Assembly: GCF_900106845.1 (NCBI RefSeq)
Contig: NZ_LT629850.1
Location: 364,747 to 428,746, forward strand
Origin: Romboutsia timonensis
GTDB lineage: Bacteria > Bacillota > Clostridia > Peptostreptococcales > Peptostreptococcaceae
DNA: 64,000 nucleotides
Direction: 5' to 3'
The position numbers and the translations under genes are program-made. Position 1 is the stretch's first letter. Each line of letters starts with the position of its first letter. This document shows, piece by piece, positions 1 to 64,000 of this stretch. The notes below the pieces were generated by a model. That model worked only from the letters and a program-made list of their open reading frames with translations. It made no database searches and was not told the origin of the DNA.

Positions 1-38
1 TCAATAACTTTATAAAAGTAAAAAATGATATTTTGAGC

Positions 39-105
39 AACGGATGTATCCATAGCGTAAGCAAGGATATATCGTTGGCGAAATGAGCGAAGCGAATTTT
101 TTATT
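39..105. repeat. Interspersed repeat, copy 1, with hairpin
   Basis: Bases 61-96 match 20870-20905 at about 31 of 36 positions without gaps, and both copies run into a T-rich tract. In this copy, 39-51 pairs with 65-76 (12 pairs, one bulged G), with a 13-base loop. Three GCGAA words follow at 78-82, 87-91 and 92-96. No protein is encoded. Whether the element is transcribed or mobile is not known from the window. Confidence 0.6.
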
Positions 106-207
106 ACAGGAAAACTATATTGTATAAAAATTCAAAGGAATTCATTATTTTTAAATAAACATATATTAGTAAGTAAAAATTTAATAAGAAAAATTAAGTA
201 AAAAGTA

Positions 208-236
208 TAGACAAATTTAAATAAAAATTATAAAAT
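208..236 (+). promoter_or_regulatory. Candidate sigma-A promoter of the BMP lipoprotein gene
   Basis: A -35-like TAGACA (208-213) and a -10-like TAAAAT (231-236) are separated by 17 bases. They lie about 70 bases before the ATG at 306. The match is reasonable but the region is very AT-rich, so chance matches are common. Confidence 0.4.
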
Positions 237-305
237 AGAAATCTATTTGCGAACAAAAATAAAAAGTATATAAAAAAAGTTCACAAAAATTATAGGAGGG
301 CAATT

Positions 306-1325
306 ATGAAATTTAAAAAATTATTATCACTATCAACAGCCTTTTTAGTATCAGCATCTATATTAACTGGATGTGGATCAAATAAAGGTACAGAGAAAAA
401 TGATATTTCAGTAGGAATAGTATTAGGTGCTGGGAGTATAAATGATCAATCATTTAACCAATCAACTTGGGAAGGGTTACAAAAAGCTAAGGATGATTTT
501 GGAATAGAAATAAAATATTTAGAATCAAAACAAGAAAGTGATTACATACAAAATATAGAAACACTTATGGATGAGGATACAGACCTAATAATAGGTGTTG
601 GATATCAGTTAAAAGATTCTATAGAGGAATCAGCTAAGAATTATCCAGAACAAAAATTTGCAATATTAGATGAAACATATGATACAATACAAGAAAATGT
701 CATTCCAGTTGTATTTAAAGAAGAAGAATCTGCATATTTAGTAGGTGTAATGGCTGCGAAGATGAGCAAAACTAATAAAGTTGGATTTATAGGTGGATTA
801 CCAGCACCATCAGTAGTTAGATATCAATATGGATATAAATATGGAGTTACAAACACAAATAAAGATACTCAGATATTAGAACAATATGTAAATTCATTTA
901 CAGATCAAGCAAAAGGAAAATCTATAGCTAAACAAATGCAATCATCAAATGCAGATATAATATTAGCTGCAGCAGGTGATTCGGGAACAGGGGCTATAGA
1001 AGCAGCAAAAGAAGCTAATAAATATGCTATAGGTGTAGATAGAGATCAAAGTGATCTAGCACAAGAGAATGTATTAACTTCAGCTGTTAAGAAACTAAAT
1101 GTTGCATCTTATGACTTAGTTAAGGATTTAGTAGAAGGAACATTCAAAGGTGGAGAAGAGAAAGTATATGGACTTAAAGAAGGTGGAGTTGGAATAGTAG
1201 AAAATACTAAAAATTTAATACCACAAGATGTAATGGATTATGTTAATAAAGAAGCTGATAAAATAAAAAATGGTGAAATAAAGATACCTAAAACTGAAGA
1301 AGAATATAATCAACTTATAAAATAA
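306..1325 (+). CDS. BMP family ABC transporter substrate-binding lipoprotein
   Basis: This is a 339-residue lipoprotein of the basic membrane protein (BmpA/PnrA/Med) family. Members bind purine nucleosides outside the membrane and pass them to an ABC permease. A basic start and hydrophobic stretch lead to a lipobox ending LTGC, so Cys23 is the expected lipidation site. The body opens with the family-typical VGIVLGAGSINDQSFNQ stretch. The start is ATG with GGAGGG upstream. The gene has its own promoter and a strong terminator. No permease or ATPase genes lie nearby, so any partner must be encoded elsewhere. The exact ligand cannot be told from the sequence. Confidence 0.88.
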   Translation: MKFKKLLSLSTAFLVSASILTGCGSNKGTEKNDISVGIVLGAGSINDQSFNQSTWEGLQKAKDDFGIEIKYLESKQESDYIQNIETLMDEDTDLIIGVGYQLKDSIEESAKNYPEQKFAILDETYDTIQENVIPVVFKEEESAYLVGVMAAKMSKTNKVGFIGGLPAPSVVRYQYGYKYGVTNTNKDTQILEQYVNSFTDQAKGKSIAKQMQSSNADIILAAAGDSGTGAIEAAKEANKYAIGVDRDQSDLAQENVLTSAVKKLNVASYDLVKDLVEGTFKGGEEKVYGLKEGGVGIVENTKNLIPQDVMDYVNKEADKIKNGEIKIPKTEEEYNQLIK

Positions 1326-1330
1326 ATGTA

Positions 1331-1370
1331 AAAAGAGTTAATCTATATTATGAGATTAACTCTTTTTATA
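1331..1370. terminator. Bidirectional terminator hairpin
   Basis: Fifteen bases (1331-1345) pair perfectly with 1354-1368 around an 8-base loop. The arm ends in TTTTT on the plus strand and begins with AAAAA, so it can serve the lipoprotein gene and also lies beyond the minus-strand rqcH end. Confidence 0.85.
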
Positions 1371-1426
1371 TTATGAGATTTTATAATAATATATCTTAAT
1401 TAATTTGATTATTTACTTATTATATA

Positions 1427-3202
1427 TTAATTATCGAACTTAGATTTTAATTTAACTACTAATTCTTCTGTAGGAGTTACGTAGATAGTGTTGTTAGTAT
1501 CATAAATAACCATTCCAGGTTTTGCTCCATTAGGTTTTTTAACATTTTTTTTCTTAGTATAATCGACTGGTACCTGTGAAGACATCTTTGATTTACTAAA
1601 GAATGCAGCAAGCATTGCACCTTCAAATATAGTTTCATCTGGAACTTCTTTTCCTTCGGTCTTTATGATAACATGTGAACCAGGTATATTTTTAGTATGC
1701 ATCCAGATATCTTCATTAGAAGCTACTTTTAGAGTAAGATGATCATTTTGTTTATTATTTTTCCCTACTAAAATTTTAAAACCATTAGAACTAACAAATT
1801 CATGAGGTTTAGTAGTTAATTTAGTTTCTTTTTTACTATTATTTTTAGATCTTAGGTATCCAACTTTACCTAGTTCCTCTCTTATATCCATTAACTCAGC
1901 TAAGTTTTCACAGTTTTCTATACTAAGCATAATATTTTCTAAATAGTCTATTTCTTCTTTAGTTATTTCCATTTGAGAGGTAATTTCTTTTTTTGCAGTT
2001 TTTAATTTATTATATTTTTTAAAGTATTTTTGAGCATTTTCTGAAGGTGTAAAGTTTGTATTTAATGATATTTTTATATTTTTATATTCTGGATCATAGA
2101 AATTTGCAACCTCAACACTTTCCATACCTTTTTCAATCATATATATGTATGATGTAATAAGTTCGCCCTTTATTTTATATATGTCTGCATTTTCAGATTC
2201 TATTAATTCTTTTTCTTGTTTACTTAATTTATTATAAAGTCTATCAAGTTTTATAGATATACTTTTTCTAAGGTCTGAAGAACGTTGATGAATTCTATCT
2301 TTTATATCTTTAGTTGCATAGTAATTTTCTAATATTTTAGATATACTATCATCATTTATAATTGATAAATTACTGAATAAACTTAAATTTATACAACTAA
2401 AATCTAAAACCTTATCTATTGATGTATCTATAACCATACAAGGGTTATAAACATTGTCTTTTATATATTTAAATAAATTATGAAATTCTCTGTAAATTTT
2501 AGATATATCATCAGAAGAAATTTCACTTACCAATAAATTCTCATCTATATTAGCTCTAAAACATATTTCCTTTGCTATAACAGGGCTTATTCCTAAAAAC
2601 TTAGAATATATAGCTTTAAAAATAGGACCATCAAAAGAACTTAAAGTATCTACAAATGAATTTAAACTTATATCAGTAATAGGATTTAATTTATCCTGTT
2701 TTGGTGGTAATACATAAGTTTGACCAGGAAGTATTTGACGAACTCTACTTACACTTGGAGGTATTCTTTTTGCAGAATCTATAATTTTATTATTAGATGA
2801 GTGAGTAAGTATTATATTACTATGTCTTCCCATTATTTCTATTATAATATCCTTAGTTGTTTTTTCTTTTAACTCATCAAAAGATTCAACGCTAATTTTT
2901 ATTATCCTCTCAAAATCAACTTGAGAAACATTTACTATATTTCCTCCTTGTATATATTTTCTAAATAACATACAAAACATAGGAGCATTTATAGGATTTT
3001 CTTTTTTATAGTCACTAGCTAGGTAGACTCTAGGATTAGAAGCGCTACAACTTAAAACTAGCTTAAAATTTTCTTTATTATTTCTTATATGTAAAACTAT
3101 TTCATCATTTTCAGGTTGATATACTTTATCAATTTTTCCACCTAAAAGTTTTTTATGTAATTCGTCTACTATAGAATGTATAACTAAACCATCTAAAGCC
3201 AT
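1427..3202 (-). CDS. rqcH: Rqc2/NFACT family ribosome quality control protein RqcH
   Basis: This 591-residue protein is a full-length NFACT protein, often labelled fibronectin-binding protein. In Bacillus, RqcH binds stalled 50S subunits with peptidyl-tRNA and drives C-terminal alanine tailing of the nascent chain. The N-terminal NFACT-N domain includes a MGRHSNI segment near residue 125. A long charged coiled-coil middle (about 300-430) and a C-terminal NFACT-R domain with DIWMHTKNIPGSHVII follow. The gene stands alone on the minus strand, divergent from dapF. The start is ATG with a GGGAG site upstream. Confidence 0.92.
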   Translation of the reverse strand: MALDGLVIHSIVDELHKKLLGGKIDKVYQPENDEIVLHIRNNKENFKLVLSCSASNPRVYLASDYKKENPINAPMFCMLFRKYIQGGNIVNVSQVDFERIIKISVESFDELKEKTTKDIIIEIMGRHSNIILTHSSNNKIIDSAKRIPPSVSRVRQILPGQTYVLPPKQDKLNPITDISLNSFVDTLSSFDGPIFKAIYSKFLGISPVIAKEICFRANIDENLLVSEISSDDISKIYREFHNLFKYIKDNVYNPCMVIDTSIDKVLDFSCINLSLFSNLSIINDDSISKILENYYATKDIKDRIHQRSSDLRKSISIKLDRLYNKLSKQEKELIESENADIYKIKGELITSYIYMIEKGMESVEVANFYDPEYKNIKISLNTNFTPSENAQKYFKKYNKLKTAKKEITSQMEITKEEIDYLENIMLSIENCENLAELMDIREELGKVGYLRSKNNSKKETKLTTKPHEFVSSNGFKILVGKNNKQNDHLTLKVASNEDIWMHTKNIPGSHVIIKTEGKEVPDETIFEGAMLAAFFSKSKMSSQVPVDYTKKKNVKKPNGAKPGMVIYDTNNTIYVTPTEELVVKLKSKFDN

Positions 3203-3363
3203 AATATTTCTCCCTTCTATATAAACTTTTAATAAATTAATTATTACACAATATACATATATTGTGAATAGGAGGATTTAATTATATATTTATAATTTCC
3301 TTTTATTATTAAAATATTGTATAATTATAAGTTAGGAATTGAAATTTATAAGGGGGCTAAATT
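3203..3363. promoter_or_regulatory. Divergent rqcH/dapF control region with a 20-base palindrome
   Basis: A perfect inverted repeat with 9-base arms, CACAATATA and TATATTGTG, spans 3247-3266 around a 2-base centre. A consensus TATAAT (3320-3325) lies ahead of dapF, but no clear -35 partner is visible. The palindrome could serve either gene. Confidence 0.4.
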
Positions 3364-4194
3364 ATGAAATTTTGGAAATTACATGGAATAGGAAATGATT
3401 TCGTAGCTATAGATGGAAGATTTGACAATAAAGATGCATCAGATTACTCTGAATATGCTAAAGCAGTATGTCATAGAAAATTTTCTGTAGGAGCAGATGG
3501 ATTGCTTGTTGTTAAAAATTCTGATAACTGTGATGTAGAAATGGTCTATTATAATGCAGATGGAAGCAGAGCAGCTATGTGTGGAAATGGATTAAGATGT
3601 TTTGTTAAGTTCGTTTATGATAATAATATAGTTAGAAAAGAAGAATTTAGTGTTAATACATTAGATGGTGTAAAAAAAGTTAAAATAAATCTTAAAGGTG
3701 AAGAAATAGATACTATAAAAGTTAATATGGGAAATGGAAGTTTTTTATGTGAAGATATTCCTGCTATATCTAATAACAAAGTATTTATAGGTGAGAATAT
3801 AGATGTCTTAGATAAAAACTTTGAAGTAAACGCTATGCTTATGGGTGTACCACATGTTGTTATATTAGTTGATGATATAAGTATAGAAGAAGTATGTAAA
3901 TATGGACCTTTATTAGAAAAAAATAAAAATTTCCCAAAAGGAACTAATGTAAATTTTGTGAAAATAGAAGATAATAATAACATTATAGTTAGTACATGGG
4001 AAAGAGGATGTGGATACACATTAGGATGTGGAACTGGAATGACAGCATCAGCAATAATATGTAATTATTTAGGAAAAGTAAATAAAAGTGTAAATGCAAA
4101 ATCTGAAGGTGGATGTGTGAAAATAGATATAGATGATTTTGTTTATATGACAGGACCTGCTGTTAAAATATGTGAAGGAACTTTGGAGGTATAG
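3364..4194 (+). CDS. dapF: Diaminopimelate epimerase
   Basis: DapF interconverts LL- and meso-diaminopimelate, for lysine and peptidoglycan synthesis, using two cysteines and no cofactor. Both are in place: Cys73 in NADGSRAAMCGNGLR and Cys222 in GCGTGMTAS. At 276 residues it is the usual length. The ATG follows AGGGGG with good spacing. It heads the long plus-strand run, and yicC begins 3 bases after its stop, so the two are co-transcribed. Confidence 0.95.
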   Translation: MKFWKLHGIGNDFVAIDGRFDNKDASDYSEYAKAVCHRKFSVGADGLLVVKNSDNCDVEMVYYNADGSRAAMCGNGLRCFVKFVYDNNIVRKEEFSVNTLDGVKKVKINLKGEEIDTIKVNMGNGSFLCEDIPAISNNKVFIGENIDVLDKNFEVNAMLMGVPHVVILVDDISIEEVCKYGPLLEKNKNFPKGTNVNFVKIEDNNNIIVSTWERGCGYTLGCGTGMTASAIICNYLGKVNKSVNAKSEGGCVKIDIDDFVYMTGPAVKICEGTLEV

Positions 4195-4197
4195 TAA

Positions 4198-5079
4198 ATG
4201 GCAATAAGTATGACAGGATTCGGAAGAGGAGAGTATAAGGATGATAATTATCAGTTCTTAGTTGAATGTAAGACTATAAATCATAAGTATGCAGATATAA
4301 ATATACGTCTTCCGAGAAAATTATCATTTTTAGAGGATAAGGCAAGGATATTAGTTAAAGACTATATAAAAAGAGGTAGAGTTGATTTATATATAAAGCT
4401 TGACTTATTAGGTAGTGAAGATGTAAACTTAAAGTTTGATAAAGAGCTAGCAACTCAATATGTATCAATACTAAAACAAATAAAAGACAAGTTTGACCTA
4501 GTTGATGATATAAGTGTAATGAATATTGCAAAGTTTCCTGATGTTATAAAAACTGAGGAAAAAGAAGATGATGAAGATAAGTTATGGTCAATGTTAAAAG
4601 TAGCTTTAGAAAATGCATTACTTAAGTTAAAAGAAATGAGAAGTGAAGAAGGTAAAAAGTTAGCAGAGGATATACAAAATAGATGTGATCTTCTTAAAAA
4701 TTATATTGAAGATATTGAAAAATACTCATATAATGTTGTTATTGATTATAAAGAAAAATTAAAAAATAGAATAAGTGATATGTTAGAAGATCCTAGCATA
4801 ATAGATGAAAGTAGATTAGCTCAAGAAGTTGCTATATATGCGGATAAAAGCAGCATAACAGAGGAAATAGTAAGGTTTAAAAGTCATATAGAACAATTAA
4901 AAAATACTGTTGTAAAAAATGAATCAATAGGTAGAAAAATAGACTTTTTAATCCAAGAGATGAATAGAGAAACAAATACTATAGGCTCTAAATCTTCTGA
5001 TTTAAATATAACTAACTTAGTTGTGGAAGTAAAAAGTGAATTAGAGAAAATAAGAGAACAAATACAAAATATAGAATAA
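4198..5079 (+). CDS. yicC: YicC family endoribonuclease
   Basis: This is a full-length YicC protein (293 residues). It starts MAISMTGFGRGEY and has the conserved C-terminal block with EEIVRFKSHIEQL and GRKIDFLIQEMNRETNTIGSKS. Family members are reported as endoribonucleases (YicC in E. coli, YloC in Bacillus). The order yicC-gmk-rpoZ-coaBC-priA-def-fmt-rsmB-rlmN-prpC-prkC matches the Bacillus yloC region. A GGAGG site lies in the end of dapF. The physiological RNA target here is unknown. Confidence 0.9.
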   Translation: MAISMTGFGRGEYKDDNYQFLVECKTINHKYADINIRLPRKLSFLEDKARILVKDYIKRGRVDLYIKLDLLGSEDVNLKFDKELATQYVSILKQIKDKFDLVDDISVMNIAKFPDVIKTEEKEDDEDKLWSMLKVALENALLKLKEMRSEEGKKLAEDIQNRCDLLKNYIEDIEKYSYNVVIDYKEKLKNRISDMLEDPSIIDESRLAQEVAIYADKSSITEEIVRFKSHIEQLKNTVVKNESIGRKIDFLIQEMNRETNTIGSKSSDLNITNLVVEVKSELEKIREQIQNIE

Positions 5080-5141
5080 TTATAAATTATTAAATAGATT
5101 TTAAGACATAATTATATGAACAAATAGAAAGGAAGAGATTG

Positions 5142-5759
5142 ATGCTTAATAGAAAAGGTCTATTATTAGTTGTATCAGGTCCATCAGGTGCAGGAAAAGG
5201 TACGATATGTAAAGCGTTATTAAACAAAAATGATCAGATAAAATTATCAGTATCAGCTACAACTAGAAAACCAAGAAATGGAGAAGTTCATGGTGTTAAC
5301 TATTTCTTCATAGAAAAAGAAGAATTTACTAAAATGATAGAAAATGGTGAATTCTTAGAATATGCTCAAATATATGATAACTTCTATGGAACTCCAAAAG
5401 CTGCTATAATAGAATGCTTAGAAAAAGGGCAAGATGTTATATTAGAAATAGAAATGCAAGGAGCAAGACAAATAAAAGAAGTTTATCCTGAAGGAGTATT
5501 TATATTTGTGCTTCCACCATCGTTAGAAGAACTAAAAAGTAGAATTGTTGGAAGAGGTACAGAAACTCAAGAAGAGATAGAAAAGAGATTTAGCTGTGCT
5601 TTTGAAGAAATAAATCAAATAGTTAACTATGATTACTTTATAGTTAATGAAGATATAGAAAAATCAGTTAGTGATGTTGAAGCTATAATATGTGCTGAGA
5701 AAAACAAAGTTACTAGATATAAAAATAACATTATAGATAAATTTAAGGAGGAATTATAA
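5142..5759 (+). CDS. gmk: Guanylate kinase
   Basis: Gmk phosphorylates GMP to GDP with ATP. The P-loop GPSGAGKG lies near residues 11-18, and the GMP-binding TTRKPRNGEVHGVNY segment follows. The chosen start is the ATG at 5142, 6 bases after AGGAAG, giving 205 residues. A TTG three bases upstream is in frame but worse placed. rpoZ follows one base after the stop, as in many Firmicutes. It acts in nucleotide supply, including GTP and (p)ppGpp pools. Confidence 0.94.
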   Translation: MLNRKGLLLVVSGPSGAGKGTICKALLNKNDQIKLSVSATTRKPRNGEVHGVNYFFIEKEEFTKMIENGEFLEYAQIYDNFYGTPKAAIIECLEKGQDVILEIEMQGARQIKEVYPEGVFIFVLPPSLEELKSRIVGRGTETQEEIEKRFSCAFEEINQIVNYDYFIVNEDIEKSVSDVEAIICAEKNKVTRYKNNIIDKFKEEL

Positions 5760-5760
5760 A

Positions 5761-6024
5761 ATGTTAAAGCCATCAATAAATGAAGTATTAGATAAAATAG
5801 ACAACAGATATTACTTAGTAGGAACTGTTGCAAAGAGAGCAAGAGAGATAATAGATGGAGCTGAAGTTTATGTTTCAGCTAAAAATAGAGATAATAATAA
5901 GCCAGTAACTATAGCTACTCAAGAAGTTGCTGATGAAAAAATAACATTTAGATTATTAACTCAAGAAGAAATAGATAAAAAAGAAGAAGTAATAATAGAA
6001 GAACATGCTACAGAAGAGGAGTAA
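5761..6024 (+). CDS. rpoZ: RNA polymerase omega subunit
   Basis: This 87-residue protein starts MLKPSINEVLDKIDNRYYLVGTVAKRAREI, the characteristic omega signature that helps fold and hold the beta-prime subunit. The tail is acidic. An AAGGAGG site sits in the end of gmk and the start is one base past the gmk stop, so translation is probably coupled. coaBC follows after 5 bases. Confidence 0.93.
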   Translation: MLKPSINEVLDKIDNRYYLVGTVAKRAREIIDGAEVYVSAKNRDNNKPVTIATQEVADEKITFRLLTQEEIDKKEEVIIEEHATEEE

Positions 6025-6029
6025 GTTCT

Positions 6030-7229
6030 ATGTTAAAGGATAAGACTGTTGTAATAGGAGTAAGTGGTGGTATAGCTGTATACAAAACTTTAGATGTTGT
6101 TAGTAGATTAAGAAAACTTGGCGTAAATGTTAATGTAATAATGACAAAATCTGCAACGGAATTTGTTACACCATTATCATTCCAATCATTAAGCCAAAAT
6201 TATGTAGTTTGTGATATGTTTGAAGATCCTAAAACTTGGGATGTAGAACATATATCTCTAGCTAAAAGAGCTGATGTATTCTTAATAGCACCAGCTACAG
6301 CTAATGTTATAGGTAAAATTGCAAATGGAATAGCAGATGATATGCTTACTACAACAGTTATGGCTACAAAGGCAAAAGTATTAATAGCACCAGCTATGAA
6401 TACTAATATGTATGAAAATCCAATATTACAAAGAAATATAAATACATTAAAAGAATTAGGATATAATTTTGTAGATCCTGAAAGTGGTAGACTTGCTTGT
6501 GGAGATACAGGTAAAGGAAAATTAGCATCTCCAGAAACTATAGTGGATGAAGTTGTTAAATTGCTTTCAAAAGGGCAAGATTTAAAGGGAAAAAGTATAA
6601 TAGTAACAGCTGGACCAACAGTTGAGAGTATTGACCCAATGAGATACATAACTAATAGATCTACTGGAAAAATGGGTTACTCTATAGCTAAAGAAGCTAT
6701 AGAACGAGGAGCAGATGTTACCCTTATAACAGGTCCAACAAATTTAACTCCACCACAAAATCTGAAAAAACTAGTAAAAATAGAATCTGCAAAAGATATG
6801 TACGAAGCTGTTTTAGCAAACTTGGATGAAAATGATGTGGTTATAAAAAGTGCAGCAGTAGCAGATTATAAACCTAAAAACTACTCTAATAAAAAAATAA
6901 AAAAATCAGATGATGATTTAGTTATAGAATTAGATAGAAATAAAGATATAGCACAAGAAATAGGAAAAATAAAAAATAATAAAATCTTAGTTGGATTTGC
7001 AGCTGAGACAAATGACCTTATAGAAAATGCAAGTCTTAAAATAAAAAAGAAAAATCTAGACTTCATAGTAGCTAATGATTTGACTAAAGAAGGTGCAGGA
7101 TTTGGTGTAGACACTAATATAGTTAAAATCATAGACAAAGAAGGTAATATTACAGAATATCCTAAAATGAAAAAAGAAGAGGTAGCAAATATTATTTTAG
7201 ATAAGATAAAAGAGCTACTTAGTGTATAA
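6030..7229 (+). CDS. coaBC: Bifunctional phosphopantothenoylcysteine decarboxylase / phosphopantothenate-cysteine ligase
   Basis: This fusion catalyses two steps of coenzyme A synthesis. The N-terminal flavoprotein domain (about 1-185) has the catalytic histidine in WDVEHISLA, the PAMNTNMYENP substrate clamp and the cysteine in LACGDTGKGK. The C-terminal ligase domain has TAGPTVESIDPMRYITNRSTGKMG and a late KKKNLDFIVAND segment. At 399 residues it is full length. The fourth step enzyme, coaD, lies elsewhere in this window. A terminator covers its stop codon. Confidence 0.95.
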   Translation: MLKDKTVVIGVSGGIAVYKTLDVVSRLRKLGVNVNVIMTKSATEFVTPLSFQSLSQNYVVCDMFEDPKTWDVEHISLAKRADVFLIAPATANVIGKIANGIADDMLTTTVMATKAKVLIAPAMNTNMYENPILQRNINTLKELGYNFVDPESGRLACGDTGKGKLASPETIVDEVVKLLSKGQDLKGKSIIVTAGPTVESIDPMRYITNRSTGKMGYSIAKEAIERGADVTLITGPTNLTPPQNLKKLVKIESAKDMYEAVLANLDENDVVIKSAAVADYKPKNYSNKKIKKSDDDLVIELDRNKDIAQEIGKIKNNKILVGFAAETNDLIENASLKIKKKNLDFIVANDLTKEGAGFGVDTNIVKIIDKEGNITEYPKMKKEEVANIILDKIKELLSV

Positions 7230-7259
7230 GCATCTATTAATATAGATGCTTATATTTTT
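7227..7259 (+). terminator. Terminator after coaBC
   Basis: Eleven bases (7227-7237) pair with 7242-7252 across a 4-base loop, and TATTTTTA follows. The TAA stop of coaBC is the first part of the stem. priA has its own start region after this. Confidence 0.75.
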
Positions 7260-7314
7260 ACGTAACAGGATATAATTTAACTAAAAGATATAAATAAAAA
7301 ATAGAGGTTAGAAT

Positions 7315-9804
7315 ATGGAAAAATACGCAAAAGTCATAGTAAGAAGTAATACTTTCCACACTGACAACTTATTTACATATAAAATACCGGAATTTTTAAA
7401 AAATCAGATATATGTTGGTCATAGGGTTTTAGTACCATTTGGAAAAGGAAATAAACCTACAGAGGCTTTTGTATTTAAAATATCTGATACTTTAGAAGAA
7501 GATATGAAGCTTAAGGAAGTAGTAGATGTATTAGATGAAGAACCTATTTTTAAATTAGAGGATTTAGAACTTGTAAACTGGATGAAAAATAGATATCTTT
7601 GTACTTATATAGATTGCATAAATTTAATATATCCTAAAGGATATAAAGTAAATAACTATAAAGTTGTAAGTTTAAGTGATGAAGTATTGAATTTAAATGA
7701 AAATGAGTTTACAGATTTATTATCATCATTAGATGATATACAAAAAGATATTATTAGTAAAATAAATATATCAAAGGGAAAATTAAAAACTGAAAAGTTA
7801 AAGAAAATACCTAATATAAATTATATATTAGATAAAATGAGTAAAAAAAATATAATTAATTTAAAATGGGAATATAAAAATCATAAGAATGAAAAAAACT
7901 TGTGTTATATATCACTTTCAATAGAAGCTGATGAAGTTGATGACTATTTAAAGAAAAATAAAATAAACTTAGGTGCAAAGCAAAAGGAAATAGTAAATTT
8001 CCTAAAAAATAATGATAGAGTAGAAATTAATGATTTGATTGATATATTAAAGGCATCTAAACAAAGTATATTATCACTTCAAAATAAGAATTTGATAGAT
8101 ATTAAATTAGAAGATTACTATAGAAATCCAGAAAATGCTTATACTTTAGAGCAAAAAGAAATATATTTAAATGAAGAACAAAAAAATGCATGTAACAAAG
8201 TTATATCGGAAATGTTTGACCAAAATAAAAAACCTTATATGTTACATGGAGTAACAGGTAGTGGAAAAACTGAAGTATATATGGAGATAATAGATTATGC
8301 TTTGAGTCAAGGGTTAGATAGCATAGTATTAGTTCCAGAGATCGCTTTAACACCACAGACTATAACTAGGTTTAAAAATAGGTTTGGAGACATTGTAGGT
8401 GTTTTTCATAGTCAATTATCTGAAGGACAAAAACATGATGTTTATAAAGCTATTAAAGCTGGTAATATAAGAATATTAATAGGAGCAAGATCTGCTTTAT
8501 TTGCGCCTTTTAATAGTTTAGGAGTAATAATAATTGATGAGTTTCATGAAACTTCTTATAAATCAGAAAAGAATCCTAAATTTAGTGCAATAGAAGTTGC
8601 AAAATTTATTTCTAATAAAAATAATATATCATTAGTATTAGGTTCTGCAACTCCATCTATAGATGAATATTATAAAGCAAAAAATGGAGAATATAACCTT
8701 ATTGAAATAAAGCAAAGGGCTAATAAAAATCCACTTCCTAAAATTGAAGTTGTAGATATGAAAGAAGAGTTAAATAAAGGAAATAAAAGTATCTTTAGTT
8801 TCAAGCTACAAGATGAAATAAAACAAGCTATTAAAAATAACAATCAAGTAATATTATTTTTAAATAGAAGAGGATATGCGAGTTTCGTATCATGTAGAAG
8901 TTGTGGATATGTGTTTCAATGTGAAAATTGTGATATATCTCTTACATATCACAAGGGCAAAAATATAGGAAGATGCCATTATTGTGGTTATGAAAGAGAG
9001 ATACCAAAGGAATGTCCAGAGTGTAGTAGTATATATGTTAAGCCTTTTGGAGTAGGTACTCAAAAAATAGAAGAAGAATTAAAAGTAATTTTTCCAGAAC
9101 TTAAGGTTCTTAGAATGGATAAGGATACAACTTCAAAAAAAGGATCTCTTGAAGAAATATTAAATAAATTTAAAAATAAAGAAGCAGATATATTAATCGG
9201 AACACAAATGTTAAGTAAAGGTCTAGATTTTGATAATGTAACTTTAGTAGGTATCTTATCTGCAGACATGATATTAAACTTCCCAGATTTTAAAAGTTTT
9301 GAAACTACATTTCAATTAATAACTCAGGTTTCAGGACGTGCTGGTAGATCAGATAAAGAAGGAAAAGTAGTGCTTCAGACATATGATACAGATCACTACT
9401 CAATAAGACGAGCTATTAATTATGACTTTGAAGGTTTTTATGAAGATGAAATAAAAATAAGGAAAGCATTTGGATATGCTCCATTTAACAATATGATAAG
9501 TGTAGTTGTAAGTGGAGAAAATGAAAACTTAGTAAAAAAGAATATTCAAAATATGTACGATTCTATTATATATTTACTAAAAGGAAGAGGTATAACTGAT
9601 TTTGAATTTATACTAGGACCAAATCCTTGTTCAATTTCTAAGATAAATCAAAATTATAGATGGCAAATATTATTTAAAGATGATAATATTGAAATTAATT
9701 TATTAAAGGGTATAATAAAGTATATATGTATAACAAAAAGAGATGTTGTGTTTAGCAAAGAAATAAACATATCAATAGATATTAACCCAAATAGTGTATT
9801 ATAG
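7315..9804 (+). CDS. priA: Primosomal protein N' (replication restart helicase)
   Basis: PriA is the 3'-5' helicase that reloads the replisome at stalled forks. At 829 residues it is full length. Walker A GVTGSGKTEVY lies near residue 311. The DExH box reads DEFHETSY, where better-known PriA proteins have DEEH; the catalytic Asp, Glu and His are kept. Eight cysteines in the CRSC...CENC...CHYC...CPEC block form the two zinc sites. The C-terminal half has the GTQKIEEEL and TQVSGRAGR motifs. def follows after 12 bases. Confidence 0.95.
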   Translation: MEKYAKVIVRSNTFHTDNLFTYKIPEFLKNQIYVGHRVLVPFGKGNKPTEAFVFKISDTLEEDMKLKEVVDVLDEEPIFKLEDLELVNWMKNRYLCTYIDCINLIYPKGYKVNNYKVVSLSDEVLNLNENEFTDLLSSLDDIQKDIISKINISKGKLKTEKLKKIPNINYILDKMSKKNIINLKWEYKNHKNEKNLCYISLSIEADEVDDYLKKNKINLGAKQKEIVNFLKNNDRVEINDLIDILKASKQSILSLQNKNLIDIKLEDYYRNPENAYTLEQKEIYLNEEQKNACNKVISEMFDQNKKPYMLHGVTGSGKTEVYMEIIDYALSQGLDSIVLVPEIALTPQTITRFKNRFGDIVGVFHSQLSEGQKHDVYKAIKAGNIRILIGARSALFAPFNSLGVIIIDEFHETSYKSEKNPKFSAIEVAKFISNKNNISLVLGSATPSIDEYYKAKNGEYNLIEIKQRANKNPLPKIEVVDMKEELNKGNKSIFSFKLQDEIKQAIKNNNQVILFLNRRGYASFVSCRSCGYVFQCENCDISLTYHKGKNIGRCHYCGYEREIPKECPECSSIYVKPFGVGTQKIEEELKVIFPELKVLRMDKDTTSKKGSLEEILNKFKNKEADILIGTQMLSKGLDFDNVTLVGILSADMILNFPDFKSFETTFQLITQVSGRAGRSDKEGKVVLQTYDTDHYSIRRAINYDFEGFYEDEIKIRKAFGYAPFNNMISVVVSGENENLVKKNIQNMYDSIIYLLKGRGITDFEFILGPNPCSISKINQNYRWQILFKDDNIEINLLKGIIKYICITKRDVVFSKEINISIDINPNSVL

Positions 9805-9816
9805 GAGGAATAAAAA

Positions 9817-10257
9817 ATGGCATTAAGAGAAATAGTTCAAATAGGAGAACCAGTTTTAAGAAAGAAAGCAAAAAAAGTTGAAGTAATCGATGAAAAGATA
9901 TTACAAATATTAGATGATATGGCAGATACAATGTATAATGCTGATGGAGTAGGACTTGCTGCACCTCAAGTTGGTATATTAAAAAGAATAGTAGTTATAG
10001 ATATCGGAGATGGACTACTAGAACTTATAAATCCTGAAATAATAGAAACATCTGGAGAGCAAATAGGAGAAGAAGGATGTTTAAGTGTTATAGGAGAATC
10101 AGGAATAGTTAGAAGACCAAATATTGTAAAAGTAAGAGCTTATAATAGAAAAGGTCAATTATTTGAAATAGAAGGAGAAGAGCTTTTAGCTAGAGCATTC
10201 TGCCACGAGATAGATCATTTAGATGGTATACTATACGTAGATAAAGTAGAAAAATAA
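9817..10257 (+). CDS. def: Peptide deformylase
   Basis: Def removes the formyl group from new proteins. All three metal-site motifs are present in 146 residues: [16 protein letters not shown] and HEIDH (the last giving two histidines and the catalytic Glu). It is followed after 14 bases by fmt, which adds the formyl group, the usual coupling. AGGAGG lies 9 bases before the ATG. Confidence 0.96.
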
Positions 10258-10271
10258 TAGGAGATGATAAA

Positions 10272-11201
10272 ATGAGAGTACTATTTATGGGAACGCCTGA
10301 TATAGCTACAGGGTGTTTGCAAAAACTGATAGATGAAAAATATGACATAATAGGTGTTGTAACTCAACCTGACAAGCCACAAAATAGAGGTAAAAAATTA
10401 GGTATGCCACCTGTTAAAGAATTAGCTTTAAAATATGATATACCAGTATATCAACCAATAAAAGCTAGAGATGAAGAATTTGTAGCAACTTTAAAAGAAC
10501 TAAATCCAGATATAATAGTAGTAGTTGCATTTGGTCAAATACTTCCAAAGTCAATATTAGATATACCTAAATTTGGATGTATAAATGTTCACGTTTCATT
10601 ATTGCCTAAGTATAGAGGAGCAGCTCCAATAAACTGGGTAATAATAAATGGAGAAGAAAAGACTGGAGTTACTACTATGTATATGGATGAAGGTCTAGAT
10701 ACTGGAGATATGATATTAACAGAAGAATTTGATTTAGATGATGAAATAACAGCAGGTGAACTTCATGACAAAATGAAAGATAGAGGAGCGGATGTTTTAA
10801 TAGAGACATTAAAACAAATAGAAAAAGGAACTGCCCCTAGAATACCTCAAAATCATGAAGAGTTTACATATGCTCCAATGATGAATAAAGCCTTAGGAGA
10901 AATAAACTGGTCAAAATCAGCAAGAGAAATACATAATCTTGTAAGAGGTGTAAATCCATGGCCAAGTGCTTATACAACTTATGAAGGATCGACTATGAAG
11001 GTATGGAAAACTGAAGTTTTAAATGAAACTAGTGATAAAGAGCCAGGAACAATACTTAAGGTTGATAAAGATGGTATAAGAATAAGTACTAAGGATAATG
11101 TAGTTTTAGTTAAAGAAATTCAAATGCCAGGAAAGAAAAGAGTACTTGTATCTGAATATATAAAAGGAAATAATATAAACACTAATACAATATTAGGTTA
11201 G
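10272..11201 (+). CDS. fmt: Methionyl-tRNA formyltransferase
   Basis: Fmt formylates initiator Met-tRNA using 10-formyltetrahydrofolate. The N-terminal transferase domain starts MRVLFMGTPDIA and contains the signature NVHVSLLPKYRGAAPINW. The C-terminal tRNA-binding domain includes ARAIHN-like SAREIHNLVRGVNPWPSAYT. At 309 residues it is the normal length. It sits in the def-fmt pair, and the DUF116 gene begins 2 bases after its stop. Confidence 0.96.
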   Translation: MRVLFMGTPDIATGCLQKLIDEKYDIIGVVTQPDKPQNRGKKLGMPPVKELALKYDIPVYQPIKARDEEFVATLKELNPDIIVVVAFGQILPKSILDIPKFGCINVHVSLLPKYRGAAPINWVIINGEEKTGVTTMYMDEGLDTGDMILTEEFDLDDEITAGELHDKMKDRGADVLIETLKQIEKGTAPRIPQNHEEFTYAPMMNKALGEINWSKSAREIHNLVRGVNPWPSAYTTYEGSTMKVWKTEVLNETSDKEPGTILKVDKDGIRISTKDNVVLVKEIQMPGKKRVLVSEYIKGNNINTNTILG

Positions 11202-11203
11202 GT

Positions 11204-11947
11204 ATGAATATGATAGATATCAAAAAATACATAACTACGATAGGGATATTAATAGCAATACTTATTTTAGGTACTGCTATTATAAATATATTTATATCTA
11301 GTTTAGTTAATATATTTGGATTATTAATTAATATTTTAGTATTAACTATAATAATAATTATAATTTTTTCAACAATAGTTACTTATAATATAATTAAAGA
11401 TAAAAAAGTTAATTCTAGTTTAATGAAAATTAACTTAAAAATTGCAAACTTATTATTTAATCCAGTTATTTTTATAGCTTCATCTATAGGTATACCTAAA
11501 AATGAAATGAGAAAAATATATGTAAAGTTAAATAATAGCTATATATATAGCAACAAATATAATTTTAATTCTAAAGATATAATGATACTTATACCTCATT
11601 GTGTACAAAAAAATAGTTGTAAATTAAAAGTAACTAATAAAATAGAAAATTGTGCAAAATGTGGGTTATGCAATGTAAGTGATTTAGTTAAACTAAAAGA
11701 AAAAACAGGAATAAACATATTCATAGCTACAGGTGGAACATTAGCTAGAAAAGTAATTATAGAAAATAAACCTAAAGCTGTTATAGCTGTAGCTTGTGAA
11801 AGAGATTTAACATCTGGTATTCAAGATATGAAGCATATACCAGTGTTAGGTATATTTAATAAAAGGCCAAATGGTCCGTGTGTAGATACTTTTATAGATA
11901 TACACGAAGTTGAAGATGCAATAAATTTCTTAACTAATAAAAAATAA
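11204..11947 (+). CDS. DUF116 domain membrane protein
   Basis: This 247-residue protein has a strongly hydrophobic N-terminus with two likely membrane segments (about 11-33 and 38-62). A DUF116 domain follows, with a cysteine cluster reading HCVQKNSC...CAKCGLC and a later AVACERDL segment. The cysteines suggest metal or iron-sulfur binding, but this is inference. The function of the family is not established. It is wedged between fmt and the zinc peptidase gene, an arrangement I recall from other clostridia. Confidence 0.8.
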   Translation: MNMIDIKKYITTIGILIAILILGTAIINIFISSLVNIFGLLINILVLTIIIIIIFSTIVTYNIIKDKKVNSSLMKINLKIANLLFNPVIFIASSIGIPKNEMRKIYVKLNNSYIYSNKYNFNSKDIMILIPHCVQKNSCKLKVTNKIENCAKCGLCNVSDLVKLKEKTGINIFIATGGTLARKVIIENKPKAVIAVACERDLTSGIQDMKHIPVLGIFNKRPNGPCVDTFIDIHEVEDAINFLTNKK

Positions 11948-11969
11948 ATACTAAGGGAGAGTGGTTTTA

Positions 11970-12680
11970 ATGCCATATTATGGTTACGGAGGTTATGGAT
12001 ATTATGGATGGGATCCTACATTTATAATCTTAGTTCCAGCTATACTTTTTACTATTTATGCTCAGTTTAAAGTAAGTTCTACAACTAGTAGATTTTTAAG
12101 AGTTAATACTCAAAGAGGATTTACAGGAGAACAAGTTGCAAGAAGAATATTAGAATCAAATGGATTATATGATGTTAGAATTGAAATGGTAAGAGGTCAT
12201 TTAAGTGACCATTATGACCCAAGAAATAAGGTATTAAGACTATCACAGGATATATACTATGGAACATCAGTAACATCAGTAGCTGTTGCTGCTCATGAAT
12301 GTGGCCATGCGATTCAACATGCTAAAGGATATGTGCCTCTAAATTTAAGAAGTAGTTTAGTTCCGGTAGTAAACTTTGCATCAAATATATCATGGCTTTT
12401 AATCGCGTTAGGATTTATTATGAGAGGTCCATTTTTAGAAATAGGTATACTTTTATTTTCAGCATCAGTTTTATTCCAAATAATAACTTTGCCTGTTGAG
12501 TTTAATGCTTCTAGTAGAGCATTAGTTCAGCTTGGAAATTTAGGTATTGTAGAAGGTAAAGAGTTAAACCAAAGTAGAAAAGTACTTACAGCAGCAGCAT
12601 TAACATATGTTGCAGCGGCTTTAACATCAGTACTTCAATTACTTAGATTAGTAGCAATAGCTAACAGAGATAATGATTAA
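11970..12680 (+). CDS. Zinc metallopeptidase, YugP family
   Basis: This is a membrane zinc peptidase of the YugP/Zn_peptidase_2 family. The zinc motif AAHECGHAIQHA (HExxH type) is clear, with membrane segments before and after it and a late LTYVAAALTSVLQLLRL helix. The N-terminus is rich in Tyr and Gly. The ATG at 11970 is preferred over an in-frame GTG at 11961, which would lie directly on the AAGGGAGAG site. It has 236 residues. The substrate is unknown. A terminator follows. Confidence 0.85.
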   Translation: MPYYGYGGYGYYGWDPTFIILVPAILFTIYAQFKVSSTTSRFLRVNTQRGFTGEQVARRILESNGLYDVRIEMVRGHLSDHYDPRNKVLRLSQDIYYGTSVTSVAVAAHECGHAIQHAKGYVPLNLRSSLVPVVNFASNISWLLIALGFIMRGPFLEIGILLFSASVLFQIITLPVEFNASSRALVQLGNLGIVEGKELNQSRKVLTAAALTYVAAALTSVLQLLRLVAIANRDND

Positions 12681-12689
12681 ATGGAGATT

Positions 12690-12714
12690 GTCCTAGAGTT
12701 TCTAGGACTTTTTC
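12690..12714 (+). terminator. Terminator after the zinc peptidase gene
   Basis: GTCCTAGA (12690-12697) pairs with TCTAGGAC (12701-12708) over a 3-base loop and is followed by a T tract. Confidence 0.8.
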
Positions 12715-12739
12715 TGTGTAAAATAGAAGGAGACAACAT

Positions 12740-14068
12740 ATGAAGGCAAGAGAGATAGCATTTAAAATTCTTTGCGATATAGAAGAGAATAACAATTATT
12801 CTAATATAGCAATAAATAAACATTTTAAAAATTTAAAAATATCAAATCAAGATAGAGGACTAGCTACAGAAATTGTATATGGAGTAGTTGAAAATAAATA
12901 CTATTTAGACTATGTTATAAATAAACTTTCAAAGATAAAGACGCAAAAATTATCAATCTGTGTTAAAATATTACTAAGAATGGGGATTTATCAGATTGCG
13001 TTTTTAAATAGTATTTCGGATTACGCAGCTGTAAATGAAACTGTTAACTTAGTTAAGAAGTATGATAAAAGATCTAGTGGATTTGTAAATGCCATACTTA
13101 GAAATATTATAAGAAATAAAGATGAGATATTAAATGTAGATATAGAAAATGACGATATAATGTATCTATCTACTAAATATTCATATAGTCCTTGGATGAT
13201 AAAAAACTTTATTAATAGTTTTGGAAAAGATTTTACAGAAGACTTAATAGAAGCTAATAATGAAAAGCCTAGTATATATTTAAGAACGAATACATTAAAG
13301 ATTAGCAGAGATGAGCTTATAGAAAAATTAAAAGAAAATGGTTTAAAAGCTTATAAAGTATCTATCATAGATGAAGCTATAAGGGTTGAAAATCTTAAAG
13401 ATATAGAAAATAATGAATTATTTAAAGAAGGATTATTTACTATACAAGATATAAGCTCTATGATGGCATCAAAGGTATTAAATCCTAAAGAAAATTCAAA
13501 TGCATTAGATGTATGTAGTGCTCCTGGAGGAAAAACTACTCACATAGCAACACTTATGAACAATACTGGTAAGGTTATTTCTAGAGATGTATTTGAACAT
13601 AAATTAAAACTTATAAATAATACGGTAAATAGATTAGGTCTTACAAACGTAGAAGTTCAAAACTTTGATGCATCAATTTTAGATGAAAATAGCGTAGATA
13701 AATTTGATTATGTTCTAGCTGATGTTCCTTGCTCAGGTCTGGGTATAATAAGAAGGAAGCCAGAAATAAAATATAAATCAAAGGCAGAAATAAAAGATTT
13801 ACCAGTTTTACAAAGAAAGATTTTAGAAAATGCATCTAAGTATGTTAAGGTAGGTGGAAGTCTTTTATACAGTACATGTACTATATTAGATAGTGAAAAT
13901 ATAGAAGTAATAAATAATTTCTTAAAAGAAAATGACAACTTTGAATTAGTACCTATCGATGAAGTAAATGTAGATTTAGATAATCAAGAAAAAGGATACT
14001 TAAAAATATATCCTAATATTCACGGTATGGATGGATTCTTTATAGCAAAATTAAAAAGAGTAAGGTAG
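12740..14068 (+). CDS. rsmB: 16S rRNA (cytosine-967-C5)-methyltransferase
   Basis: RsmB (Sun) methylates C967 of 16S rRNA using S-adenosylmethionine. The N-terminal third is a NusB-like RNA-binding domain with AVNETVNLVKKY. The C-terminal Rossmann domain has the SAM motif VCSAPGGKTTHIA, and the two catalytic cysteines lie in DVPCSGLG and YSTCTI. At 442 residues it is full length. rlmN follows after 7 bases. Confidence 0.94.
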   Translation: MKAREIAFKILCDIEENNNYSNIAINKHFKNLKISNQDRGLATEIVYGVVENKYYLDYVINKLSKIKTQKLSICVKILLRMGIYQIAFLNSISDYAAVNETVNLVKKYDKRSSGFVNAILRNIIRNKDEILNVDIENDDIMYLSTKYSYSPWMIKNFINSFGKDFTEDLIEANNEKPSIYLRTNTLKISRDELIEKLKENGLKAYKVSIIDEAIRVENLKDIENNELFKEGLFTIQDISSMMASKVLNPKENSNALDVCSAPGGKTTHIATLMNNTGKVISRDVFEHKLKLINNTVNRLGLTNVEVQNFDASILDENSVDKFDYVLADVPCSGLGIIRRKPEIKYKSKAEIKDLPVLQRKILENASKYVKVGGSLLYSTCTILDSENIEVINNFLKENDNFELVPIDEVNVDLDNQEKGYLKIYPNIHGMDGFFIAKLKRVR

Positions 14069-14075
14069 TGATAAT

Positions 14076-15107
14076 ATGAGTCAAAATAAAGTAGCATTAA
14101 AAAACTTTACAGAAGAAGAATTAAAAGAATTTGTAAAATCCATAGGGGAGCCAGCATTTAGAGGTTCTCAAATATATTCTTGGATATACAAAGGAGCAAA
14201 GACTTTTGATGATATGAAAAATATACCAAAGTCTTTAAGAGAAAAGCTTGAAGAAGTTTCGTTTATTGGAAATTTAAAAATAGAATTAAGCTTAAAATCT
14301 AAGGTAGATAAAACTAGAAAATATCTATTTGAATTAAATGATGGTAATATAATAGAATCTGTAATGATGGATTATGAAGATAGAGTTACTGTTTGTATAT
14401 CAAATCAAGTTGGTTGTAGAATGGGATGTAGATTCTGTGCATCTACATTAGAAGGATTAATAAGGAATCTAGAACCATGGGAAATTATAGATCAAATACT
14501 TAAGATACAAGAAGATATAGGAAAGAGAGTTTCAAATTTAGTTTTAATGGGCAGTGGAGAACCATTAGATAATTTTGAAAATACTAAGAAGTTCTTAAGA
14601 ATTGTTAATGATAAAAATGGTTTAAATATAGGCTATAGACACATAACATTATCTACATGTGGAATAGCTCCGAAGATGAGGGAATTAGCTGATTTAGAAA
14701 TTCCTATTAACTTAGCACTTTCTCTTCATTCTCCGTATGATGAAAAAAGAAAAGAAATAATGCCTATAGCAAATGCTTATCCAATAAAAGATATATTAGA
14801 TGCATGTAAATACTATATTAAAAAAACAAATAGAAGGGTCACTATAGAATACTCTTTAATAAAAGGTGTAAATGATTCGGAAAAAGAAGCACAAGAACTT
14901 ATAAGATTATTAAAGGGAATGTTGTGTCATGTAAATTTAATTCCTGTTAATAATGTTGAAGAAAGAGATTTTAAAAGACCAGATAAATCTCATATATACA
15001 GATTTAGAGATATACTAGAAAAAAATAATATACCAGCTACAGTTAGAATATCTATGGGCTCAGATATAGGTGGAGCTTGTGGACAATTGAGAAGAAAACA
15101 TAAGTAG
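14076..15107 (+). CDS. rlmN: Dual-specificity 23S rRNA/tRNA adenine-C2 methyltransferase
   Basis: RlmN is a radical-SAM enzyme that methylates A2503 of 23S rRNA and A37 of some tRNAs. The cluster-binding cysteines are in GCRMGCRFCAS, the SAM GEP motif is in MGSGEPLDNF, and a late cysteine in GGACGQLRR corresponds to the resolving Cys. At 343 residues it is full length. It begins just after rsmB and leads into prpC. Confidence 0.96.
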   Translation: MSQNKVALKNFTEEELKEFVKSIGEPAFRGSQIYSWIYKGAKTFDDMKNIPKSLREKLEEVSFIGNLKIELSLKSKVDKTRKYLFELNDGNIIESVMMDYEDRVTVCISNQVGCRMGCRFCASTLEGLIRNLEPWEIIDQILKIQEDIGKRVSNLVLMGSGEPLDNFENTKKFLRIVNDKNGLNIGYRHITLSTCGIAPKMRELADLEIPINLALSLHSPYDEKRKEIMPIANAYPIKDILDACKYYIKKTNRRVTIEYSLIKGVNDSEKEAQELIRLLKGMLCHVNLIPVNNVEERDFKRPDKSHIYRFRDILEKNNIPATVRISMGSDIGGACGQLRRKHK

Positions 15108-15125
15108 CTTTAAGGGGGTATTTTT

Positions 15126-15875
15126 GTGATTTATAACTGTGCATCCCATATAGGTAAAGTCAGAAAAAATAACGAAGACTACTGTAAGGGTGAGATAATA
15201 GACACAGATTTTGGATCTGTTGGAATATTCGCATTAGCTGATGGAATGGGTGGACATAACAAAGGTGAAGTAGCAAGTAAACTAGCAGTAGAAAATATAA
15301 TTGAGTTTCTTAAAGAAAATTTATTACAAAGTAGTAATATAAAGATTGATTATATTGATGATATTATTAAGCAAGCTTATCATAATGTTAATAATATAAT
15401 ATATGAAAAATCTATGAGCAGTTTAGAATTTGAAGGTATGGGAACTACACTTGTAATAGCAATTATATATAAAAATAATTTATATGTTGCTAACGTAGGA
15501 GATAGTAGATGTTATTTACTTAATGAAAATGGCTTTAATAAAATAACAATAGATCATTCAGTTGTTGAAGAACTTGTAAAAGCAAATATTATTACTGAAG
15601 AAGAAGCAAAAACACATCCAAGAAGGAACCATATAACTAGAGCTATAGGAACAGATGAAATGGTTATAGTAGATATATTTAAGAAGCAAATAGATGCAGG
15701 TAACAAGATATTATTAACAAGTGATGGATTAACTGGATTTGTAGATGATAATACTATAAAAGATACACTATTAAAAGATGAGGATGTAAATGATTTAACA
15801 AAAGAATTGATAAACGCTGCAAATGACGTTTCTGGAAGGGATAATATTTCAGTTATATTGATAGAAGAGAAATAG
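15126..15875 (+). CDS. prpC: PP2C-type Ser/Thr protein phosphatase
   Basis: This is a Stp1/PrpC phosphatase that reverses phosphorylation by the adjacent PrkC kinase. Metal-binding aspartates are in ALADGMGGHNKGEVAS, and the family blocks GDSRCYLL, TSDGLT and GRDNISVIL are all present. It has 249 residues. The start is GTG at 15126 after AGGGGG. The kinase gene begins 12 bases after its stop. Confidence 0.94.
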   Translation: MIYNCASHIGKVRKNNEDYCKGEIIDTDFGSVGIFALADGMGGHNKGEVASKLAVENIIEFLKENLLQSSNIKIDYIDDIIKQAYHNVNNIIYEKSMSSLEFEGMGTTLVIAIIYKNNLYVANVGDSRCYLLNENGFNKITIDHSVVEELVKANIITEEEAKTHPRRNHITRAIGTDEMVIVDIFKKQIDAGNKILLTSDGLTGFVDDNTIKDTLLKDEDVNDLTKELINAANDVSGRDNISVILIEEK

Positions 15876-15887
15876 GATGGTGATAAA

Positions 15888-17684
15888 GTGGGAGAGACTG
15901 TTTTAGGAAACAGATATGAAATCATCAAAAAAATTGGTGATGGAGGTATGGCTTTTGTATATAAAGCTAAAGATATTTTATTAAATAGAATAGTTGCAGT
16001 TAAAGTATTAAGGCCAGAATTTGTAGATGATGATGAATTCTTAGGTAAATTTAAAAGGGAAGCAGAGGCAGTTGCAAGTCTTTCACACCCTAATATAGTA
16101 AACGTATATGATGTAGGAGAAGATGGAAAAGTTCATTATATAGTAATGGAATACATTGATGGGCAAAATTTAAAGGAAATAATAAAGAATGAAGGAACAT
16201 TAGATGAATATACAGCCCTTGATATAACAAAGCAAATAGCTATGGCTCTTAGTGCAGCTCATAAAAAGGGTATAATTCATAGGGACATAAAGCCTCATAA
16301 TATACTTATATCTAATGAAGGTAGAGTAGTTAAGGTTGCTGACTTTGGTATAGCAAAAGCTGTTTCAAACTCAACTATGACTAATATTGGTAGCATAATA
16401 GGCTCTGTACATTATTTTTCACCAGAACAAGCAAAGGGTAAATTTGTAAGTAATAATGCAGATCTTTATTCGTTAGGAATAGTTTTATATGAGATGATAA
16501 TCGGAAAAGTTCCTTTTAGAGGAGATAGTCCAATATCTATAGCATTACAACATATAAACGATGAAATTGAATTTACCTCAGAAGAACAGATAAATATACC
16601 TCAAAGTGTTAGAACTATAATCAAGAAACTAACTGAAAAATCTAGTGTTGATAGATATCAAAGTGCTGAGGAAGTTATAGAAGATATAGAGTATATAGAA
16701 AAGAACATAGATTTAGATTTTATAAAAGAGTATGATAACTATGTTACGAAAAATATAGATATTAAAGATTTAAATAAACAGATAAATATAGAAAAAAATA
16801 GACATGATGAAGAAGTCGTTTATGATGATGAAGACGATGATGATTACTATGAAGAAGAAAAGCCTAAGTATAAAAAGAAGCAAAAAAATAAAAAATCGCC
16901 TAACAAGAGTAGAAAAAGATTAAAGATAGCTTTAGCTATATTAATTTTAATTTTAGTTACTCAAATATTTATATTTGCTAAATTCTTTTTAGGTGGACCA
17001 GGGAATAAAGAAGGTCAGATAAGTGCACCAGATTTATACAATTTAACATTAGATGAAGCTCAAAGAAGTCTTGATAAGCTAAATCTAAATATAAGAGTTA
17101 ATATAGAAGATGAATATAGTAATGAAGTTGAGAAAGGTAAAATAATATCTCAACAACCTATGTCAGGTGCTACTCTTCAAGAGGGTGATACAGTAACTTT
17201 AGTATTGAGTAAAGGTCCTATGAAAGGATATATACCTAATGTAGTAGGACTTACTTTAGGAGAAGCTGAAAATATTCTAAAAGAAAATAAGCTGTCTTTA
17301 GGTAATATAAAGTATGAATATAGTGATACATATAATAATGGAATCGTTATAGCTCAAGATCCTAAGTCAGGCAGTGAAAGTAACCAGGAGTGGGGAACTG
17401 TAAATGTAGTTGTTAGTAAAGGTAAGAAAGAAGAAGTAGTTCAACCGCCAGAAGAAGATGATGAAGAGGAAGAAGTTCAACCACCAAATGTAGCTCCTAT
17501 TAATCCAGGTAGCCCTAATAGTGGAAATCAAAATGGAAGCAACGATAATCAATCACAGGATTCAAATACTGGGGGAAATGATAATCAACCAGGACAAGGA
17601 AATGGTGAACAAGACACAGAAATTGATGCAGGAGGAACAATAGAACCTCCACAAGCCGAAGTCCCTCAATCACAAGAGAATTAA
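15888..17684 (+). CDS. prkC: PASTA-domain Ser/Thr protein kinase
   Basis: This 598-residue membrane kinase senses muropeptides or lipid II in related bacteria and acts in cell-wall control and spore germination. The cytoplasmic kinase domain (about 1-265) has IGDGGMAFVY, IIHRDIKPHN and VADFGIA. An acidic/basic linker leads to one membrane segment (about 343-365). Outside are two PASTA repeats (about 376-445 and 446-512), fewer than the three of B. subtilis PrkC. A low-complexity tail rich in Glu, Pro, Asn, Gly and Gln ends the protein. The start is GTG. Confidence 0.94.
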   Translation: MGETVLGNRYEIIKKIGDGGMAFVYKAKDILLNRIVAVKVLRPEFVDDDEFLGKFKREAEAVASLSHPNIVNVYDVGEDGKVHYIVMEYIDGQNLKEIIKNEGTLDEYTALDITKQIAMALSAAHKKGIIHRDIKPHNILISNEGRVVKVADFGIAKAVSNSTMTNIGSIIGSVHYFSPEQAKGKFVSNNADLYSLGIVLYEMIIGKVPFRGDSPISIALQHINDEIEFTSEEQINIPQSVRTIIKKLTEKSSVDRYQSAEEVIEDIEYIEKNIDLDFIKEYDNYVTKNIDIKDLNKQINIEKNRHDEEVVYDDEDDDDYYEEEKPKYKKKQKNKKSPNKSRKRLKIALAILILILVTQIFIFAKFFLGGPGNKEGQISAPDLYNLTLDEAQRSLDKLNLNIRVNIEDEYSNEVEKGKIISQQPMSGATLQEGDTVTLVLSKGPMKGYIPNVVGLTLGEAENILKENKLSLGNIKYEYSDTYNNGIVIAQDPKSGSESNQEWGTVNVVVSKGKKEEVVQPPEEDDEEEEVQPPNVAPINPGSPNSGNQNGSNDNQSQDSNTGGNDNQPGQGNGEQDTEIDAGGTIEPPQAEVPQSQEN

Positions 17685-17686
17685 TT

Positions 17687-17728
17687 AAAAATAGTAAAAT
17701 CTAAATATTTAGATTTTACTATTTTTTT
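17687..17728 (+). terminator. Terminator after prkC
   Basis: A near-perfect palindrome (17687-17706 with 17707-17726) forms a long AT-rich stem that ends in a run of seven T. It separates prkC from rsgA, which have about 200 bases between them. Confidence 0.75.
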
Positions 17729-17885
17729 ACTAAAATACCGAACTAAAAGTTATATTTAAGGATAATATACTATTAGTAATATGAATTATTAATTAAATTT
17801 TATATAAATTTTAAAAAGTTATTAGGATATTGTTTAAAAATAGGATAAAATAGTTATATTAGTTAAAATTTTAAGGAGGCAATTA

Positions 17886-18770
17886 ATGATAAATGGAAAA
17901 ATTATAAAAGGAATAGGGGGATTTTACTACGTAGATACAGAAAAAGGGCTTTATGAATGTAGAGCTAGAGGGATATTTAGAAAAAATAAAATAACGCCTT
18001 TAGTTGGAGATAGAGTTAGTATAAGTGTAGTTGATGAAGAAAACAAAAAAGGTGTTGTAGAGGAAATTGAAAAAAGAGATACAGAACTTGTAAGACCACC
18101 TATAGCAAATGTAGATAAGGCTTTAATAGTATTTGCTATAAAAAATCCAGCACCAAATTTATCACTATTAGATAGATTTATAGTTTTAGCAGAAAAAGAA
18201 AATTTAGAAATAGTTATAGTATTTACTAAAGTTGATTTAGATGCTGATGGTGAACTTTTAGAGGAATTAAAAAGTATATATGAAGTAAGTGGATATAAGG
18301 TAATACCTGTTAGCAATAAACTTAAATTAAATATAGATAAAATAAAAGAAGAGTTAAAAGAAAATACTGTTGTTTTTGCTGGGCCATCTGGCGTAGGAAA
18401 ATCTAGCTTATTAAATGAAGTAGATAAAAATTTTGAATTAAAAACTGGAGAAGTTAGTGATAAAATAAAAAGAGGTAAGCACACTACTCGCCATGCAGAG
18501 CTTTTAAAATTAGAGTGTGGAGGAATGGTTGCAGATACTCCTGGATTTAGTTCATTAACACTTGATGATATAGATGAAAGTGAATTAAAAGAATACTTTA
18601 TAGAATTTGATAAGCACGATGATTGTAGATTTGGATCTAGATGTATTCATGAAAATGAACCAAGTTGTGCAGTAAAAGAAGCAGTAGAGAATGGGGAAAT
18701 ATCTAAAAAAAGATATGAAAGCTATATTCAATTATTAAACGAAATAAGATCAGGGAAGAGGAGATATTAA
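17886..18770 (+). CDS. rsgA: Small ribosomal subunit biogenesis GTPase RsgA
   Basis: RsgA is a circularly permuted GTPase that acts late in 30S assembly. Motif order shows the permutation: TKVD (G4) precedes GPSGVGKSSLLN (G1) and then DTPG (G3). An OB-fold lies at the N-terminus. A zinc site (CRFGSRCIHENEPSCAV) lies near the C-terminus. At 294 residues it is normal. AAGGAGG lies ahead of the ATG. rpe starts 1 base after the stop. Confidence 0.95.
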   Translation: MINGKIIKGIGGFYYVDTEKGLYECRARGIFRKNKITPLVGDRVSISVVDEENKKGVVEEIEKRDTELVRPPIANVDKALIVFAIKNPAPNLSLLDRFIVLAEKENLEIVIVFTKVDLDADGELLEELKSIYEVSGYKVIPVSNKLKLNIDKIKEELKENTVVFAGPSGVGKSSLLNEVDKNFELKTGEVSDKIKRGKHTTRHAELLKLECGGMVADTPGFSSLTLDDIDESELKEYFIEFDKHDDCRFGSRCIHENEPSCAVKEAVENGEISKKRYESYIQLLNEIRSGKRRY

Positions 18771-18771
18771 A

Positions 18772-19434
18772 ATGATTAAATTAGCACCATCGATATTATC
18801 GGCAGATTTTGCAAGATTATTAGAAGATGTTAAAAAAGTAGAAAATGCAGGATGTGAATATTTACATATTGATGTTATGGATGGACATTTTGTTCCAAAT
18901 ATAACATTAGGACCTAACGTAGTTAAATCTTTAAGAAAAGATGTAGATATGGTATTTGATGCTCATCTTATGATAGAAAATCCAGACCAATATATAAAAG
19001 AATTTGTTGATGCAGGGTGTGATATAATAGTAGTTCATCAAGAAGCTTGTAGACACTTACATAGAACTATACAAAACATAAAATCATATGGAATAAAGGC
19101 TGGGGTTTCATTAAATCCTGCGACTCCAATAGAAACTATAAAACATATAATAAGAGATGTTGATATGGTACTTATTATGACTGTGAATCCTGGTTTTGGA
19201 GGTCAATCATTTATAGAAAGTATGATACCTAAAATAGAAGAATTAAAAATGCTTATAGATAGTGAAGGTTTAAATATAGACATACAAGTAGATGGTGGAA
19301 TAAAACCTGACAATGTAGACAAAGTGGTAAGAGCTGGAGCAAACGTAATAGTGGCTGGATCTGCAATATTCAATAGTGATGACATAAAATCTACAGTAGA
19401 TTTATTTAGAAAAAATGCATTTGCGGTGAAGTAG
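18772..19434 (+). CDS. rpe: Ribulose-phosphate 3-epimerase
   Basis: Rpe interconverts ribulose 5-phosphate and xylulose 5-phosphate in the pentose phosphate pathway. The TIM-barrel signatures are intact: APSILSADFARL, HIDVMDGHFVPNITLGP, DAHLMIENP, TVNPGFGGQSF and DGGIKPDN. It has 220 residues. It lies in the conserved rsgA-rpe-thiN order. Confidence 0.96.
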   Translation: MIKLAPSILSADFARLLEDVKKVENAGCEYLHIDVMDGHFVPNITLGPNVVKSLRKDVDMVFDAHLMIENPDQYIKEFVDAGCDIIVVHQEACRHLHRTIQNIKSYGIKAGVSLNPATPIETIKHIIRDVDMVLIMTVNPGFGGQSFIESMIPKIEELKMLIDSEGLNIDIQVDGGIKPDNVDKVVRAGANVIVAGSAIFNSDDIKSTVDLFRKNAFAVK

Positions 19435-19438
19435 ATAT

Positions 19439-20080
19439 ATGAAAATTTGTATTATATTAAATGGTGAAATTAAAAATTACGATTATATAAATAGCGTAGT
19501 AGTAACAGGTAGTTATGATTATATAATATGTTCAGATGGAGGCGCAAATCACGCTTATAGTATGAATATAGTACCAGATTATATAATAGGGGACCTAGAT
19601 TCTGTAAATGAAAATATTATTGAGTACTATAAAAGTAAAAAAGTTAAATTTGAGAAATTTCCTACTAAAAAAGATGAAACAGATACAGAGTTGTGTATAG
19701 AGCTTTCAGATAAATTAAAAGCGAAAGAGATACATTTGATAGGAGTTCTAGGAGGAAGAATAGATCATACTATTGCAAATATAAACCTTCTTTATTATAT
19801 AAGAAAAAGAGGTATTACACCTAAGATAATTTCTGATAAAGAAGAAATATATATAGCTATGGATGAAGAAATAACTATATATGGAGAAATAGGAGATATA
19901 ATATCTATATTACCTATAAAAAATGATGCAAAGGGAGTAACTTTAAATAATTTAGAATATCCACTAGAAGATTATGATATGGAGTTTTCTAGACCATTAG
20001 GTATATCTAATGTTATGACTGATGTTAATTGTAGTATAAAAGTAAAAGAAGGAAGTCTGATTATAATAAAGAATATATAA
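19439..20080 (+). CDS. thiN: Thiamine diphosphokinase
   Basis: ThiN transfers pyrophosphate from ATP to thiamine. The sequence has the family motifs CSDGGANHAY, PDYIIGDLDSV, DETDTELCIEL and VLGGRIDHTIANI. It has 213 residues. The ATG lies 4 bases after the rpe stop. Note that the later gene steA carries a related fold. A terminator follows directly. Confidence 0.93.
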   Translation: MKICIILNGEIKNYDYINSVVVTGSYDYIICSDGGANHAYSMNIVPDYIIGDLDSVNENIIEYYKSKKVKFEKFPTKKDETDTELCIELSDKLKAKEIHLIGVLGGRIDHTIANINLLYYIRKRGITPKIISDKEEIYIAMDEEITIYGEIGDIISILPIKNDAKGVTLNNLEYPLEDYDMEFSRPLGISNVMTDVNCSIKVKEGSLIIIKNI

Positions 20081-20107
20081 AAGGTGGCTATTGCCATCTT
20101 TTTTTAT
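20080..20107 (+). terminator. Terminator after thiN
   Basis: Nine pairs (20080-20088 with 20093-20101, one G-T) close a 4-base loop and run into a long T tract. It ends the long operon that begins near dapF. Confidence 0.82.
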
Positions 20108-20187
20108 ATAAACTATTGAATAAATTAAATGAAGGATGTATGCAATTTAGGTTGTATATTTATAAAATTAATAAATGGGGGTATATT

Positions 20188-20727
20188 ATGGAAAATAAGA
20201 TTGCAGTTATATATAAATCTAAATATGGAGCCACAAAACGTTATGCTGGATGGATAGCATTAAAGCTAGATGCAGATTTATATGAAGTATCAGATATTAG
20301 GAGGAAAGATTTAAAGGCTTATGATACCATAATTTATGGAGGGCCATTATATATTGGAAAAATAAAAGGGATAAAATTTATAATAAATAACTATGAATAT
20401 ATAAAAGATAAAAAATTATCTGTATTTATGGTAGGTATGAGAGAATTTGATGAGGACTATATAAATTCTATTTTAGAAGATAATATACCTAAGCAAGTTA
20501 TTAATAATATAAAAACATTTTATTTTAGGGGGAAAATGAATTATCAAGAGTTAAGTCTTAAGGATAAAATTTTAATGACTGGATTGAGAGTAAGTATATC
20601 AAATAAGAAACAATCAGATATATCTAATGATGAGAAAATGATTTTAGAAGTGATAGATAAGCCTATAGACTATATAGATAAAAAGTCTATAGATATATTG
20701 TTAAATAATGTATCTAGCAATGGTTAA
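20188..20727 (+). CDS. Flavodoxin domain protein
   Basis: This 179-residue protein has a flavodoxin fold: a first strand and phosphate loop in AVIYKSKYGATKRYAGWIA, then DTIIYGGPLYIGKIKG. It resembles the flavodoxin-like HemG/protoporphyrinogen-oxidase group, but I would not assign that reaction. FMN binding is expected. The ATG at 20188 follows GGGGG with 6 bases spacing; the longer in-frame TTG reading from 20116 lacks a site. It stands alone between two terminators. Confidence 0.78.
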   Translation: MENKIAVIYKSKYGATKRYAGWIALKLDADLYEVSDIRRKDLKAYDTIIYGGPLYIGKIKGIKFIINNYEYIKDKKLSVFMVGMREFDEDYINSILEDNIPKQVINNIKTFYFRGKMNYQELSLKDKILMTGLRVSISNKKQSDISNDEKMILEVIDKPIDYIDKKSIDILLNNVSSNG

Positions 20728-20732
20728 GGATT

Positions 20733-20763
20733 ATAAGATGTATGTATTACATCTTATTTTTTT
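20733..20763 (+). terminator. Terminator after the flavodoxin gene
   Basis: Ten bases (20733-20742) pair perfectly with 20748-20757 around a 5-base loop and run into seven T. Confidence 0.85.
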
Positions 20764-20869
20764 ACCTATAAAGAGAATTATTATGGATATGATATGTACC
20801 AAAGTAAGAATAATATATTGAATTAAAATAAGGATAAATCTTTAAGGAAGTGATTTAGCAGTATAGGAA

Positions 20870-20915
20870 GCAAGGATATATCGTTTTTGATATGAGTGAA
20901 GCGAAAATTTTTATT
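20870..20915. repeat. Interspersed repeat, copy 2
   Basis: Bases 20870-20905 match 61-96 at about 31 of 36 positions, with the first 16 identical. The 5' arm of the hairpin seen in copy 1 is not present, so this copy looks truncated or diverged. It lies in a gap between a terminator and a small membrane protein gene. Confidence 0.6.
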
Positions 20916-21006
20916 TAAATTATAGGACAGGTCTAATTATATAACATTTCGCATAAATTTAAATATAGAATGTAACTAGGAGATTAAATACATACTGGAG
21001 GTATTT

Positions 21007-21159
21007 ATGAAAAATAGCAGCTTAAGAAGGTTATTTGGGATTCTATGCTTTTCTGTAGGTTTAGCTATAATACTATCTATGATATTACCTAACTGGATAT
21101 GGACGTCTCTTATAGCATTTACCCTTATGGGATGCGGGGTTTTATTCTTTTTATACTAG
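21007..21159 (+). CDS. Small hydrophobic membrane protein (50 residues)
   Basis: A 50-codon ATG frame follows a CTGGAGG site 5 bases away. It starts MKNSSLRRLFGILCF and has two predicted membrane segments (about 9-28 and 31-49) joined by a short PNW turn, with positive residues at the N-terminus. It is too short for routine gene finding. I do not recognise the family. It lies about 120 bases before spoVM, so a sporulation role is possible but only by position. Confidence 0.65.
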   Translation: MKNSSLRRLFGILCFSVGLAIILSMILPNWIWTSLIAFTLMGCGVLFFLY

Positions 21160-21218
21160 TTATAAGGTTTTATAAATATAATATTAATATATGCATTAAA
21201 GAATCCTATATAAGTTAA

Positions 21219-21237
21219 ATTCTATCGATAATAGAAT
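21219..21237. other. Short inverted repeat upstream of spoVM
   Basis: ATTCTAT (21219-21225) and ATAGAAT (21231-21237) flank 5 bases in the leader of spoVM. No T tract follows, so it is not a terminator. It may be a leader hairpin or an operator. Confidence 0.35.
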
Positions 21238-21279
21238 GAATCTAAAATTAAATGTTAAAAAAGTAGGGGGGAGTACTTT

Positions 21280-21360
21280 ATGAAGATGGTTACAATAAAA
21301 TTGCCAAAATGGCTTTCTAATATAGTTTTAAGATTCATGAAAAGTTCTAAAAAAGGATAA
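21280..21360 (+). CDS. spoVM: Stage V sporulation protein M
   Basis: The 26-codon frame reads MKMVTIKLPKWLSNIVLRF then a basic end, SKKG. It matches B. subtilis SpoVM, also 26 residues, in length and in the TIKLPK core. SpoVM is an amphipathic helix that senses the positive curvature of the forespore surface and anchors SpoIVA, the coat base layer. AGGGGGGAG lies 5 bases before the ATG. The location between thiN and rpmB is the same as in Bacillus, which strongly supports the call. Confidence 0.9.
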   Translation: MKMVTIKLPKWLSNIVLRFMKSSKKG

Positions 21361-21363
21361 AAG

Positions 21364-21389
21364 AAAAGCCTACTATTTAGTAGGCTTTT
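21364..21389. terminator. Bidirectional terminator between spoVM and rpmB
   Basis: Twelve bases (21364-21375) pair with 21378-21389, ending in AAAA on one side and TTTT on the other. It lies between two convergent genes and can serve both. Confidence 0.85.
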
Positions 21390-21401
21390 AAAAAGAACAT
21401 A

Positions 21402-21590
21402 TTAAGCTCTTTCTATTTTTCCAGAACGTAAACATCTAGTACAAACCTTAACTCTCTTAGGAGTACCATCTATTATAGCTCTAACGCTTCTTAAGTTAGC
21501 AGACCAAGTTCTTCTGCTGTGTCTATTTGAGTGTGATACTTGGTTTCCAGAAACCTTTCCTTTACCACATACGCTACATACCTTTGCCAT
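21402..21590 (-). CDS. rpmB: 50S ribosomal protein L28
   Basis: This 62-residue ribosomal protein starts MAKVCSVCGKGKVSGNQVSHSNR. It keeps the CxxC pairs CSVC and CTRC, so it is the zinc-binding form. An AAGGAGGTG site lies ahead of the ATG on the minus strand. It is convergent with spoVM and has its own promoter. Confidence 0.96.
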   Translation of the reverse strand: MAKVCSVCGKGKVSGNQVSHSNRHSRRTWSANLRSVRAIIDGTPKRVKVCTRCLRSGKIERA

Positions 21591-21643
21591 TTACGTACAC
21601 CTCCTTAAAATGATAACTATATTTAAAGACTAAAAACATATTT

Positions 21644-21672
21644 ATATTAACATAAATATTAAAAACGTGCAA
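21644..21672 (-). promoter_or_regulatory. Sigma-A promoter of rpmB
   Basis: On the minus strand TTGCAC (21672-21667) and TAATAT (21649-21644) are 17 bases apart, about 55 bases before the rpmB ATG. Confidence 0.6.
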
Positions 21673-21877
21673 CAGAAATATATATTTGCTTTACACATAT
21701 TGAAGAATTTGTTGTTATCATATAAAATTATATATATAATTCTGTATAAAGTAAATATTAAAAAAAGAAATACTAAATTTTTTCTTTTTTTATATCCAAA
21801 TTTTTATAATTTAAACTATAATAAATTTGGGTAGATTTAAATTATAACATATTTATAATATTATAGGATATACAAAT

Positions 21878-21906
21878 TTGCATAATACTATAAATATATA
21901 TAATAT
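21878..21906 (+). promoter_or_regulatory. Sigma-A promoter of the Asp23-fakA genes
   Basis: TTGCAT (21878-21883) and TAATAT (21901-21906) are 17 bases apart, about 54 bases before the ATG at 21960. Confidence 0.55.
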
Positions 21907-21959
21907 TAATTACACAGAAAAGTTAAATTAAAAAATAAATAAACTTAAGGGGGTCAACC

Positions 21960-22310
21960 ATGAGTGCAAAAATAGTTAATCAATATGGAAGTATAGAAAT
22001 AGATAAACAAGTTATATCACAAGTTGCGTATAGAGCAGCAATGGAAAGTTACGGACTAGTAGGATTAGGATATAAGTCTAAAGGTATAGTAGAACTATTA
22101 AAAGGTGAAAATGCTTTTAAAGGAGTAGTAGTCGAAGAATTAGAAGATAATACTATATCTATAGAATTATATGTTATATTACAATATGGGACAAATATAT
22201 CAACAGTTGCTAACAACATAATAGATAGAGTAAAATATACAGTTGAGAAGATTACATCAATAAATGTAAGTAAGATAGATATAAACGTGCAAGGTATAAG
22301 AGTTAAGTAA
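21960..22310 (+). CDS. Asp23/Gls24 family envelope stress protein (YloU-like)
   Basis: This 116-residue protein is of the Asp23 type: it starts IVNQYGSIEIDKQVISQVAYRAAMESYGLVG and ends TSINVSKIDINVQGIRV. Such proteins are small, soluble or membrane-associated, and linked to envelope stress. As in Bacillus (yloU-yloV), it sits 14 bases before fakA, so a link to fatty acid incorporation is inferred from position. A second copy lies at 39441. Confidence 0.88.
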   Translation: MSAKIVNQYGSIEIDKQVISQVAYRAAMESYGLVGLGYKSKGIVELLKGENAFKGVVVEELEDNTISIELYVILQYGTNISTVANNIIDRVKYTVEKITSINVSKIDINVQGIRVK

Positions 22311-22324
22311 TTAGGAGGAAAAAT

Positions 22325-23950
22325 ATGATTCAATATATAGAAGGTAAGATGTTAAGAGATATGTTTGTATCAGGTGCAAACAATCTTCAAAATCATAAAG
22401 AATTAGTAGATAAGCTAAATGTATTCCCTGTTCCAGATGGAGATACAGGTACTAACATGTCGCTTACTATATCTTATGCTATGAAAGAATTAGCTAAAGT
22501 TGAAAATGATAGTATAACAGAGATAGGAAAGTCTTTATCAAAAGGTTCTTTAATGGGAGCTAGAGGTAACTCAGGAGTTATATTATCTCAAATAATAAGA
22601 GGATTCTCAAAGTCTATAGAAGGTAAAGAGCAAATAAGTACTGAAGATTTAGCGAAGGCTTTTAAAAATGGATCTGACACAGCTTATAAGGCTGTTATAA
22701 AGCCAATAGAAGGAACAATATTAACAGTAGTAAGAGAAAGTGGAGAGTACGCTATAAAAGCAGCTAAAAAAGAAAAAGATTTATTAAAGTTCTTAGAAAT
22801 GGTTATAGATGAAGCTAATAAATCTTTAGAAAGAACTCCGGAACTACTTAAGAATTTAAAAGAGGCTGGTGTTGTAGACTCTGGAGGTAAAGGATTAGTT
22901 CTTATATATGAAGGAATGTATGAAGCATTAAAGGGGAACCCTATAAAAGCAAAAGACTTAAATGATTCTAATGTTTCTGAAGTTAAACAAGCTGGAACTT
23001 CTATAAATACAGAAGATATAAAATTCTGTTATTGTACAGAGTTTATACTAGAAAGTAACTCTATAAGTGATACTGAAATAAGAGATATAATGTTAAAGTA
23101 CGGAGATAGTTTAGCAGTTGTTGGTGATGAAGGTATAATAAAAGTACATGTTCATACAAATGATCCAGGTCTTGTACTTCAAGATGCTTTAAAACACGGT
23201 CAATTAGTAACAATAAAAATAGAAAATATGAAACTTCAACATGAAAATACATTAGTAGGTGATACTGATGAAATAGCTCAATCAGTAGAAGAAAAAGAAT
23301 ATGGATTCATAGCAACATCTATGGGAGAAGGTCTTGCAAAAATATTTAAAGACTTTGGAGTTGACTATATAATTGAAGGTGGTCAAACTATGAACCCAAG
23401 TACAGAAGATTTTATGAAAGCTATAGACAGTATAAATGCTAAAAATATATTCATATTCCCAAATAACAGTAATATAATAATGGCAGCAAACCAAGCTAAA
23501 GAATTAAGTGATAAGAATATAATTGTAATACCAACTAAAAATACTCCACAAGGATTTACAGCTTTAGTTAACTTTAATGCCGATGCTAGTGTAGAAGAAA
23601 ATGAACAAGCTCTTATGGAATCTTTAACTATGGTTAAATCAGGTCAAGTAACATTTGCAGTTAGAGACACTGTTATGAATGATGTTGAAGTTAAAGAAGG
23701 TAACATAATAGGTATAGCAGAAAGTAAACTTATGGATGCTGGAGATAGCGTAGATGAAATAACTACATCTTTAGTAGAAAAATTAGTTGATGAAGATAGT
23801 GCTATAATCACATTATTCTATGGTGAAGATGTAACTGAGGAAGATGCAAATAATCTTCGTGATGAATTAGAAGAAAAGTTTGAAGACCTAGATATAGAAT
23901 TATATTACGGTGGTCAACCTCTTTACTATTACTTAATATCAGTTGAATAA
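22325..23950 (+). CDS. fakA: Fatty acid kinase catalytic subunit FakA (DAK2 domain)
   Basis: FakA (YloV) binds ATP and phosphorylates fatty acids held by a FakB protein, feeding them to PlsX/PlsY. The N-terminal DAK2 domain has FPVPDGDTGTNMS, where the aspartates bind magnesium and ATP, and MGARGNSGVILSQI. The C-terminal half is the FakB-contacting DegV-like region, ending YYGGQPLYYYLISVE. It has 541 residues. No fakB is in the window. Confidence 0.92.
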   Translation: MIQYIEGKMLRDMFVSGANNLQNHKELVDKLNVFPVPDGDTGTNMSLTISYAMKELAKVENDSITEIGKSLSKGSLMGARGNSGVILSQIIRGFSKSIEGKEQISTEDLAKAFKNGSDTAYKAVIKPIEGTILTVVRESGEYAIKAAKKEKDLLKFLEMVIDEANKSLERTPELLKNLKEAGVVDSGGKGLVLIYEGMYEALKGNPIKAKDLNDSNVSEVKQAGTSINTEDIKFCYCTEFILESNSISDTEIRDIMLKYGDSLAVVGDEGIIKVHVHTNDPGLVLQDALKHGQLVTIKIENMKLQHENTLVGDTDEIAQSVEEKEYGFIATSMGEGLAKIFKDFGVDYIIEGGQTMNPSTEDFMKAIDSINAKNIFIFPNNSNIIMAANQAKELSDKNIIVIPTKNTPQGFTALVNFNADASVEENEQALMESLTMVKSGQVTFAVRDTVMNDVEVKEGNIIGIAESKLMDAGDSVDEITTSLVEKLVDEDSAIITLFYGEDVTEEDANNLRDELEEKFEDLDIELYYGGQPLYYYLISVE

Positions 23951-23961
23951 TTATCTAAGTA

Positions 23962-23981
23962 ACGAACATATTTTAGTTCGT
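23962..23981 (+). terminator. Small hairpin after fakA
   Basis: ACGAAC (23962-23967) pairs with GTTCGT (23976-23981) over an 8-base loop. There is no T tract after it, so it may be a processing or stabilising hairpin rather than a terminator. Confidence 0.3.
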
Positions 23982-24010
23982 AGGATAGATTAATAAAGTT
24001 AATTTTTAAA

Positions 24011-24050
24011 GTCCTGTATAATAATATTATTTGTACAGGGCTTTATTTAT
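24011..24050 (+). terminator. Terminator between fakA and recG
   Basis: GTCCTGTA (24011-24018) pairs with TACAGGGC (24034-24041), one wobble pair, over a 15-base loop, then TTTATTTAT. The interrupted T tract makes it a weak to medium terminator, so some read-through to recG is likely. Confidence 0.55.
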
Positions 24051-24061
24051 AGGTGATAAAA

Positions 24062-26122
24062 ATGATTGATTTAGAGAAAGACATACAATATGTAAAAGGT
24101 ATAGGTCCTAAAAAAGCATATAAGCTTAATAAGTTAGGAATTTTTACATTAAAAGATTTATTATTTTATTTTCCAAGACAATTTGAGGATAGAAATAATT
24201 TAAAAAAGATAGCGCAGTTACAAAATGATGAAAAAGCTACTATAAAAGCTGTAATAGTATCGGTAAATACAACAAATCCTAAAAAAGGAATGACACTTAC
24301 TAAAATAGATATAAAAGATGAAACAGGATATGCAAAACTTGCATTCTTTAATCAACCACATATAAAAAATTTATATAAATGTGGAGATACTGTATTAGTA
24401 TTTGGTAAAGTTAAAAAAGAATTTAAAACTATAGAGTTAAGTTCTTGTGAGATAGAACATCTTACAAATGCTCCTAAAAGTACATGTAAAGTTATGCCTA
24501 TATATCCATTGACTTATGGAGTAACTAACAAAGAAATAATAAGTATTATAAAGTCTGTTTTAAATAATGAAGAACTAAGAATAAAAGAATATTTACCTCA
24601 GAGAATAATAGAAAAGTATAAGTTATGTAGTATAGATTATGCTATAAGAAATATTCATAATCCTACTAGTAAAGAAGCATTAAAAATAGCTTTATATAGA
24701 ATTGTATTTGAAGAATTTCTAATTCTTCAGTTAGGTTTATTTATGTTTAAAAATGGGACGACCGAGGTTGAGGGTATAAAATTTAATAGAGATGAGAATT
24801 TAGACAATATATTAAAGGCACTACCATTTAAACTTACTAATGCTCAAAATAGAGCCCTAAATGAAATAATAGAGGACATGCAATCTAATAAGGTTATGAA
24901 TAGATTAGTACAAGGGGATGTAGGTTCTGGAAAAACTGTAGTAGCCCTTTTGGCACTAGCAAATTGTGTTTTAAATGGATATCAAGGTGCATTAATGGCA
25001 CCAACAGAGATACTAGCAGAGCAACATTATATATCATTATCTGAAACGTTAAAGCCATTTGGTATGGAAATTGAATTATTAGTTGGAAGTCTTACTAAAA
25101 AACAAAAGGAGAAAGTTTTAGAAAGAGTAAAGAATAAAGAAATTGATATATTAATAGGAACACATGCATTAATAGAAGATAAAGTAGAATTTAATAATCT
25201 AGGTATAGTTATAACAGACGAACAGCATAGATTTGGTGTAAGACAAAGAAGTAAGCTTTCAGAAAAAGGTATAAATCCAGATATACTAGTAATGACTGCA
25301 ACACCAATACCAAGAACATTGGCGCTTATACTTTATGGAGATTTGGATATATCTATAATAGATGAGCTTCCTCCAGGGAGACAGCCAATAGAAACACTAG
25401 CTGTAGATAAAGGAAAAAGAGATAAAGCTTACAACTCTTTAGTAAGAAGAGAGGTTGAAAAGGGTAGACAAGTATATATAGTATGTCCATTAGTTGAAGA
25501 AAGTGAAGCTATAGAAGCAAAAGCTGCCACTGAACTAGTAGAAGAATTAAAGTTGGAGTATTTTAGTGACCTGAGAGTAGGTCTTTTACATGGAAAAATG
25601 AAGGCTAGTGAAAAAGATGAAATAATGAAAAGTTTCAAAAATAAAGAAATAGACATATTAGTATCAACAACAGTTATAGAAGTAGGAGTAAATGTTCCAA
25701 ATGCAACATTAATGATAATAGAAAATGCTGAAAGATTTGGACTTGCTCAACTTCACCAATTAAGAGGGCGTGTAGGTAGAGGAAGTCATAAGTCTTATTG
25801 TATTTTAATATATGCATCAAAGAGTGACGTTTGTAGACAAAGAATGTCTATAATGGAAGAAACGAATGATGGCTTTAAAATATCAGAAAAAGATTTAGAA
25901 ATAAGAGGACCAGGGGAATTTTTTGGAACTAGACAACATGGACTTCCGGAACTTAAAGTTGCTAATATATTTAAGCATATGAAGATATTAAAGCTAGCTC
26001 AACAAGAGGCTAGATATATTATAGGATTAGATTATAAATTACAAAATAATGAGAATAAGATGCTGAAAAGAGAGATTATGACAAAATTTGAACATTCTAT
26101 TAAAGAAATTTCATTAAATTAA
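24062..26122 (+). CDS. recG: ATP-dependent DNA helicase RecG
   Basis: RecG remodels stalled replication forks and Holliday junctions. An N-terminal wedge/OB domain (about 1-240) is followed by two helicase domains. Walker A is GDVGSGKTVVA, the DExH box is DEQH in ITDEQHRFGVRQR, and motif VI is QLRGRVGRG. It has 686 residues from the ATG at 24062, which lies 5 bases after AGGTGA; an in-frame GTG at 24053 overlaps that site. Confidence 0.96.
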   Translation: MIDLEKDIQYVKGIGPKKAYKLNKLGIFTLKDLLFYFPRQFEDRNNLKKIAQLQNDEKATIKAVIVSVNTTNPKKGMTLTKIDIKDETGYAKLAFFNQPHIKNLYKCGDTVLVFGKVKKEFKTIELSSCEIEHLTNAPKSTCKVMPIYPLTYGVTNKEIISIIKSVLNNEELRIKEYLPQRIIEKYKLCSIDYAIRNIHNPTSKEALKIALYRIVFEEFLILQLGLFMFKNGTTEVEGIKFNRDENLDNILKALPFKLTNAQNRALNEIIEDMQSNKVMNRLVQGDVGSGKTVVALLALANCVLNGYQGALMAPTEILAEQHYISLSETLKPFGMEIELLVGSLTKKQKEKVLERVKNKEIDILIGTHALIEDKVEFNNLGIVITDEQHRFGVRQRSKLSEKGINPDILVMTATPIPRTLALILYGDLDISIIDELPPGRQPIETLAVDKGKRDKAYNSLVRREVEKGRQVYIVCPLVEESEAIEAKAATELVEELKLEYFSDLRVGLLHGKMKASEKDEIMKSFKNKEIDILVSTTVIEVGVNVPNATLMIIENAERFGLAQLHQLRGRVGRGSHKSYCILIYASKSDVCRQRMSIMEETNDGFKISEKDLEIRGPGEFFGTRQHGLPELKVANIFKHMKILKLAQQEARYIIGLDYKLQNNENKMLKREIMTKFEHSIKEISLN

Positions 26123-26160
26123 TTAAAATTATGTTAAAATATACAAAGAGGTGAAGTTTG

Positions 26161-26715
26161 TTGAGAGTAATATCAGGAAAAGTGAGAGGGCTAAAATTAG
26201 ATACTCCCAAAAATGAAGATGTAAGACCTACTACAGATAGAGTTAAAGAGTCTTTATTTAATATAATAAATCCATATATAATAGATAGTAATGTATTAGA
26301 CTTATTTGCAGGTACTGGTTCACTAGGGATAGAATGCTTATCTAGAGGTGCATTATCTGCTATATTTGTAGATGTTAGTAAAGAAAGTATAAATATAGTA
26401 AAATCTAATATAAAGAAAGCTCGTGTAGAAAATGAAAGTACTATTTTAAATTTAGACTTTAAAAATGCAATAGACAGATTAAAGATTCAAAATAAAAAAT
26501 TTGATATAATTTTTATGGATCCTCCATACTATAAGAATATGTTTATAGATGCTCTTTCAAGTATAGACGAAGCAGATTTATTATGTGATGATGGGATAAT
26601 AGTTGTTGAACATGATACAAAAGATAAATTTGTAGATAAAATAGGCAGACTAGAAAAAACTAGAGATAAAAAATATGGAAATACAACTTTGACATTTTAT
26701 AAGCTGGAGGAATAA
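26161..26715 (+). CDS. rsmD: 16S rRNA (guanine-966-N2)-methyltransferase
   Basis: RsmD methylates G966 of 16S rRNA. The SAM-binding motif is DLFAGTGSLGIECLSRGA and the catalytic motif is DPPY. Two TTG codons are adjacent; the second (26161) gives the family-typical start MRVISGKVRG and has better spacing to AGAGGTG. It has 184 residues. coaD begins 1 base after its stop, the usual pairing. Confidence 0.94.
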   Translation: MRVISGKVRGLKLDTPKNEDVRPTTDRVKESLFNIINPYIIDSNVLDLFAGTGSLGIECLSRGALSAIFVDVSKESINIVKSNIKKARVENESTILNLDFKNAIDRLKIQNKKFDIIFMDPPYYKNMFIDALSSIDEADLLCDDGIIVVEHDTKDKFVDKIGRLEKTRDKKYGNTTLTFYKLEE

Positions 26716-26716
26716 A

Positions 26717-27226
26717 ATGAAAAGTAAAAAAAGAAAAGCTATATTTGCAGGAAGTTTTGATCCTATTACAAATGGTCATTTGGATATAATTTGTAGAGCA
26801 TCAAAACTATTTGATGAATTACAAATAGGTGTACTTTATAACCCAAATAAAAAAGGTTTATTTAGTTTTGATGAAAGAGTAGAATTAATTAAATCTTGTA
26901 CAAAGCACCTAAAAAATATAAAAGTAGTTAGTTTTGATGGACTTTTAGTAAATTATTGTCAAGATCATGGGATAGGTACTTTAATAAGAGGTGTGAGAAC
27001 AGGCGCAGATATAGAGTATGAACTACAGATGGCTCATATGAATAGAGAGCTAAATTCAAATATAGAGACTATTATGCTACCTACAAAAACAGAATATTCA
27101 TTTATAAGTTCATCACTAATAAAAGAAGTATTAACAGTTGGCGGAGATGTTAAAAATTTAGTGCCAAAAAATGTTTTAGATGAACTAGAAAGAAAAACTA
27201 ATGGGGGGAACGAAAAATGTATGTAG
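26717..27226 (+). CDS. coaD: Phosphopantetheine adenylyltransferase
   Basis: CoaD makes dephospho-CoA from phosphopantetheine and ATP, the step after those of CoaBC in this window. It has the nucleotidyltransferase TxGH-type motif in GSFDPITNGH, the RGVRTGADIEYE segment and the SSSLIKEV motif. It has 169 residues. The next gene overlaps its end by 10 bases. Confidence 0.96.
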   Translation: MKSKKRKAIFAGSFDPITNGHLDIICRASKLFDELQIGVLYNPNKKGLFSFDERVELIKSCTKHLKNIKVVSFDGLLVNYCQDHGIGTLIRGVRTGADIEYELQMAHMNRELNSNIETIMLPTKTEYSFISSSLIKEVLTVGGDVKNLVPKNVLDELERKTNGGNEKCM

Positions 27227-27741
27227 ATTTAGAAGTTATGGATAGATTTGAAGAATTAGAATGTATAATAAGCAATGCTTCTTCAATACCATTTTCACAT
27301 AAGAGTGGTATTGATAAGGAAGAAGTATTAGAATTAATAAATAATATAAAAGCATCATTACCAGAAGAATTAAAACAAGCACATTGGGTTAATCAAGAAA
27401 GACATAAAATAATAAATGATTCTAAACAAGAAGCTCTTGAAATAGTTGAACAAGCTAAAAAAGAAGCTGAAAGAATAAAGGAAGAATATGAAAATAATAT
27501 AGAAGAATTAAAGAAAAATTCTCAAGAAATATTAGATGCATATTTAGAAGCTAGTGAGCCAGTTGTTAAGGCTGAAGAAAAAGCAAATGAAATGATTTCA
27601 AGAGCTGAACTTCTTGCGAAAGAAATAAGACTTGGATCAATAGAATATGCAGAGGATGTATTAACTACTGTAGAGCATAACTTAAAAAGTATATTACAAG
27701 AGGTTGAAAGAAATAGAATTGAACTAAATCCTGGAAAATAA
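27217..27741 (+). CDS. Coiled-coil protein of unknown function
   Basis: This 174-residue soluble protein begins MYVDLEVMDRFEELECIISNA and is helical with a charged coiled coil from about residue 60 to 130, rich in Glu, Lys and Ala. It resembles ATPase stator-type sequences of F/V ATPase subunits only in composition. The ATG overlaps the coaD stop by 10 bases and follows GGGGGG, so translation is coupled. Similar small coiled-coil genes after coaD occur in related clostridia. I assign no function. Confidence 0.6.
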   Translation: MYVDLEVMDRFEELECIISNASSIPFSHKSGIDKEEVLELINNIKASLPEELKQAHWVNQERHKIINDSKQEALEIVEQAKKEAERIKEEYENNIEELKKNSQEILDAYLEASEPVVKAEEKANEMISRAELLAKEIRLGSIEYAEDVLTTVEHNLKSILQEVERNRIELNPGK

Positions 27742-27770
27742 AAGAAAGCTAAGATTAGCTTTCTTTTTTT
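27741..27770. terminator. Bidirectional terminator between the coaD group and ylbJ
   Basis: Twelve bases (27741-27752) pair with 27755-27766 over a 2-base loop, with T tracts on both sides. It overlaps the end of ylbJ on the minus strand. Confidence 0.88.
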
Positions 27771-28969
27771 ATATTATAACTAGTTTTTTCTAATATTAAT
27801 AATATCATAAATATGTAAAGGATTATAAATATAGGCAGAAGTATAGTATAATTTCTTGAGTAAAAATTCCATATTGAATTATCATAAATTAAATTATACA
27901 TTGCATTAAAATTAGATACAAATAAATCTGATTTTAATATTGGATATAATAAAAAAGTAAATATGCTGGCTAAAGAACCGTGTAAAAATTTACTAAAAAT
28001 ATATATTTTTGTACTTATATCGGTCTTAGCTATAAAATTACAACATTGAGCGAGTATAGATAATCCACTAAAGCCAATTAAAAAACTAGAAAGAGAAGCC
28101 CTTAAAACTTCAGGTGTTGATAATACAGAAGATATTCTATCGCATCCTATAGTAATTTCGAATAATCCACTTATGAATGCATGACAAAGTTCTTTGGTAA
28201 CACCAAATAATGAAAGAGGAACATAAAGTATTGATGAAATTAAAGAAATTATATTAAAAAGTGAAAATATTTCAAAAACTACAGAAAATACAATTACAAA
28301 TCCTCCAATAGAGAGCAACGTATTAACACCATTAAATACAGCACTTCCAAATAAAACAAAAAATCCTCTATCATCTTTGTATCTATTATTTATAGTATTT
28401 AATACATTTGTTTTTAATGAAGACTTTTTATTACTTAGAGATTCTTTACCATAATTTCGAAATAACAGTCCTACAGATATAGAGCCCAAGTAATGACAAA
28501 TAAGCATTAAGTATCCTAATGAAGGATTTTTAAACATTCCTGTTGCTACAGATCCAACTATAAATAAAGGACCTGATGTAGAACAAAATGAAACTAATCG
28601 TTGACCTTCAAATTTAGATATTTGATTGTTATTTCTAAGTTCTGATGCTAGCTTTGCACCTACAGGGTAACCAGATACAGTAGAGATAACAAATACTAAA
28701 GCACTTTTACCTGATACATTAAAGATAAATTTAGTAATAGGATTAATTATATATCCAATTATATCTACAACCTTTAAGTCTACAACTAAATTTGCTCCTA
28801 TTATAAAAGGTAAGAGTGAAGGTATTAATACATTAACCCAGATAGATAAACCTTTTTTGGCTGCTAAAATAGATTCGTTTGGAAAGCTTACAATACCAAA
28901 TATTAAGGTAACAACAATTAAAATAGGAAAGAAAAAGTTGATAATTTGTTTTTTATTAATTTTGATCAC
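27755..28969 (-). CDS. ylbJ: Sporulation integral membrane protein YlbJ
   Basis: This 404-residue protein has about ten hydrophobic segments and two nucleoside-recognition (Gate) domains, with the VSGYPVGAKLASEL signature. In B. subtilis ylbJ is made in the mother cell and is needed for a normal spore cortex. The start is GTG at 28969, overlapping the AGGTG of its own ribosome site; the spacing is unusual. A perfect hairpin lies 8 bases upstream. tmcAL is upstream on the same strand. Confidence 0.9.
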   Translation of the reverse strand: MIKINKKQIINFFFPILIVVTLIFGIVSFPNESILAAKKGLSIWVNVLIPSLLPFIIGANLVVDLKVVDIIGYIINPITKFIFNVSGKSALVFVISTVSGYPVGAKLASELRNNNQISKFEGQRLVSFCSTSGPLFIVGSVATGMFKNPSLGYLMLICHYLGSISVGLLFRNYGKESLSNKKSSLKTNVLNTINNRYKDDRGFFVLFGSAVFNGVNTLLSIGGFVIVFSVVFEIFSLFNIISLISSILYVPLSLFGVTKELCHAFISGLFEITIGCDRISSVLSTPEVLRASLSSFLIGFSGLSILAQCCNFIAKTDISTKIYIFSKFLHGSLASIFTFLLYPILKSDLFVSNFNAMYNLIYDNSIWNFYSRNYTILLPIFIILYIFMILLILEKTSYNIKKES

Positions 28970-28976
28970 CTACCAT

Positions 28977-29007
28977 CCATCTAATATAGGATTATTATAT
29001 TAGATGG
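28977..29007 (-). promoter_or_regulatory. Perfect hairpin just upstream of the ylbJ start
   Basis: Twelve bases (28977-28988) pair perfectly with 28996-29007, leaving a 7-base loop. In the ylbJ transcript the stem ends 8 bases before the GTG and its last G pair is part of the GG-rich ribosome-binding region. There is no T tract on the minus strand, so it is not a plain terminator. Confidence 0.5.
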
Positions 29008-29037
29008 GATAGGCATATATGATAAAAGGTTGTATAC

Positions 29038-30306
29038 TTATTTTACATATTTAGGTGATATGTAAAAGTCCATAGGACCTTTTAATAGGTTTTTGTTATT
29101 TTTATAATAGATAAGGTTATATATATTACTTGCTTTTATATCATAATCTATTAATGTTTTGAATACCTCATCATCTTTAGAAAATGAAATATTAGAAAAT
29201 TTATTTATAATATTTATATCAGAATTAGTTTTTATATTTTTTATTATTTCACGGCCTTTATCATTAAAAGCTAATATTCTTATATAAGGTATATTATTAA
29301 CATTTTTTATTTTGTTCATATCATTCTTAGTAATTCCAAGTAATATGTTATTTAGAGTTCTTTTAATTTTTGTCATAGTGTATCTTTTAGATTTTATAGA
29401 TTCTTTTAAATCATCTAGTGTTAAAGATGTAAAAACACTTTGATATATTTTATTTTCTATTCCTTCATTTACATCAAAGTATGTATTTAAAATATTTTTA
29501 TCTCTAATTATTATTGATGATAGAATTTCAAAGTAATTATCATCGAACATAGGGTAGAAGTCATCATCAATTTTGCTTTTTAGCACATCGAATGTATTAT
29601 TAGGCACAACTTTAGATATGGAAGAAATATCATTTAAATCTTTTAGCTGTTTTCTAATTGCAGTTGCAGAACAAATATTACTTTCTATAGTTTCGCTATT
29701 GTAATCTGATTGAACTCTAGTTATAGTGTAAGGTTTTATTTTACTATTTAACTTTAATATACTTTTAATATATTCTAAACCTAATATATTATTTGATGAA
29801 TTTAATATATTTAAAAGTTTTTCTTTTGAAATATCTAAAAGTTTAAAATCATTAATATAGTCAAATAAAGCTAAGCTTCTAGCTGTTGGAAATAGCATTC
29901 CATCACTTAGATATTTCTTTAGAGAAATTTTAAATTCTTCAGGTTCATCTACTAATATTTTAGAGATTGTATAAAGGATATCAACATCTCCTTCTTCGCT
30001 TCCAAAACAAATGGCATCAACACAATTTAATGAATTTAGAGTAGTTATTGCGCCATGAGAAAATATTTCAGCACTTTGGCAAGCAAACATTGTAGGAAGC
30101 TCAATAACTAAATCAACTCCATTTTTAACTGCGGCATGAGCTCTTGTATATTTATCAAATAAAGCAGGTTCTCCTCTTTGCAGAAAATTACCACTCATAA
30201 TAGCTATAGTATGAGTAGCTTTAGTTTTTTCTATGGATTTTTGTAAATGATATAAGTGACCATTGTGAAAAGGATTATATTCAACTATAAGTCCAAGTAT
30301 CTTCAT
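29038..30306 (-). CDS. tmcAL: tRNA(Met) cytidine acetate ligase TmcAL
   Basis: TmcAL (YlbM) makes N4-acetylcytidine at the wobble base of elongator tRNA-Met, from acetate and ATP. The HIGH-like motif is [13 protein letters not shown], and the [20 protein letters not shown] and [14 protein letters not shown] segments are typical. At 422 residues it is normal. Acetate is its substrate and the next gene on the other side, ackA, acts on acetate as well. The ATG follows AAGGAG. Confidence 0.92.
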
Positions 30307-30588
30307 GAAAAATTCTCCTTTTGTATTTATATAATAAAGGTTATTAACAAATTATCAAGAAATATTATTTTATATTAGAAATAAATTTGTTAATTATATT
30401 ATAATATTATAACAAATTGAGAAAAATAATGTAGGCTAATATAAATATCTTAAATTATATATACTTTTATGAAAAAAAGTGGTATATTAATTATTGTCAA
30501 AATGTTTAATGTATACAATATATATTTAGCATATTTTAAGCCTAAGGCTTATTACATATTATCTTTGAAATTTTAAGGAGGTATACTA
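30307..30588. promoter_or_regulatory. Divergent tmcAL/ackA control region with repeated 9-mers
   Basis: The word TAACAAATT is found at 30345-30353 and 30410-30418, and inverted at 30384-30392. The last two form an inverted pair 17 bases apart. A shorter inverted repeat TAAGCC/GGCTTA (30537-30551) lies nearer to the ackA start. Their role is not known. Confidence 0.35.
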
Positions 30589-31785
30589 ATGAAAATATTA
30601 GTATTAAACTGTGGTAGTTCTTCATTAAAATATCAGTTAATAGATATGTCAAATGAAGAAGTTTTATGTGTAGGATTAGTTGAAAGAATAGGTATAGAAG
30701 GTTCTGTACTAAAGCAAGAAAAAGATGGTGTTGAAGGAAAACTTATAGTTGAACAACCAATGAAAAACCATCAAGATGCTATAAAGTTAGTATTAGACGC
30801 TGTAGTTGACCCACAATACGGTGGAGTTAAAGATATAAAAGAAGTTGAAGCTGTAGGACACAGAGTTGTTCACGGTGGAGAAAAGTTCGCTGGATCAGTA
30901 TTAATAACTGATGAAGTTAAGGCTGCTTTAGAAGAGTGTATAGAATTAGCACCACTTCACAACCCAGCTAACATAATGGGAATAGAAGCTTGTGAAGCTA
31001 TACTTCCAGGGGTACCAATGGTAGGAGTATTCGATACTGCTTTCCATCAAACAATGCCTAAATCATCTTACTTATATGGATTACCTCATGAGTTATACAC
31101 TAAGTACGGTGTAAGAAGATACGGATTCCATGGAACTTCTCATAGATATGTATCTCAAAGAGCTGCTGCTATGTTAGGTAAAAACATAGAAGATTGTAAA
31201 ATAATAACTTGTCACTTAGGAAATGGAGCTTCTGTAGCTGCAATTGATGGTGGTAAGTCAGTTGATACAAGTATGGGATTCACTCCACTTGAAGGATTAA
31301 TAATGGGAACTAGATGTGGGGATATAGACGCAGCTATATTACCATTCTTAATGGAAAAAGAAGGATTAGATGCTAAAGGATTAAGCGACTTAATGAACAA
31401 AAAGTCAGGAGTATACGGAATGACTGGTATATCTTCAGACTTCAGAGATATAGAAGATGCTGCTGCTCAAAATAATGAATTAGCTCAAGTAGCTTTAGAA
31501 TCATATGCTAAAAAAGTTAAGAAATATATAGGATCTTACGCTGCAGAAATGAACGGTGTTGACGCTGTTGTATTCACTGCTGGTGTTGGTGAAAATGGTA
31601 TAGACATGAGAGCTGATATAATGGCTAACATGGACTTCTTAGGGATGAAGTTAGATGAAGAAGCTAACAAAGTAAGAGGTAAAGAAAGAGTAATATCTAC
31701 TGAAGATTCAAAAGTTAAGATATTATTAATACCTACTAACGAAGAATTAATGATAGCTAGAGATACATTAGAATTAGTAAAATAA
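30589..31785 (+). CDS. ackA: Acetate kinase
   Basis: AckA makes ATP and acetate from ADP and acetyl phosphate, a main energy step in anaerobes. The family signatures [14 protein letters not shown] and [13 protein letters not shown] are intact and the ATP-binding TAGVGENG is present. It has 398 residues. AAGGAGG lies 7 bases before the ATG. Its codon use is more ordered than its neighbours (more CAC, AAC and GGA), as expected for a highly made protein. pta is not adjacent. A terminator follows. Confidence 0.97.
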
Positions 31786-31806
31786 TTATAAATGGATATA
31801 ATATTT

Positions 31807-31836
31807 TATAAGGTAGGGTAAAACCTACCTTATATT
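31807..31836 (+). terminator. Terminator after ackA
   Basis: ATAAGGTAGG (31807-31816) pairs with CCTACCTTAT (31823-31832) over a 6-base loop. ATTTTG follows, so the T tract is short. Confidence 0.7.
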
Positions 31837-31885
31837 TTGCAAATATACAATGTTAATGGCAAAAATATCTATCAAGTAAAAATAC

Positions 31886-31914
31886 TTGACAAACAAAGGC
31901 CAAATTTGTATAAT
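31886..31914 (+). promoter_or_regulatory. Consensus sigma-A promoter of the DUF177-rpmF-plsX genes
   Basis: TTGACA (31886-31891) and TATAAT (31909-31914) are perfect matches, 17 bases apart, 29 bases before the DUF177 ATG. This is the best promoter in the window. Confidence 0.85.
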
Positions 31915-31942
31915 AAATTGGTAATGTATTGAGGTGAATCTG

Positions 31943-32470
31943 ATGAAAATAAGTCTAGATAAACTAATTAGAAGAGAAACTAACAAATTAGACTTGAATT
32001 TTTCTCAAAAAATTGATACTATTAATTATTGTAATAATAATTATAAATTATCCTCACCTATAAATATAGAAGGTAAAGTATCTAACACTAATAAAGGTTT
32101 ATACCTAGATGTAGATGTTGACTTTACACTTGTTGACAATTGTTCAAGATGTTTAGATGAGGTAGAAGTACCAATAGAATATTCTATACAAGGTTTTTTA
32201 GTTAAAGAAGGCTTTGATGAAGATGAGTTTGAAGAAGATGATGCAATAATATTTGATGGACAAGAGTTAGATCTTGTTGATATAATAGAGCAGACATTAG
32301 ATTTCAAAATACCTGCAAGTGTTCTTTGTAAAGAAGATTGTAAAGGACTTTGTCAAGGATGCGGAGCAAACTTAAATATAGAAGCTTGTTCTTGTAATGA
32401 AAGTGCGAACGACGAGGAGATCATAGATCCCCGTTTTGCTAAATTAAAAGATATATTTAAAAATGACTAA
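31943..32470 (+). CDS. YceD family protein (DUF177)
   Basis: YceD proteins are encoded next to rpmF in most bacteria and are linked to 23S rRNA or L32 function. The C-terminus has a four-cysteine zinc-like site, CKEDCKGLCQGCG, after an acidic stretch. The ATG at 31943 is 5 bases after GAGGTGA; the in-frame GTG at 31934 is inside that site. It has 175 residues. rpmF begins 13 bases after its stop. Confidence 0.88.
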   Translation: MKISLDKLIRRETNKLDLNFSQKIDTINYCNNNYKLSSPINIEGKVSNTNKGLYLDVDVDFTLVDNCSRCLDEVEVPIEYSIQGFLVKEGFDEDEFEEDDAIIFDGQELDLVDIIEQTLDFKIPASVLCKEDCKGLCQGCGANLNIEACSCNESANDEEIIDPRFAKLKDIFKND

Positions 32471-32483
32471 GGAGGTGGCGTAA

Positions 32484-32660
32484 ATGGCAGTACCAAAGCG
32501 TAAAACATCTAAATCAAAAACTAAAATGAGAAGAGCAGCTAACTCTAAAATGGTAGCAACTGGATTCGTAAGTTGTCCACAATGTCATGAGCCAAAATTA
32601 CCACATAGAGTATGTCCAGATTGTGGATATTATAAAGGTAAAGAAGTTGTATCTGAATAA
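32484..32660 (+). CDS. rpmF: 50S ribosomal protein L32
   Basis: A 58-codon frame starts [19 protein letters not shown] and has two CxxC pairs, CPQC and CPDC, making it the zinc-binding form of L32. AAGGAGG lies 8 bases before the ATG. It is in the standard position between the YceD gene and plsX. It is short enough to be missed by gene finding with a length cut-off. Confidence 0.97.
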
Positions 32661-32668
32661 TAACTTCT

Positions 32669-32704
32669 AAAACATGTAGAATATATTCTACATGTTTTTT
32701 TTGC
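32669..32704 (+). terminator. Terminator after rpmF
   Basis: Fourteen bases (32669-32682) pair perfectly with 32685-32698, then a T tract. It separates rpmF from plsX. Confidence 0.85.
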
Positions 32705-32722
32705 ATTAATACAAATAATATG

Positions 32723-32761
32723 TTGATAAATTTATAATAATATAGCATACTACTATTAGTA
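32723..32761 (+). promoter_or_regulatory. Possible plsX promoter with a small palindrome
   Basis: TTGATA (32723-32728) and CATACT (32746-32751) are 17 bases apart. A palindrome TACTA-T-TAGTA (32751-32761) starts at the last -10 base. The -10 match is only partial, so this is weak. Confidence 0.3.
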
Positions 32762-32834
32762 TTTACCGATAATTAAAATATATTTTATAAAATAAATAGT
32801 TATTTGTATATAAATTTAGTTAGGAGGAATATCT

Positions 32835-33842
32835 ATGAAAATTGTAGTAGATGGTATGGGTGGAGATAATGCACCAAAGTCAAATGTGGAAGGTGTAGTA
32901 AATGCTATAAAAGAATACAATGTAGATATAATAATAACTGGAGATAAGGATTTACTTGAAAAAGAATTTTCTAATTATGAATTTGATAAAAGTAAGTTAG
33001 AAATAGTACATACTACTGAAGTTATTGAAAATGAAGATAAGCCAGTAAAAGCAATTAGAAGCAAAAAAGACTCGTCTATGGTAGTTGGGCTTAAGCTTGT
33101 TAAAGAGGGTAAAGCACAGGCATTTATATCAGCTGGAAATACTGGTGCAGTACTTGCTGGTGGTGTATTTGTAGTAGGAAGAATTAAAGGTATAGATAGA
33201 CCATGCTTATGTCCAGCAATACCAAATGTAAAAAGAGGTATGACTCTAATTGCAGATAGTGGTGCTAATGCAGATTGTAAACCTATAAACTTAGTTCAAT
33301 TTGCAGGTATGAGTAATATATATGCAAGTAAAGTATTAGGAATAAATAATCCTAAAATAGCTCTAGCTAATATTGGTATAGAAGAAGGCAAAGGAAATGA
33401 CTTAGTTAAAAAGTCTTATGAAGAATTAAAGAACTTGGATTTAAACTTTATCGGAAATGTAGAGGCAAGAGATGTTATAAATGCATATACTGATATAATA
33501 GTTTGTGATGGATTTACAGGAAATATACTTTTAAAATCAACAGAAGGTGTAGCTATGTCTGTAATGAATCTTATAAAAGAAACACTATTAGGTAGCACAA
33601 AAGGTAAATTAGGTGCAATGCTTATAAAAGACGATCTAAAAAAATTAAAGAGTTATATGGATTACTCTGAATATGGTGGAGCGCCACTTTTAGGAGTTAA
33701 CGGTGGAGTAATAAAAGCTCATGGAAGTTCAGATTCAAAAGCTATAAAGAATGCTATAAATCAAGGTATAAAGTTTGCCAAAGGAAATGTAGTTAAAGAA
33801 ATAGAAGAATTCTTAGAAAGAAATCAAACTGAAGATAAATAG
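32835..33842 (+). CDS. plsX: Phosphate acyltransferase PlsX
   Basis: PlsX makes acyl-phosphate from acyl-ACP for phospholipid synthesis, and joins the path fed by FakA in this window. The start MKIVVDGMGGDNAP and the SAGNTGAVLAGG segment are typical. It has 335 residues. In many Firmicutes fapR lies before it and fab genes after it; here neither is present, and a tandem terminator follows. TAGGAGG lies before the ATG. Confidence 0.95.
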   Translation: MKIVVDGMGGDNAPKSNVEGVVNAIKEYNVDIIITGDKDLLEKEFSNYEFDKSKLEIVHTTEVIENEDKPVKAIRSKKDSSMVVGLKLVKEGKAQAFISAGNTGAVLAGGVFVVGRIKGIDRPCLCPAIPNVKRGMTLIADSGANADCKPINLVQFAGMSNIYASKVLGINNPKIALANIGIEEGKGNDLVKKSYEELKNLDLNFIGNVEARDVINAYTDIIVCDGFTGNILLKSTEGVAMSVMNLIKETLLGSTKGKLGAMLIKDDLKKLKSYMDYSEYGGAPLLGVNGGVIKAHGSSDSKAIKNAINQGIKFAKGNVVKEIEEFLERNQTEDK

Positions 33843-33927
33843 TATATACTTAGACTAAGTAGTCAAATAATGTGCAATAAAGTAAAAGATTTAAATGAAT
33901 ATAATATAAATACTTAAATATAAAGAA

Positions 33928-33990
33928 AGCCTAGTAATTTGTCTAAATTACTAGGCTCAGAGCGTAGACAAAGTCTACGCTTTTTTATTT
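33928..33990 (+). terminator. Tandem hairpin terminator after plsX
   Basis: The first hairpin pairs 33928-33940 with 33945-33957 (13 pairs, 4-base loop). Four bases on, GCGTAGAC (33962-33969) pairs with GTCTACGC (33973-33980) and leads into six T. The second hairpin is the terminator proper. The pair could also be a small stable RNA. Confidence 0.8.
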
Positions 33991-34141
33991 TTTAATACAA
34001 TACTTATTTTGAATTTATTCAATGAGGAAAGTAATTAGATAATAAAAAGGAATATTTATAAAAAATATTTTATAAAACTCTTAAAGATATATGCATGTAA
34101 TATATATAAACTTATAATCGAGTAAAATTTTATAAAAAAAG

Positions 34142-34170
34142 TAATATTTTACTTATATCATAAATACAAT
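34142..34170 (+). promoter_or_regulatory. Sigma-E-like promoter of the spoIIIA operon
   Basis: TAATATT (34142-34148) matches the sigma-E -35 form KMATATT. After 14 bases AATACAAT (34163-34170) matches the -10 form CATACAnT at 7 of 8. It lies 30 bases before the spoIIIAA ATG. Sigma E drives this operon in Bacillus and Clostridioides. Confidence 0.65.
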
Positions 34171-34200
34171 GATTATATAAACAAGAGAGGAGGACAAGAT

Positions 34201-35169
34201 ATGAGTAAAATTTCAGAAGAAGTTATAAACTCACTTTCGATTAACTTAAGAGAAATTATAAAAAGTATATCAAGAGATAATTTAAACATAGAAGAAATAA
34301 GACTAAGATCTTTAAAGCCATTAATAGTAAATTCAAATAATAAGGACTATTTTTATAACACTAAACTAAATAAGTTAGATTTAAATATGAATAATCCATA
34401 TATAGTTAGTAAAGATGATATAGAGCAAACATTTCAAATAATGTGTAAATACTCAATTCATTCTTTTATTGATGATATAAAAAAAGGTTTTATAACTCTT
34501 AGAGGAGGTCACAGAGTCGGACTAGTTGGAAAAACGATTATAGAAGATGGACAAGTTAAGAATATAAAACATATATCATCGTTAAATATAAGAATTTCAA
34601 GAGAAGTTTTAGGATGCTCAGATAAAGTTTTAAGTCATATTATAAGAGGCAAGAATCAAATTAATAATACTTTAATAATATCACCTCCTCAATGTGGTAA
34701 AACAACTTTAATAAGAGATATTGTAAGAAATATAAGTAATGGAAATAAAGAATTTGCATTTAAAGGTATGAAGGTTGCTTTAATAGATGAACGTAATGAG
34801 ATATCAGGATCTTACTTAGGGATACCTCAAATGGATGTAGGTATAAGAACTGATGTAATAGAAACATGTCCTAAGGATATAGGTATCATGATGCTTTTAA
34901 GGTCTATGTCTCCTAATGTTATAGTTACTGATGAAATAGGAAACATCGATGAAATAAAAGCTTTATATACAGCTTTAAATGGTGGTGTAAGTTTAATAAC
35001 CACAGTCCATGGAGATTCAATTGAAGATATAAGAAATAGAAAAGAGTTAAGTAATTTATTAGATAGTGAATTATTTAAAAAAGTTATAATACTATCCGCT
35101 AAAAAAGGACCAGGAACAATTGAGAAAATATATGATTTAGAAGAAAAGAGATGGTATTTTGCAAATTAA
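34201..35169 (+). CDS. spoIIIAA: Stage III sporulation protein AA (secretion-type ATPase)
   Basis: SpoIIIAA is the motor ATPase of the SpoIIIA-SpoIIQ channel between mother cell and forespore, related to type II/IV secretion ATPases. The P-loop is SPPQCGKTTLIRDI near residues 160-173, and the Walker B region follows in MSPNVIVTDEIG. It has 322 residues. GGAGGA lies before the ATG. The next gene overlaps its end by 11 bases. Confidence 0.95.
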   Translation: MSKISEEVINSLSINLREIIKSISRDNLNIEEIRLRSLKPLIVNSNNKDYFYNTKLNKLDLNMNNPYIVSKDDIEQTFQIMCKYSIHSFIDDIKKGFITLRGGHRVGLVGKTIIEDGQVKNIKHISSLNIRISREVLGCSDKVLSHIIRGKNQINNTLIISPPQCGKTTLIRDIVRNISNGNKEFAFKGMKVALIDERNEISGSYLGIPQMDVGIRTDVIETCPKDIGIMMLLRSMSPNVIVTDEIGNIDEIKALYTALNGGVSLITTVHGDSIEDIRNRKELSNLLDSELFKKVIILSAKKGPGTIEKIYDLEEKRWYFAN

Positions 35170-35680
35170 AATTTTTATAATTGGTATTTTGATAGCCTGT
35201 AGCTATTTAATAGGAGAATATATACATAAAGCATATACAAAAAGGCATAAAGAGGTAAATGACCTCATAAGAATATTAGAGATAATGAGGATGGACTTGT
35301 CGTTTGGGTTATATACATTGGAAGAAATTTTTAAAAGGTTAGGGGATAAAGAAGAATTTTGTACTTCTAATTTTTTTAAAAGGTTAGAAAATGAATTACA
35401 TAATAATACATATAAAGTTTTAGATGACGTATTAAATGATAGCATTCATATATTAATGAAGGAAACTTATTTACAAAATAAAGAGATTGATGAATTAAAA
35501 AAACTTATATTTACTCTGGGAAAAAGTGACATAGAGTCTCAATCAAGAATGATAGATTTATCTATTGAAAACTTAAAAAAAATAACTGGAGAGACTAAAG
35601 AAGATATAAATCAAAAGGGTATGGTATATAGAAAATTAGCGACTATTGTAGGGTTAATAATAGGAATAATTTTAATTTAG
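35159..35680 (+). CDS. spoIIIAB: Stage III sporulation protein AB
   Basis: SpoIIIAB resembles the GspF/TadB platform proteins of secretion systems. One membrane helix lies at the N-terminus (about 3-17) and one at the C-terminus (about 155-173), with a helical cytoplasmic part between. It has 173 residues. The likely start is a TTG inside the end of spoIIIAA, giving an 11-base overlap and coupled translation; no ATG fits better. Confidence 0.88.
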   Translation: MQIKIFIIGILIACSYLIGEYIHKAYTKRHKEVNDLIRILEIMRMDLSFGLYTLEEIFKRLGDKEEFCTSNFFKRLENELHNNTYKVLDDVLNDSIHILMKETYLQNKEIDELKKLIFTLGKSDIESQSRMIDLSIENLKKITGETKEDINQKGMVYRKLATIVGLIIGIILI

Positions 35681-35690
35681 GAGGATGAGT

Positions 35691-35888
35691 ATGGATATAT
35701 CTTTGATAATAAAAGTTGCTGGAGTAGGAATATTAATATCTATTCTTAATATGCTTTTAGAAAAAACAGATAGAAAGGACTGGGCAACATTTACTACATT
35801 AGCAGGTGTAATAATAGTTTTAAGTATGGTATTAACTGAGATAAGCGCTTTATTTACTACAGTAAAAACTATGTTTCAACTTTACTAA
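35691..35888 (+). CDS. spoIIIAC: Stage III sporulation protein AC
   Basis: This 65-residue protein has two membrane helices and begins MDISLIIKVAGVGILISILNMLLE, close to Bacillus SpoIIIAC. The ATG at 35691 lies 6 bases after GGAGG; the ATG at 35685 touches that site and is less likely. It is part of the channel complex in the mother-cell membrane. Confidence 0.92.
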   Translation: MDISLIIKVAGVGILISILNMLLEKTDRKDWATFTTLAGVIIVLSMVLTEISALFTTVKTMFQLY

Positions 35889-35903
35889 AAAGGGGGAGAT
35901 ATA

Positions 35904-36290
35904 TTGGAAGTAATGCAAATTATAGGTATTGCGATTATATCAACCGCACTTTGTTTAGTAATAAAGAAAGATAGACCAGAGATAGCTATGTTTATAGGCA
36001 TACTTACAGGAGTAATTATATTAACATCGGTAATATTTAAACTAGGTTTTATAATTGAAAGTATAAATGATTTAGCAAATAAAGCTAATATACCAAGTGT
36101 ATATATAACATTAATAATAAAACTAATAGGAATAGCATATCTTATGGAATTTGCAATACAGCTTTGTAAAGATTGTGGGGAAGGAAATATAGCATCTAAG
36201 CTTGAGTTTGGAGGGAAGATAATAGTAATGACAATGTCATTCCCTATACTTTTATCCATAGTAGAAATGGTGTTAAATATTATCCCATAG
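35904..36290 (+). CDS. spoIIIAD: Stage III sporulation protein AD
   Basis: This 128-residue protein has about four membrane segments and is a membrane part of the SpoIIIA complex. The start is TTG at 35904, 5 bases after GGGGGAG; an in-frame ATG at 35913 would be 14 bases away. The order AC-AD-AE is the standard one. Confidence 0.92.
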   Translation: MEVMQIIGIAIISTALCLVIKKDRPEIAMFIGILTGVIILTSVIFKLGFIIESINDLANKANIPSVYITLIIKLIGIAYLMEFAIQLCKDCGEGNIASKLEFGGKIIVMTMSFPILLSIVEMVLNIIP

Positions 36291-36304
36291 GAGAATGATA
36301 ACTT

Positions 36305-37489
36305 ATGAAAAAAATATATTTTAAAATACTAGTTATTATTTTAATAATAATAGGATCTTTTTCTGTATCTTTTGCAAACGAAGATGAGGACGCAGATTAT
36401 AATGAAACTAAAAAAAGCATCGATTCATATATAGACAATCAGTTAGAGAAAATAGATTTAAAAGAAATACAAAAGTATATAAATGATTCATCTACTATAG
36501 ATGATATAGATTTAAAAATATTTATGAAAGACTTGATAAAAGGTGAAAAGAATATATTAGACTTATTTGATAAAGAAAATATAAAGATGCTTTTCTTTGA
36601 TGAGTTAAAGGGAAGTATAAAAGTAGCCATGACTATATTGGTTTTAGCATTACTATCATCTATTTTAAAAAGTTTAGATAATTCATTTTCATCAAATGCA
36701 GTAAGTCAGATAACAACGTACATAGTATTTATAACTATGGTTTCACTTACACTAATTGGGTTTAAAGATGTATTAGAAATTTGCAATAACACTATAGATT
36801 CAACCATAGGTATTATGCAGGTTATAATGCCTATACTAATAGCGTTACTTGCACTTATGGGATGCCCTATAACATCAGCCGTATTAAATCCTATATTTAT
36901 AGGAGGAGTAGCATTTATAAATATTATTTTCAAAAAATTCATATTTGTATCAATATCTATTGCTTTTGCAATATTAGTAGTTAACAACATATCTAAACAT
37001 ATAAAGCTTAAAAAATTATCATCATTTATAAAGCAAATAAATTTAGTCTGTATAGGAGCTATGTTTACCATATATTTAGGATTAGTATCGATTCAGGGCC
37101 TATATGTAACTAGTGTTGATAATTTCACCGTAAAAACAGCTAAATTTGCAATAGGAAACTTTATTCCAGTAGTTGGAGGATTTGTATCAGATTCTGTAGA
37201 TATTTTATTATCATCATCTCAGCTTATAAAAGGGGTATTCGGTGGAATAGGCTTAATAGTCTTAGTAGGAATATGCCTAGTTCCAGTTACAAAAATAGCA
37301 TCAATAATATTAGTATATAAAGTATCAGCAATAGCTGTAGAGCCTATAGGTGAAGATAGTATATCAAGTTTTTTAAATGAAGTTGCAAATTTAATGATGA
37401 TATTACTTGCATGCATAATAGCTATAACAATAATGTTTTTTGTAACATTAGCTATATTAACATCTATAAGTGTAGTTTCGGGAGGATAG
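36305..37489 (+). CDS. spoIIIAE: Stage III sporulation protein AE
   Basis: This 394-residue membrane protein starts with a signal peptide (cleavage likely near residue 25, SVSFANE). An acidic outer region follows, then several membrane helices from about 105 to the end. SpoIIIAE is the largest membrane part of the channel. GGAGAATG lies before the ATG. The end (GGAGG then the stop) provides part of the next gene's ribosome site. Confidence 0.93.
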   Translation: MKKIYFKILVIILIIIGSFSVSFANEDEDADYNETKKSIDSYIDNQLEKIDLKEIQKYINDSSTIDDIDLKIFMKDLIKGEKNILDLFDKENIKMLFFDELKGSIKVAMTILVLALLSSILKSLDNSFSSNAVSQITTYIVFITMVSLTLIGFKDVLEICNNTIDSTIGIMQVIMPILIALLALMGCPITSAVLNPIFIGGVAFINIIFKKFIFVSISIAFAILVVNNISKHIKLKKLSSFIKQINLVCIGAMFTIYLGLVSIQGLYVTSVDNFTVKTAKFAIGNFIPVVGGFVSDSVDILLSSSQLIKGVFGGIGLIVLVGICLVPVTKIASIILVYKVSAIAVEPIGEDSISSFLNEVANLMMILLACIIAITIMFFVTLAILTSISVVSGG

Positions 37490-37497
37490 GTGATAAT

Positions 37498-38082
37498 TTG
37501 TTAGAAAGTATAAAAACATGGATTGTAACGGTTTTGATAGGAGCATTTATAGTCAATATAGTTGATATGATTTTACCTTCTTCTAAAATAAAACCATATA
37601 TAAATTTAGTTGTTAATTTCATATTTGTATTTATAATTTTAACTCCAATAGCAAATTTTTTTTCTAAAGATATGTCTTTAGAAGATAAAATACTAAAATA
37701 TATGAGTGAATATAATAAGCAATATGTAGACAGTGTGAATGGATTAGCAGATAAAACGGGAAATAACAGTTTATCTAAAGGGTATGAGGATGGACTAAAA
37801 GAAGTCTTAAAATTAAAATTAAATGAATACGGATATGAATTAGATGAAATAGAACTTGAAGGGAATAAAATTGGAAAAATAACTGTAAAGGACAAAAATA
37901 ATAGTAATAAAAGTGAAAATGAGGACATACAATCTAAAGAAAATGAAAAATCAAAACAGGTATTCAATGAAAAAGATGAACAAAAAAATACTAAACATAG
38001 TCTGGACTTAAGCGAAGATAAACTAAAGGAGGATTTAGTAAAAATACTTGATGTATCAATTGAAACTATAGAAATTGATTAA
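37498..38082 (+). CDS. spoIIIAF: Stage III sporulation protein AF
   Basis: SpoIIIAF has two N-terminal membrane helices (about 7-28 and 36-55) and a soluble outer domain with a ring-building fold related to SpoIIIAG. The start is TTG at 37498 (MLESIKTWIVTVLIG), 5 bases after AGGTGA and 8 bases past spoIIIAE. A longer frame from 37411 lies inside spoIIIAE and is not the real start. It has 194 residues. Confidence 0.88.
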   Translation: MLESIKTWIVTVLIGAFIVNIVDMILPSSKIKPYINLVVNFIFVFIILTPIANFFSKDMSLEDKILKYMSEYNKQYVDSVNGLADKTGNNSLSKGYEDGLKEVLKLKLNEYGYELDEIELEGNKIGKITVKDKNNSNKSENEDIQSKENEKSKQVFNEKDEQKNTKHSLDLSEDKLKEDLVKILDVSIETIEID

Positions 38083-38096
38083 TAGGGGATGAGGAG

Positions 38097-38645
38097 ATGT
38101 TTAAGAATCTAAACGAAAAAGATAAGAAAAAGATATACTCGCTATTAACCTTGGCAGTAATTTGTGGTATTGCACTTATAGCTATGTCAGGCTTAGAAGA
38201 TAAGGCGATATCAAGTAAAGATGAAGTTAATAATAAAATAACTCAAGAAGAGTTAAGTAATGAATCATCAAAAGCTACATTGGAAGAAAAGCTTAAAAAT
38301 ATATTATCACAAATTGAAGGTGCTGGAGAAGTAGACGTTATGATTACATATGAATCAAGTGAAGAAATTCAACCAGCTTTTAATACTAATACAACAACAG
38401 AAGAAACAAAGGAAGTAGATCAACAAGGTGGAGAGAGAACAGTTACAACCTCTAGTGAAAATAAAACAATGATAACATCAAGTTCTAATGAGCCTATAGT
38501 AATAAAAACTAATCAACCTAAAATTAATGGTGTAATAGTAGTAGCAACTGGAGCTAAAGATCTTACTGTAAAAGAAACACTTTATAGCGCAGTACAAACA
38601 GCATTACAAGTACAAGGTCATCAAGTAGAGATATATACTAAATAA
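38097..38645 (+). CDS. spoIIIAG: Stage III sporulation protein AG
   Basis: SpoIIIAG builds the large ring between the two membranes. It has one N-terminal helix (about 15-31) and a RBM-type domain with LSQIEGAGEVDVMITYESSEE and VIVVATGAKDLTVKETLYSAVQTAL. A Ser/Thr-rich insert lies in the middle, as in other clostridia. It has 182 residues, and the ATG follows a GAGGAG site. Confidence 0.93.
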   Translation: MFKNLNEKDKKKIYSLLTLAVICGIALIAMSGLEDKAISSKDEVNNKITQEELSNESSKATLEEKLKNILSQIEGAGEVDVMITYESSEEIQPAFNTNTTTEETKEVDQQGGERTVTTSSENKTMITSSSNEPIVIKTNQPKINGVIVVATGAKDLTVKETLYSAVQTALQVQGHQVEIYTK

Positions 38646-38675
38646 AAATATTAAAATAAACTTGGGGGGATAAAA

Positions 38676-39311
38676 ATGAAATTTAATTATAAGGGAAGAG
38701 GATTTGTAGTAGTAACTTTAGCGGCAATGTTAGTTGTGGTAGGAACTGTAAATTACCAATTAAGTAGAAAATCTTTATTAGAAACTTCTAAAGAATTTAC
38801 AGCCTATGAACAAGCTCAAAATGAGAAAAATACAGATACAGATGATAAAGAAGAGGTTAAAGTAGTTGATAGTAAAGAAAATCAAGTTGAAGAAAAAGTT
38901 ACAGAAGCTAGTAAACAAATAGAAAAGCAACTTACATCAGAGAAGAATATGAAAAAAGCTACTTATATATTAGATATGAAAATGACTAGAGAAAAACAAA
39001 GAAATAGTTTAACTCAAGATTTAAACGAGATGATAAATAATCCATCTACATCTGAAGAAGCTAGAAAAGAAGCATCTGCAATGAAGTTACAATTAGTTAA
39101 AGATCAAGAAGCAGAATTAAAAATAGAAAATATATTAAGTACTAAAGGTTTTGAAAATGCTTTAGTGTACATAAGTGAAGGAAAGGTTAATGTAGTTGTA
39201 AGTGAAGAAAAATTAGATGAGTCAGATGCTGCTAAAATATTTGATTTAGTTGCAGAACAAGCTGATGTAAAATATGAAAATATAAAGTTAATGAATAATA
39301 ATAAAAACTAA
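38676..39311 (+). CDS. spoIIIAH: Stage III sporulation protein AH
   Basis: SpoIIIAH crosses the mother-cell membrane once (about 9-27) and meets SpoIIQ from the forespore to make the channel. After an acidic coiled part, the C-terminal domain ends ILSTKGFENALVYISEGKVNVVV...QADVKYENIKL, as in the family. It has 211 residues. It is the last gene of the operon, with a terminator after it. Confidence 0.93.
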   Translation: MKFNYKGRGFVVVTLAAMLVVVGTVNYQLSRKSLLETSKEFTAYEQAQNEKNTDTDDKEEVKVVDSKENQVEEKVTEASKQIEKQLTSEKNMKKATYILDMKMTREKQRNSLTQDLNEMINNPSTSEEARKEASAMKLQLVKDQEAELKIENILSTKGFENALVYISEGKVNVVVSEEKLDESDAAKIFDLVAEQADVKYENIKLMNNNKN

Positions 39312-39329
39312 ATGATATATTATACATAA

Positions 39330-39360
39330 TAGCCTCAGAAAATAACTGAGGTTATTTTCT
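39330..39360 (+). terminator. Terminator of the spoIIIA operon
   Basis: AGCCTCAG (39331-39338) pairs with CTGAGGTT (39346-39353), one wobble, over a 7-base loop. ATTTTCTT follows. Medium strength. Confidence 0.65.
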
Positions 39361-39440
39361 TGCAAAGTAGAGTTGTATTTGGTATTATTATATATATAAA
39401 TATAAATATAGTTCCTTAAAATAAGGGGGTAGTATTTGCA

Positions 39441-39803
39441 ATGGAAAATAACAATTTTGGACAAGTAAAAATATCTAATGATGTAGTTGCTACAATAGCA
39501 GGTCTTGCGGCTTTAGAAGTAGAAGGTGTAGAGACTAATACAACATTTACAGATAAAATACTTAAAAACAATGGTGTAAAGATACAAATAGAAGAAGAGG
39601 AAGTTAGCTTAGACGTAATGGTTATGATAGATTATGGTGTATCTATACCAGAGATAGCTTTAAAAATTCAAGAAAATGTAAAAAATACTGTTGAGACAAT
39701 GACAGGTCTTAAAGTTTCTCAAGTAAATATACATGTTCAAGGAATCAGCTTTAAAAAAGAAAAAGCTGAAAAAGAAGAAGCTAAACAATCTAAAAAAAGT
39801 TAA
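39441..39803 (+). CDS. Asp23/Gls24 family protein (YqhY-like)
   Basis: This 120-residue protein is a second Asp23 member: VKISNDVVATIAGLAALEVEGVETN at the start and VSQVNIHVQGISF near the end, then a Lys/Glu tail. In Bacillus, yqhY lies between the acc genes and nusB, and is linked to acetyl-CoA carboxylase control; here no acc genes are near. It has its own ribosome site and a terminator after it. Confidence 0.87.
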   Translation: MENNNFGQVKISNDVVATIAGLAALEVEGVETNTTFTDKILKNNGVKIQIEEEEVSLDVMVMIDYGVSIPEIALKIQENVKNTVETMTGLKVSQVNIHVQGISFKKEKAEKEEAKQSKKS

Positions 39804-39805
39804 TA

Positions 39806-39836
39806 AAAAACCTCTGAAAAATCAGAGGTTTTTTTA
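39806..39836 (+). terminator. Terminator after the second Asp23 gene
   Basis: AAAAACCTCTGA (39806-39817) pairs with TCAGAGGTTTTT (39822-39833) over a 4-base loop, with a T tract. Confidence 0.85.
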
Positions 39837-39880
39837 TTGTTTAATATGTGCATAATAAACCTGAAGGAGGATTACAACTA

Positions 39881-40393
39881 ATGAAAAGTGATAAGGCGAG
39901 AAAAGTAACTAGTAGAGAATATATTATGAAATTAATATATCAAATAGAAATGAATAAAGAGGATATAGAAAATATAGAGGAAAGATTAGATATATTTTTA
40001 AATGATAACCTTGAATATATAATAAATAGATATGAAGAACTTAGATTACAATACTCAAATAACCCAAATATAGAATTAGATAACATAGAATTAGATGATG
40101 CGGTAGATAGAGAATATATGAATATCATATGTAAAAATTTAAAAGAAAATAAAGATAAGATAGATGAATTAATAAATAAATATGCAAAGAACTGGTCAGT
40201 AAATAGAATGCCTAAGGTAGATTTATCTATATTAAGACTTGCTATATGTGAACTAGTATTTATAGAAGAAATACCAAGTAAAGTTTCTATAAATGAAGCT
40301 ATAGAATTAGCTAAGCTTTACTGCGATGACAAAGCTCCTAAGTTTATAAATGGAATATTAGGTAGTGTTGTAAATGAATTTGAAACAAAATAA
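39881..40393 (+). CDS. nusB: Transcription antitermination factor NusB
   Basis: NusB works with NusE (S10) on boxA RNA in rRNA antitermination. The start region [18 protein letters not shown] and the end region [44 protein letters not shown] are clear. The ATG at 39881 lies 10 bases after AAGGAGG. At 170 residues it is longer than usual because of an acidic insert (about 55-85). The next gene overlaps its end by 20 bases. Confidence 0.92.
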
Positions 40394-41360
40394 TATAATA
40401 ATTGGAATTGATACTAGCTGCTATACAACTTCTATAGCAGCTATATCTTTAGAAAAAAGCATTATTTTAAATGAAAAAATAATGTTAAATGTTAAAGAAA
40501 ATTCAAATGGATTAAGGCAAAGTGAGGGAGTATTTCAACACATAAATAACTTAGGAGAACTTAGCGAAAAATTAAATTATCTACATGATAATTATAATAT
40601 AGTAGGAGTTTGTGTATCAAAAAAGCCAAGACCAATAGAAAATTCCTATATGCCAGTATTTACAGTAGGTTATAACTTTGGAAAATTTATGGCTAATTCA
40701 TTAAATTGTAAATTTTATGAGACTACTCACCAAGAAAATCATATTGAAGCTAGTTTACTAAATAGTAAAATAAATAACAGAGATAGATTTTTATCTGTAC
40801 ATATGTCAGGTGGAACAACAGAAATACTATTATTAAATAGAAATAAAAATTCTACTGAATACAATATAGAAATAGTTGGAGGTACTAAAGATATAAGTTT
40901 TGGTCAACTTATAGATAGAATAGGTGTTAAATTAGGGTATAGATTTCCAGCAGGTAAGTATATAGATAAAAATGCTATATCTTGTGAAAGAAAGATTTTA
41001 AATGGACTTAAAACTTCAGTAAAAGATGGATATATGAATTTATCTGGACTTGAAAATCAAATAAATAAGATAATAGACTCCGAGGATTGTAAATATATAT
41101 CTAAATTGCTTCTAGATGCGGTAGTTAGAAATATGTATAAGTCTTTAATTTATATAAGTAAGTTGTACAATATAAATGAAGTAGTATTTTGTGGAGGAGT
41201 TGCAGCAAGTGAGTATGTACGTACTAATTTAAGTATAAAATTAAGAAGAGAGAAGATATATTCACACTTTACAAAGTCAGAGTACTCAACAGATAATGCA
41301 TGTGGATGTGCTATAATAGGGGTTGATAAATATGAAATTGAGAGCTTTAGAAATAAGTGA
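40374..41360 (+). CDS. TsaD/Kae1-like ATPase paralogue (peptidase M22 family)
   Basis: This 328-residue protein has the ASKHA fold of TsaD. The metal motif HxxxH is at His119 and His123 (THQENHIEA), the start [12 protein letters not shown] matches GIETSCDET of TsaD, and the end FCGGVAAS and TDNACGCA match its nucleotide site. TsaD itself makes t6A in tRNA with TsaB/C/E, which are not here. Its length and divergence suggest a clostridial paralogue rather than tsaD. It overlaps nusB and xseA. Confidence 0.8.
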
Positions 41361-42537
41361 AGTTAACTCATATATAAAGAGAGTATTAACTAATGATGCA
41401 ATTTTATATAACTTAAAGGTAAAAGGAGAAATATCAAACTTTAAGGTACATAGTAGTGGTAATGTTTATTTATCTTTAAAGGATGAAAAATCTAAGATAA
41501 ATTGTGTTATATTTAAGAGCAATTATAATAAGGATTTACAAGTAGATAACGGTTCAAAGGTAATAGCTCATGGATATATATCACTTTATGAAAGAGATGG
41601 ATCATATCAATTATATATAAATGATATTGAAATTGAAGGTTTAGGTGATTTATATATTGAATTCAATAAACTTAAAGAGCAATTATCTAAAGAAGGTTTA
41701 TTTGATGTTAAATATAAAAAGACTATACCCAAAATACCTAAATCTATAGGAGTTATTACATCTGAAACAGGAGCAGTCATAAGAGATATTATTAATGTTA
41801 TTAAAAGAAGATATCCAAAAGTAAATATAAAACTATATCCAGTTAAGGTACAAGGACAGCAATCAAAATACGATATATGTGAGGGTATTAAATTTTTTAA
41901 TAAGGAAAAAAATGTAGATACAATTATAGTTGGTAGAGGTGGAGGTTCTATAGAAGAACTTTGGTCATTTAATGAGGAAATGGTAGCTAGAGAAGTTTTT
42001 AACTCTAAAATACCGATAATATCTGCAGTAGGACATGAAACAGATTTTACTATATGTGACTTTGTAGCAGATATGAGAGCTCCAACACCATCAGCCGGGG
42101 CTGAAATAGCTACACCAAATTTAGTTGACTTAGAATATAAACTTGAGAATATAAAAAATAGACTTACTAGGTCAATGATTAATCAAGTTAATTTTGATAA
42201 GAATAGAATTGATTATGTGTTTGAAAAGATAAACAACTATTTAAAATTATACACAATAAAAGATAAAATAACACAAATAGACAAGATATATGATAAAATA
42301 AATTTTGAAATAGAAAATACTATAGGTATAGAAAGTGAAAGATTAAAAAATATAGGAATAATACTACATAACTTAAGTCCTTTGGCCACATTAGACAGAG
42401 GCTATAGTATAGTTCATAAAAATAATGAAATTGTAAATAGTATAGAAAATATTAAATTAAAAGAAATTTTAGATATAAAATTAAAAGATGGAAATATAAA
42501 GTGTAGTGTAGAAAGTATAGAAGGTAAAGAGGTGTAA
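41332..42537 (+). CDS. xseA: Exodeoxyribonuclease VII large subunit
   Basis: XseA is the catalytic subunit of exonuclease VII, which degrades single-stranded DNA. An N-terminal OB fold (about 1-105, with [22 protein letters not shown]) is followed by the nuclease domain with [33 protein letters not shown] and [18 protein letters not shown] coiled part follows. The ATG at 41332 gives 401 residues; it overlaps the end of the previous gene. xseB starts 2 bases later. Confidence 0.95.
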
Positions 42538-42539
42538 AT

Positions 42540-42755
42540 ATGAATTTGACATATGAAGAAGCCTATAATAAGCTAGAATCTATTTTAGAAAGATTAGAAT
42601 CTAAAAATACTAGTTTAGATGAATCACTTAGTTTATATGAAGAAGGGATAAAGCTTTATAAACATTGTAATAAACTTTTAGAAAATGCAGAACTTAAAAT
42701 AAGTAAATTTAGCCAGTTAGGTATAGAAGAAGATTTTAATACTATGGAGGAATAA
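42540..42755 (+). CDS. xseB: Exodeoxyribonuclease VII small subunit
   Basis: This 71-residue helical protein has the family sequence [19 protein letters not shown] then [18 protein letters not shown]. Several copies bind one XseA. GAGGTG lies before the ATG, 2 bases past the xseA stop, and ispA starts 2 bases past its own stop. Confidence 0.95.
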
Positions 42756-42757
42756 TT

Positions 42758-43645
42758 ATGGAATTTAAACAAACCTTAAAACAAAGAGCAAATCAAGTTG
42801 AGAGTTTATTAAAAGAATATATGCCATCTGAAGAAGGTTACCAAAAAACTATAATGGAGTCTATGAATTATAGTCTAAGTGCAGGTGGAAAAAGATTAAG
42901 ACCGATATTAACAATGGAGGCTTGTAAAGTAGTAGGTGGAAATGTAGAAGATGCCATACCTTTTGCTATGGCAATCGAAATGATACATACATATTCACTT
43001 ATACATGATGACTTGCCAGCACTAGATAATGATGATTTAAGAAGAGGTAAAAAAACAAATCATATAGTATACGGAGAAGATATGGCAATACTTGCTGGAG
43101 ATGCTCTTTTAAACTATGCTTTTGAGGTTATGTTATCAAATTCAATAGACAAAGAAAATCCAAATAAATATTTAAAGGCTATTAATGAAATTGCCAAAAC
43201 TTCTGGTATATATGGTATGATAGGTGGACAAGTTGTTGATATTCAAAGTGAAAATAAACAAATATCAAAAGAAATGTTAGACTATATACATAATAATAAA
43301 ACTGCAGCTATAATAATTGGATGTATGAGAGCAGGAGCTATAATAGGTGATGCTACACAAGAACAATTAGAAAAAATAACTAAGTATGCAAAAAACATAG
43401 GTTTATCATTTCAAATCGTAGATGATATATTAGATATAGTAGGAGATGAATCTAAATTGGGCAAAAAAGTAGGAAGTGATATAGAAAATCACAAATCTAC
43501 ATATCCATCATTAATTGGTTTAGATGAATCAAAGAATATAGCATATGAATTAATACAAGAAGCTAAAGAAAGTATAAATTCAATAAATAAAGAAACTAAG
43601 TTTTTAAGTGATTTAGCAGATTATATAATAGACAGAGAGTATTAA
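42758..43645 (+). CDS. ispA: Polyprenyl synthetase (farnesyl diphosphate synthase type)
   Basis: IspA makes farnesyl diphosphate from DMAPP and IPP. The two Asp-rich metal motifs are DDLPALDNDDLRRGK and DDILDIVGD, and SLSAGGKRLRPIL is the IPP-binding part. It has 295 residues. Its substrates come from the pathway begun by dxs, encoded just downstream. Confidence 0.94.
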   Translation: MEFKQTLKQRANQVESLLKEYMPSEEGYQKTIMESMNYSLSAGGKRLRPILTMEACKVVGGNVEDAIPFAMAIEMIHTYSLIHDDLPALDNDDLRRGKKTNHIVYGEDMAILAGDALLNYAFEVMLSNSIDKENPNKYLKAINEIAKTSGIYGMIGGQVVDIQSENKQISKEMLDYIHNNKTAAIIIGCMRAGAIIGDATQEQLEKITKYAKNIGLSFQIVDDILDIVGDESKLGKKVGSDIENHKSTYPSLIGLDESKNIAYELIQEAKESINSINKETKFLSDLADYIIDREY

Positions 43646-43654
43646 GGAGGAAAA

Positions 43655-44092
43655 ATGAACTTTTTTTCGCAAATTTTTAGTAATAAAGTCCTAGGAATAA
43701 GTATGTTTGCTTGTTTTCTAGCACAATTTATTAAAATATTTACAGGCAAAGAAAAATTTATACAATTTTCAAGACTGTTTACTTCAGGAGGAATGCCTAG
43801 TTCACATAGTTCTTTTGTAACAAGTTTAGCTACATTAGTTGGAATTGAAAGAGGATTTAACTCCACAGATTTTGCAATAGTAACTGTATTTGCGTTAATA
43901 ATAATGTATGATGCTTCTGGAGTTAGAAGAGCTGTTGGTAAACAAGCAACTATATTAAATAAAATATTAGATGATCTTCATCATAAAAAACATATAGAAC
44001 AAAAAAGACTAAAAGAATTAATAGGACATACTCCAAAAGAAGTTTTATTTGGAGCAATATTAGGTATACTAACAGCTATAGTTTTTGTATAA
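43655..44092 (+). CDS. Divergent PAP2 family membrane protein (DUF212)
   Basis: This 145-residue membrane protein has the DUF212 signature GGMPSSHSSFVTSLATLVG and YDASGVRRAVGKQATILNKI, distantly like PAP2 phosphatases. A role on a lipid or prenyl phosphate, perhaps the undecaprenyl or farnesyl products of the neighbouring ispA, is inferred from position. GGAGG lies before the ATG. Confidence 0.85.
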   Translation: MNFFSQIFSNKVLGISMFACFLAQFIKIFTGKEKFIQFSRLFTSGGMPSSHSSFVTSLATLVGIERGFNSTDFAIVTVFALIIMYDASGVRRAVGKQATILNKILDDLHHKKHIEQKRLKELIGHTPKEVLFGAILGILTAIVFV

Positions 44093-44417
44093 ATTGAAAA
44101 GATATATAGCATATGATATAATTTTTTATGTTTTATTTTGTTATAAAATTAATGTGTCTAAGTCAATACTAAGATATATTAACTTTTAAAGTTTATTAAA
44201 ACTATGCAAAGAAAGAGTCTTCTCATAGAAGACTTTTTTAGATAATAAAAATTATAACTTATAATATTAAATTTATATTATTTTATAAACTACATGTAAT
44301 AATTAAATAATAGTTTGAAATGTATATTATGAGTATAAAATTTTTAATTAAATTAATTGTTCAAATAAGAAGATTTTTAGATAAAAGTGTGAATAAAATT
44401 TGGTCAATAAAAGGTGA
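44093..44417. other. Gap between the DUF212 gene and dxs
   Basis: This 325-base gap has no gene. It holds one terminator. A weak promoter-like pair (TTGAAA 44315-44320 and TAAAAT 44336-44341, only 15 bases apart) could serve dxs. I saw no thiamine-type or other riboswitch. Confidence 0.5.
44212..44239 (+). terminator. Terminator between DUF212 gene and dxs
   Basis: AGTCTTCT (44216-44223) pairs with AGAAGACT (44227-44234) over a 3-base loop; the stem extends into AAAG and TTTT on the outside. Confidence 0.85.
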
Positions 44418-44423
44418 ATGAAT

Positions 44424-46280
44424 ATGTACAAATATTTAGACAAAGTAAATTCTCCACAAGACATAAAAAACATGACTGTAGATGAATTAGATTTACTAGC
44501 AAAAGATATAAGAAAGTTTTTAGTTAGATCTGTATCGCAAACAGGCGGACATTTAGCATCTAATTTAGGTGTGGTAGAATTAACTTTAGCATTACATAAG
44601 GTATTTGACAGTCCTAAAGATAAAATTGTATGGGATGTTGGCCATCAATCTTATGTACATAAAATTATTACAGGTAGAAAAGATAACTTCAAAAGTCTTA
44701 GACAATTTAATGGAATGAGTGGTTTTCCTAAAGAATGTGAATGTGAACATGATATATTTGACACAGGTCATAGTAGTACATCTATATCAATAGCTCAAGG
44801 GCTTGCTTGTGCTAGAGATATAAAAAAAGAAGAAAATGATGTTATAGCAGTAATAGGTGATGGGTCTATAACTGGAGGAATGGCACTTGAGGCATTAAAT
44901 CATGTAGGATATACAAATACTGATATGATTATAATTTTAAATGACAATGAAATGTCTATAGATAAAAATGTTGGTGGAATGTCTAGATACTTATCTGGCA
45001 TAATAAGAAATTCTACTGTTAATAAGGTAAAAGATGAAGTAGAAAAGATATTACAAGTATCTCCAGGAGGTAACATAATATCTAAAACAGCAAATAAGGT
45101 TAAGGATAGTATTATTAGTAAATTTATACCCCAAGAATGTTCTTTCTTTGAATCTATAGGGATAAAATATTATGGTCCAGTAGATGGTCATAACACTAAA
45201 GAAATTATAGAAGCTTTAAATAAAGCTAAATCTAAAAAAGGACCAGTACTATTACATGTAATAACTAAAAAAGGTAAGGGATATAGATATGCAGAAGAAC
45301 AACCAGACAAATACCATGGTGTATCGAAGTTTGATATAAAAAGTGGTATAAAAGGTTCTAATGCTGTGTCAATATCTAATCAAGTTGGTCAAAAGCTTAG
45401 TGAAATGGCAAATAAAAATGAAAATATAGTTGCAATAACTGCAGCTATGCCATCTGGAACAGGACTTAATATATTTGAAAAAAATCATCCTAATAGATAC
45501 TATGATGTTGGAATAGCAGAACAGCATGCTACTACATTTGCTGCAGGGCTAGCTAAAAATGGTATGAAGCCTTATTTTGCAGTATATTCATCATTTTTAC
45601 AAAGAGCATATGATCAAATTATACATGATGTTTGCATAACAAGTAAGCCGGTAACATTTTTAATAGATAGGGCAGGTATTGTTGGTAATGATGGAGAAAC
45701 ACATCATGGGATGTTTGATTTAAGCTACTTAAATAATGTACCCAATATAACTGTAATGGCGCCAAAGGATAGCAAAGAGTTAGATTTAATGTTAGAATTA
45801 TCTTTAAAAATAAACTCGCCAGTTGCGATTAGGTACCCAAGAGGAAATAGTTACTATTTAGAGACGGGGTCTTATGAGCCTATAAATTTAGGTAGCTATG
45901 AAATATTATCTCAAGGAAAAGATATAGTCATATTAGCTATTGGAAGTATGGTAAAAAATGCATTAGAAGCAAGAAAAATACTATTAGAAGAAGGAATAAA
46001 TCCAACTATAGTTAATGCTAGATTTTTAAAACCTATAGATAAAGAATTATTAGATAGACTATTTAAAGACCATAAAAAAGTAGTAACTATAGAAGATAAT
46101 GTGATAACTGGTGGATTTTCAACTAATATAAATAAATTTATTATAGACAATAAATGTGATATAGATATAATTAATATAGCTTTACCGGAAGAATTCATAC
46201 CTCATGGAAGTGTGGATGAAATATATAATAGTGTAGGATTATCACCAATTAAAATAGCAGAGAAAATAAAAAGTTTATAA
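44424..46280 (+). CDS. dxs: 1-Deoxy-D-xylulose-5-phosphate synthase
   Basis: Dxs joins pyruvate and glyceraldehyde 3-phosphate, the first step of the MEP isoprenoid path, using thiamine diphosphate. The cofactor motif runs from [16 protein letters not shown] to [13 protein letters not shown]. The histidine in DTGHSSTS and the [15 protein letters not shown] segment are also in place. The ATG at 44424 is 6 bases after AAGGTGA; the ATG at 44418 touches it. It has 618 residues. Confidence 0.95.
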
Positions 46281-46297
46281 ACTAGAAAGGTAAATTT

Positions 46298-47110
46298 ATG
46301 AAGAAGAGGATAGATTTATTATTAGTCGAAAAAGGCTACTTTGAAAGCAGAGAAAGAGCTAAAAAGGCTATAATGGCAGGCGTTGTATTTGTAAATAATC
46401 AAAGATGTGATAAGGCTGGTGTAGATGTTGATGAAGATGCAGATATACTAGTAAAAGGAGACCCAATACCTTATGTAAGTAGAGGTGGACTTAAGCTTGA
46501 AAAAGCAATGAAAAACTTCGATTTAACACTAGAGGGTAAGGTATGTATGGATATAGGTGCATCTACTGGAGGGTTTACAGACTGCATGCTTCAAAATGGA
46601 GCTAAAAAAGTATTTTCTATAGATGTAGGATATGGACAACTTGCTTGGAAACTAAGACAGGATGAAAGAGTTGTTTGTATGGAAAGAACTAATATAAGAC
46701 ATGTTACAATAGAGGATACAAAAGAGTTTGCAGATTTTGCATCTATAGATGTTTCGTTTATATCCTTAAAATTAGTACTTCCTAAGTGTAAGGAACTTAT
46801 TCGTGAAAATGGAGAAATTGTAGCACTTATAAAGCCACAATTTGAAGCAGGAAGAGAAAAAGTTGGTAAAAAAGGTGTAGTAAGAGAAAAATCAACGCAT
46901 ATAGAAGTTATACAAATGATATCTGACTTTGCAGTTGAAAATGGGTTTGAAATATTAGATTTAGATTATTCTCCTATAAAGGGACCAGAAGGTAATATAG
47001 AATACCTAATACATTTAAAAGTTACAAATCAGCCATTTGAGTTTGATAGTGAAAATCATAATAAAAAAATATTAGAAGTAGTTGAAGCTTCTCATAATTT
47101 AAGTAAATAG
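46298..47110 (+). CDS. tlyA: TlyA family rRNA methyltransferase
   Basis: TlyA, often labelled hemolysin, is a 2'-O-methyltransferase for rRNA in several bacteria. An S4 RNA-binding domain (about 3-60, RIDLLLVEKGYFESRERAKKAIMAG) is followed by an FtsJ-type domain with DIGASTGGFTDCMLQNGAK and the IKPQFEAGREK segment. It has 270 residues. In Bacillus argR (ahrC) lies next; here recN follows after 40 bases. Confidence 0.93.
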   Translation: MKKRIDLLLVEKGYFESRERAKKAIMAGVVFVNNQRCDKAGVDVDEDADILVKGDPIPYVSRGGLKLEKAMKNFDLTLEGKVCMDIGASTGGFTDCMLQNGAKKVFSIDVGYGQLAWKLRQDERVVCMERTNIRHVTIEDTKEFADFASIDVSFISLKLVLPKCKELIRENGEIVALIKPQFEAGREKVGKKGVVREKSTHIEVIQMISDFAVENGFEILDLDYSPIKGPEGNIEYLIHLKVTNQPFEFDSENHNKKILEVVEASHNLSK

Positions 47111-47150
47111 ATAAAAAATATTAAATATATAAAAAAGAGGGGGATTTAAA

Positions 47151-48833
47151 TTGATCCTTGAGTTATATATGAAAAACTGTGCACTAGTTGAAGAACTAAG
47201 ACTAGGAATAGATGAAAACTTAAATATATTAACTGGTGAAACAGGTTCAGGGAAGTCTATAATAATAGATGCATTAGGATTATGCCTAGGTGAAAAATAT
47301 GATAGATCTTTTTTAAGAAAAGGTACAGAAAAAGGTGTAATAGAAGCTGTATTTCATTCAGAAAGTAGCAACTTAAAGAAAGTCTTACATGAACATGATT
47401 TAGACTTAGATGAAGACAATTTATTAGTAATAACTAGAGTTATATATTCTGATGGAAAAAGTGTTGCTAGGGTTAATGGAAGAACAGTTAAATTATCTAT
47501 ATTAAAAGATATTGCATCTACTTTAATAGATATACATGGACAACATCATAATCAAGCATTATTTAATAAAGAAACTCATTTAGATTTCTTAGATTTGTTT
47601 GGAGAGTTTGAGTTAGAAAATTATAAAAAAGAATATAAATCTATATATGATGAATATAGTGATGTTAAAAAGGCATTAAGCGTATTAACTGAAAATAAAG
47701 ATGATATGCAGATACAAAGAGAAATAGATTTACTTAAATTCCAAATAAATGAAATAGAATCTGCAAATTTAAGTAATGATGAATATGAAGAATTATTAAA
47801 ACAAAGAGATGTATATAGAAACAGTGAAAAAATATATAGTAATCTTAATTCAGCATATCAGAATTTATATGATGGTTCTGTAAACTCTGTTGATTTAGTA
47901 GGAAATGCAGTAAAAGAACTTAGTTTAATATCTCAATATGATAAAACTTTAAGTGATTATAATAATGATATAGAAAGAATTATGTATGAGCTTCAAGATA
48001 TATCGAGAGAGATAAGAAACTATAAAGAAAATATAGATTTTGAGCCATATGAACTTGAACAAATAGAACTTAGAGTAGATGAAATAAATAATTTAAGAAG
48101 AAAATATGGAGATTCTATAGAAGATATATTTAACTACTATGAAAAAATGAAATCTAGATTAGAAGAAATACTAAATAGAGATGAAAAAGTAGAAGAATTA
48201 AAATTAGAAATAATAAGACTTGAAAAAACTCTTAAAAATAAAGCAGATGAACTAACAAAAGCAAGAAAAGAAGTTGCTTTAAGGTTAGAGGAAGTTTTAT
48301 TAGTAGAATTAAAGAGTTTAAATATGAAAAATGTTGTATTTAAAGTTAACTTTGAAGAAACTGTATTTAATATGAAAGGTCAAGATGATATAGAATTTAT
48401 GATATCTTTCAACTTAGGAGAAGATATTAAACCTATATATAAAGTTGCATCAGGTGGGGAAATGTCTAGATTTATGCTTGCATTTAAGACTATACTTGCA
48501 GATATTGACCAAATAGATACATTGGTATTTGATGAAATAGATACAGGAATAAGTGGTATAGCAGCTCAGATAGTTGGAGAAAAGCTTAGTAATATAGGTA
48601 AGAAAAAACAAATTATATGTATAACACATTTACCACAAATTGCTGCTACAGCAGATACTCATTATTGTATAGAAAAAAGTACATCAAATGAAAGAACATT
48701 CACAACTATAAGAAGGCTAGATAACAATCAAAGAAAAGATGAAATAGCAAGACTTATAGCAGGAAGTAATATAACAGAGAAAACAATGGAACATGCTACT
48801 GAAATAATAGAATTAGCTAAAAGAAGCCTATAA
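47151..48833 (+). CDS. recN: DNA repair protein RecN
   Basis: RecN is an SMC-like ATPase for double-strand break repair. Walker A is GETGSGKSIIIDALGL near residues 29-44, a long coiled coil (about 150-380) follows, and the signature ASGGEMSRFMLAFK and Walker B FDEIDTGISG complete the ATPase. It has 560 residues. The start is TTG at 47151, 7 bases after GAGGGGG. Confidence 0.95.
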   Translation: MILELYMKNCALVEELRLGIDENLNILTGETGSGKSIIIDALGLCLGEKYDRSFLRKGTEKGVIEAVFHSESSNLKKVLHEHDLDLDEDNLLVITRVIYSDGKSVARVNGRTVKLSILKDIASTLIDIHGQHHNQALFNKETHLDFLDLFGEFELENYKKEYKSIYDEYSDVKKALSVLTENKDDMQIQREIDLLKFQINEIESANLSNDEYEELLKQRDVYRNSEKIYSNLNSAYQNLYDGSVNSVDLVGNAVKELSLISQYDKTLSDYNNDIERIMYELQDISREIRNYKENIDFEPYELEQIELRVDEINNLRRKYGDSIEDIFNYYEKMKSRLEEILNRDEKVEELKLEIIRLEKTLKNKADELTKARKEVALRLEEVLLVELKSLNMKNVVFKVNFEETVFNMKGQDDIEFMISFNLGEDIKPIYKVASGGEMSRFMLAFKTILADIDQIDTLVFDEIDTGISGIAAQIVGEKLSNIGKKKQIICITHLPQIAATADTHYCIEKSTSNERTFTTIRRLDNNQRKDEIARLIAGSNITEKTMEHATEIIELAKRSL

Positions 48834-48847
48834 GGCTTCTTTTTTTG
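48821..48847 (+). terminator. Terminator at the end of recN
   Basis: AAGAAGCCT (48821-48829) pairs with AGGCTTCTT (48833-48841) over a 3-base loop and leads into a T tract. The recN stop codon lies inside the loop and stem. Confidence 0.85.
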
Positions 48848-48906
48848 TATAAAACTTACTAAAAATGGAATTATAAATACATAATATATAAGGGTTGGAG
48901 GTTAAT

Positions 48907-49935
48907 ATGAAAGGAAAAAATGTTATATTATCTTTAGTTTTAATTAGTTGTTTTATACTATTTGGATATTATTATAAAAGTGTGTATTTAAGTAATAGCA
49001 TAGAAGCTATAAATATGAAAGCTATGAATAAGAAATATGTATATCCTTTAGGAGAAATCGTAGGTATAAAAGCAACTACAGATGGAGTTTTAGTTATAGG
49101 ATATGAAGAGGAAAATATAGAGTATATAGGTGGTATAGAAAAAGGTGATAATATAATAGCTATAAATGATATAAAAATTGAAAATGTTCAAGATATATCT
49201 GAAATATTAGAAGATGTAAATGAAGATGAAGTTAAGATAAGTTTAATAAGAAATGAAAATTGTATTGATGAGAATATAAAATTAAAAAAATACGGAAAAA
49301 ATAAAAGATTAGGATTATGGGTAAGGGATAAGATATCAGGAGTAGGTACAATTACATTTTATGATCCACAAGAAGCTGTGTTTAAAGGTATTGGTCATGC
49401 TATAATAGATTCTGATACAAATGAGTTGCTTAGAATAAAGCAAGGATATGTATATAAACCTAAAAAATTAAATATAGAAAAAGGAACAAATGAGAAAACT
49501 GGATATTTATATGGCGATTTTGATTTAAAAAGTCCAATTGGTGAGTTTAAATGTAATTCTAATTTTGGAATTACTGGAATATATAATTCAGAAAAGAAAA
49601 AATCAACTCAGTTAATGGAAGTGGGAAGTGAAAAAGATATAAACCTAGGAAAAGCATACATATTATTAGAAGATAAAAATAAAAATACAGTAAGCTATGA
49701 TATAAATATAATTGATATATCAACAGATGAACAAAGTACTAGACAAATTTCAATAGAAGTTACGGATGATAGATTAATTAATTATACAGGTGGTATTATT
49801 CAAGGTATGAGTGGTGCTCCTATAATACAAAATAATAAGCTTATTGGAGCTGTAACTCATGTAATTAAAGATAATCCTAAAAAAGGATATGGTATTTTTA
49901 TAGAGGAAATGATAAAATTAGAGAATAAAGATTAA
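48907..49935 (+). CDS. spoIVB: SpoIVB serine peptidase
   Basis: SpoIVB is secreted from the forespore and, in Bacillus, cleaves SpoIVFA to start sigma-K activation. One N-terminal membrane segment (about 5-25), a PDZ domain (about 45-125) and an S55 peptidase domain are visible. His164 in GIGHAI and Ser302 in GMSGAPI match the catalytic pair. The ATG at 48907 is 5 bases after TTGGAGG. It has 342 residues, shorter than Bacillus (about 425). spo0A follows. Confidence 0.93.
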   Translation: MKGKNVILSLVLISCFILFGYYYKSVYLSNSIEAINMKAMNKKYVYPLGEIVGIKATTDGVLVIGYEEENIEYIGGIEKGDNIIAINDIKIENVQDISEILEDVNEDEVKISLIRNENCIDENIKLKKYGKNKRLGLWVRDKISGVGTITFYDPQEAVFKGIGHAIIDSDTNELLRIKQGYVYKPKKLNIEKGTNEKTGYLYGDFDLKSPIGEFKCNSNFGITGIYNSEKKKSTQLMEVGSEKDINLGKAYILLEDKNKNTVSYDINIIDISTDEQSTRQISIEVTDDRLINYTGGIIQGMSGAPIIQNNKLIGAVTHVIKDNPKKGYGIFIEEMIKLENKD

Positions 49936-49973
49936 AAAAATAATAATAAATATTAAAATTTTAAATAGATTGA

Positions 49974-49999
49974 AGGAATATAAATTTAGTATGTCGAAT
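49974..49999 (+). promoter_or_regulatory. Sigma-H-like promoter of spo0A with overlapping 0A box
   Basis: AGGAATA (49974-49980) and CGAAT (49995-49999) fit the sigma-H form with 14 bases between. The word TGTCGAA (49992-49998), a perfect 0A box, overlaps the -10. Active Spo0A could therefore act on its own promoter from there. Confidence 0.7.
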
Positions 50000-50074
50000 A
50001 TGATTAAAAGTGAAAAACTTTCGATATTATTTAAATATAAAAAATAAAATGTTTTATTAATAGGGGGAATTTTA

Positions 50075-50887
50075 GTGAACGAGAAAATTAAAATAGTATT
50101 AGCTGACGATAACAAAGATTTTTGTCAGGTTTTAAAGGAATATTTATCAAATGAAAGCGATATAGAAATATTAGGTATAGCAAAAGACGGTATAGAAGCT
50201 TTAGATTTAGTTAAAAAAACTCAACCAGATTTACTAGTATTAGATGTTATAATGCCGCACTTAGATGGTTTAGGAGTAATAGAAAAATTAAACTCTATGA
50301 ATCTTCCTAAGATGCCAAAAATAATAGTTTTATCTGCAGTAGGTCAAGATAAGATAACTCAATCTGCTATAAACTTAGGTGCAGATTATTATATAGTTAA
50401 GCCTTTTGATTTTGTCATATTTATAAATAGAATAAGAGAGTTAGTGGCAAATAAAACGAATCATGTTGAAGCTAAGCCAAGAACACATGCAGATATACAA
50501 ATGACTAGAAGTGATTTTGTAAGAAATGCAGGGAATATAGAAACTGAAATAACAAATATAATACATGAAATAGGTGTTCCAGCACATATAAAAGGATATT
50601 TATACTTAAGAGAAGCTATAAAAATGGTTATAGAAAATGTTGAACTTTTAGGAGCTGTGACTAAAGAATTATACCCAAGTATAGCTAAGAAGTTCAACAC
50701 TACTCCAAGTAGAGTAGAAAGAGCTATAAGACATGCGATAGAAGTTGCATGGAGTAGAGGTAAAGTTGATACTATAAACCAATTATTTGGATATACAGTT
50801 CATAATACTAAAGGAAAACCAACAAACTCTGAATTTATAGCAATGATTGCAGATAAATTAAGATTAGAGCATAGTATGGTCAAGTAA
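50075..50887 (+). CDS. spo0A: Sporulation master regulator Spo0A
   Basis: Spo0A is the response regulator that starts sporulation. The receiver domain (about 1-120) has Asp11-Asp12, phospho-acceptor Asp57 in LVLDVIMP and the lysine in VKPFDF. The DNA-binding domain (about 150-270) has the recognition helix region [18 protein letters not shown]. It has 270 residues. The start is GTG after AGGGGG. The spoIVB-spo0A order is the same as in Bacillus and Clostridioides. Confidence 0.97.
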
Positions 50888-50896
50888 ATCATATAA

Positions 50897-50932
50897 ATAA
50901 AGCCTTCTAAAATAAGAAGGCTTTATTTTTTT
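50897..50932 (+). terminator. Terminator after spo0A
   Basis: Ten bases (50899-50908) pair with 50915-50924 over a 6-base loop; two more A-T pairs extend the stem, then a long T tract. Confidence 0.88.
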
Positions 50933-51001
50933 GTATTTTATTATAATATATTATGTTATAGGAAAACTTAATATATAAGGACATATTAAGGAGGTTCTTT
51001 A

Positions 51002-52285
51002 ATGGAAATATTTATACCTAAAGAGGTCAGTTTTTTAATAGATACAATATATGAAAATGGGTATGAAGCATTTATGGTAGGTGGATGTGTGAGAGATAGT
51101 ATACTTAATTTAACACCTAATGATTATGATATTACAACTAGTGCAACACCACAAGAAATAATGAATATATTTAAAGACTATAAAATAATAGATACAGGAA
51201 TAAAGCATGGAACAGTGTCTATTATTTTAAATAATAATATATATGAGATAACTACTTATAGAATAGAAGGAGAATATGAAAATAATAGAAGTCCTAAAAA
51301 TGTAGAATTTACATCTAATATAGAAGAAGATCTTAAAAGAAGAGATTTTACAATAAATGCAATGGCATACAATGAACAGTTTGGAATAGTAGATAAGTTT
51401 AATGGCTTAGAAGATTTACAAAAAAGAATAATAAAGACAGTAGGAAATCCAGATGAAAGATTTGAAGAGGATGGACTTAGAATGATAAGGGCAATTAGGT
51501 TTAGTAGTAAACTAGGCTTTAGTATAGATGAAAATACACTAAAGAGTATATACAAAAATGCATATATAATAAAAAATATAAGTATAGAAAGAATTAATGA
51601 TGAGTTTACAAAAACCCTGGTAAGTGATAATCCACAGAATATAATTTTACTGTATAAAACTAAGATACTTGAGAATTTAGGAATTCATTGCAACTTAAAT
51701 GGATATTATTACGAAGAATTGGAAAGAGATATAAACATATTAAAAAGTTGTGATAATAATTTACTAGATAGATTAATAATGTTAGAATATTTAATTTCAA
51801 ATAAAATATTAAAATGTATTGATCAACATGAAAAATATAAATATTACTGTGAAAACATAAAGAAAGTAAATATTATAAATAATTTAAGATATTCAAACAA
51901 AGTAATAAATTACTGTAATGATATTATGGAATATATGATTAAAGATATTGAAAAAATAGACAATATAGTTATTAAAAGATATCTAAATAATATTGGATAT
52001 GAAAAATTAAATAAAGTTTTTAAATTAAAATTAATTTACAATGTATTTTTAGATAATAAAAATAAAGCTGAATTTTTTAGGCAATGTATTATTAAATTAA
52101 ATGAAATAGAAAATAGCAAAGAATGTTATAAAATAAGTGATTTAGATATAAATGGAAAAATACTTAAAGATTTAGGATATAAAGGTAAAGAGATAGGAGA
52201 AAAGTTAAACTTTTTACTAGATGAAGTTATAAAAAGTCCTTTACTTAATAAAAAGGATATCCTAATAAATTTATTGAAGTTATAA
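51002..52285 (+). CDS. cca: CCA tRNA nucleotidyltransferase
   Basis: This class II enzyme adds or repairs the CCA end of tRNA. The N-terminal head has MVGGCVRDSILNLTPNDYDI, with the metal-binding DYD, and RRDFTINAMAYN, and the RFEEDGLRMIRAIRFSSKLGF region reads the nucleotide. The C-terminal half is AT-rich and diverged, with no HD phosphohydrolase motif. A related poly(A) polymerase is possible but less likely. It has 427 residues, and AAGGAGG lies before the ATG. Confidence 0.88.
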   Translation: MEIFIPKEVSFLIDTIYENGYEAFMVGGCVRDSILNLTPNDYDITTSATPQEIMNIFKDYKIIDTGIKHGTVSIILNNNIYEITTYRIEGEYENNRSPKNVEFTSNIEEDLKRRDFTINAMAYNEQFGIVDKFNGLEDLQKRIIKTVGNPDERFEEDGLRMIRAIRFSSKLGFSIDENTLKSIYKNAYIIKNISIERINDEFTKTLVSDNPQNIILLYKTKILENLGIHCNLNGYYYEELERDINILKSCDNNLLDRLIMLEYLISNKILKCIDQHEKYKYYCENIKKVNIINNLRYSNKVINYCNDIMEYMIKDIEKIDNIVIKRYLNNIGYEKLNKVFKLKLIYNVFLDNKNKAEFFRQCIIKLNEIENSKECYKISDLDINGKILKDLGYKGKEIGEKLNFLLDEVIKSPLLNKKDILINLLKL

Positions 52286-52348
52286 GTAATTTATGATATT
52301 AATATAGATTAGATGTAACATATGAATAAATATATAAAAACTTAAAAT

Positions 52349-52378
52349 ATTTCTTTTATTGTTAAATAGTGATATAAT
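52349..52378 (+). promoter_or_regulatory. Sigma-A promoter of the steA cluster
   Basis: TTGTTA (52349-52354) and TATAAT (52373-52378) are 18 bases apart, about 39 bases before the ATG at 52417. Confidence 0.55.
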
Positions 52379-52416
52379 TGAATGTGATTTTAAAAAAGAT
52401 GTCGGAGGTTTACAAT

Positions 52417-53538
52417 ATGAAAGTCCAAGCACCTATAAAGGTGGATAGAAAAACTAAAAGACTTGCTAAAAGGCTTACAGGTAGAGAGATAGCGGTTATA
52501 AATCATGTAGATATTGATGAAGTTGCTGCAAACTCTTTAGTAGAAGGTAAGATTAAACTTGTAATTAATGCATCAGAGTCTATAAGTGGAAGATATCCGA
52601 ATAAAGGACCAGGTATACTAACTGAAAATAACATACTAATAATCGATAATGTAGGAGAAGAGTTATTTCATAATTTAGCTGAAGGTCAAATAATAGAAGT
52701 TATAGATGGAAATATATATAGAGATGGAGAACTTTTAGGAAGCGGTGAAGTATTAGATAAGCAACAGGTTTCAGAAAAGTTAAAGAAAGCATACGAGAAC
52801 TTATCAGTAGAACTAGACAGATTTATAGACAATACTATAGATTATGCAAAGAAAGAAAAAGGATTTATACTAGGAGAAGTTGAAATTCCACATGTTAAAA
52901 CAAACTATGCAAATAAACATGTATTAATAGTTGTAAGGGGTCAAGATTATAAGCAAGATTTAAGTACAATAATATCATACATAGAAGAGATGAAACCAAT
53001 TTTAGTTGGTGTTGATGGTGGAGCAGATGCATTACTTGAGTTTGGATATACTCCAGATGTTATAGTTGGCGATATGGATAGTGTAAGTGATGAAGCATTA
53101 AAAAAAGCAAAAGAAATAATAGTACATGCATATACGGATGGAAGAGCACCAGGATTAAAAAGAGTAAATGATTTAGGCTTAGATGCTATAGTTTTCCCTG
53201 CACCAGGAACTAGTGAAGATATAGCTATGCTTATTGCTTATGAATATAAAGCAGAACTTATAGTTGCTTTAGGAACGCACTCAAATATGATTGATTTCCT
53301 AGAAAAAGGTAGAAAAGGTATGGCAAGTACGTTTTTAGTTAGATTAAAAATTGGTGCTAAATTAATAGATGCAAAGGGTGTTAATTTACTGTATAGAAGT
53401 AAATTAAAGATGAAATATATTTGGGCGTTAATAGCAACTGCGTTATTCCCAATACTTATAATTGCATCTTTCACACCAAGTGTAAAACAATTTATGCATC
53501 TGATGCAATTAAAGTTAAAGTTATTATTACAGATGTAA
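52417..53538 (+). CDS. steA: SteA-like putative cytokinetic ring protein
   Basis: SteA is linked to division and envelope integrity in Corynebacterium, with partner SteB. The protein begins with a conserved block (LTGREIAVINHVDIDEVAANSLVEG) and carries a thiamine-pyrophosphokinase-like domain with VGVDGGADALLEFGYTPDVIVGDMDS. One membrane segment lies near the C-terminus (about 327-347). The ATG at 52417 is 8 bases after GGAGG; a longer frame from 52378 lacks a site. It has 373 residues. Enzyme activity is not shown. Confidence 0.82.
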   Translation: MKVQAPIKVDRKTKRLAKRLTGREIAVINHVDIDEVAANSLVEGKIKLVINASESISGRYPNKGPGILTENNILIIDNVGEELFHNLAEGQIIEVIDGNIYRDGELLGSGEVLDKQQVSEKLKKAYENLSVELDRFIDNTIDYAKKEKGFILGEVEIPHVKTNYANKHVLIVVRGQDYKQDLSTIISYIEEMKPILVGVDGGADALLEFGYTPDVIVGDMDSVSDEALKKAKEIIVHAYTDGRAPGLKRVNDLGLDAIVFPAPGTSEDIAMLIAYEYKAELIVALGTHSNMIDFLEKGRKGMASTFLVRLKIGAKLIDAKGVNLLYRSKLKMKYIWALIATALFPILIIASFTPSVKQFMHLMQLKLKLLLQM

Positions 53539-53553
53539 TTTAGGAGGATTAAT

Positions 53554-54429
53554 ATGCATATAAATATGAAATATTATATAGTTAGTATAGGGGCTATATT
53601 TATATCTTTAGGGATTGGTATATTAGTAGGGTATAACTTGAACTATGACCAAGAACTTAGCAAACAACAAGCAAGTGTTATAAGTGATTTAGACAATAAA
53701 TTTGATGCACTAAAAGTAACAAATGATAATTTAGAAAAAAGCTTAGCTGATTTAAGTGATGACTATGATAAAGCTATAGCATTTATAAATGATAATGTAA
53801 ATAATTTAGTAGTAGGTAGACTAACAGATAAAAACATAGGGATAATATCTACTAATCAAGACAATGACTATACAAAAGAGATAAATGAAATAATAACTAC
53901 TGCTAATGGAAATGTAGCTTTTGATATAACATTAAATAACAATATATTTAATGAAAAAAAGATAGAAGAACTAGCAACTAAATTAAATTTAGAAATAAAA
54001 GATACAAAAGATATTATGGCATATATTGAAAAAGCTTTAAGTGAAAGTAATGCTAGCTTAAAATTAAAGGAACTTGAAGATGCAGAAATGATAAAGATAA
54101 ATTCATTAAATGAAAATTACCAAAGTTATGATTCTGTAGTAATAGCCGGTGGAAATAATGGTAAGCTAGGTAAAGAACAATATGAAAATATAGATAAAAT
54201 ACTAATAGAAACTTTAAAGGATAAAGATAAAAATATAGTAGGTGTTCAACAAAGCAATACTAAATTTTCATATGTAGATTTATATTTTAATGACAAGGTT
54301 ACAACTATAGATAATGTAGATGAGGGTATAGGTAAATTATCGCTAGTTATGGTACTTCAAGATAGTAGTATAGCAGGCAAATTTGGAAAGCTAGAAGGTT
54401 CAGATAGCATAATACCATATAAAAAATAA
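53554..54429 (+). CDS. MctB/SteB-like membrane-anchored protein
   Basis: This 291-residue protein has one N-terminal membrane helix (about 6-28), a coiled coil (about 32-75) and an outer domain that ends SLVMVLQDSSIAGKFG. It is of the MctB family, often labelled copper transporter, and the pairing with steA matches SteA-SteB of Actinobacteria. There are no Cys or Met clusters to support copper transport. It starts 15 bases after steA. Confidence 0.75.
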   Translation: MHINMKYYIVSIGAIFISLGIGILVGYNLNYDQELSKQQASVISDLDNKFDALKVTNDNLEKSLADLSDDYDKAIAFINDNVNNLVVGRLTDKNIGIISTNQDNDYTKEINEIITTANGNVAFDITLNNNIFNEKKIEELATKLNLEIKDTKDIMAYIEKALSESNASLKLKELEDAEMIKINSLNENYQSYDSVVIAGGNNGKLGKEQYENIDKILIETLKDKDKNIVGVQQSNTKFSYVDLYFNDKVTTIDNVDEGIGKLSLVMVLQDSSIAGKFGKLEGSDSIIPYKK

Positions 54430-54444
54430 AAAGGAGAGACAAGT

Positions 54445-55137
54445 ATGAATCCTTATATAAGTATAATAATACCAGCTTATAATGAAGAAGATAAAATTAA
54501 AGATACTTTAGAAAATATCAAAGATATAAATGAGATAAATGAAATATTAGTTATAGATGATGGATCAAGTGACAAAACAACTGAAATTGCAAATTCAGTT
54601 GAAAGTGAAAAAATAAAAGTTTTTACTCTAGATAAAAATAGAGGGAAAGGCTATGCTCTTAATTATGGATTAAAAATAGCAATGAAAAATGCAACTATTA
54701 TAGGATTTTTAGATGGAGATTTAGGTTCTACATCTAGCGAAGTTAAAAAGCTTATAACTCCAATATTAAACAATGAAGCAGATGTTATAATAGCTAAGTT
54801 TCCACCAGCTACGAAAAAAGGTGGATTAGGATTTGTAAAGAGACTAGCAAAAGAATCTGTATTAGAAATGACGGGTAAAGAATTAGATGCTACTTTATCA
54901 GGGCAAAGAATATTTAAAAAAGAAGTACTAGAAAAGTTTAAAGAAATGCCATATGGATATGGTGTAGAAGTAGGTATGACTATAGATATACTAAAACATG
55001 GATATACTGTAAAAGAAGTTTTAGTTAATATGACTCATAGTGAAACTGGTAGAAATTTAAAAGGATTTATACATAGAGGGAAACAATTTTATCATATAAA
55101 GAAGGTCTTAAGACAAAAGAAAAAAGAATGGAGGTAG
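54445..55137 (+). CDS. Family 2 glycosyltransferase
   Basis: This 230-residue GT-A enzyme has SIIIPAYNEEDKI, VIDDGSSDKT and FLDGDLGS, the last being the metal-binding Asp motif. There is no membrane segment, so it is probably cytoplasmic and acts at the membrane. It lies between the MctB-like and MraY-like genes, so a lipid-linked sugar product is inferred. The donor and acceptor cannot be told. AAGGAGAG lies before the ATG. Confidence 0.85.
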   Translation: MNPYISIIIPAYNEEDKIKDTLENIKDINEINEILVIDDGSSDKTTEIANSVESEKIKVFTLDKNRGKGYALNYGLKIAMKNATIIGFLDGDLGSTSSEVKKLITPILNNEADVIIAKFPPATKKGGLGFVKRLAKESVLEMTGKELDATLSGQRIFKKEVLEKFKEMPYGYGVEVGMTIDILKHGYTVKEVLVNMTHSETGRNLKGFIHRGKQFYHIKKVLRQKKKEWR

Positions 55138-55143
55138 TATTAT

Positions 55144-55968
55144 ATGAATAATTATATACTTTATGCCATTTTAATTTTAACTGGATTACTTGGTACTTAT
55201 GCTATAATACCTCTATTTAGAAGTTTACTAATTGAGAGTAATGTACTAAGGCCTAATTATAAAAAAGATATGATACCTGTTAGTATGGGAATAGTGTTTC
55301 TTCCTATGCTTATTATAAACGCTATAATATTAGCTTATTTTACAACTAATTTTAAAGATATGTTACATATATTTATATTTTTATTTGGATTAGTATCTAT
55401 GTTTTTTGCAGGGATATTAGATGATATTATAGGAAATAGAGATGTAAGTGGACTAAAAGGGCACTTTAAAAGTTTATTAAATGGAAAGCTAACAACAGGT
55501 GGATTCAAGGCTTTATTTGGAGGCTTCATAGGTATTGTAATATCAATAGCTATATCTAAGAATATTTATGACATAGTTATAAATACATTAATAATAGCTT
55601 TATCTACAAACTTAATGAATCTATTGGATTTAAGACCAGGTAGAGCTATAAAAGGATACTTAGTAATATCAATAGTATTATTATTTACATTAGGTGAATA
55701 TACAAGAAATCTTTTACTATTAATATTTCCAAATGTGATTGCGTATTTTAACCAAGACTTAAAAGCAAAAGCAATGATGGGTGATACTGGTTCTAATGTA
55801 TTAGGAATATCGATTGGAATATTATTTGTAATGGGATACTCGTTAAAGGTTAGATTAATATGGTTAGCATTCTTAATATTTATACATATACTTACAGAAA
55901 AGTATTCATTAACTAAAATAATAGAGAATAATAAGTTTTTAAATTTCATAGATAAGTTAGGAAGGTAA
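55144..55968 (+). CDS. MraY-like glycosyl-1-phosphate transferase family membrane protein
   Basis: This 274-residue protein has about eight membrane segments and the family motifs DDIIGNRDVSGLKGHF, TNLMNLLDLRPGRAIKGY and MGDTGSNVLG, as in MraY/WecA proteins that put sugar phosphate on undecaprenyl phosphate. It is shorter than MraY itself (about 320), so it is likely a separate branch. With the GT2 before it, it may make a lipid-linked glycan. Confidence 0.8.
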   Translation: MNNYILYAILILTGLLGTYAIIPLFRSLLIESNVLRPNYKKDMIPVSMGIVFLPMLIINAIILAYFTTNFKDMLHIFIFLFGLVSMFFAGILDDIIGNRDVSGLKGHFKSLLNGKLTTGGFKALFGGFIGIVISIAISKNIYDIVINTLIIALSTNLMNLLDLRPGRAIKGYLVISIVLLFTLGEYTRNLLLLIFPNVIAYFNQDLKAKAMMGDTGSNVLGISIGILFVMGYSLKVRLIWLAFLIFIHILTEKYSLTKIIENNKFLNFIDKLGR

Positions 55969-55972
55969 TCTT

Positions 55973-57070
55973 ATGATAAGTAAAAAAATAGGAATAGTTG
56001 AATCTATAGTAGATCAAAATGGAGAATTAGATGATATAAGAGTAAAAATAAATGGAGAGCTACAAAGGGCCTATAACTATCCTAAGATTACAGGACATAT
56101 AAATATAGGAGATGAAGTGCTTCTAAATACAACTGCTGTAGAGCTAAGTTTAGGAACAGGTGGATATCATTTTGTTATAGCTAATTTAAATAACTTAGAG
56201 TCAAACTTTACTAAGGGTGGACATATAATGAAGTTAAGATATACTCCACTTCAAGTAAAGGTAGACTCAGTAGAGGAGCAAGAAAGTGCTTATCATAAAA
56301 ATATAGAAGAATTTTCGAGCTTAGATAATATGCCAGTTGTGGTTGGAAGTTTACATAGTATGTTAACTCCTTTTGTAGCATCATATAAAAGGTTAAACCC
56401 AAAGAAAAAATTAGTATACATAATGACAGATGGGGCTGCTCTTCCTATATACTTAAGTAAAAATGTTGATACACTAAAGAAAAAAGGATTGATAGATAAT
56501 ACTATAACAATAGGTAGTGCATTCGGTGGAGATTATGAATGTATAAATATATACACAGCTTTGATAACAGCAAAAGAGGTTTTAAAGGCAGATGTTGTAT
56601 TTGTAAGTATGGGACCTGGAATTGCTGGTACAGGAACTAAATATGGATTTACAGGCATAGAGCAAGGGCCGATACTTGATGCGGTTCAAAAGCTTGGTGG
56701 TATGCCTATATCTATACCAAGAATAAGTTTTGCAGATCAAAGGGAGAGACATAAAGGAATATCTCACCATAGTATAACTGTACTTAAAGAGATAGTAAAT
56801 GTGAGTGTAAATCTACCTATATGTACTTATAACGAAGAACAGTTATGTTACATAAAAGAACAGTTAAGGAATAATAAATTAGAGTTAAAACATAATATAG
56901 TATATATCAATAATGAAAATTCTAAAGCAGACCTAGAGTACTTTGAGCTGAAGGTAAGAAGTATGGGTAGAAACTTTGATCAAGATAAGGAATTTTTTGA
57001 GGCTGCAAGTACGGCAGCTTATTATCTAGCGGAGGTTTGTGATGATAGTAGAAGAGAAAACCATAAGTAG
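55973..57070 (+). CDS. DUF3866 family protein
   Basis: This 365-residue protein matches DUF3866, known in clostridia and Actinobacteria next to Nudix genes. It has VVVGSLHSMLTPFVASYKRLNPKKKLVYIMTDGAALP, VFVSMGPGIAGTGTKYGFTGIEQG and a DQRERHKGISHHS segment. It has no membrane segment. The function is unknown. The Nudix gene overlaps its end by 29 bases. Confidence 0.8.
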   Translation: MISKKIGIVESIVDQNGELDDIRVKINGELQRAYNYPKITGHINIGDEVLLNTTAVELSLGTGGYHFVIANLNNLESNFTKGGHIMKLRYTPLQVKVDSVEEQESAYHKNIEEFSSLDNMPVVVGSLHSMLTPFVASYKRLNPKKKLVYIMTDGAALPIYLSKNVDTLKKKGLIDNTITIGSAFGGDYECINIYTALITAKEVLKADVVFVSMGPGIAGTGTKYGFTGIEQGPILDAVQKLGGMPISIPRISFADQRERHKGISHHSITVLKEIVNVSVNLPICTYNEEQLCYIKEQLRNNKLELKHNIVYINNENSKADLEYFELKVRSMGRNFDQDKEFFEAASTAAYYLAEVCDDSRRENHK

Positions 57071-57572
57071 TGATAGGATATATACTGGAAAAGTAATAAG
57101 TTTGAAAGTTGATACTGTAGAAATAGAAAATAAAGGGTATCAAAAAAGAGAAATAGTAGAACATCAAGGGGCTGTAGCAATAGTTGCATTAACGGATGAT
57201 GATAAAGTGGTGCTTATAAAGCAATTTAGAAAGCCAATAGAACAAGTTATATGGGAAATACCTGCAGGAAAACTTGAAATAGGAGAAAATCCAAAGGATT
57301 GTGCTATAAGAGAATTAAAAGAAGAAACAGGATATAGTGCTAAAAATATTAAATTAATACACAAGTTTTTCACATCAGCAGGATTTTCAAATCAAAAAAT
57401 ATATATATTTTTAGCTACAGGTCTTAATAAGGGCGAACCTGAATTTGATGAAGATGAAATTATAGAAAAATATGAAATTGATATAAATGAAGCTCGAAAT
57501 ATGGTAATAAATAATGAAATAGAAGACGCAAAAACTGCAATAGGAATTTTATTAGCTAAAGAATTAATATAA
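57042..57572 (+). CDS. nudF: Nudix hydrolase, ADP-ribose pyrophosphatase type
   Basis: This 176-residue enzyme has a full Nudix box, GKLEIGENPKDCAIRELKEETGY, and the FRKPIEQVIWEIPAG segment of ADP-ribose pyrophosphatases. It likely splits ADP-ribose into AMP and ribose 5-phosphate. The ATG at 57042 is 6 bases after GGAGG; a GTG at 57039 is also in frame. It overlaps the DUF3866 end. Ribose 5-phosphate could link to deoB downstream. Confidence 0.88.
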   Translation: MIVEEKTISSDRIYTGKVISLKVDTVEIENKGYQKREIVEHQGAVAIVALTDDDKVVLIKQFRKPIEQVIWEIPAGKLEIGENPKDCAIRELKEETGYSAKNIKLIHKFFTSAGFSNQKIYIFLATGLNKGEPEFDEDEIIEKYEIDINEARNMVINNEIEDAKTAIGILLAKELI

Positions 57573-57575
57573 AAG

Positions 57576-57604
57576 GAATAACCTCCTCTTTTTATACATA
57601 CTAT
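57576..57604 (+). promoter_or_regulatory. Sigma-E-like promoter of spoIIM
   Basis: GAATAAC (57576-57582) matches the sigma-E -35 at 5 of 7 and CATACTAT (57597-57604) matches the -10 CATACAnT at 7 of 8, with 14 bases between. Transcription would start near 57611, inside the loop of the hairpin listed next. Confidence 0.5.
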
Positions 57605-57629
57605 TTTGTAAGATGTAAGAGGAGGTTAT
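57578..57629 (+). promoter_or_regulatory. Hairpin covering the spoIIM ribosome-binding site
   Basis: Thirteen bases (57578-57590) pair perfectly with 57617-57629. The right arm holds the whole GAGGAGG ribosome site and the first two bases of the ATG. RNA that reads through from the Nudix gene would hide the site; RNA starting near 57611 would lack the left arm and stay open. Confidence 0.65.
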
Positions 57630-58242
57630 GAATTTGAGAGGAACATATAAGAAAAGTTATTTTAGAGAAATAAATAAACAATTAATAGTTATTGGACTTA
57701 TATTTTTAACAGCAGTAGTAATTGGTACATATTTAAATAAAATGTGGCCAGATTATCAAGGTAACATAGTAAATAGCATTAATCCTATTGTAGAGTATTA
57801 TAGCTCAAAAATATCGATAAAAAATATAGTGCTAGCTAATTTAAAGTCTGATATATCCTTTATGATGTATATTTCTTTATCAACTTTATTTGTAGTAACA
57901 TTTCCAATAACGTTGATATTATTTATAGTAAAAGGGATATCTATGGGCTATACTATAAATAGTGTTATATTAGCTATGAAATTAAAAAGTATAAAGTTTA
58001 TTCTTATAACGACATTTAAAAATTTAATTATTATATTAGGTACCATTATACTTATTTTGATTTCAATTAATTATATAAAAGAAATGGTACTTGAGTTTAA
58101 GAAAAGTAGAAATAGAAGCAAGATGATTTTTTTATTTTCAAGATATATATTAAACTCAATAATTGTACTAGCTATAACTATTGGTTTACAAGTTTTATTA
58201 AACACTTTAATTATTAGTATTATTAAGTTCCTAGTCAGATAA
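57628..58242 (+). CDS. spoIIM: Stage II sporulation protein M
   Basis: SpoIIM is a membrane part of the SpoIID-SpoIIM-SpoIIP complex that drives engulfment by peptidoglycan remodelling. The protein has about five membrane segments, with the family-typical start RGTYKKSYFREINKQLIVIGLIFLTAVVIGTYL and a VTFPITLILFIVKGISMGYTI segment. The start is ATG at 57628, or TTG at 57634, which is better spaced from GGAGG (8 bases). It has 204 residues. It lies next to the xerD homologue as in Bacillus. Confidence 0.88.
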   Translation: MNLRGTYKKSYFREINKQLIVIGLIFLTAVVIGTYLNKMWPDYQGNIVNSINPIVEYYSSKISIKNIVLANLKSDISFMMYISLSTLFVVTFPITLILFIVKGISMGYTINSVILAMKLKSIKFILITTFKNLIIILGTIILILISINYIKEMVLEFKKSRNRSKMIFLFSRYILNSIIVLAITIGLQVLLNTLIISIIKFLVR

Positions 58243-58253
58243 AGGAGTTTACT

Positions 58254-59129
58254 ATGGAAGTTGTGAAGAAATATATAAACTATATAAAAGATAAAAAGAA
58301 ATTATCAAACAATACGGTATTATCTTATTATACAGATATAAAAAAGTATATGGATTATTTAAAATCCATAAATTTAGAAGTAAGTGATGTAGTAGAAAAT
58401 GATATAATAGGGTATATAATAAATCTAGAAAAGGATAGTGTATCAGTAGCCACAGTATCTAGAATGATATCATCTATTAAATCTTTTCATGATTATTTAT
58501 TTTTAAATCACATAACAGATAATAATCCAGCAAAGACTATAAAAAAGCCTAAAGTTGAAAAGCATGAAGTAGATATATTAACAGAAAAAGAAATAGAAGC
58601 ATTATTAAATTTTCCTAAGTTAAATACACCTAAGTTGATAAGAGATAAAGCTATATTCGAGGTATTATATGGAACAGGAATAAAGGTTTCAGAACTAGTT
58701 GATATGGATATTGAAGATGTAGATTTAGAATTAGATTATATATATTGTAATATTGCTAAAAATAAAAGAGTTATACCTCTTTCAGATACAACTAAGGTTT
58801 ACTTAGAAAAATATATAAAAGAAGCAAGACCTAAAATAACTGAAGATACAGAAAATGCTCTATTTGTAAATTCATTAGGGCAAAGGTTTACACGACAGGG
58901 ACTTTGGAAGCTTATAAAGAAATATGCAAGTATTGCTAATATAAATAAAAATATTAATCCTAGTATGCTTAGACACTCATTTGCTATTCATTTGCTAAAT
59001 GAAGGAGCAAATATAGCTGTAGTTAGCAAAATATTAGGAAATGCAAATTTGTCTAGTTTACAGGCATATTTAAATCATATAAATAAAAATATGAGAAGAG
59101 AAATAAAAGAAAAACATCCTAGAAAATAA
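58254..59129 (+). CDS. xerD: XerD-like tyrosine recombinase with degenerate active site
   Basis: By length (291), domains (N-terminal SAM-like 1-85, catalytic 105-285) and position before deoB this is XerD. XerC/D resolve chromosome dimers at dif. The catalytic set is not intact: Arg-I is Lys144 (GTGIKVSEL), His-II is Ser237 (NPSMLRHSF), His-III is Asn263 (ILGNANLSS). Arg-II (Arg240) and nucleophile Tyr272 remain, at exact XerD spacing. The hairpin with the catalytic Lys is about two residues short. The frame is intact, so a non-catalytic or altered role is possible. Confidence 0.85.
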   Translation: MEVVKKYINYIKDKKKLSNNTVLSYYTDIKKYMDYLKSINLEVSDVVENDIIGYIINLEKDSVSVATVSRMISSIKSFHDYLFLNHITDNNPAKTIKKPKVEKHEVDILTEKEIEALLNFPKLNTPKLIRDKAIFEVLYGTGIKVSELVDMDIEDVDLELDYIYCNIAKNKRVIPLSDTTKVYLEKYIKEARPKITEDTENALFVNSLGQRFTRQGLWKLIKKYASIANINKNINPSMLRHSFAIHLLNEGANIAVVSKILGNANLSSLQAYLNHINKNMRREIKEKHPRK

Positions 59130-59147
59130 ACAGCTAAGGAGGAAAAT

Positions 59148-60320
59148 ATGAACAGAATTATATGGATAGTAATTGATAGTGTTGGAGTAGGTGCATTACC
59201 TGATGCTAAGGCATTTGGTGATGAAGGTGTAAACACATTAGGTCATATAGTTAAAGAATTTAACGATATAAAAATACCTAATATGGTAAAACTTGGATTA
59301 GGAAACATAGATGGAATTGATTACATAAAAAATGTAGATTCTCCAATAGGTTCTTTTGGTAGATGTAATGAAGTATCTCAAGGAAAAGACACTACTACTG
59401 GACATTGGGAGATGACAGGATTATTAGTAGATACACCATTTAAAACTTTTGAAAATGGATTCCCAAAAGAAATAATAGATGAGTTTGAAAGAAGAACAGG
59501 AAGAAAAGTAGTAGCTAATAAGCCAGCATCAGGAACTGCAATATTAGATGAATTTGGAGAACATCAAATGAAAACTGGTGATGTAATAGTTTATACTTCA
59601 GCAGATAGTGTGTTCCAAATAGCAGCTCATGAAGATATAATTCCTTTAGAAGAATTATATGATATGTGTAAAATAGCTAGAGAAATAATGATGGGAGAAT
59701 ATGCTGTAGCTAGAGTTATAGCAAGACCATATGTAGGACCATGCAAAGGACAATTTGAAAGAACTTCAAATAGAAGAGATTATTCATTAAATCCTTTTGA
59801 TAAAACAGTTCTTGATAATATAAAGGAAAATGGTCTGGATGTAATAGCTGTTGGTAAAATAGAAGACATATTTAATGGACAAGGGATAACTGAAGCTATA
59901 CACACTAAAGATAATATGGATGGTGTAGATCAAACTATAAACTATATTAAAAAAGATAATAAAGGATTAATATTTACTAACCTTGTTGATTTTGATTCAA
60001 AATATGGTCATAGAAGAAATATAAAGGGATATAAAGAGGCTTTAGAAGAGTTTGATGCTAGAATACCTGAGATAATAGAATCTATGAATGAAAAAGATAT
60101 ACTTATAATAAATGCAGACCATGGTAATGATCCAGCATATAAAGGAACAGATCATACTAGAGAATATATACCTTTACTAGTGTATGGTAAAGATATAAAA
60201 GAAGGAATAAATCTAGGAACGAGAAAAAGTTTTGCAGATATAGGAGCAACTGTTGCCGATATATTAAATGTTTCTAAAACTAAAAATGGTACAAGTTTTA
60301 AAGATGAAGTAATGAAGTAA
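59148..60320 (+). CDS. deoB: Phosphopentomutase
   Basis: DeoB interconverts (deoxy)ribose 1- and 5-phosphate. The metal-binding motifs DSVGVGALPDA, KDTTTGHWEMTG and NADHGNDPAYKGTDHTRE are intact. It has 390 residues. AAGGAGG lies before the ATG. It begins the nucleoside-salvage set deoB-punA-pdp, which uses the products of the two phosphorylases. Confidence 0.96.
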   Translation: MNRIIWIVIDSVGVGALPDAKAFGDEGVNTLGHIVKEFNDIKIPNMVKLGLGNIDGIDYIKNVDSPIGSFGRCNEVSQGKDTTTGHWEMTGLLVDTPFKTFENGFPKEIIDEFERRTGRKVVANKPASGTAILDEFGEHQMKTGDVIVYTSADSVFQIAAHEDIIPLEELYDMCKIAREIMMGEYAVARVIARPYVGPCKGQFERTSNRRDYSLNPFDKTVLDNIKENGLDVIAVGKIEDIFNGQGITEAIHTKDNMDGVDQTINYIKKDNKGLIFTNLVDFDSKYGHRRNIKGYKEALEEFDARIPEIIESMNEKDILIINADHGNDPAYKGTDHTREYIPLLVYGKDIKEGINLGTRKSFADIGATVADILNVSKTKNGTSFKDEVMK

Positions 60321-60337
60321 TTTTGGAGGACAAAAAA

Positions 60338-61159
60338 ATGGAAAACATATATGATAAAATACAAGAAAGTGCAAACTTTATAGAAAGTAAATCTGAAGTA
60401 AAACCTTCAATTGGTTTAATATTAGGATCAGGACTTGGAGTATTAGCTGATGAAATACAAAATCATGTTAAAATAAAGTATAATGAAATACCTAATTTTC
60501 CAGTTTCAACAGTTGAAGGACATGAAGGTTGCCTTGTATTAGGTGAATTAGAAGGTAAAATGGTAGTGGCTATGCAAGGAAGATTCCACTATTATGAAGG
60601 GTATACTCAACAAGAAATAACTTTCCCTGTAAGAGTTATGAAAGCTTTAGGTGTAAATACTATAGTTGTAACTAATGCTGCAGGTGGAGCAAATACAAAC
60701 TTTAAGCCGGGGGATTTAATGCTTATAAAGGATCATATAAACTTAAGTGGAAATAATCCTTTAATAGGTAAAAATGATCAAAGACTTGGACCTAGATTCC
60801 CAGATATGTCTAGTGCATATACTCCTAAGTATATAGATGTAGTTAAAGAATGTGCTAATAAGCTGAATATAGAGTTACAAGAAGGGGTTTATGCGTTCTT
60901 TAGCGGACCAACTTATGAAACTCCAGCTGAAGTAAAAATGGCGAGAATATTAGGTGCAGATGCAGTTGGTATGTCTACAGCTCCAGAAGTTATAGTAGCT
61001 TCTCACTCTGGAATAGAAGTTATAGGTATATCTTGTATAACTAATATGGCAGCTGGTATACTTGATCAGCCACTTGACCATGAAGAAGTAATAGAAACAA
61101 CACAAAAAGTAAAAGCTGAATTTTTAAGCTTAGTTAAATCAGTTGTAAACCATATATAG
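60338..61159 (+). CDS. punA: Purine-nucleoside phosphorylase
   Basis: This is a trimeric-type (PNP-I) phosphorylase: it splits purine nucleosides with phosphate to base and ribose 1-phosphate. LILGSGLG, the phosphate-binding histidine region in FHYYEGYTQQEITFPVR, and TNAAGGAN are present, with the base-contact GPTYETPAEVKMARILGADAVGMSTAPE. The ATG at 60338 is 8 bases after TTGGAGG. It has 273 residues. Confidence 0.95.
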   Translation: MENIYDKIQESANFIESKSEVKPSIGLILGSGLGVLADEIQNHVKIKYNEIPNFPVSTVEGHEGCLVLGELEGKMVVAMQGRFHYYEGYTQQEITFPVRVMKALGVNTIVVTNAAGGANTNFKPGDLMLIKDHINLSGNNPLIGKNDQRLGPRFPDMSSAYTPKYIDVVKECANKLNIELQEGVYAFFSGPTYETPAEVKMARILGADAVGMSTAPEVIVASHSGIEVIGISCITNMAAGILDQPLDHEEVIETTQKVKAEFLSLVKSVVNHI

Positions 61160-61182
61160 TATAATAATTAAGGAGAATTATT

Positions 61183-62508
61183 ATGAGAATTTATGATATA
61201 ATCAGCAAAAAAAGAGACAAACAAAAGCTAAGCAAGGCTGAAATTGACTTTTTTGTAGAAAAGTATTCAAAAGGTGAAATACCTGATTATCAGGCAGCAG
61301 CACTTTTAATGGCAATATATATAAATAAGATGGATAAAGAAGAAACTGTATATCTTACTGAAGCAATGATGAACTCTGGAGACGTCATAGATTTATCAGA
61401 TATTGGCGGAATAAAAGTTGATAAGCACAGTACAGGTGGAGTTGGTGATAAAACTACAATAGCATTAGCACCATTAGTAGCAGCTTGTGGAGCACCAGTT
61501 GCGAAAATGTCAGGAAGAGGTCTAGGGCATACTGGAGGAACTTTAGATAAATTAGAAGCTATACCAGGGTTCTCAATAGAAATGGATTCTAAAAAGTTTG
61601 TAGACTCTGTAAATGAACATAAAATAGCAGTATGTGGCCAAACAGCATCAATAGCTGTTGCAGATAAAAAGATGTATGCATTAAGAGATGTTACTGCTAC
61701 CGTTGATAACATATCTCTTATAGCAGCTAGTATAATGTGTAAAAAGTTAGCTTCGGGAGCAAATGCTATATTACTTGATGTAAAAACTGGTGATGGAGCA
61801 TTTATGAAAACTTTAGATGATTCATTTGAATTAGCAAAAGCTATGGTTGATATAGGATGCGGAATGAATAGAGAAACTATAGGTATGATTACAGATATGG
61901 ATGAACCATTAGGATTTGCTGTAGGAAACTCTCTAGAAGTTATAGAAGCAATAGAAACATTAAAAGGAAATGGTCCTAAGGATTTTGTTCTTTTATGTGA
62001 AACATTAGGCTCTTATATGCTAGTTTTAGCAAAGGTTGCAAAAGATTTTGATGAAGGTTTAAGTATGATAAGAGATGCTATAAATTCAGGTAAAGCTCTT
62101 GAAAAATTAAAGGTATTTATAGAAAATCAAGGTGGAAATAAGAATGTAGTTGATGATTATACACTATTGCCTCAAGCATCAAAAATAGTGCCTATAAAAG
62201 CAAATAAATCAGGATATATAAGCAAAATAGAAGCTGAAGAGGTTGGTATAGCTGCTATGATTTTAGGTGCAGGTAGAGAAACTAAAGAAGATTTACTTGA
62301 TTTATCTGCTGGTATAGTGTTAGAGAAAAAAGTTGGAGATTACGTAAATGAAGGTGATATATTAGCGTATATGTACTTAAATAAAGAGGAAAAATTTGAG
62401 CAAGCAAAAGAAAGATTTATAAATGCTTACTCAATAGTAGAAGAAAAAGTAGAACCTAAAAAGTTAATCTACGGAGTTGTAACTAAAAACGAAGTTAAAA
62501 AATTCTAA
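61183..62508 (+). CDS. pdp: Pyrimidine-nucleoside phosphorylase
   Basis: Pdp splits uridine and thymidine with phosphate. The family signature SGRGLGHTGGTLDKLEAIPGF and the phosphate site KHSTGGVGDKTT are clear, and a C-terminal alpha/beta domain ends the protein. It has 441 residues. Together with punA and deoB it sends nucleoside sugars to the pentose pathway (rpe is in this window). A terminator follows. Confidence 0.95.
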   Translation: MRIYDIISKKRDKQKLSKAEIDFFVEKYSKGEIPDYQAAALLMAIYINKMDKEETVYLTEAMMNSGDVIDLSDIGGIKVDKHSTGGVGDKTTIALAPLVAACGAPVAKMSGRGLGHTGGTLDKLEAIPGFSIEMDSKKFVDSVNEHKIAVCGQTASIAVADKKMYALRDVTATVDNISLIAASIMCKKLASGANAILLDVKTGDGAFMKTLDDSFELAKAMVDIGCGMNRETIGMITDMDEPLGFAVGNSLEVIEAIETLKGNGPKDFVLLCETLGSYMLVLAKVAKDFDEGLSMIRDAINSGKALEKLKVFIENQGGNKNVVDDYTLLPQASKIVPIKANKSGYISKIEAEEVGIAAMILGAGRETKEDLLDLSAGIVLEKKVGDYVNEGDILAYMYLNKEEKFEQAKERFINAYSIVEEKVEPKKLIYGVVTKNEVKKF

Positions 62509-62521
62509 TAATATGATTAAT

Positions 62522-62565
62522 AAAAGCCTAACGTGTAAAAAATAACGTTAGGCTTTTAAACTTTT
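62522..62565 (+). terminator. Terminator after the nucleoside-salvage operon
   Basis: Thirteen bases (62522-62534) pair perfectly with 62545-62557 over a 10-base loop, then AAACTTTT. Strong stem; T tract slightly displaced. Confidence 0.8.
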
Positions 62566-62585
62566 AAGAGTACAAAATTTATAAC

Positions 62586-62595
62586 TTGTCGACAA
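62586..62595. promoter_or_regulatory. Palindrome similar to a 0A box, upstream of mltG
   Basis: TTGTCGACAA is a perfect 10-base palindrome. It includes TGTCGAC on both strands, one base off the 0A box TGTCGAA. It lies 5 bases before the mltG -35. Confidence 0.3.
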
Positions 62596-62600
62596 ATTTA

Positions 62601-62629
62601 TTGAATTTTTTTATGCTTAGATTTATAAT
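62601..62629 (+). promoter_or_regulatory. Sigma-A promoter of mltG
   Basis: TTGAAT (62601-62606) and TATAAT (62624-62629) are 17 bases apart, about 38 bases before the ATG. Confidence 0.7.
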
Positions 62630-62667
62630 ATAAAGGATATAAATATATATAAGGAGTAGATAACTTT

Positions 62668-63714
62668 ATGAATATAAATAAAAAAAAGTTAGGTATAATA
62701 GGTGCTATTTCTATTATATCAGTAATATTGATATCGGTATTTATATTTACACAAATAGGTCCATATGATAAAAATAACAAAAAAGGTATAGTAGTTGAAA
62801 TACCACAAGGGGCAACAACAAGTACTATATCAGATATTTTATATAAAAATAAATTAATAAAAAATAAAACAATGTTTAAAATATCTGTAAAACTAAGCAA
62901 TAAAGCACAGCATTTTAAAGCAGGTAAATATTTATTTAATCAAACCTATTCAAATAAAGAAATAATTGAAGATATATCATCTGGTAAAATATACAATGAT
63001 GGAATAAAAATAACTATTCCAGAGGGATCTACTTCTAAAGAAATTGTTTCAATTCTTGTAGGACAAAAGTTAGGTAATGAAGAATCTTATGAAAAACTAA
63101 TATCAAATCCTAAGGAATTTTATAATCAATTTAAATTTCTAAAGGAAGAAGATATAACTTCATTAGAAGGATTTTTATATCCATCAACATATTATTTTGA
63201 TGAAAATGCATCTGAAAAGGAAGTATTAAGCGTAATGTTAAGTCAGTTTAATAAAGTATATACTGACAAGCTAAGAGATAGACAAAAAGAATTGAAAATG
63301 ACAATAGAACAAGTTGTAAATTTAGCATCTATAGTTGAAAAGGAAGCAGTACTAGATGAGGATAGGCCTATAATTGCTAGTGTATTTTATAATAGGCTAA
63401 AGATAGGAATGCCTCTTCAATCAGATGCAACTATACAGTATATATTTAAAGAAAGAAAAAAAATAGTAACATACAAGGATTTAGAAATAGATTCTCCATA
63501 TAATAGTTATAAAAATAAAGGTCTTCCTCCTACACCAATAGCAAGTCCAGGGATAAAGTCAATAGAGGCAACATTATATCCTGAAAAAACTGAATATTTA
63601 TATTTTGTAGCTAAGATGGATGGTGGAAATAATTATAGTACAAACTATGAAGATCATTTAAAATATGTAAAAGAATATAAAGATGAAAGAGATAGATTAA
63701 ATAAAGAAAAATAA
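62668..63714 (+). CDS. mltG: Endolytic transglycosylase MltG
   Basis: MltG (YceG) cuts new glycan strands and sets their length. It has one N-terminal membrane segment (about 7-28), a LysM-like part and the catalytic domain with the Glu in LASIVEKEAVLDEDRPIIASVFYNRL and the LPPTPIASPG segment. It has 348 residues. It has its own promoter and is followed by trmR after about 100 bases. Confidence 0.95.
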   Translation: MNINKKKLGIIGAISIISVILISVFIFTQIGPYDKNNKKGIVVEIPQGATTSTISDILYKNKLIKNKTMFKISVKLSNKAQHFKAGKYLFNQTYSNKEIIEDISSGKIYNDGIKITIPEGSTSKEIVSILVGQKLGNEESYEKLISNPKEFYNQFKFLKEEDITSLEGFLYPSTYYFDENASEKEVLSVMLSQFNKVYTDKLRDRQKELKMTIEQVVNLASIVEKEAVLDEDRPIIASVFYNRLKIGMPLQSDATIQYIFKERKKIVTYKDLEIDSPYNSYKNKGLPPTPIASPGIKSIEATLYPEKTEYLYFVAKMDGGNNYSTNYEDHLKYVKEYKDERDRLNKEK

Positions 63715-63741
63715 AATTAAGGGTTATTATTTGAGGTTTAA

Positions 63742-63784
63742 AATATGGATTATGTCTTAAAATATTAAGATGTAATCCTATATT
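63742..63784 (+). promoter_or_regulatory. Long hairpin between mltG and trmR
   Basis: Bases 63742-63760 pair with 63765-63784 (19 pairs with two G-T pairs and one bulged A) over a 4-base loop. No T tract follows, so it is not a standard terminator; it lies about 30 bases before the trmR start. Confidence 0.5.
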
Positions 63785-63815
63785 AATGTTATTACTACTG
63801 TAAGGAGTGGATTTA

Positions 63816-64000
63816 ATGAGTAATATAGTAAATAATTTAGTAGAAGATTATATAAGAACTACATTAAAAGAAAAAGATGGGTTATTAAGAGAATTAGAAG
63901 AATATGCAAATGAGCATAATGTACCTATAGTTCATAAAGAAGTATCTGAACTTTTAAAGGTGCTATTAAAAATTCAAAAGCCAAAAAGAATATTAGAAGT
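63816..64000 (+). CDS. trmR: O-methyltransferase, TrmR type (partial, runs off the window)
   Basis: Only the first 61 codons are in the window. They read MSNIVNNLVEDYIRTTLKE and continue to KVLLKIQKPKRILE, the helix and first strand before the SAM-binding loop of class I O-methyltransferases (YrrM type). TrmR methylates 5-hydroxyuridine at tRNA position 34 in Bacillus. AAGGAG lies 8 bases before the ATG. The mltG-trmR order is the one in Bacillus, which supports the call. Confidence 0.75.
   Translation, partial: MSNIVNNLVEDYIRTTLKEKDGLLRELEEYANEHNVPIVHKEVSELLKVLLKIQKPKRILE

Follow-up and report, generated by a model that had tools for sequence, protein, structure and literature searches.

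XerD of Escherichia coli and Bacillus subtilis is a two-domain tyrosine recombinase encoded between spoIIM and deoB, with a DNA-recognition helix, a C-terminal HPR motif that is thought to contact the neighbouring subunit, and the catalytic residues R-K-H-R-H-Y. In the arrangement associated with the family model TIGR02225, it has an XerC partner and acts at a single dif site with one XerC and one XerD arm. In streptococci, where a single Xer recombinase is present, a degenerate XerD-like protein called XerDL (NF002685) is found. A second role of XerD is the removal of SMC complexes from DNA; Karaboja is said to have reported in 2021 that unloading by B. subtilis XerD needs neither a catalytic residue, nor XerC, nor dif, and we know of no other function of XerD that is independent of catalysis. 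Unloading by B. subtilis XerD is sequence-specific and takes place at the terminus (PMC12322038, PMC10945525, PMC8357415), with several sites in the terminus region and both jobs carried out by one protein (PMC12322038, PMC10945525). Other bacteria rely on one large recombinase and a palindrome of its own, which lies at the terminus and usually beside the gene: XerS/difSL in streptococci and XerH/difH in epsilon-proteobacteria (PMC5357621). Here, we describe a XerD ortholog from Romboutsia timonensis that, with a probability of roughly 0.6, is no longer a recombinase and has been kept as a sequence-specific binder of the terminus, where it most likely unloads SMC, while a different, lexA-linked enzyme resolves chromosome dimers.

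The gene lies in a stretch of 64,000 nucleotides of R. timonensis DNA (NZ_LT629850.1, positions 364,747 to 428,746), referred to here as the window (Table 1); a named relative with 92% identity likewise points to Romboutsia. Its product finds its best NCBIfam match in XerD (TIGR02225) and its best PDB sequence match in E. coli XerD (1a0p; phmmer, E 9e-44), an alignment that pairs R148, H244, R247, H270 and Y279 of the E. coli protein with K144, S237, R240, N263 and Y272. Its score stays under the curated TIGR02225 cut-off and the catalytic R-K-H-R-H-Y set is broken at R-I, H-II and H-III. On the evidence of its best-scoring family and its conserved spoIIM-like and deoB neighbours, it is nevertheless a true XerD ortholog, nearer to XerD than to XerDL (56.4 bits against a cut-off of 178), and like the E. 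coli and B. subtilis proteins it has both domains at full length, the recognition helix and the HPR at its C-terminus, and is encoded at the orthologous location. A preliminary description of the window had reported an intact frame of 291 residues with Lys144, Ser237, Arg240, Asn263 and Tyr272, which the phmmer comparison reproduced; its short Lys beta-hairpin was likewise borne out by the alignment to E. coli XerD, as was the spoIIM-xerD-deoB order, the upstream gene being spoIIM-like. The shortened hairpin is the one between beta2 and beta3; most orthologs have K169 there in the pattern xKxxR, an ambiguous counterpart of E. coli K172. No linkage of scpA or scpB to xerD was seen in the 20 kb downstream. 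Three genes upstream of xerD, the window encodes a DUF3866 protein of unknown function (window:55973-57070, 472 bits).

Table 1. Features at the xerD locus (positions in the window) and at recombinase loci elsewhere in the same genome (G000, contig C5)
Feature	Position	Strand	Remark
spoIIM-like gene, upstream of xerD	57628..58242	+	TIGR02831, 32.5 bits, below cut-off of 100.2
xerD ortholog, 291 aa, degenerate active site	58254..59129	+	below TIGR02225 cut-off, 281.8 vs 329.6 bits
Lys144 codon (Arg148, R-I, in E. coli XerD)	58683..58685	+	K in most of Peptostreptococcaceae
Lys169 codon, shortened beta2-beta3 hairpin	58758..58760	+	retained in family core but missing from deep branches G005, G021, G026
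TRQGLW, presumed DNA-recognition helix	58890..58907	+	TRQG(L/I)W in 35/35 family orthologs
Ser237 codon (His244, H-II, in E. coli XerD)	58962..58964	+	
Arg240 codon (Arg247, R-II)	58971..58973	+	invariant
Asn263 codon (His270, H-III)	59040..59042	+	N in every family ortholog
Tyr272 codon (Tyr279, nucleophile)	59067..59069	+	invariant
deoB, phosphopentomutase, downstream of xerD	59148..60320	+	
P0003, third conserved tyrosine recombinase relative, beside uppP	G000:C5:540860-541846 (L004:1075-2061)		
34-bp palindrome, dif-like site	G000:C5:1290702-1290735		replichore junction
P0002, tyrosine recombinase, 384 aa, beside lexA	G000:C5:1291193-1292344		outside window
dif-like site and P0002 together	G000:C5:1290702-1292344 (L202:6703-8348)		outside window

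The predicted structure has the tyrosine recombinase fold (AlphaFold2, mean pLDDT 88, pTM 0.64), and XerA, XerD and XerH are among its Foldseek matches. Its two domains, each modelled with confidence, are placed unlike those of apo XerD and XerA (rmsd 13 A, at the pTM of 0.64), and the model fits DNA-bound XerH and the Tn1549 integrase better; no argument about the active site is drawn from it.

Orthologs were collected by whole-genome and contig searches and aligned together, 35 of them coming from Peptostreptococcaceae, where they are 47-95% identical. Residue 263 is N, 240 is R and 272 is Y in all 35, and residue 237 varies among S, T, N and R without ever being H, so that the replacements first noted in a single sequence are, as had been claimed, no alignment artefact. 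Most of the family has K at residue 144, with R in four genomes (G012, G016, G018, G035); two of the three changes are thus family-wide and the third nearly so. Close relatives with R-K-H-R-H-Y would have refuted the preliminary description, and none of the 35 orthologs has this set. The XerD of the order's other families reads R-(H/Q)-R-H-Y; three genomes carry K at R-I, and the hairpin Lys is gone from several, so the active site started to erode outside Peptostreptococcaceae and eroded further inside. When the 35 family sequences are set against 25 mostly canonical XerD sequences, the positions shared by both groups include R214, Q215 and W218 in the presumed recognition helix and the C-terminal H288-P289-R290, and the catalytic positions are among those that are altered. 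The C-terminal HPR is present in nearly all family orthologs.

The gene is under strong purifying selection, with a dN/dS between species of 0.08-0.16, about 0.09, similar to that of two other conserved recombinase genes, and we take it to be functional on that account. Slow decay of a dispensable gene would fit the loss of XerD from at least seven genomes of the order (G007, G027, G048, G055, G058, G059 and G060, some of them incomplete), all of which retain the lexA-linked recombinase. However, xerD is intact in every Peptostreptococcaceae genome except those of genus g5, at the identities and dN/dS given above, which makes decay highly improbable and upholds the earlier argument against it.

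The same conservation bears on a recombinase of altered chemistry, in which Asn263 and Ser/Thr237 would support slow or regulated transfer, perhaps at 28-bp terminus sites or only with a partner. Arg240, Tyr272 and Asn263 are invariant, and most family members still have a Lys in the hairpin. Some active tyrosine recombinases deviate from the consensus, as IntDOT does and as do those of the SSV1 type (R..KxxR..Y). A purely structural role would not require Tyr272 and Asn263 to be invariant; their invariance leaves room for some residual chemistry and is the residue-level evidence that counts against our main reading. Set against this, both His positions are lost as well, and the change of R-I to Lys is the very one used as a catalytic-mutant control in Xer proteins (R213K in XerH; PMC5241119). 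Altered chemistry, one of three readings put forward in the preliminary description, therefore keeps a place on account of its invariant residues, and we consider it unlikely.

If XerD has given up recombination, another enzyme would be expected to resolve dimers, and other Xer-type proteins and a dif-like site, for which the preliminary description had suggested a search, were indeed found. The Romboutsia genome encodes five PF00589 proteins, two of which resemble mobile-element integrases in architecture; in contrast to E. coli and B. subtilis, no XerC partner was found among the five. One of them, the lexA-linked P0002, is a single-copy protein in 59 of the 61 genomes of the order; across 148 sampled genomes of the class, members of the order are its sole carriers. 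Its active site is canonical (R, H, R, H, Y plus the hairpin Lys in 43/43 aligned loci), and its best family is XerS (NF003462; 144.3 bits, under the curated cut-off of 267).

Upstream of P0002, an imperfect 34-bp palindrome, AACTATTCTTTAAATGTATATTTAGGGAATAGTT, recurs. Searching the 61 genomes for it with up to 3 mismatches returned matches in 47, one copy in 46 of them and two in G013; the reversed pattern, used as a control, gave 0. The sign of the GC skew changes at or close to this site in several genomes (G000, G001, G002, G020 and others): about 1-6 kb beyond P0002 in G000 and at the site itself in G002. Where site and gene lie apart (by 11 kb in G007 and 57 kb in G049), the switch coincides with the site, and in G019 it is less sharp, within about 40 kb. 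A half-site of the palindrome is repeated about 70-105 bp upstream of the P0002 start in many genomes, and in Romboutsia both arms are present at this place, set further apart by a longer spacer, as would be expected if P0002 controls its own promoter; because of these half-sites, P0002 is predicted to recognise the arms of the palindrome. At L202:7089-7134, about 60 bp ahead of the P0002 start, the dif arms form a second inverted repeat whose spacer measures 17 nt; it is probably an autoregulatory operator.

A canonical active site and a unique palindrome at the replichore junction are the marks of single-recombinase Xer/dif systems, and judging from sequence, P0002 and its palindrome apparently form an undescribed one, present in nearly all genomes of the order. 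Like XerS and XerH, P0002 is a single large recombinase with its own palindrome, usually next to the gene and at the terminus; unlike them, it is 384 aa long and lexA-linked, scores under the XerS cut-off and has a 34-bp site with different arms. No paper containing the 34-bp core or treating C. difficile dimer resolution turned up in a literature search that lacked most subscription journals, and the papers on C. difficile recombinases held no XerD or dif data on this question. A likely dimer-resolution recombinase and its likely dif site can be named for this order, which includes gut and pathogenic clostridia and whose XerD carries that annotation and is unlikely to do that job. In five genomes (G008, G017, G024, G028, G036), a further XerD-like recombinase, about 340-370 aa long, is encoded 3-8 kb from P0002, perhaps an element integrated at dif.

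The presence of a second recombinase also brings in the proposal that the degenerate protein is a non-catalytic partner, which assembles with and activates P0002 or P0003. The HPR kept in nearly all orthologs would suit such an assembly, and P0003, an equally unusual protein with L/K/R/W/Y at the R/H/R/H/Y positions, is found throughout the family core under purifying selection (dN/dS 0.04-0.16). However, several lineages without XerD keep both P0002 and the 34-bp palindrome, which argues against XerD as an obligatory activator; the arms of the P0002 dif (AACTATTC..TAAAT) are unlike the XerD half-site; and P0003 is absent from G005, G018 and G021, all of which have a degenerate XerD. The activator reading of the preliminary description thus holds for the existence of a second recombinase and fails for obligatory activation, and we regard a partner role as distinctly unlikely. 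In G008, G017 and G024, P0003 is encoded roughly 5-15 kb from the dif-like site.

Further indications of what XerD does come from its putative binding sites. The right half of B. subtilis dif (ACTTCCTAGAATATATATTATGTAAACT) binds XerD, and its exact XerD half-site is ATTATGTAAACT. Eleven patterns derived from the XerD arm or from dif were first tried on individual stretches; the B. subtilis half-site was then searched genome-wide, in 14 complete or nearly complete genomes, for which the prior trial of patterns brings in some selection, and subsequently in 29 further, previously unexamined ones. The dif-like site served as reference, its position in G011, G014, G034 and G035 being taken from P0002 or its upstream motif. 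The half-site occurs a few times per genome, and 28 of its 82 occurrences in family genomes fall no more than 15 kb from the dif-like site, against an expected 0.76 (20 against 0.52 when one genome per genus is counted); none of the 45 occurrences of the reversed control is near. Among the 23 family genomes with any match, 17 have one within this distance. Since P values assume independent occurrences and the genomes are related, we give weight instead to how large the excess is and to its replication in the second set alone (16/42). An unbiased k-mer comparison of terminus and control in G002 gave nothing clear.

With a weaker, inverted copy to its left, the half-site makes up a near-palindrome of 28 bp, as long as dif itself; the right half of its consensus, AGTTTACTATAATTAAATTATGTAAACT, is exactly the XerD half of dif in B. 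subtilis. The left arm, which lay outside the selection, matches the inverted right arm at 6.1 of 12 positions, against 4.3 +/- 0.3 in shuffles and 4.1 in distant matches. Between genera, the flanks are 0.35-0.38 identical, near background, and the 16 bases to the left of the half-site 0.55. Five of the eight positions checked are intergenic. Exact half-sites are lacking in the family members G024, G025, G026 (a deep branch) and G028 and are distant in G008; a profile finds matches near the dif-like site in G035, G008 and G024, as variants in the last two, and weaker ones in G037 and G046, outside Peptostreptococcaceae. In the XerD-less G007, there is no exact half-site, and the profile gives nothing above background near the dif-like site. 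Nor does the exact half-site lie near dif in the order's other families, whose XerD retains the majority of its catalytic residues.

Romboutsia XerD thus retains its recognition helix and a set of putative terminus sites, and the residues for recombination are changed. These sites are symmetric and occur in several copies, in contrast to E. coli and B. subtilis, which have one dif composed of an XerC and an XerD arm; as with the B. subtilis unloader, they have the same half-site sequence and several of them lie in the terminus region (PMC12322038, PMC10945525). Several close sites, inverted and direct, would be a hazard on a chromosome with an active recombinase, which is a further point against altered chemistry: an active XerD would risk deleting or inverting terminus DNA, and loss of catalysis may have been harmless or even useful. 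The DNA-binding reading of the preliminary description is therefore the best supported of its three, with an invariant recognition helix and half-sites clustered at the terminus. This clustering tells where XerD would act, not what it does, and the protein might bind there for another purpose, such as anchoring the terminus, handling replication forks or controlling transcription; as SMC unloading is the only catalysis-independent function of XerD known to us, we find such a purpose very doubtful.

For terminus unloading without recombination, we infer the following scheme, in which binding of XerD to the 28-bp sites, the lack of cleavage by XerD, SMC unloading and the role of P0002 are predictions, built on computed results for the substitutions and their conservation, the second recombinase, its dif-like site at the skew switch and the clustered half-sites. 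SMC complexes loaded near the origin would travel to the terminus, where XerD, bound to the 28-bp near-palindromes around the replichore junction, would remove them by analogy with B. subtilis XerD. Chromosome dimers would be resolved by P0002 at the 34-bp palindrome, at the replichore junction; with this enzyme and its dif-like site in place, catalysis by XerD would be dispensable. Both jobs fall to one protein in B. subtilis (PMC12322038, PMC10945525), whereas in Romboutsia unloading is proposed and catalysis is apparently gone. The stronger form of this reading, to which we give even odds, is a natural separation of function in which XerD is, throughout the family, solely a dedicated SMC unloader of the terminus with its own 28-bp sites, recombination having been ceded to P0002 and its unrelated site. 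If true, evolution has separated the two roles of XerD and selected the terminus role on its own, and nature would supply a catalysis-free XerD, with sequence-defined sites, for the study of SMC removal. Against the main reading, exact half-sites are lacking or distant in the five family members named above and are not near dif in the order's other families, and lineages without XerD get by without it. G018 and G021 have a degenerate XerD and neither P0002 nor the dif-like site, and in G047 (1.8 Mb), where P0002 and the dif-like site are also absent, a XerD with R/Q/R/H/Y is the only PF00589 protein.

Altered active sites also occur in XerD-like proteins elsewhere, namely in Ammoniphilus (L048, L052), Lachnospiraceae (L086, L093) and SAR324 and deltaproteobacterial MAG sequences (L107, L109, L110), where R-I is K and the His positions hold Y, N, R or F, a pattern which suggests that catalysis has been lost repeatedly among XerD-like proteins of other lineages.
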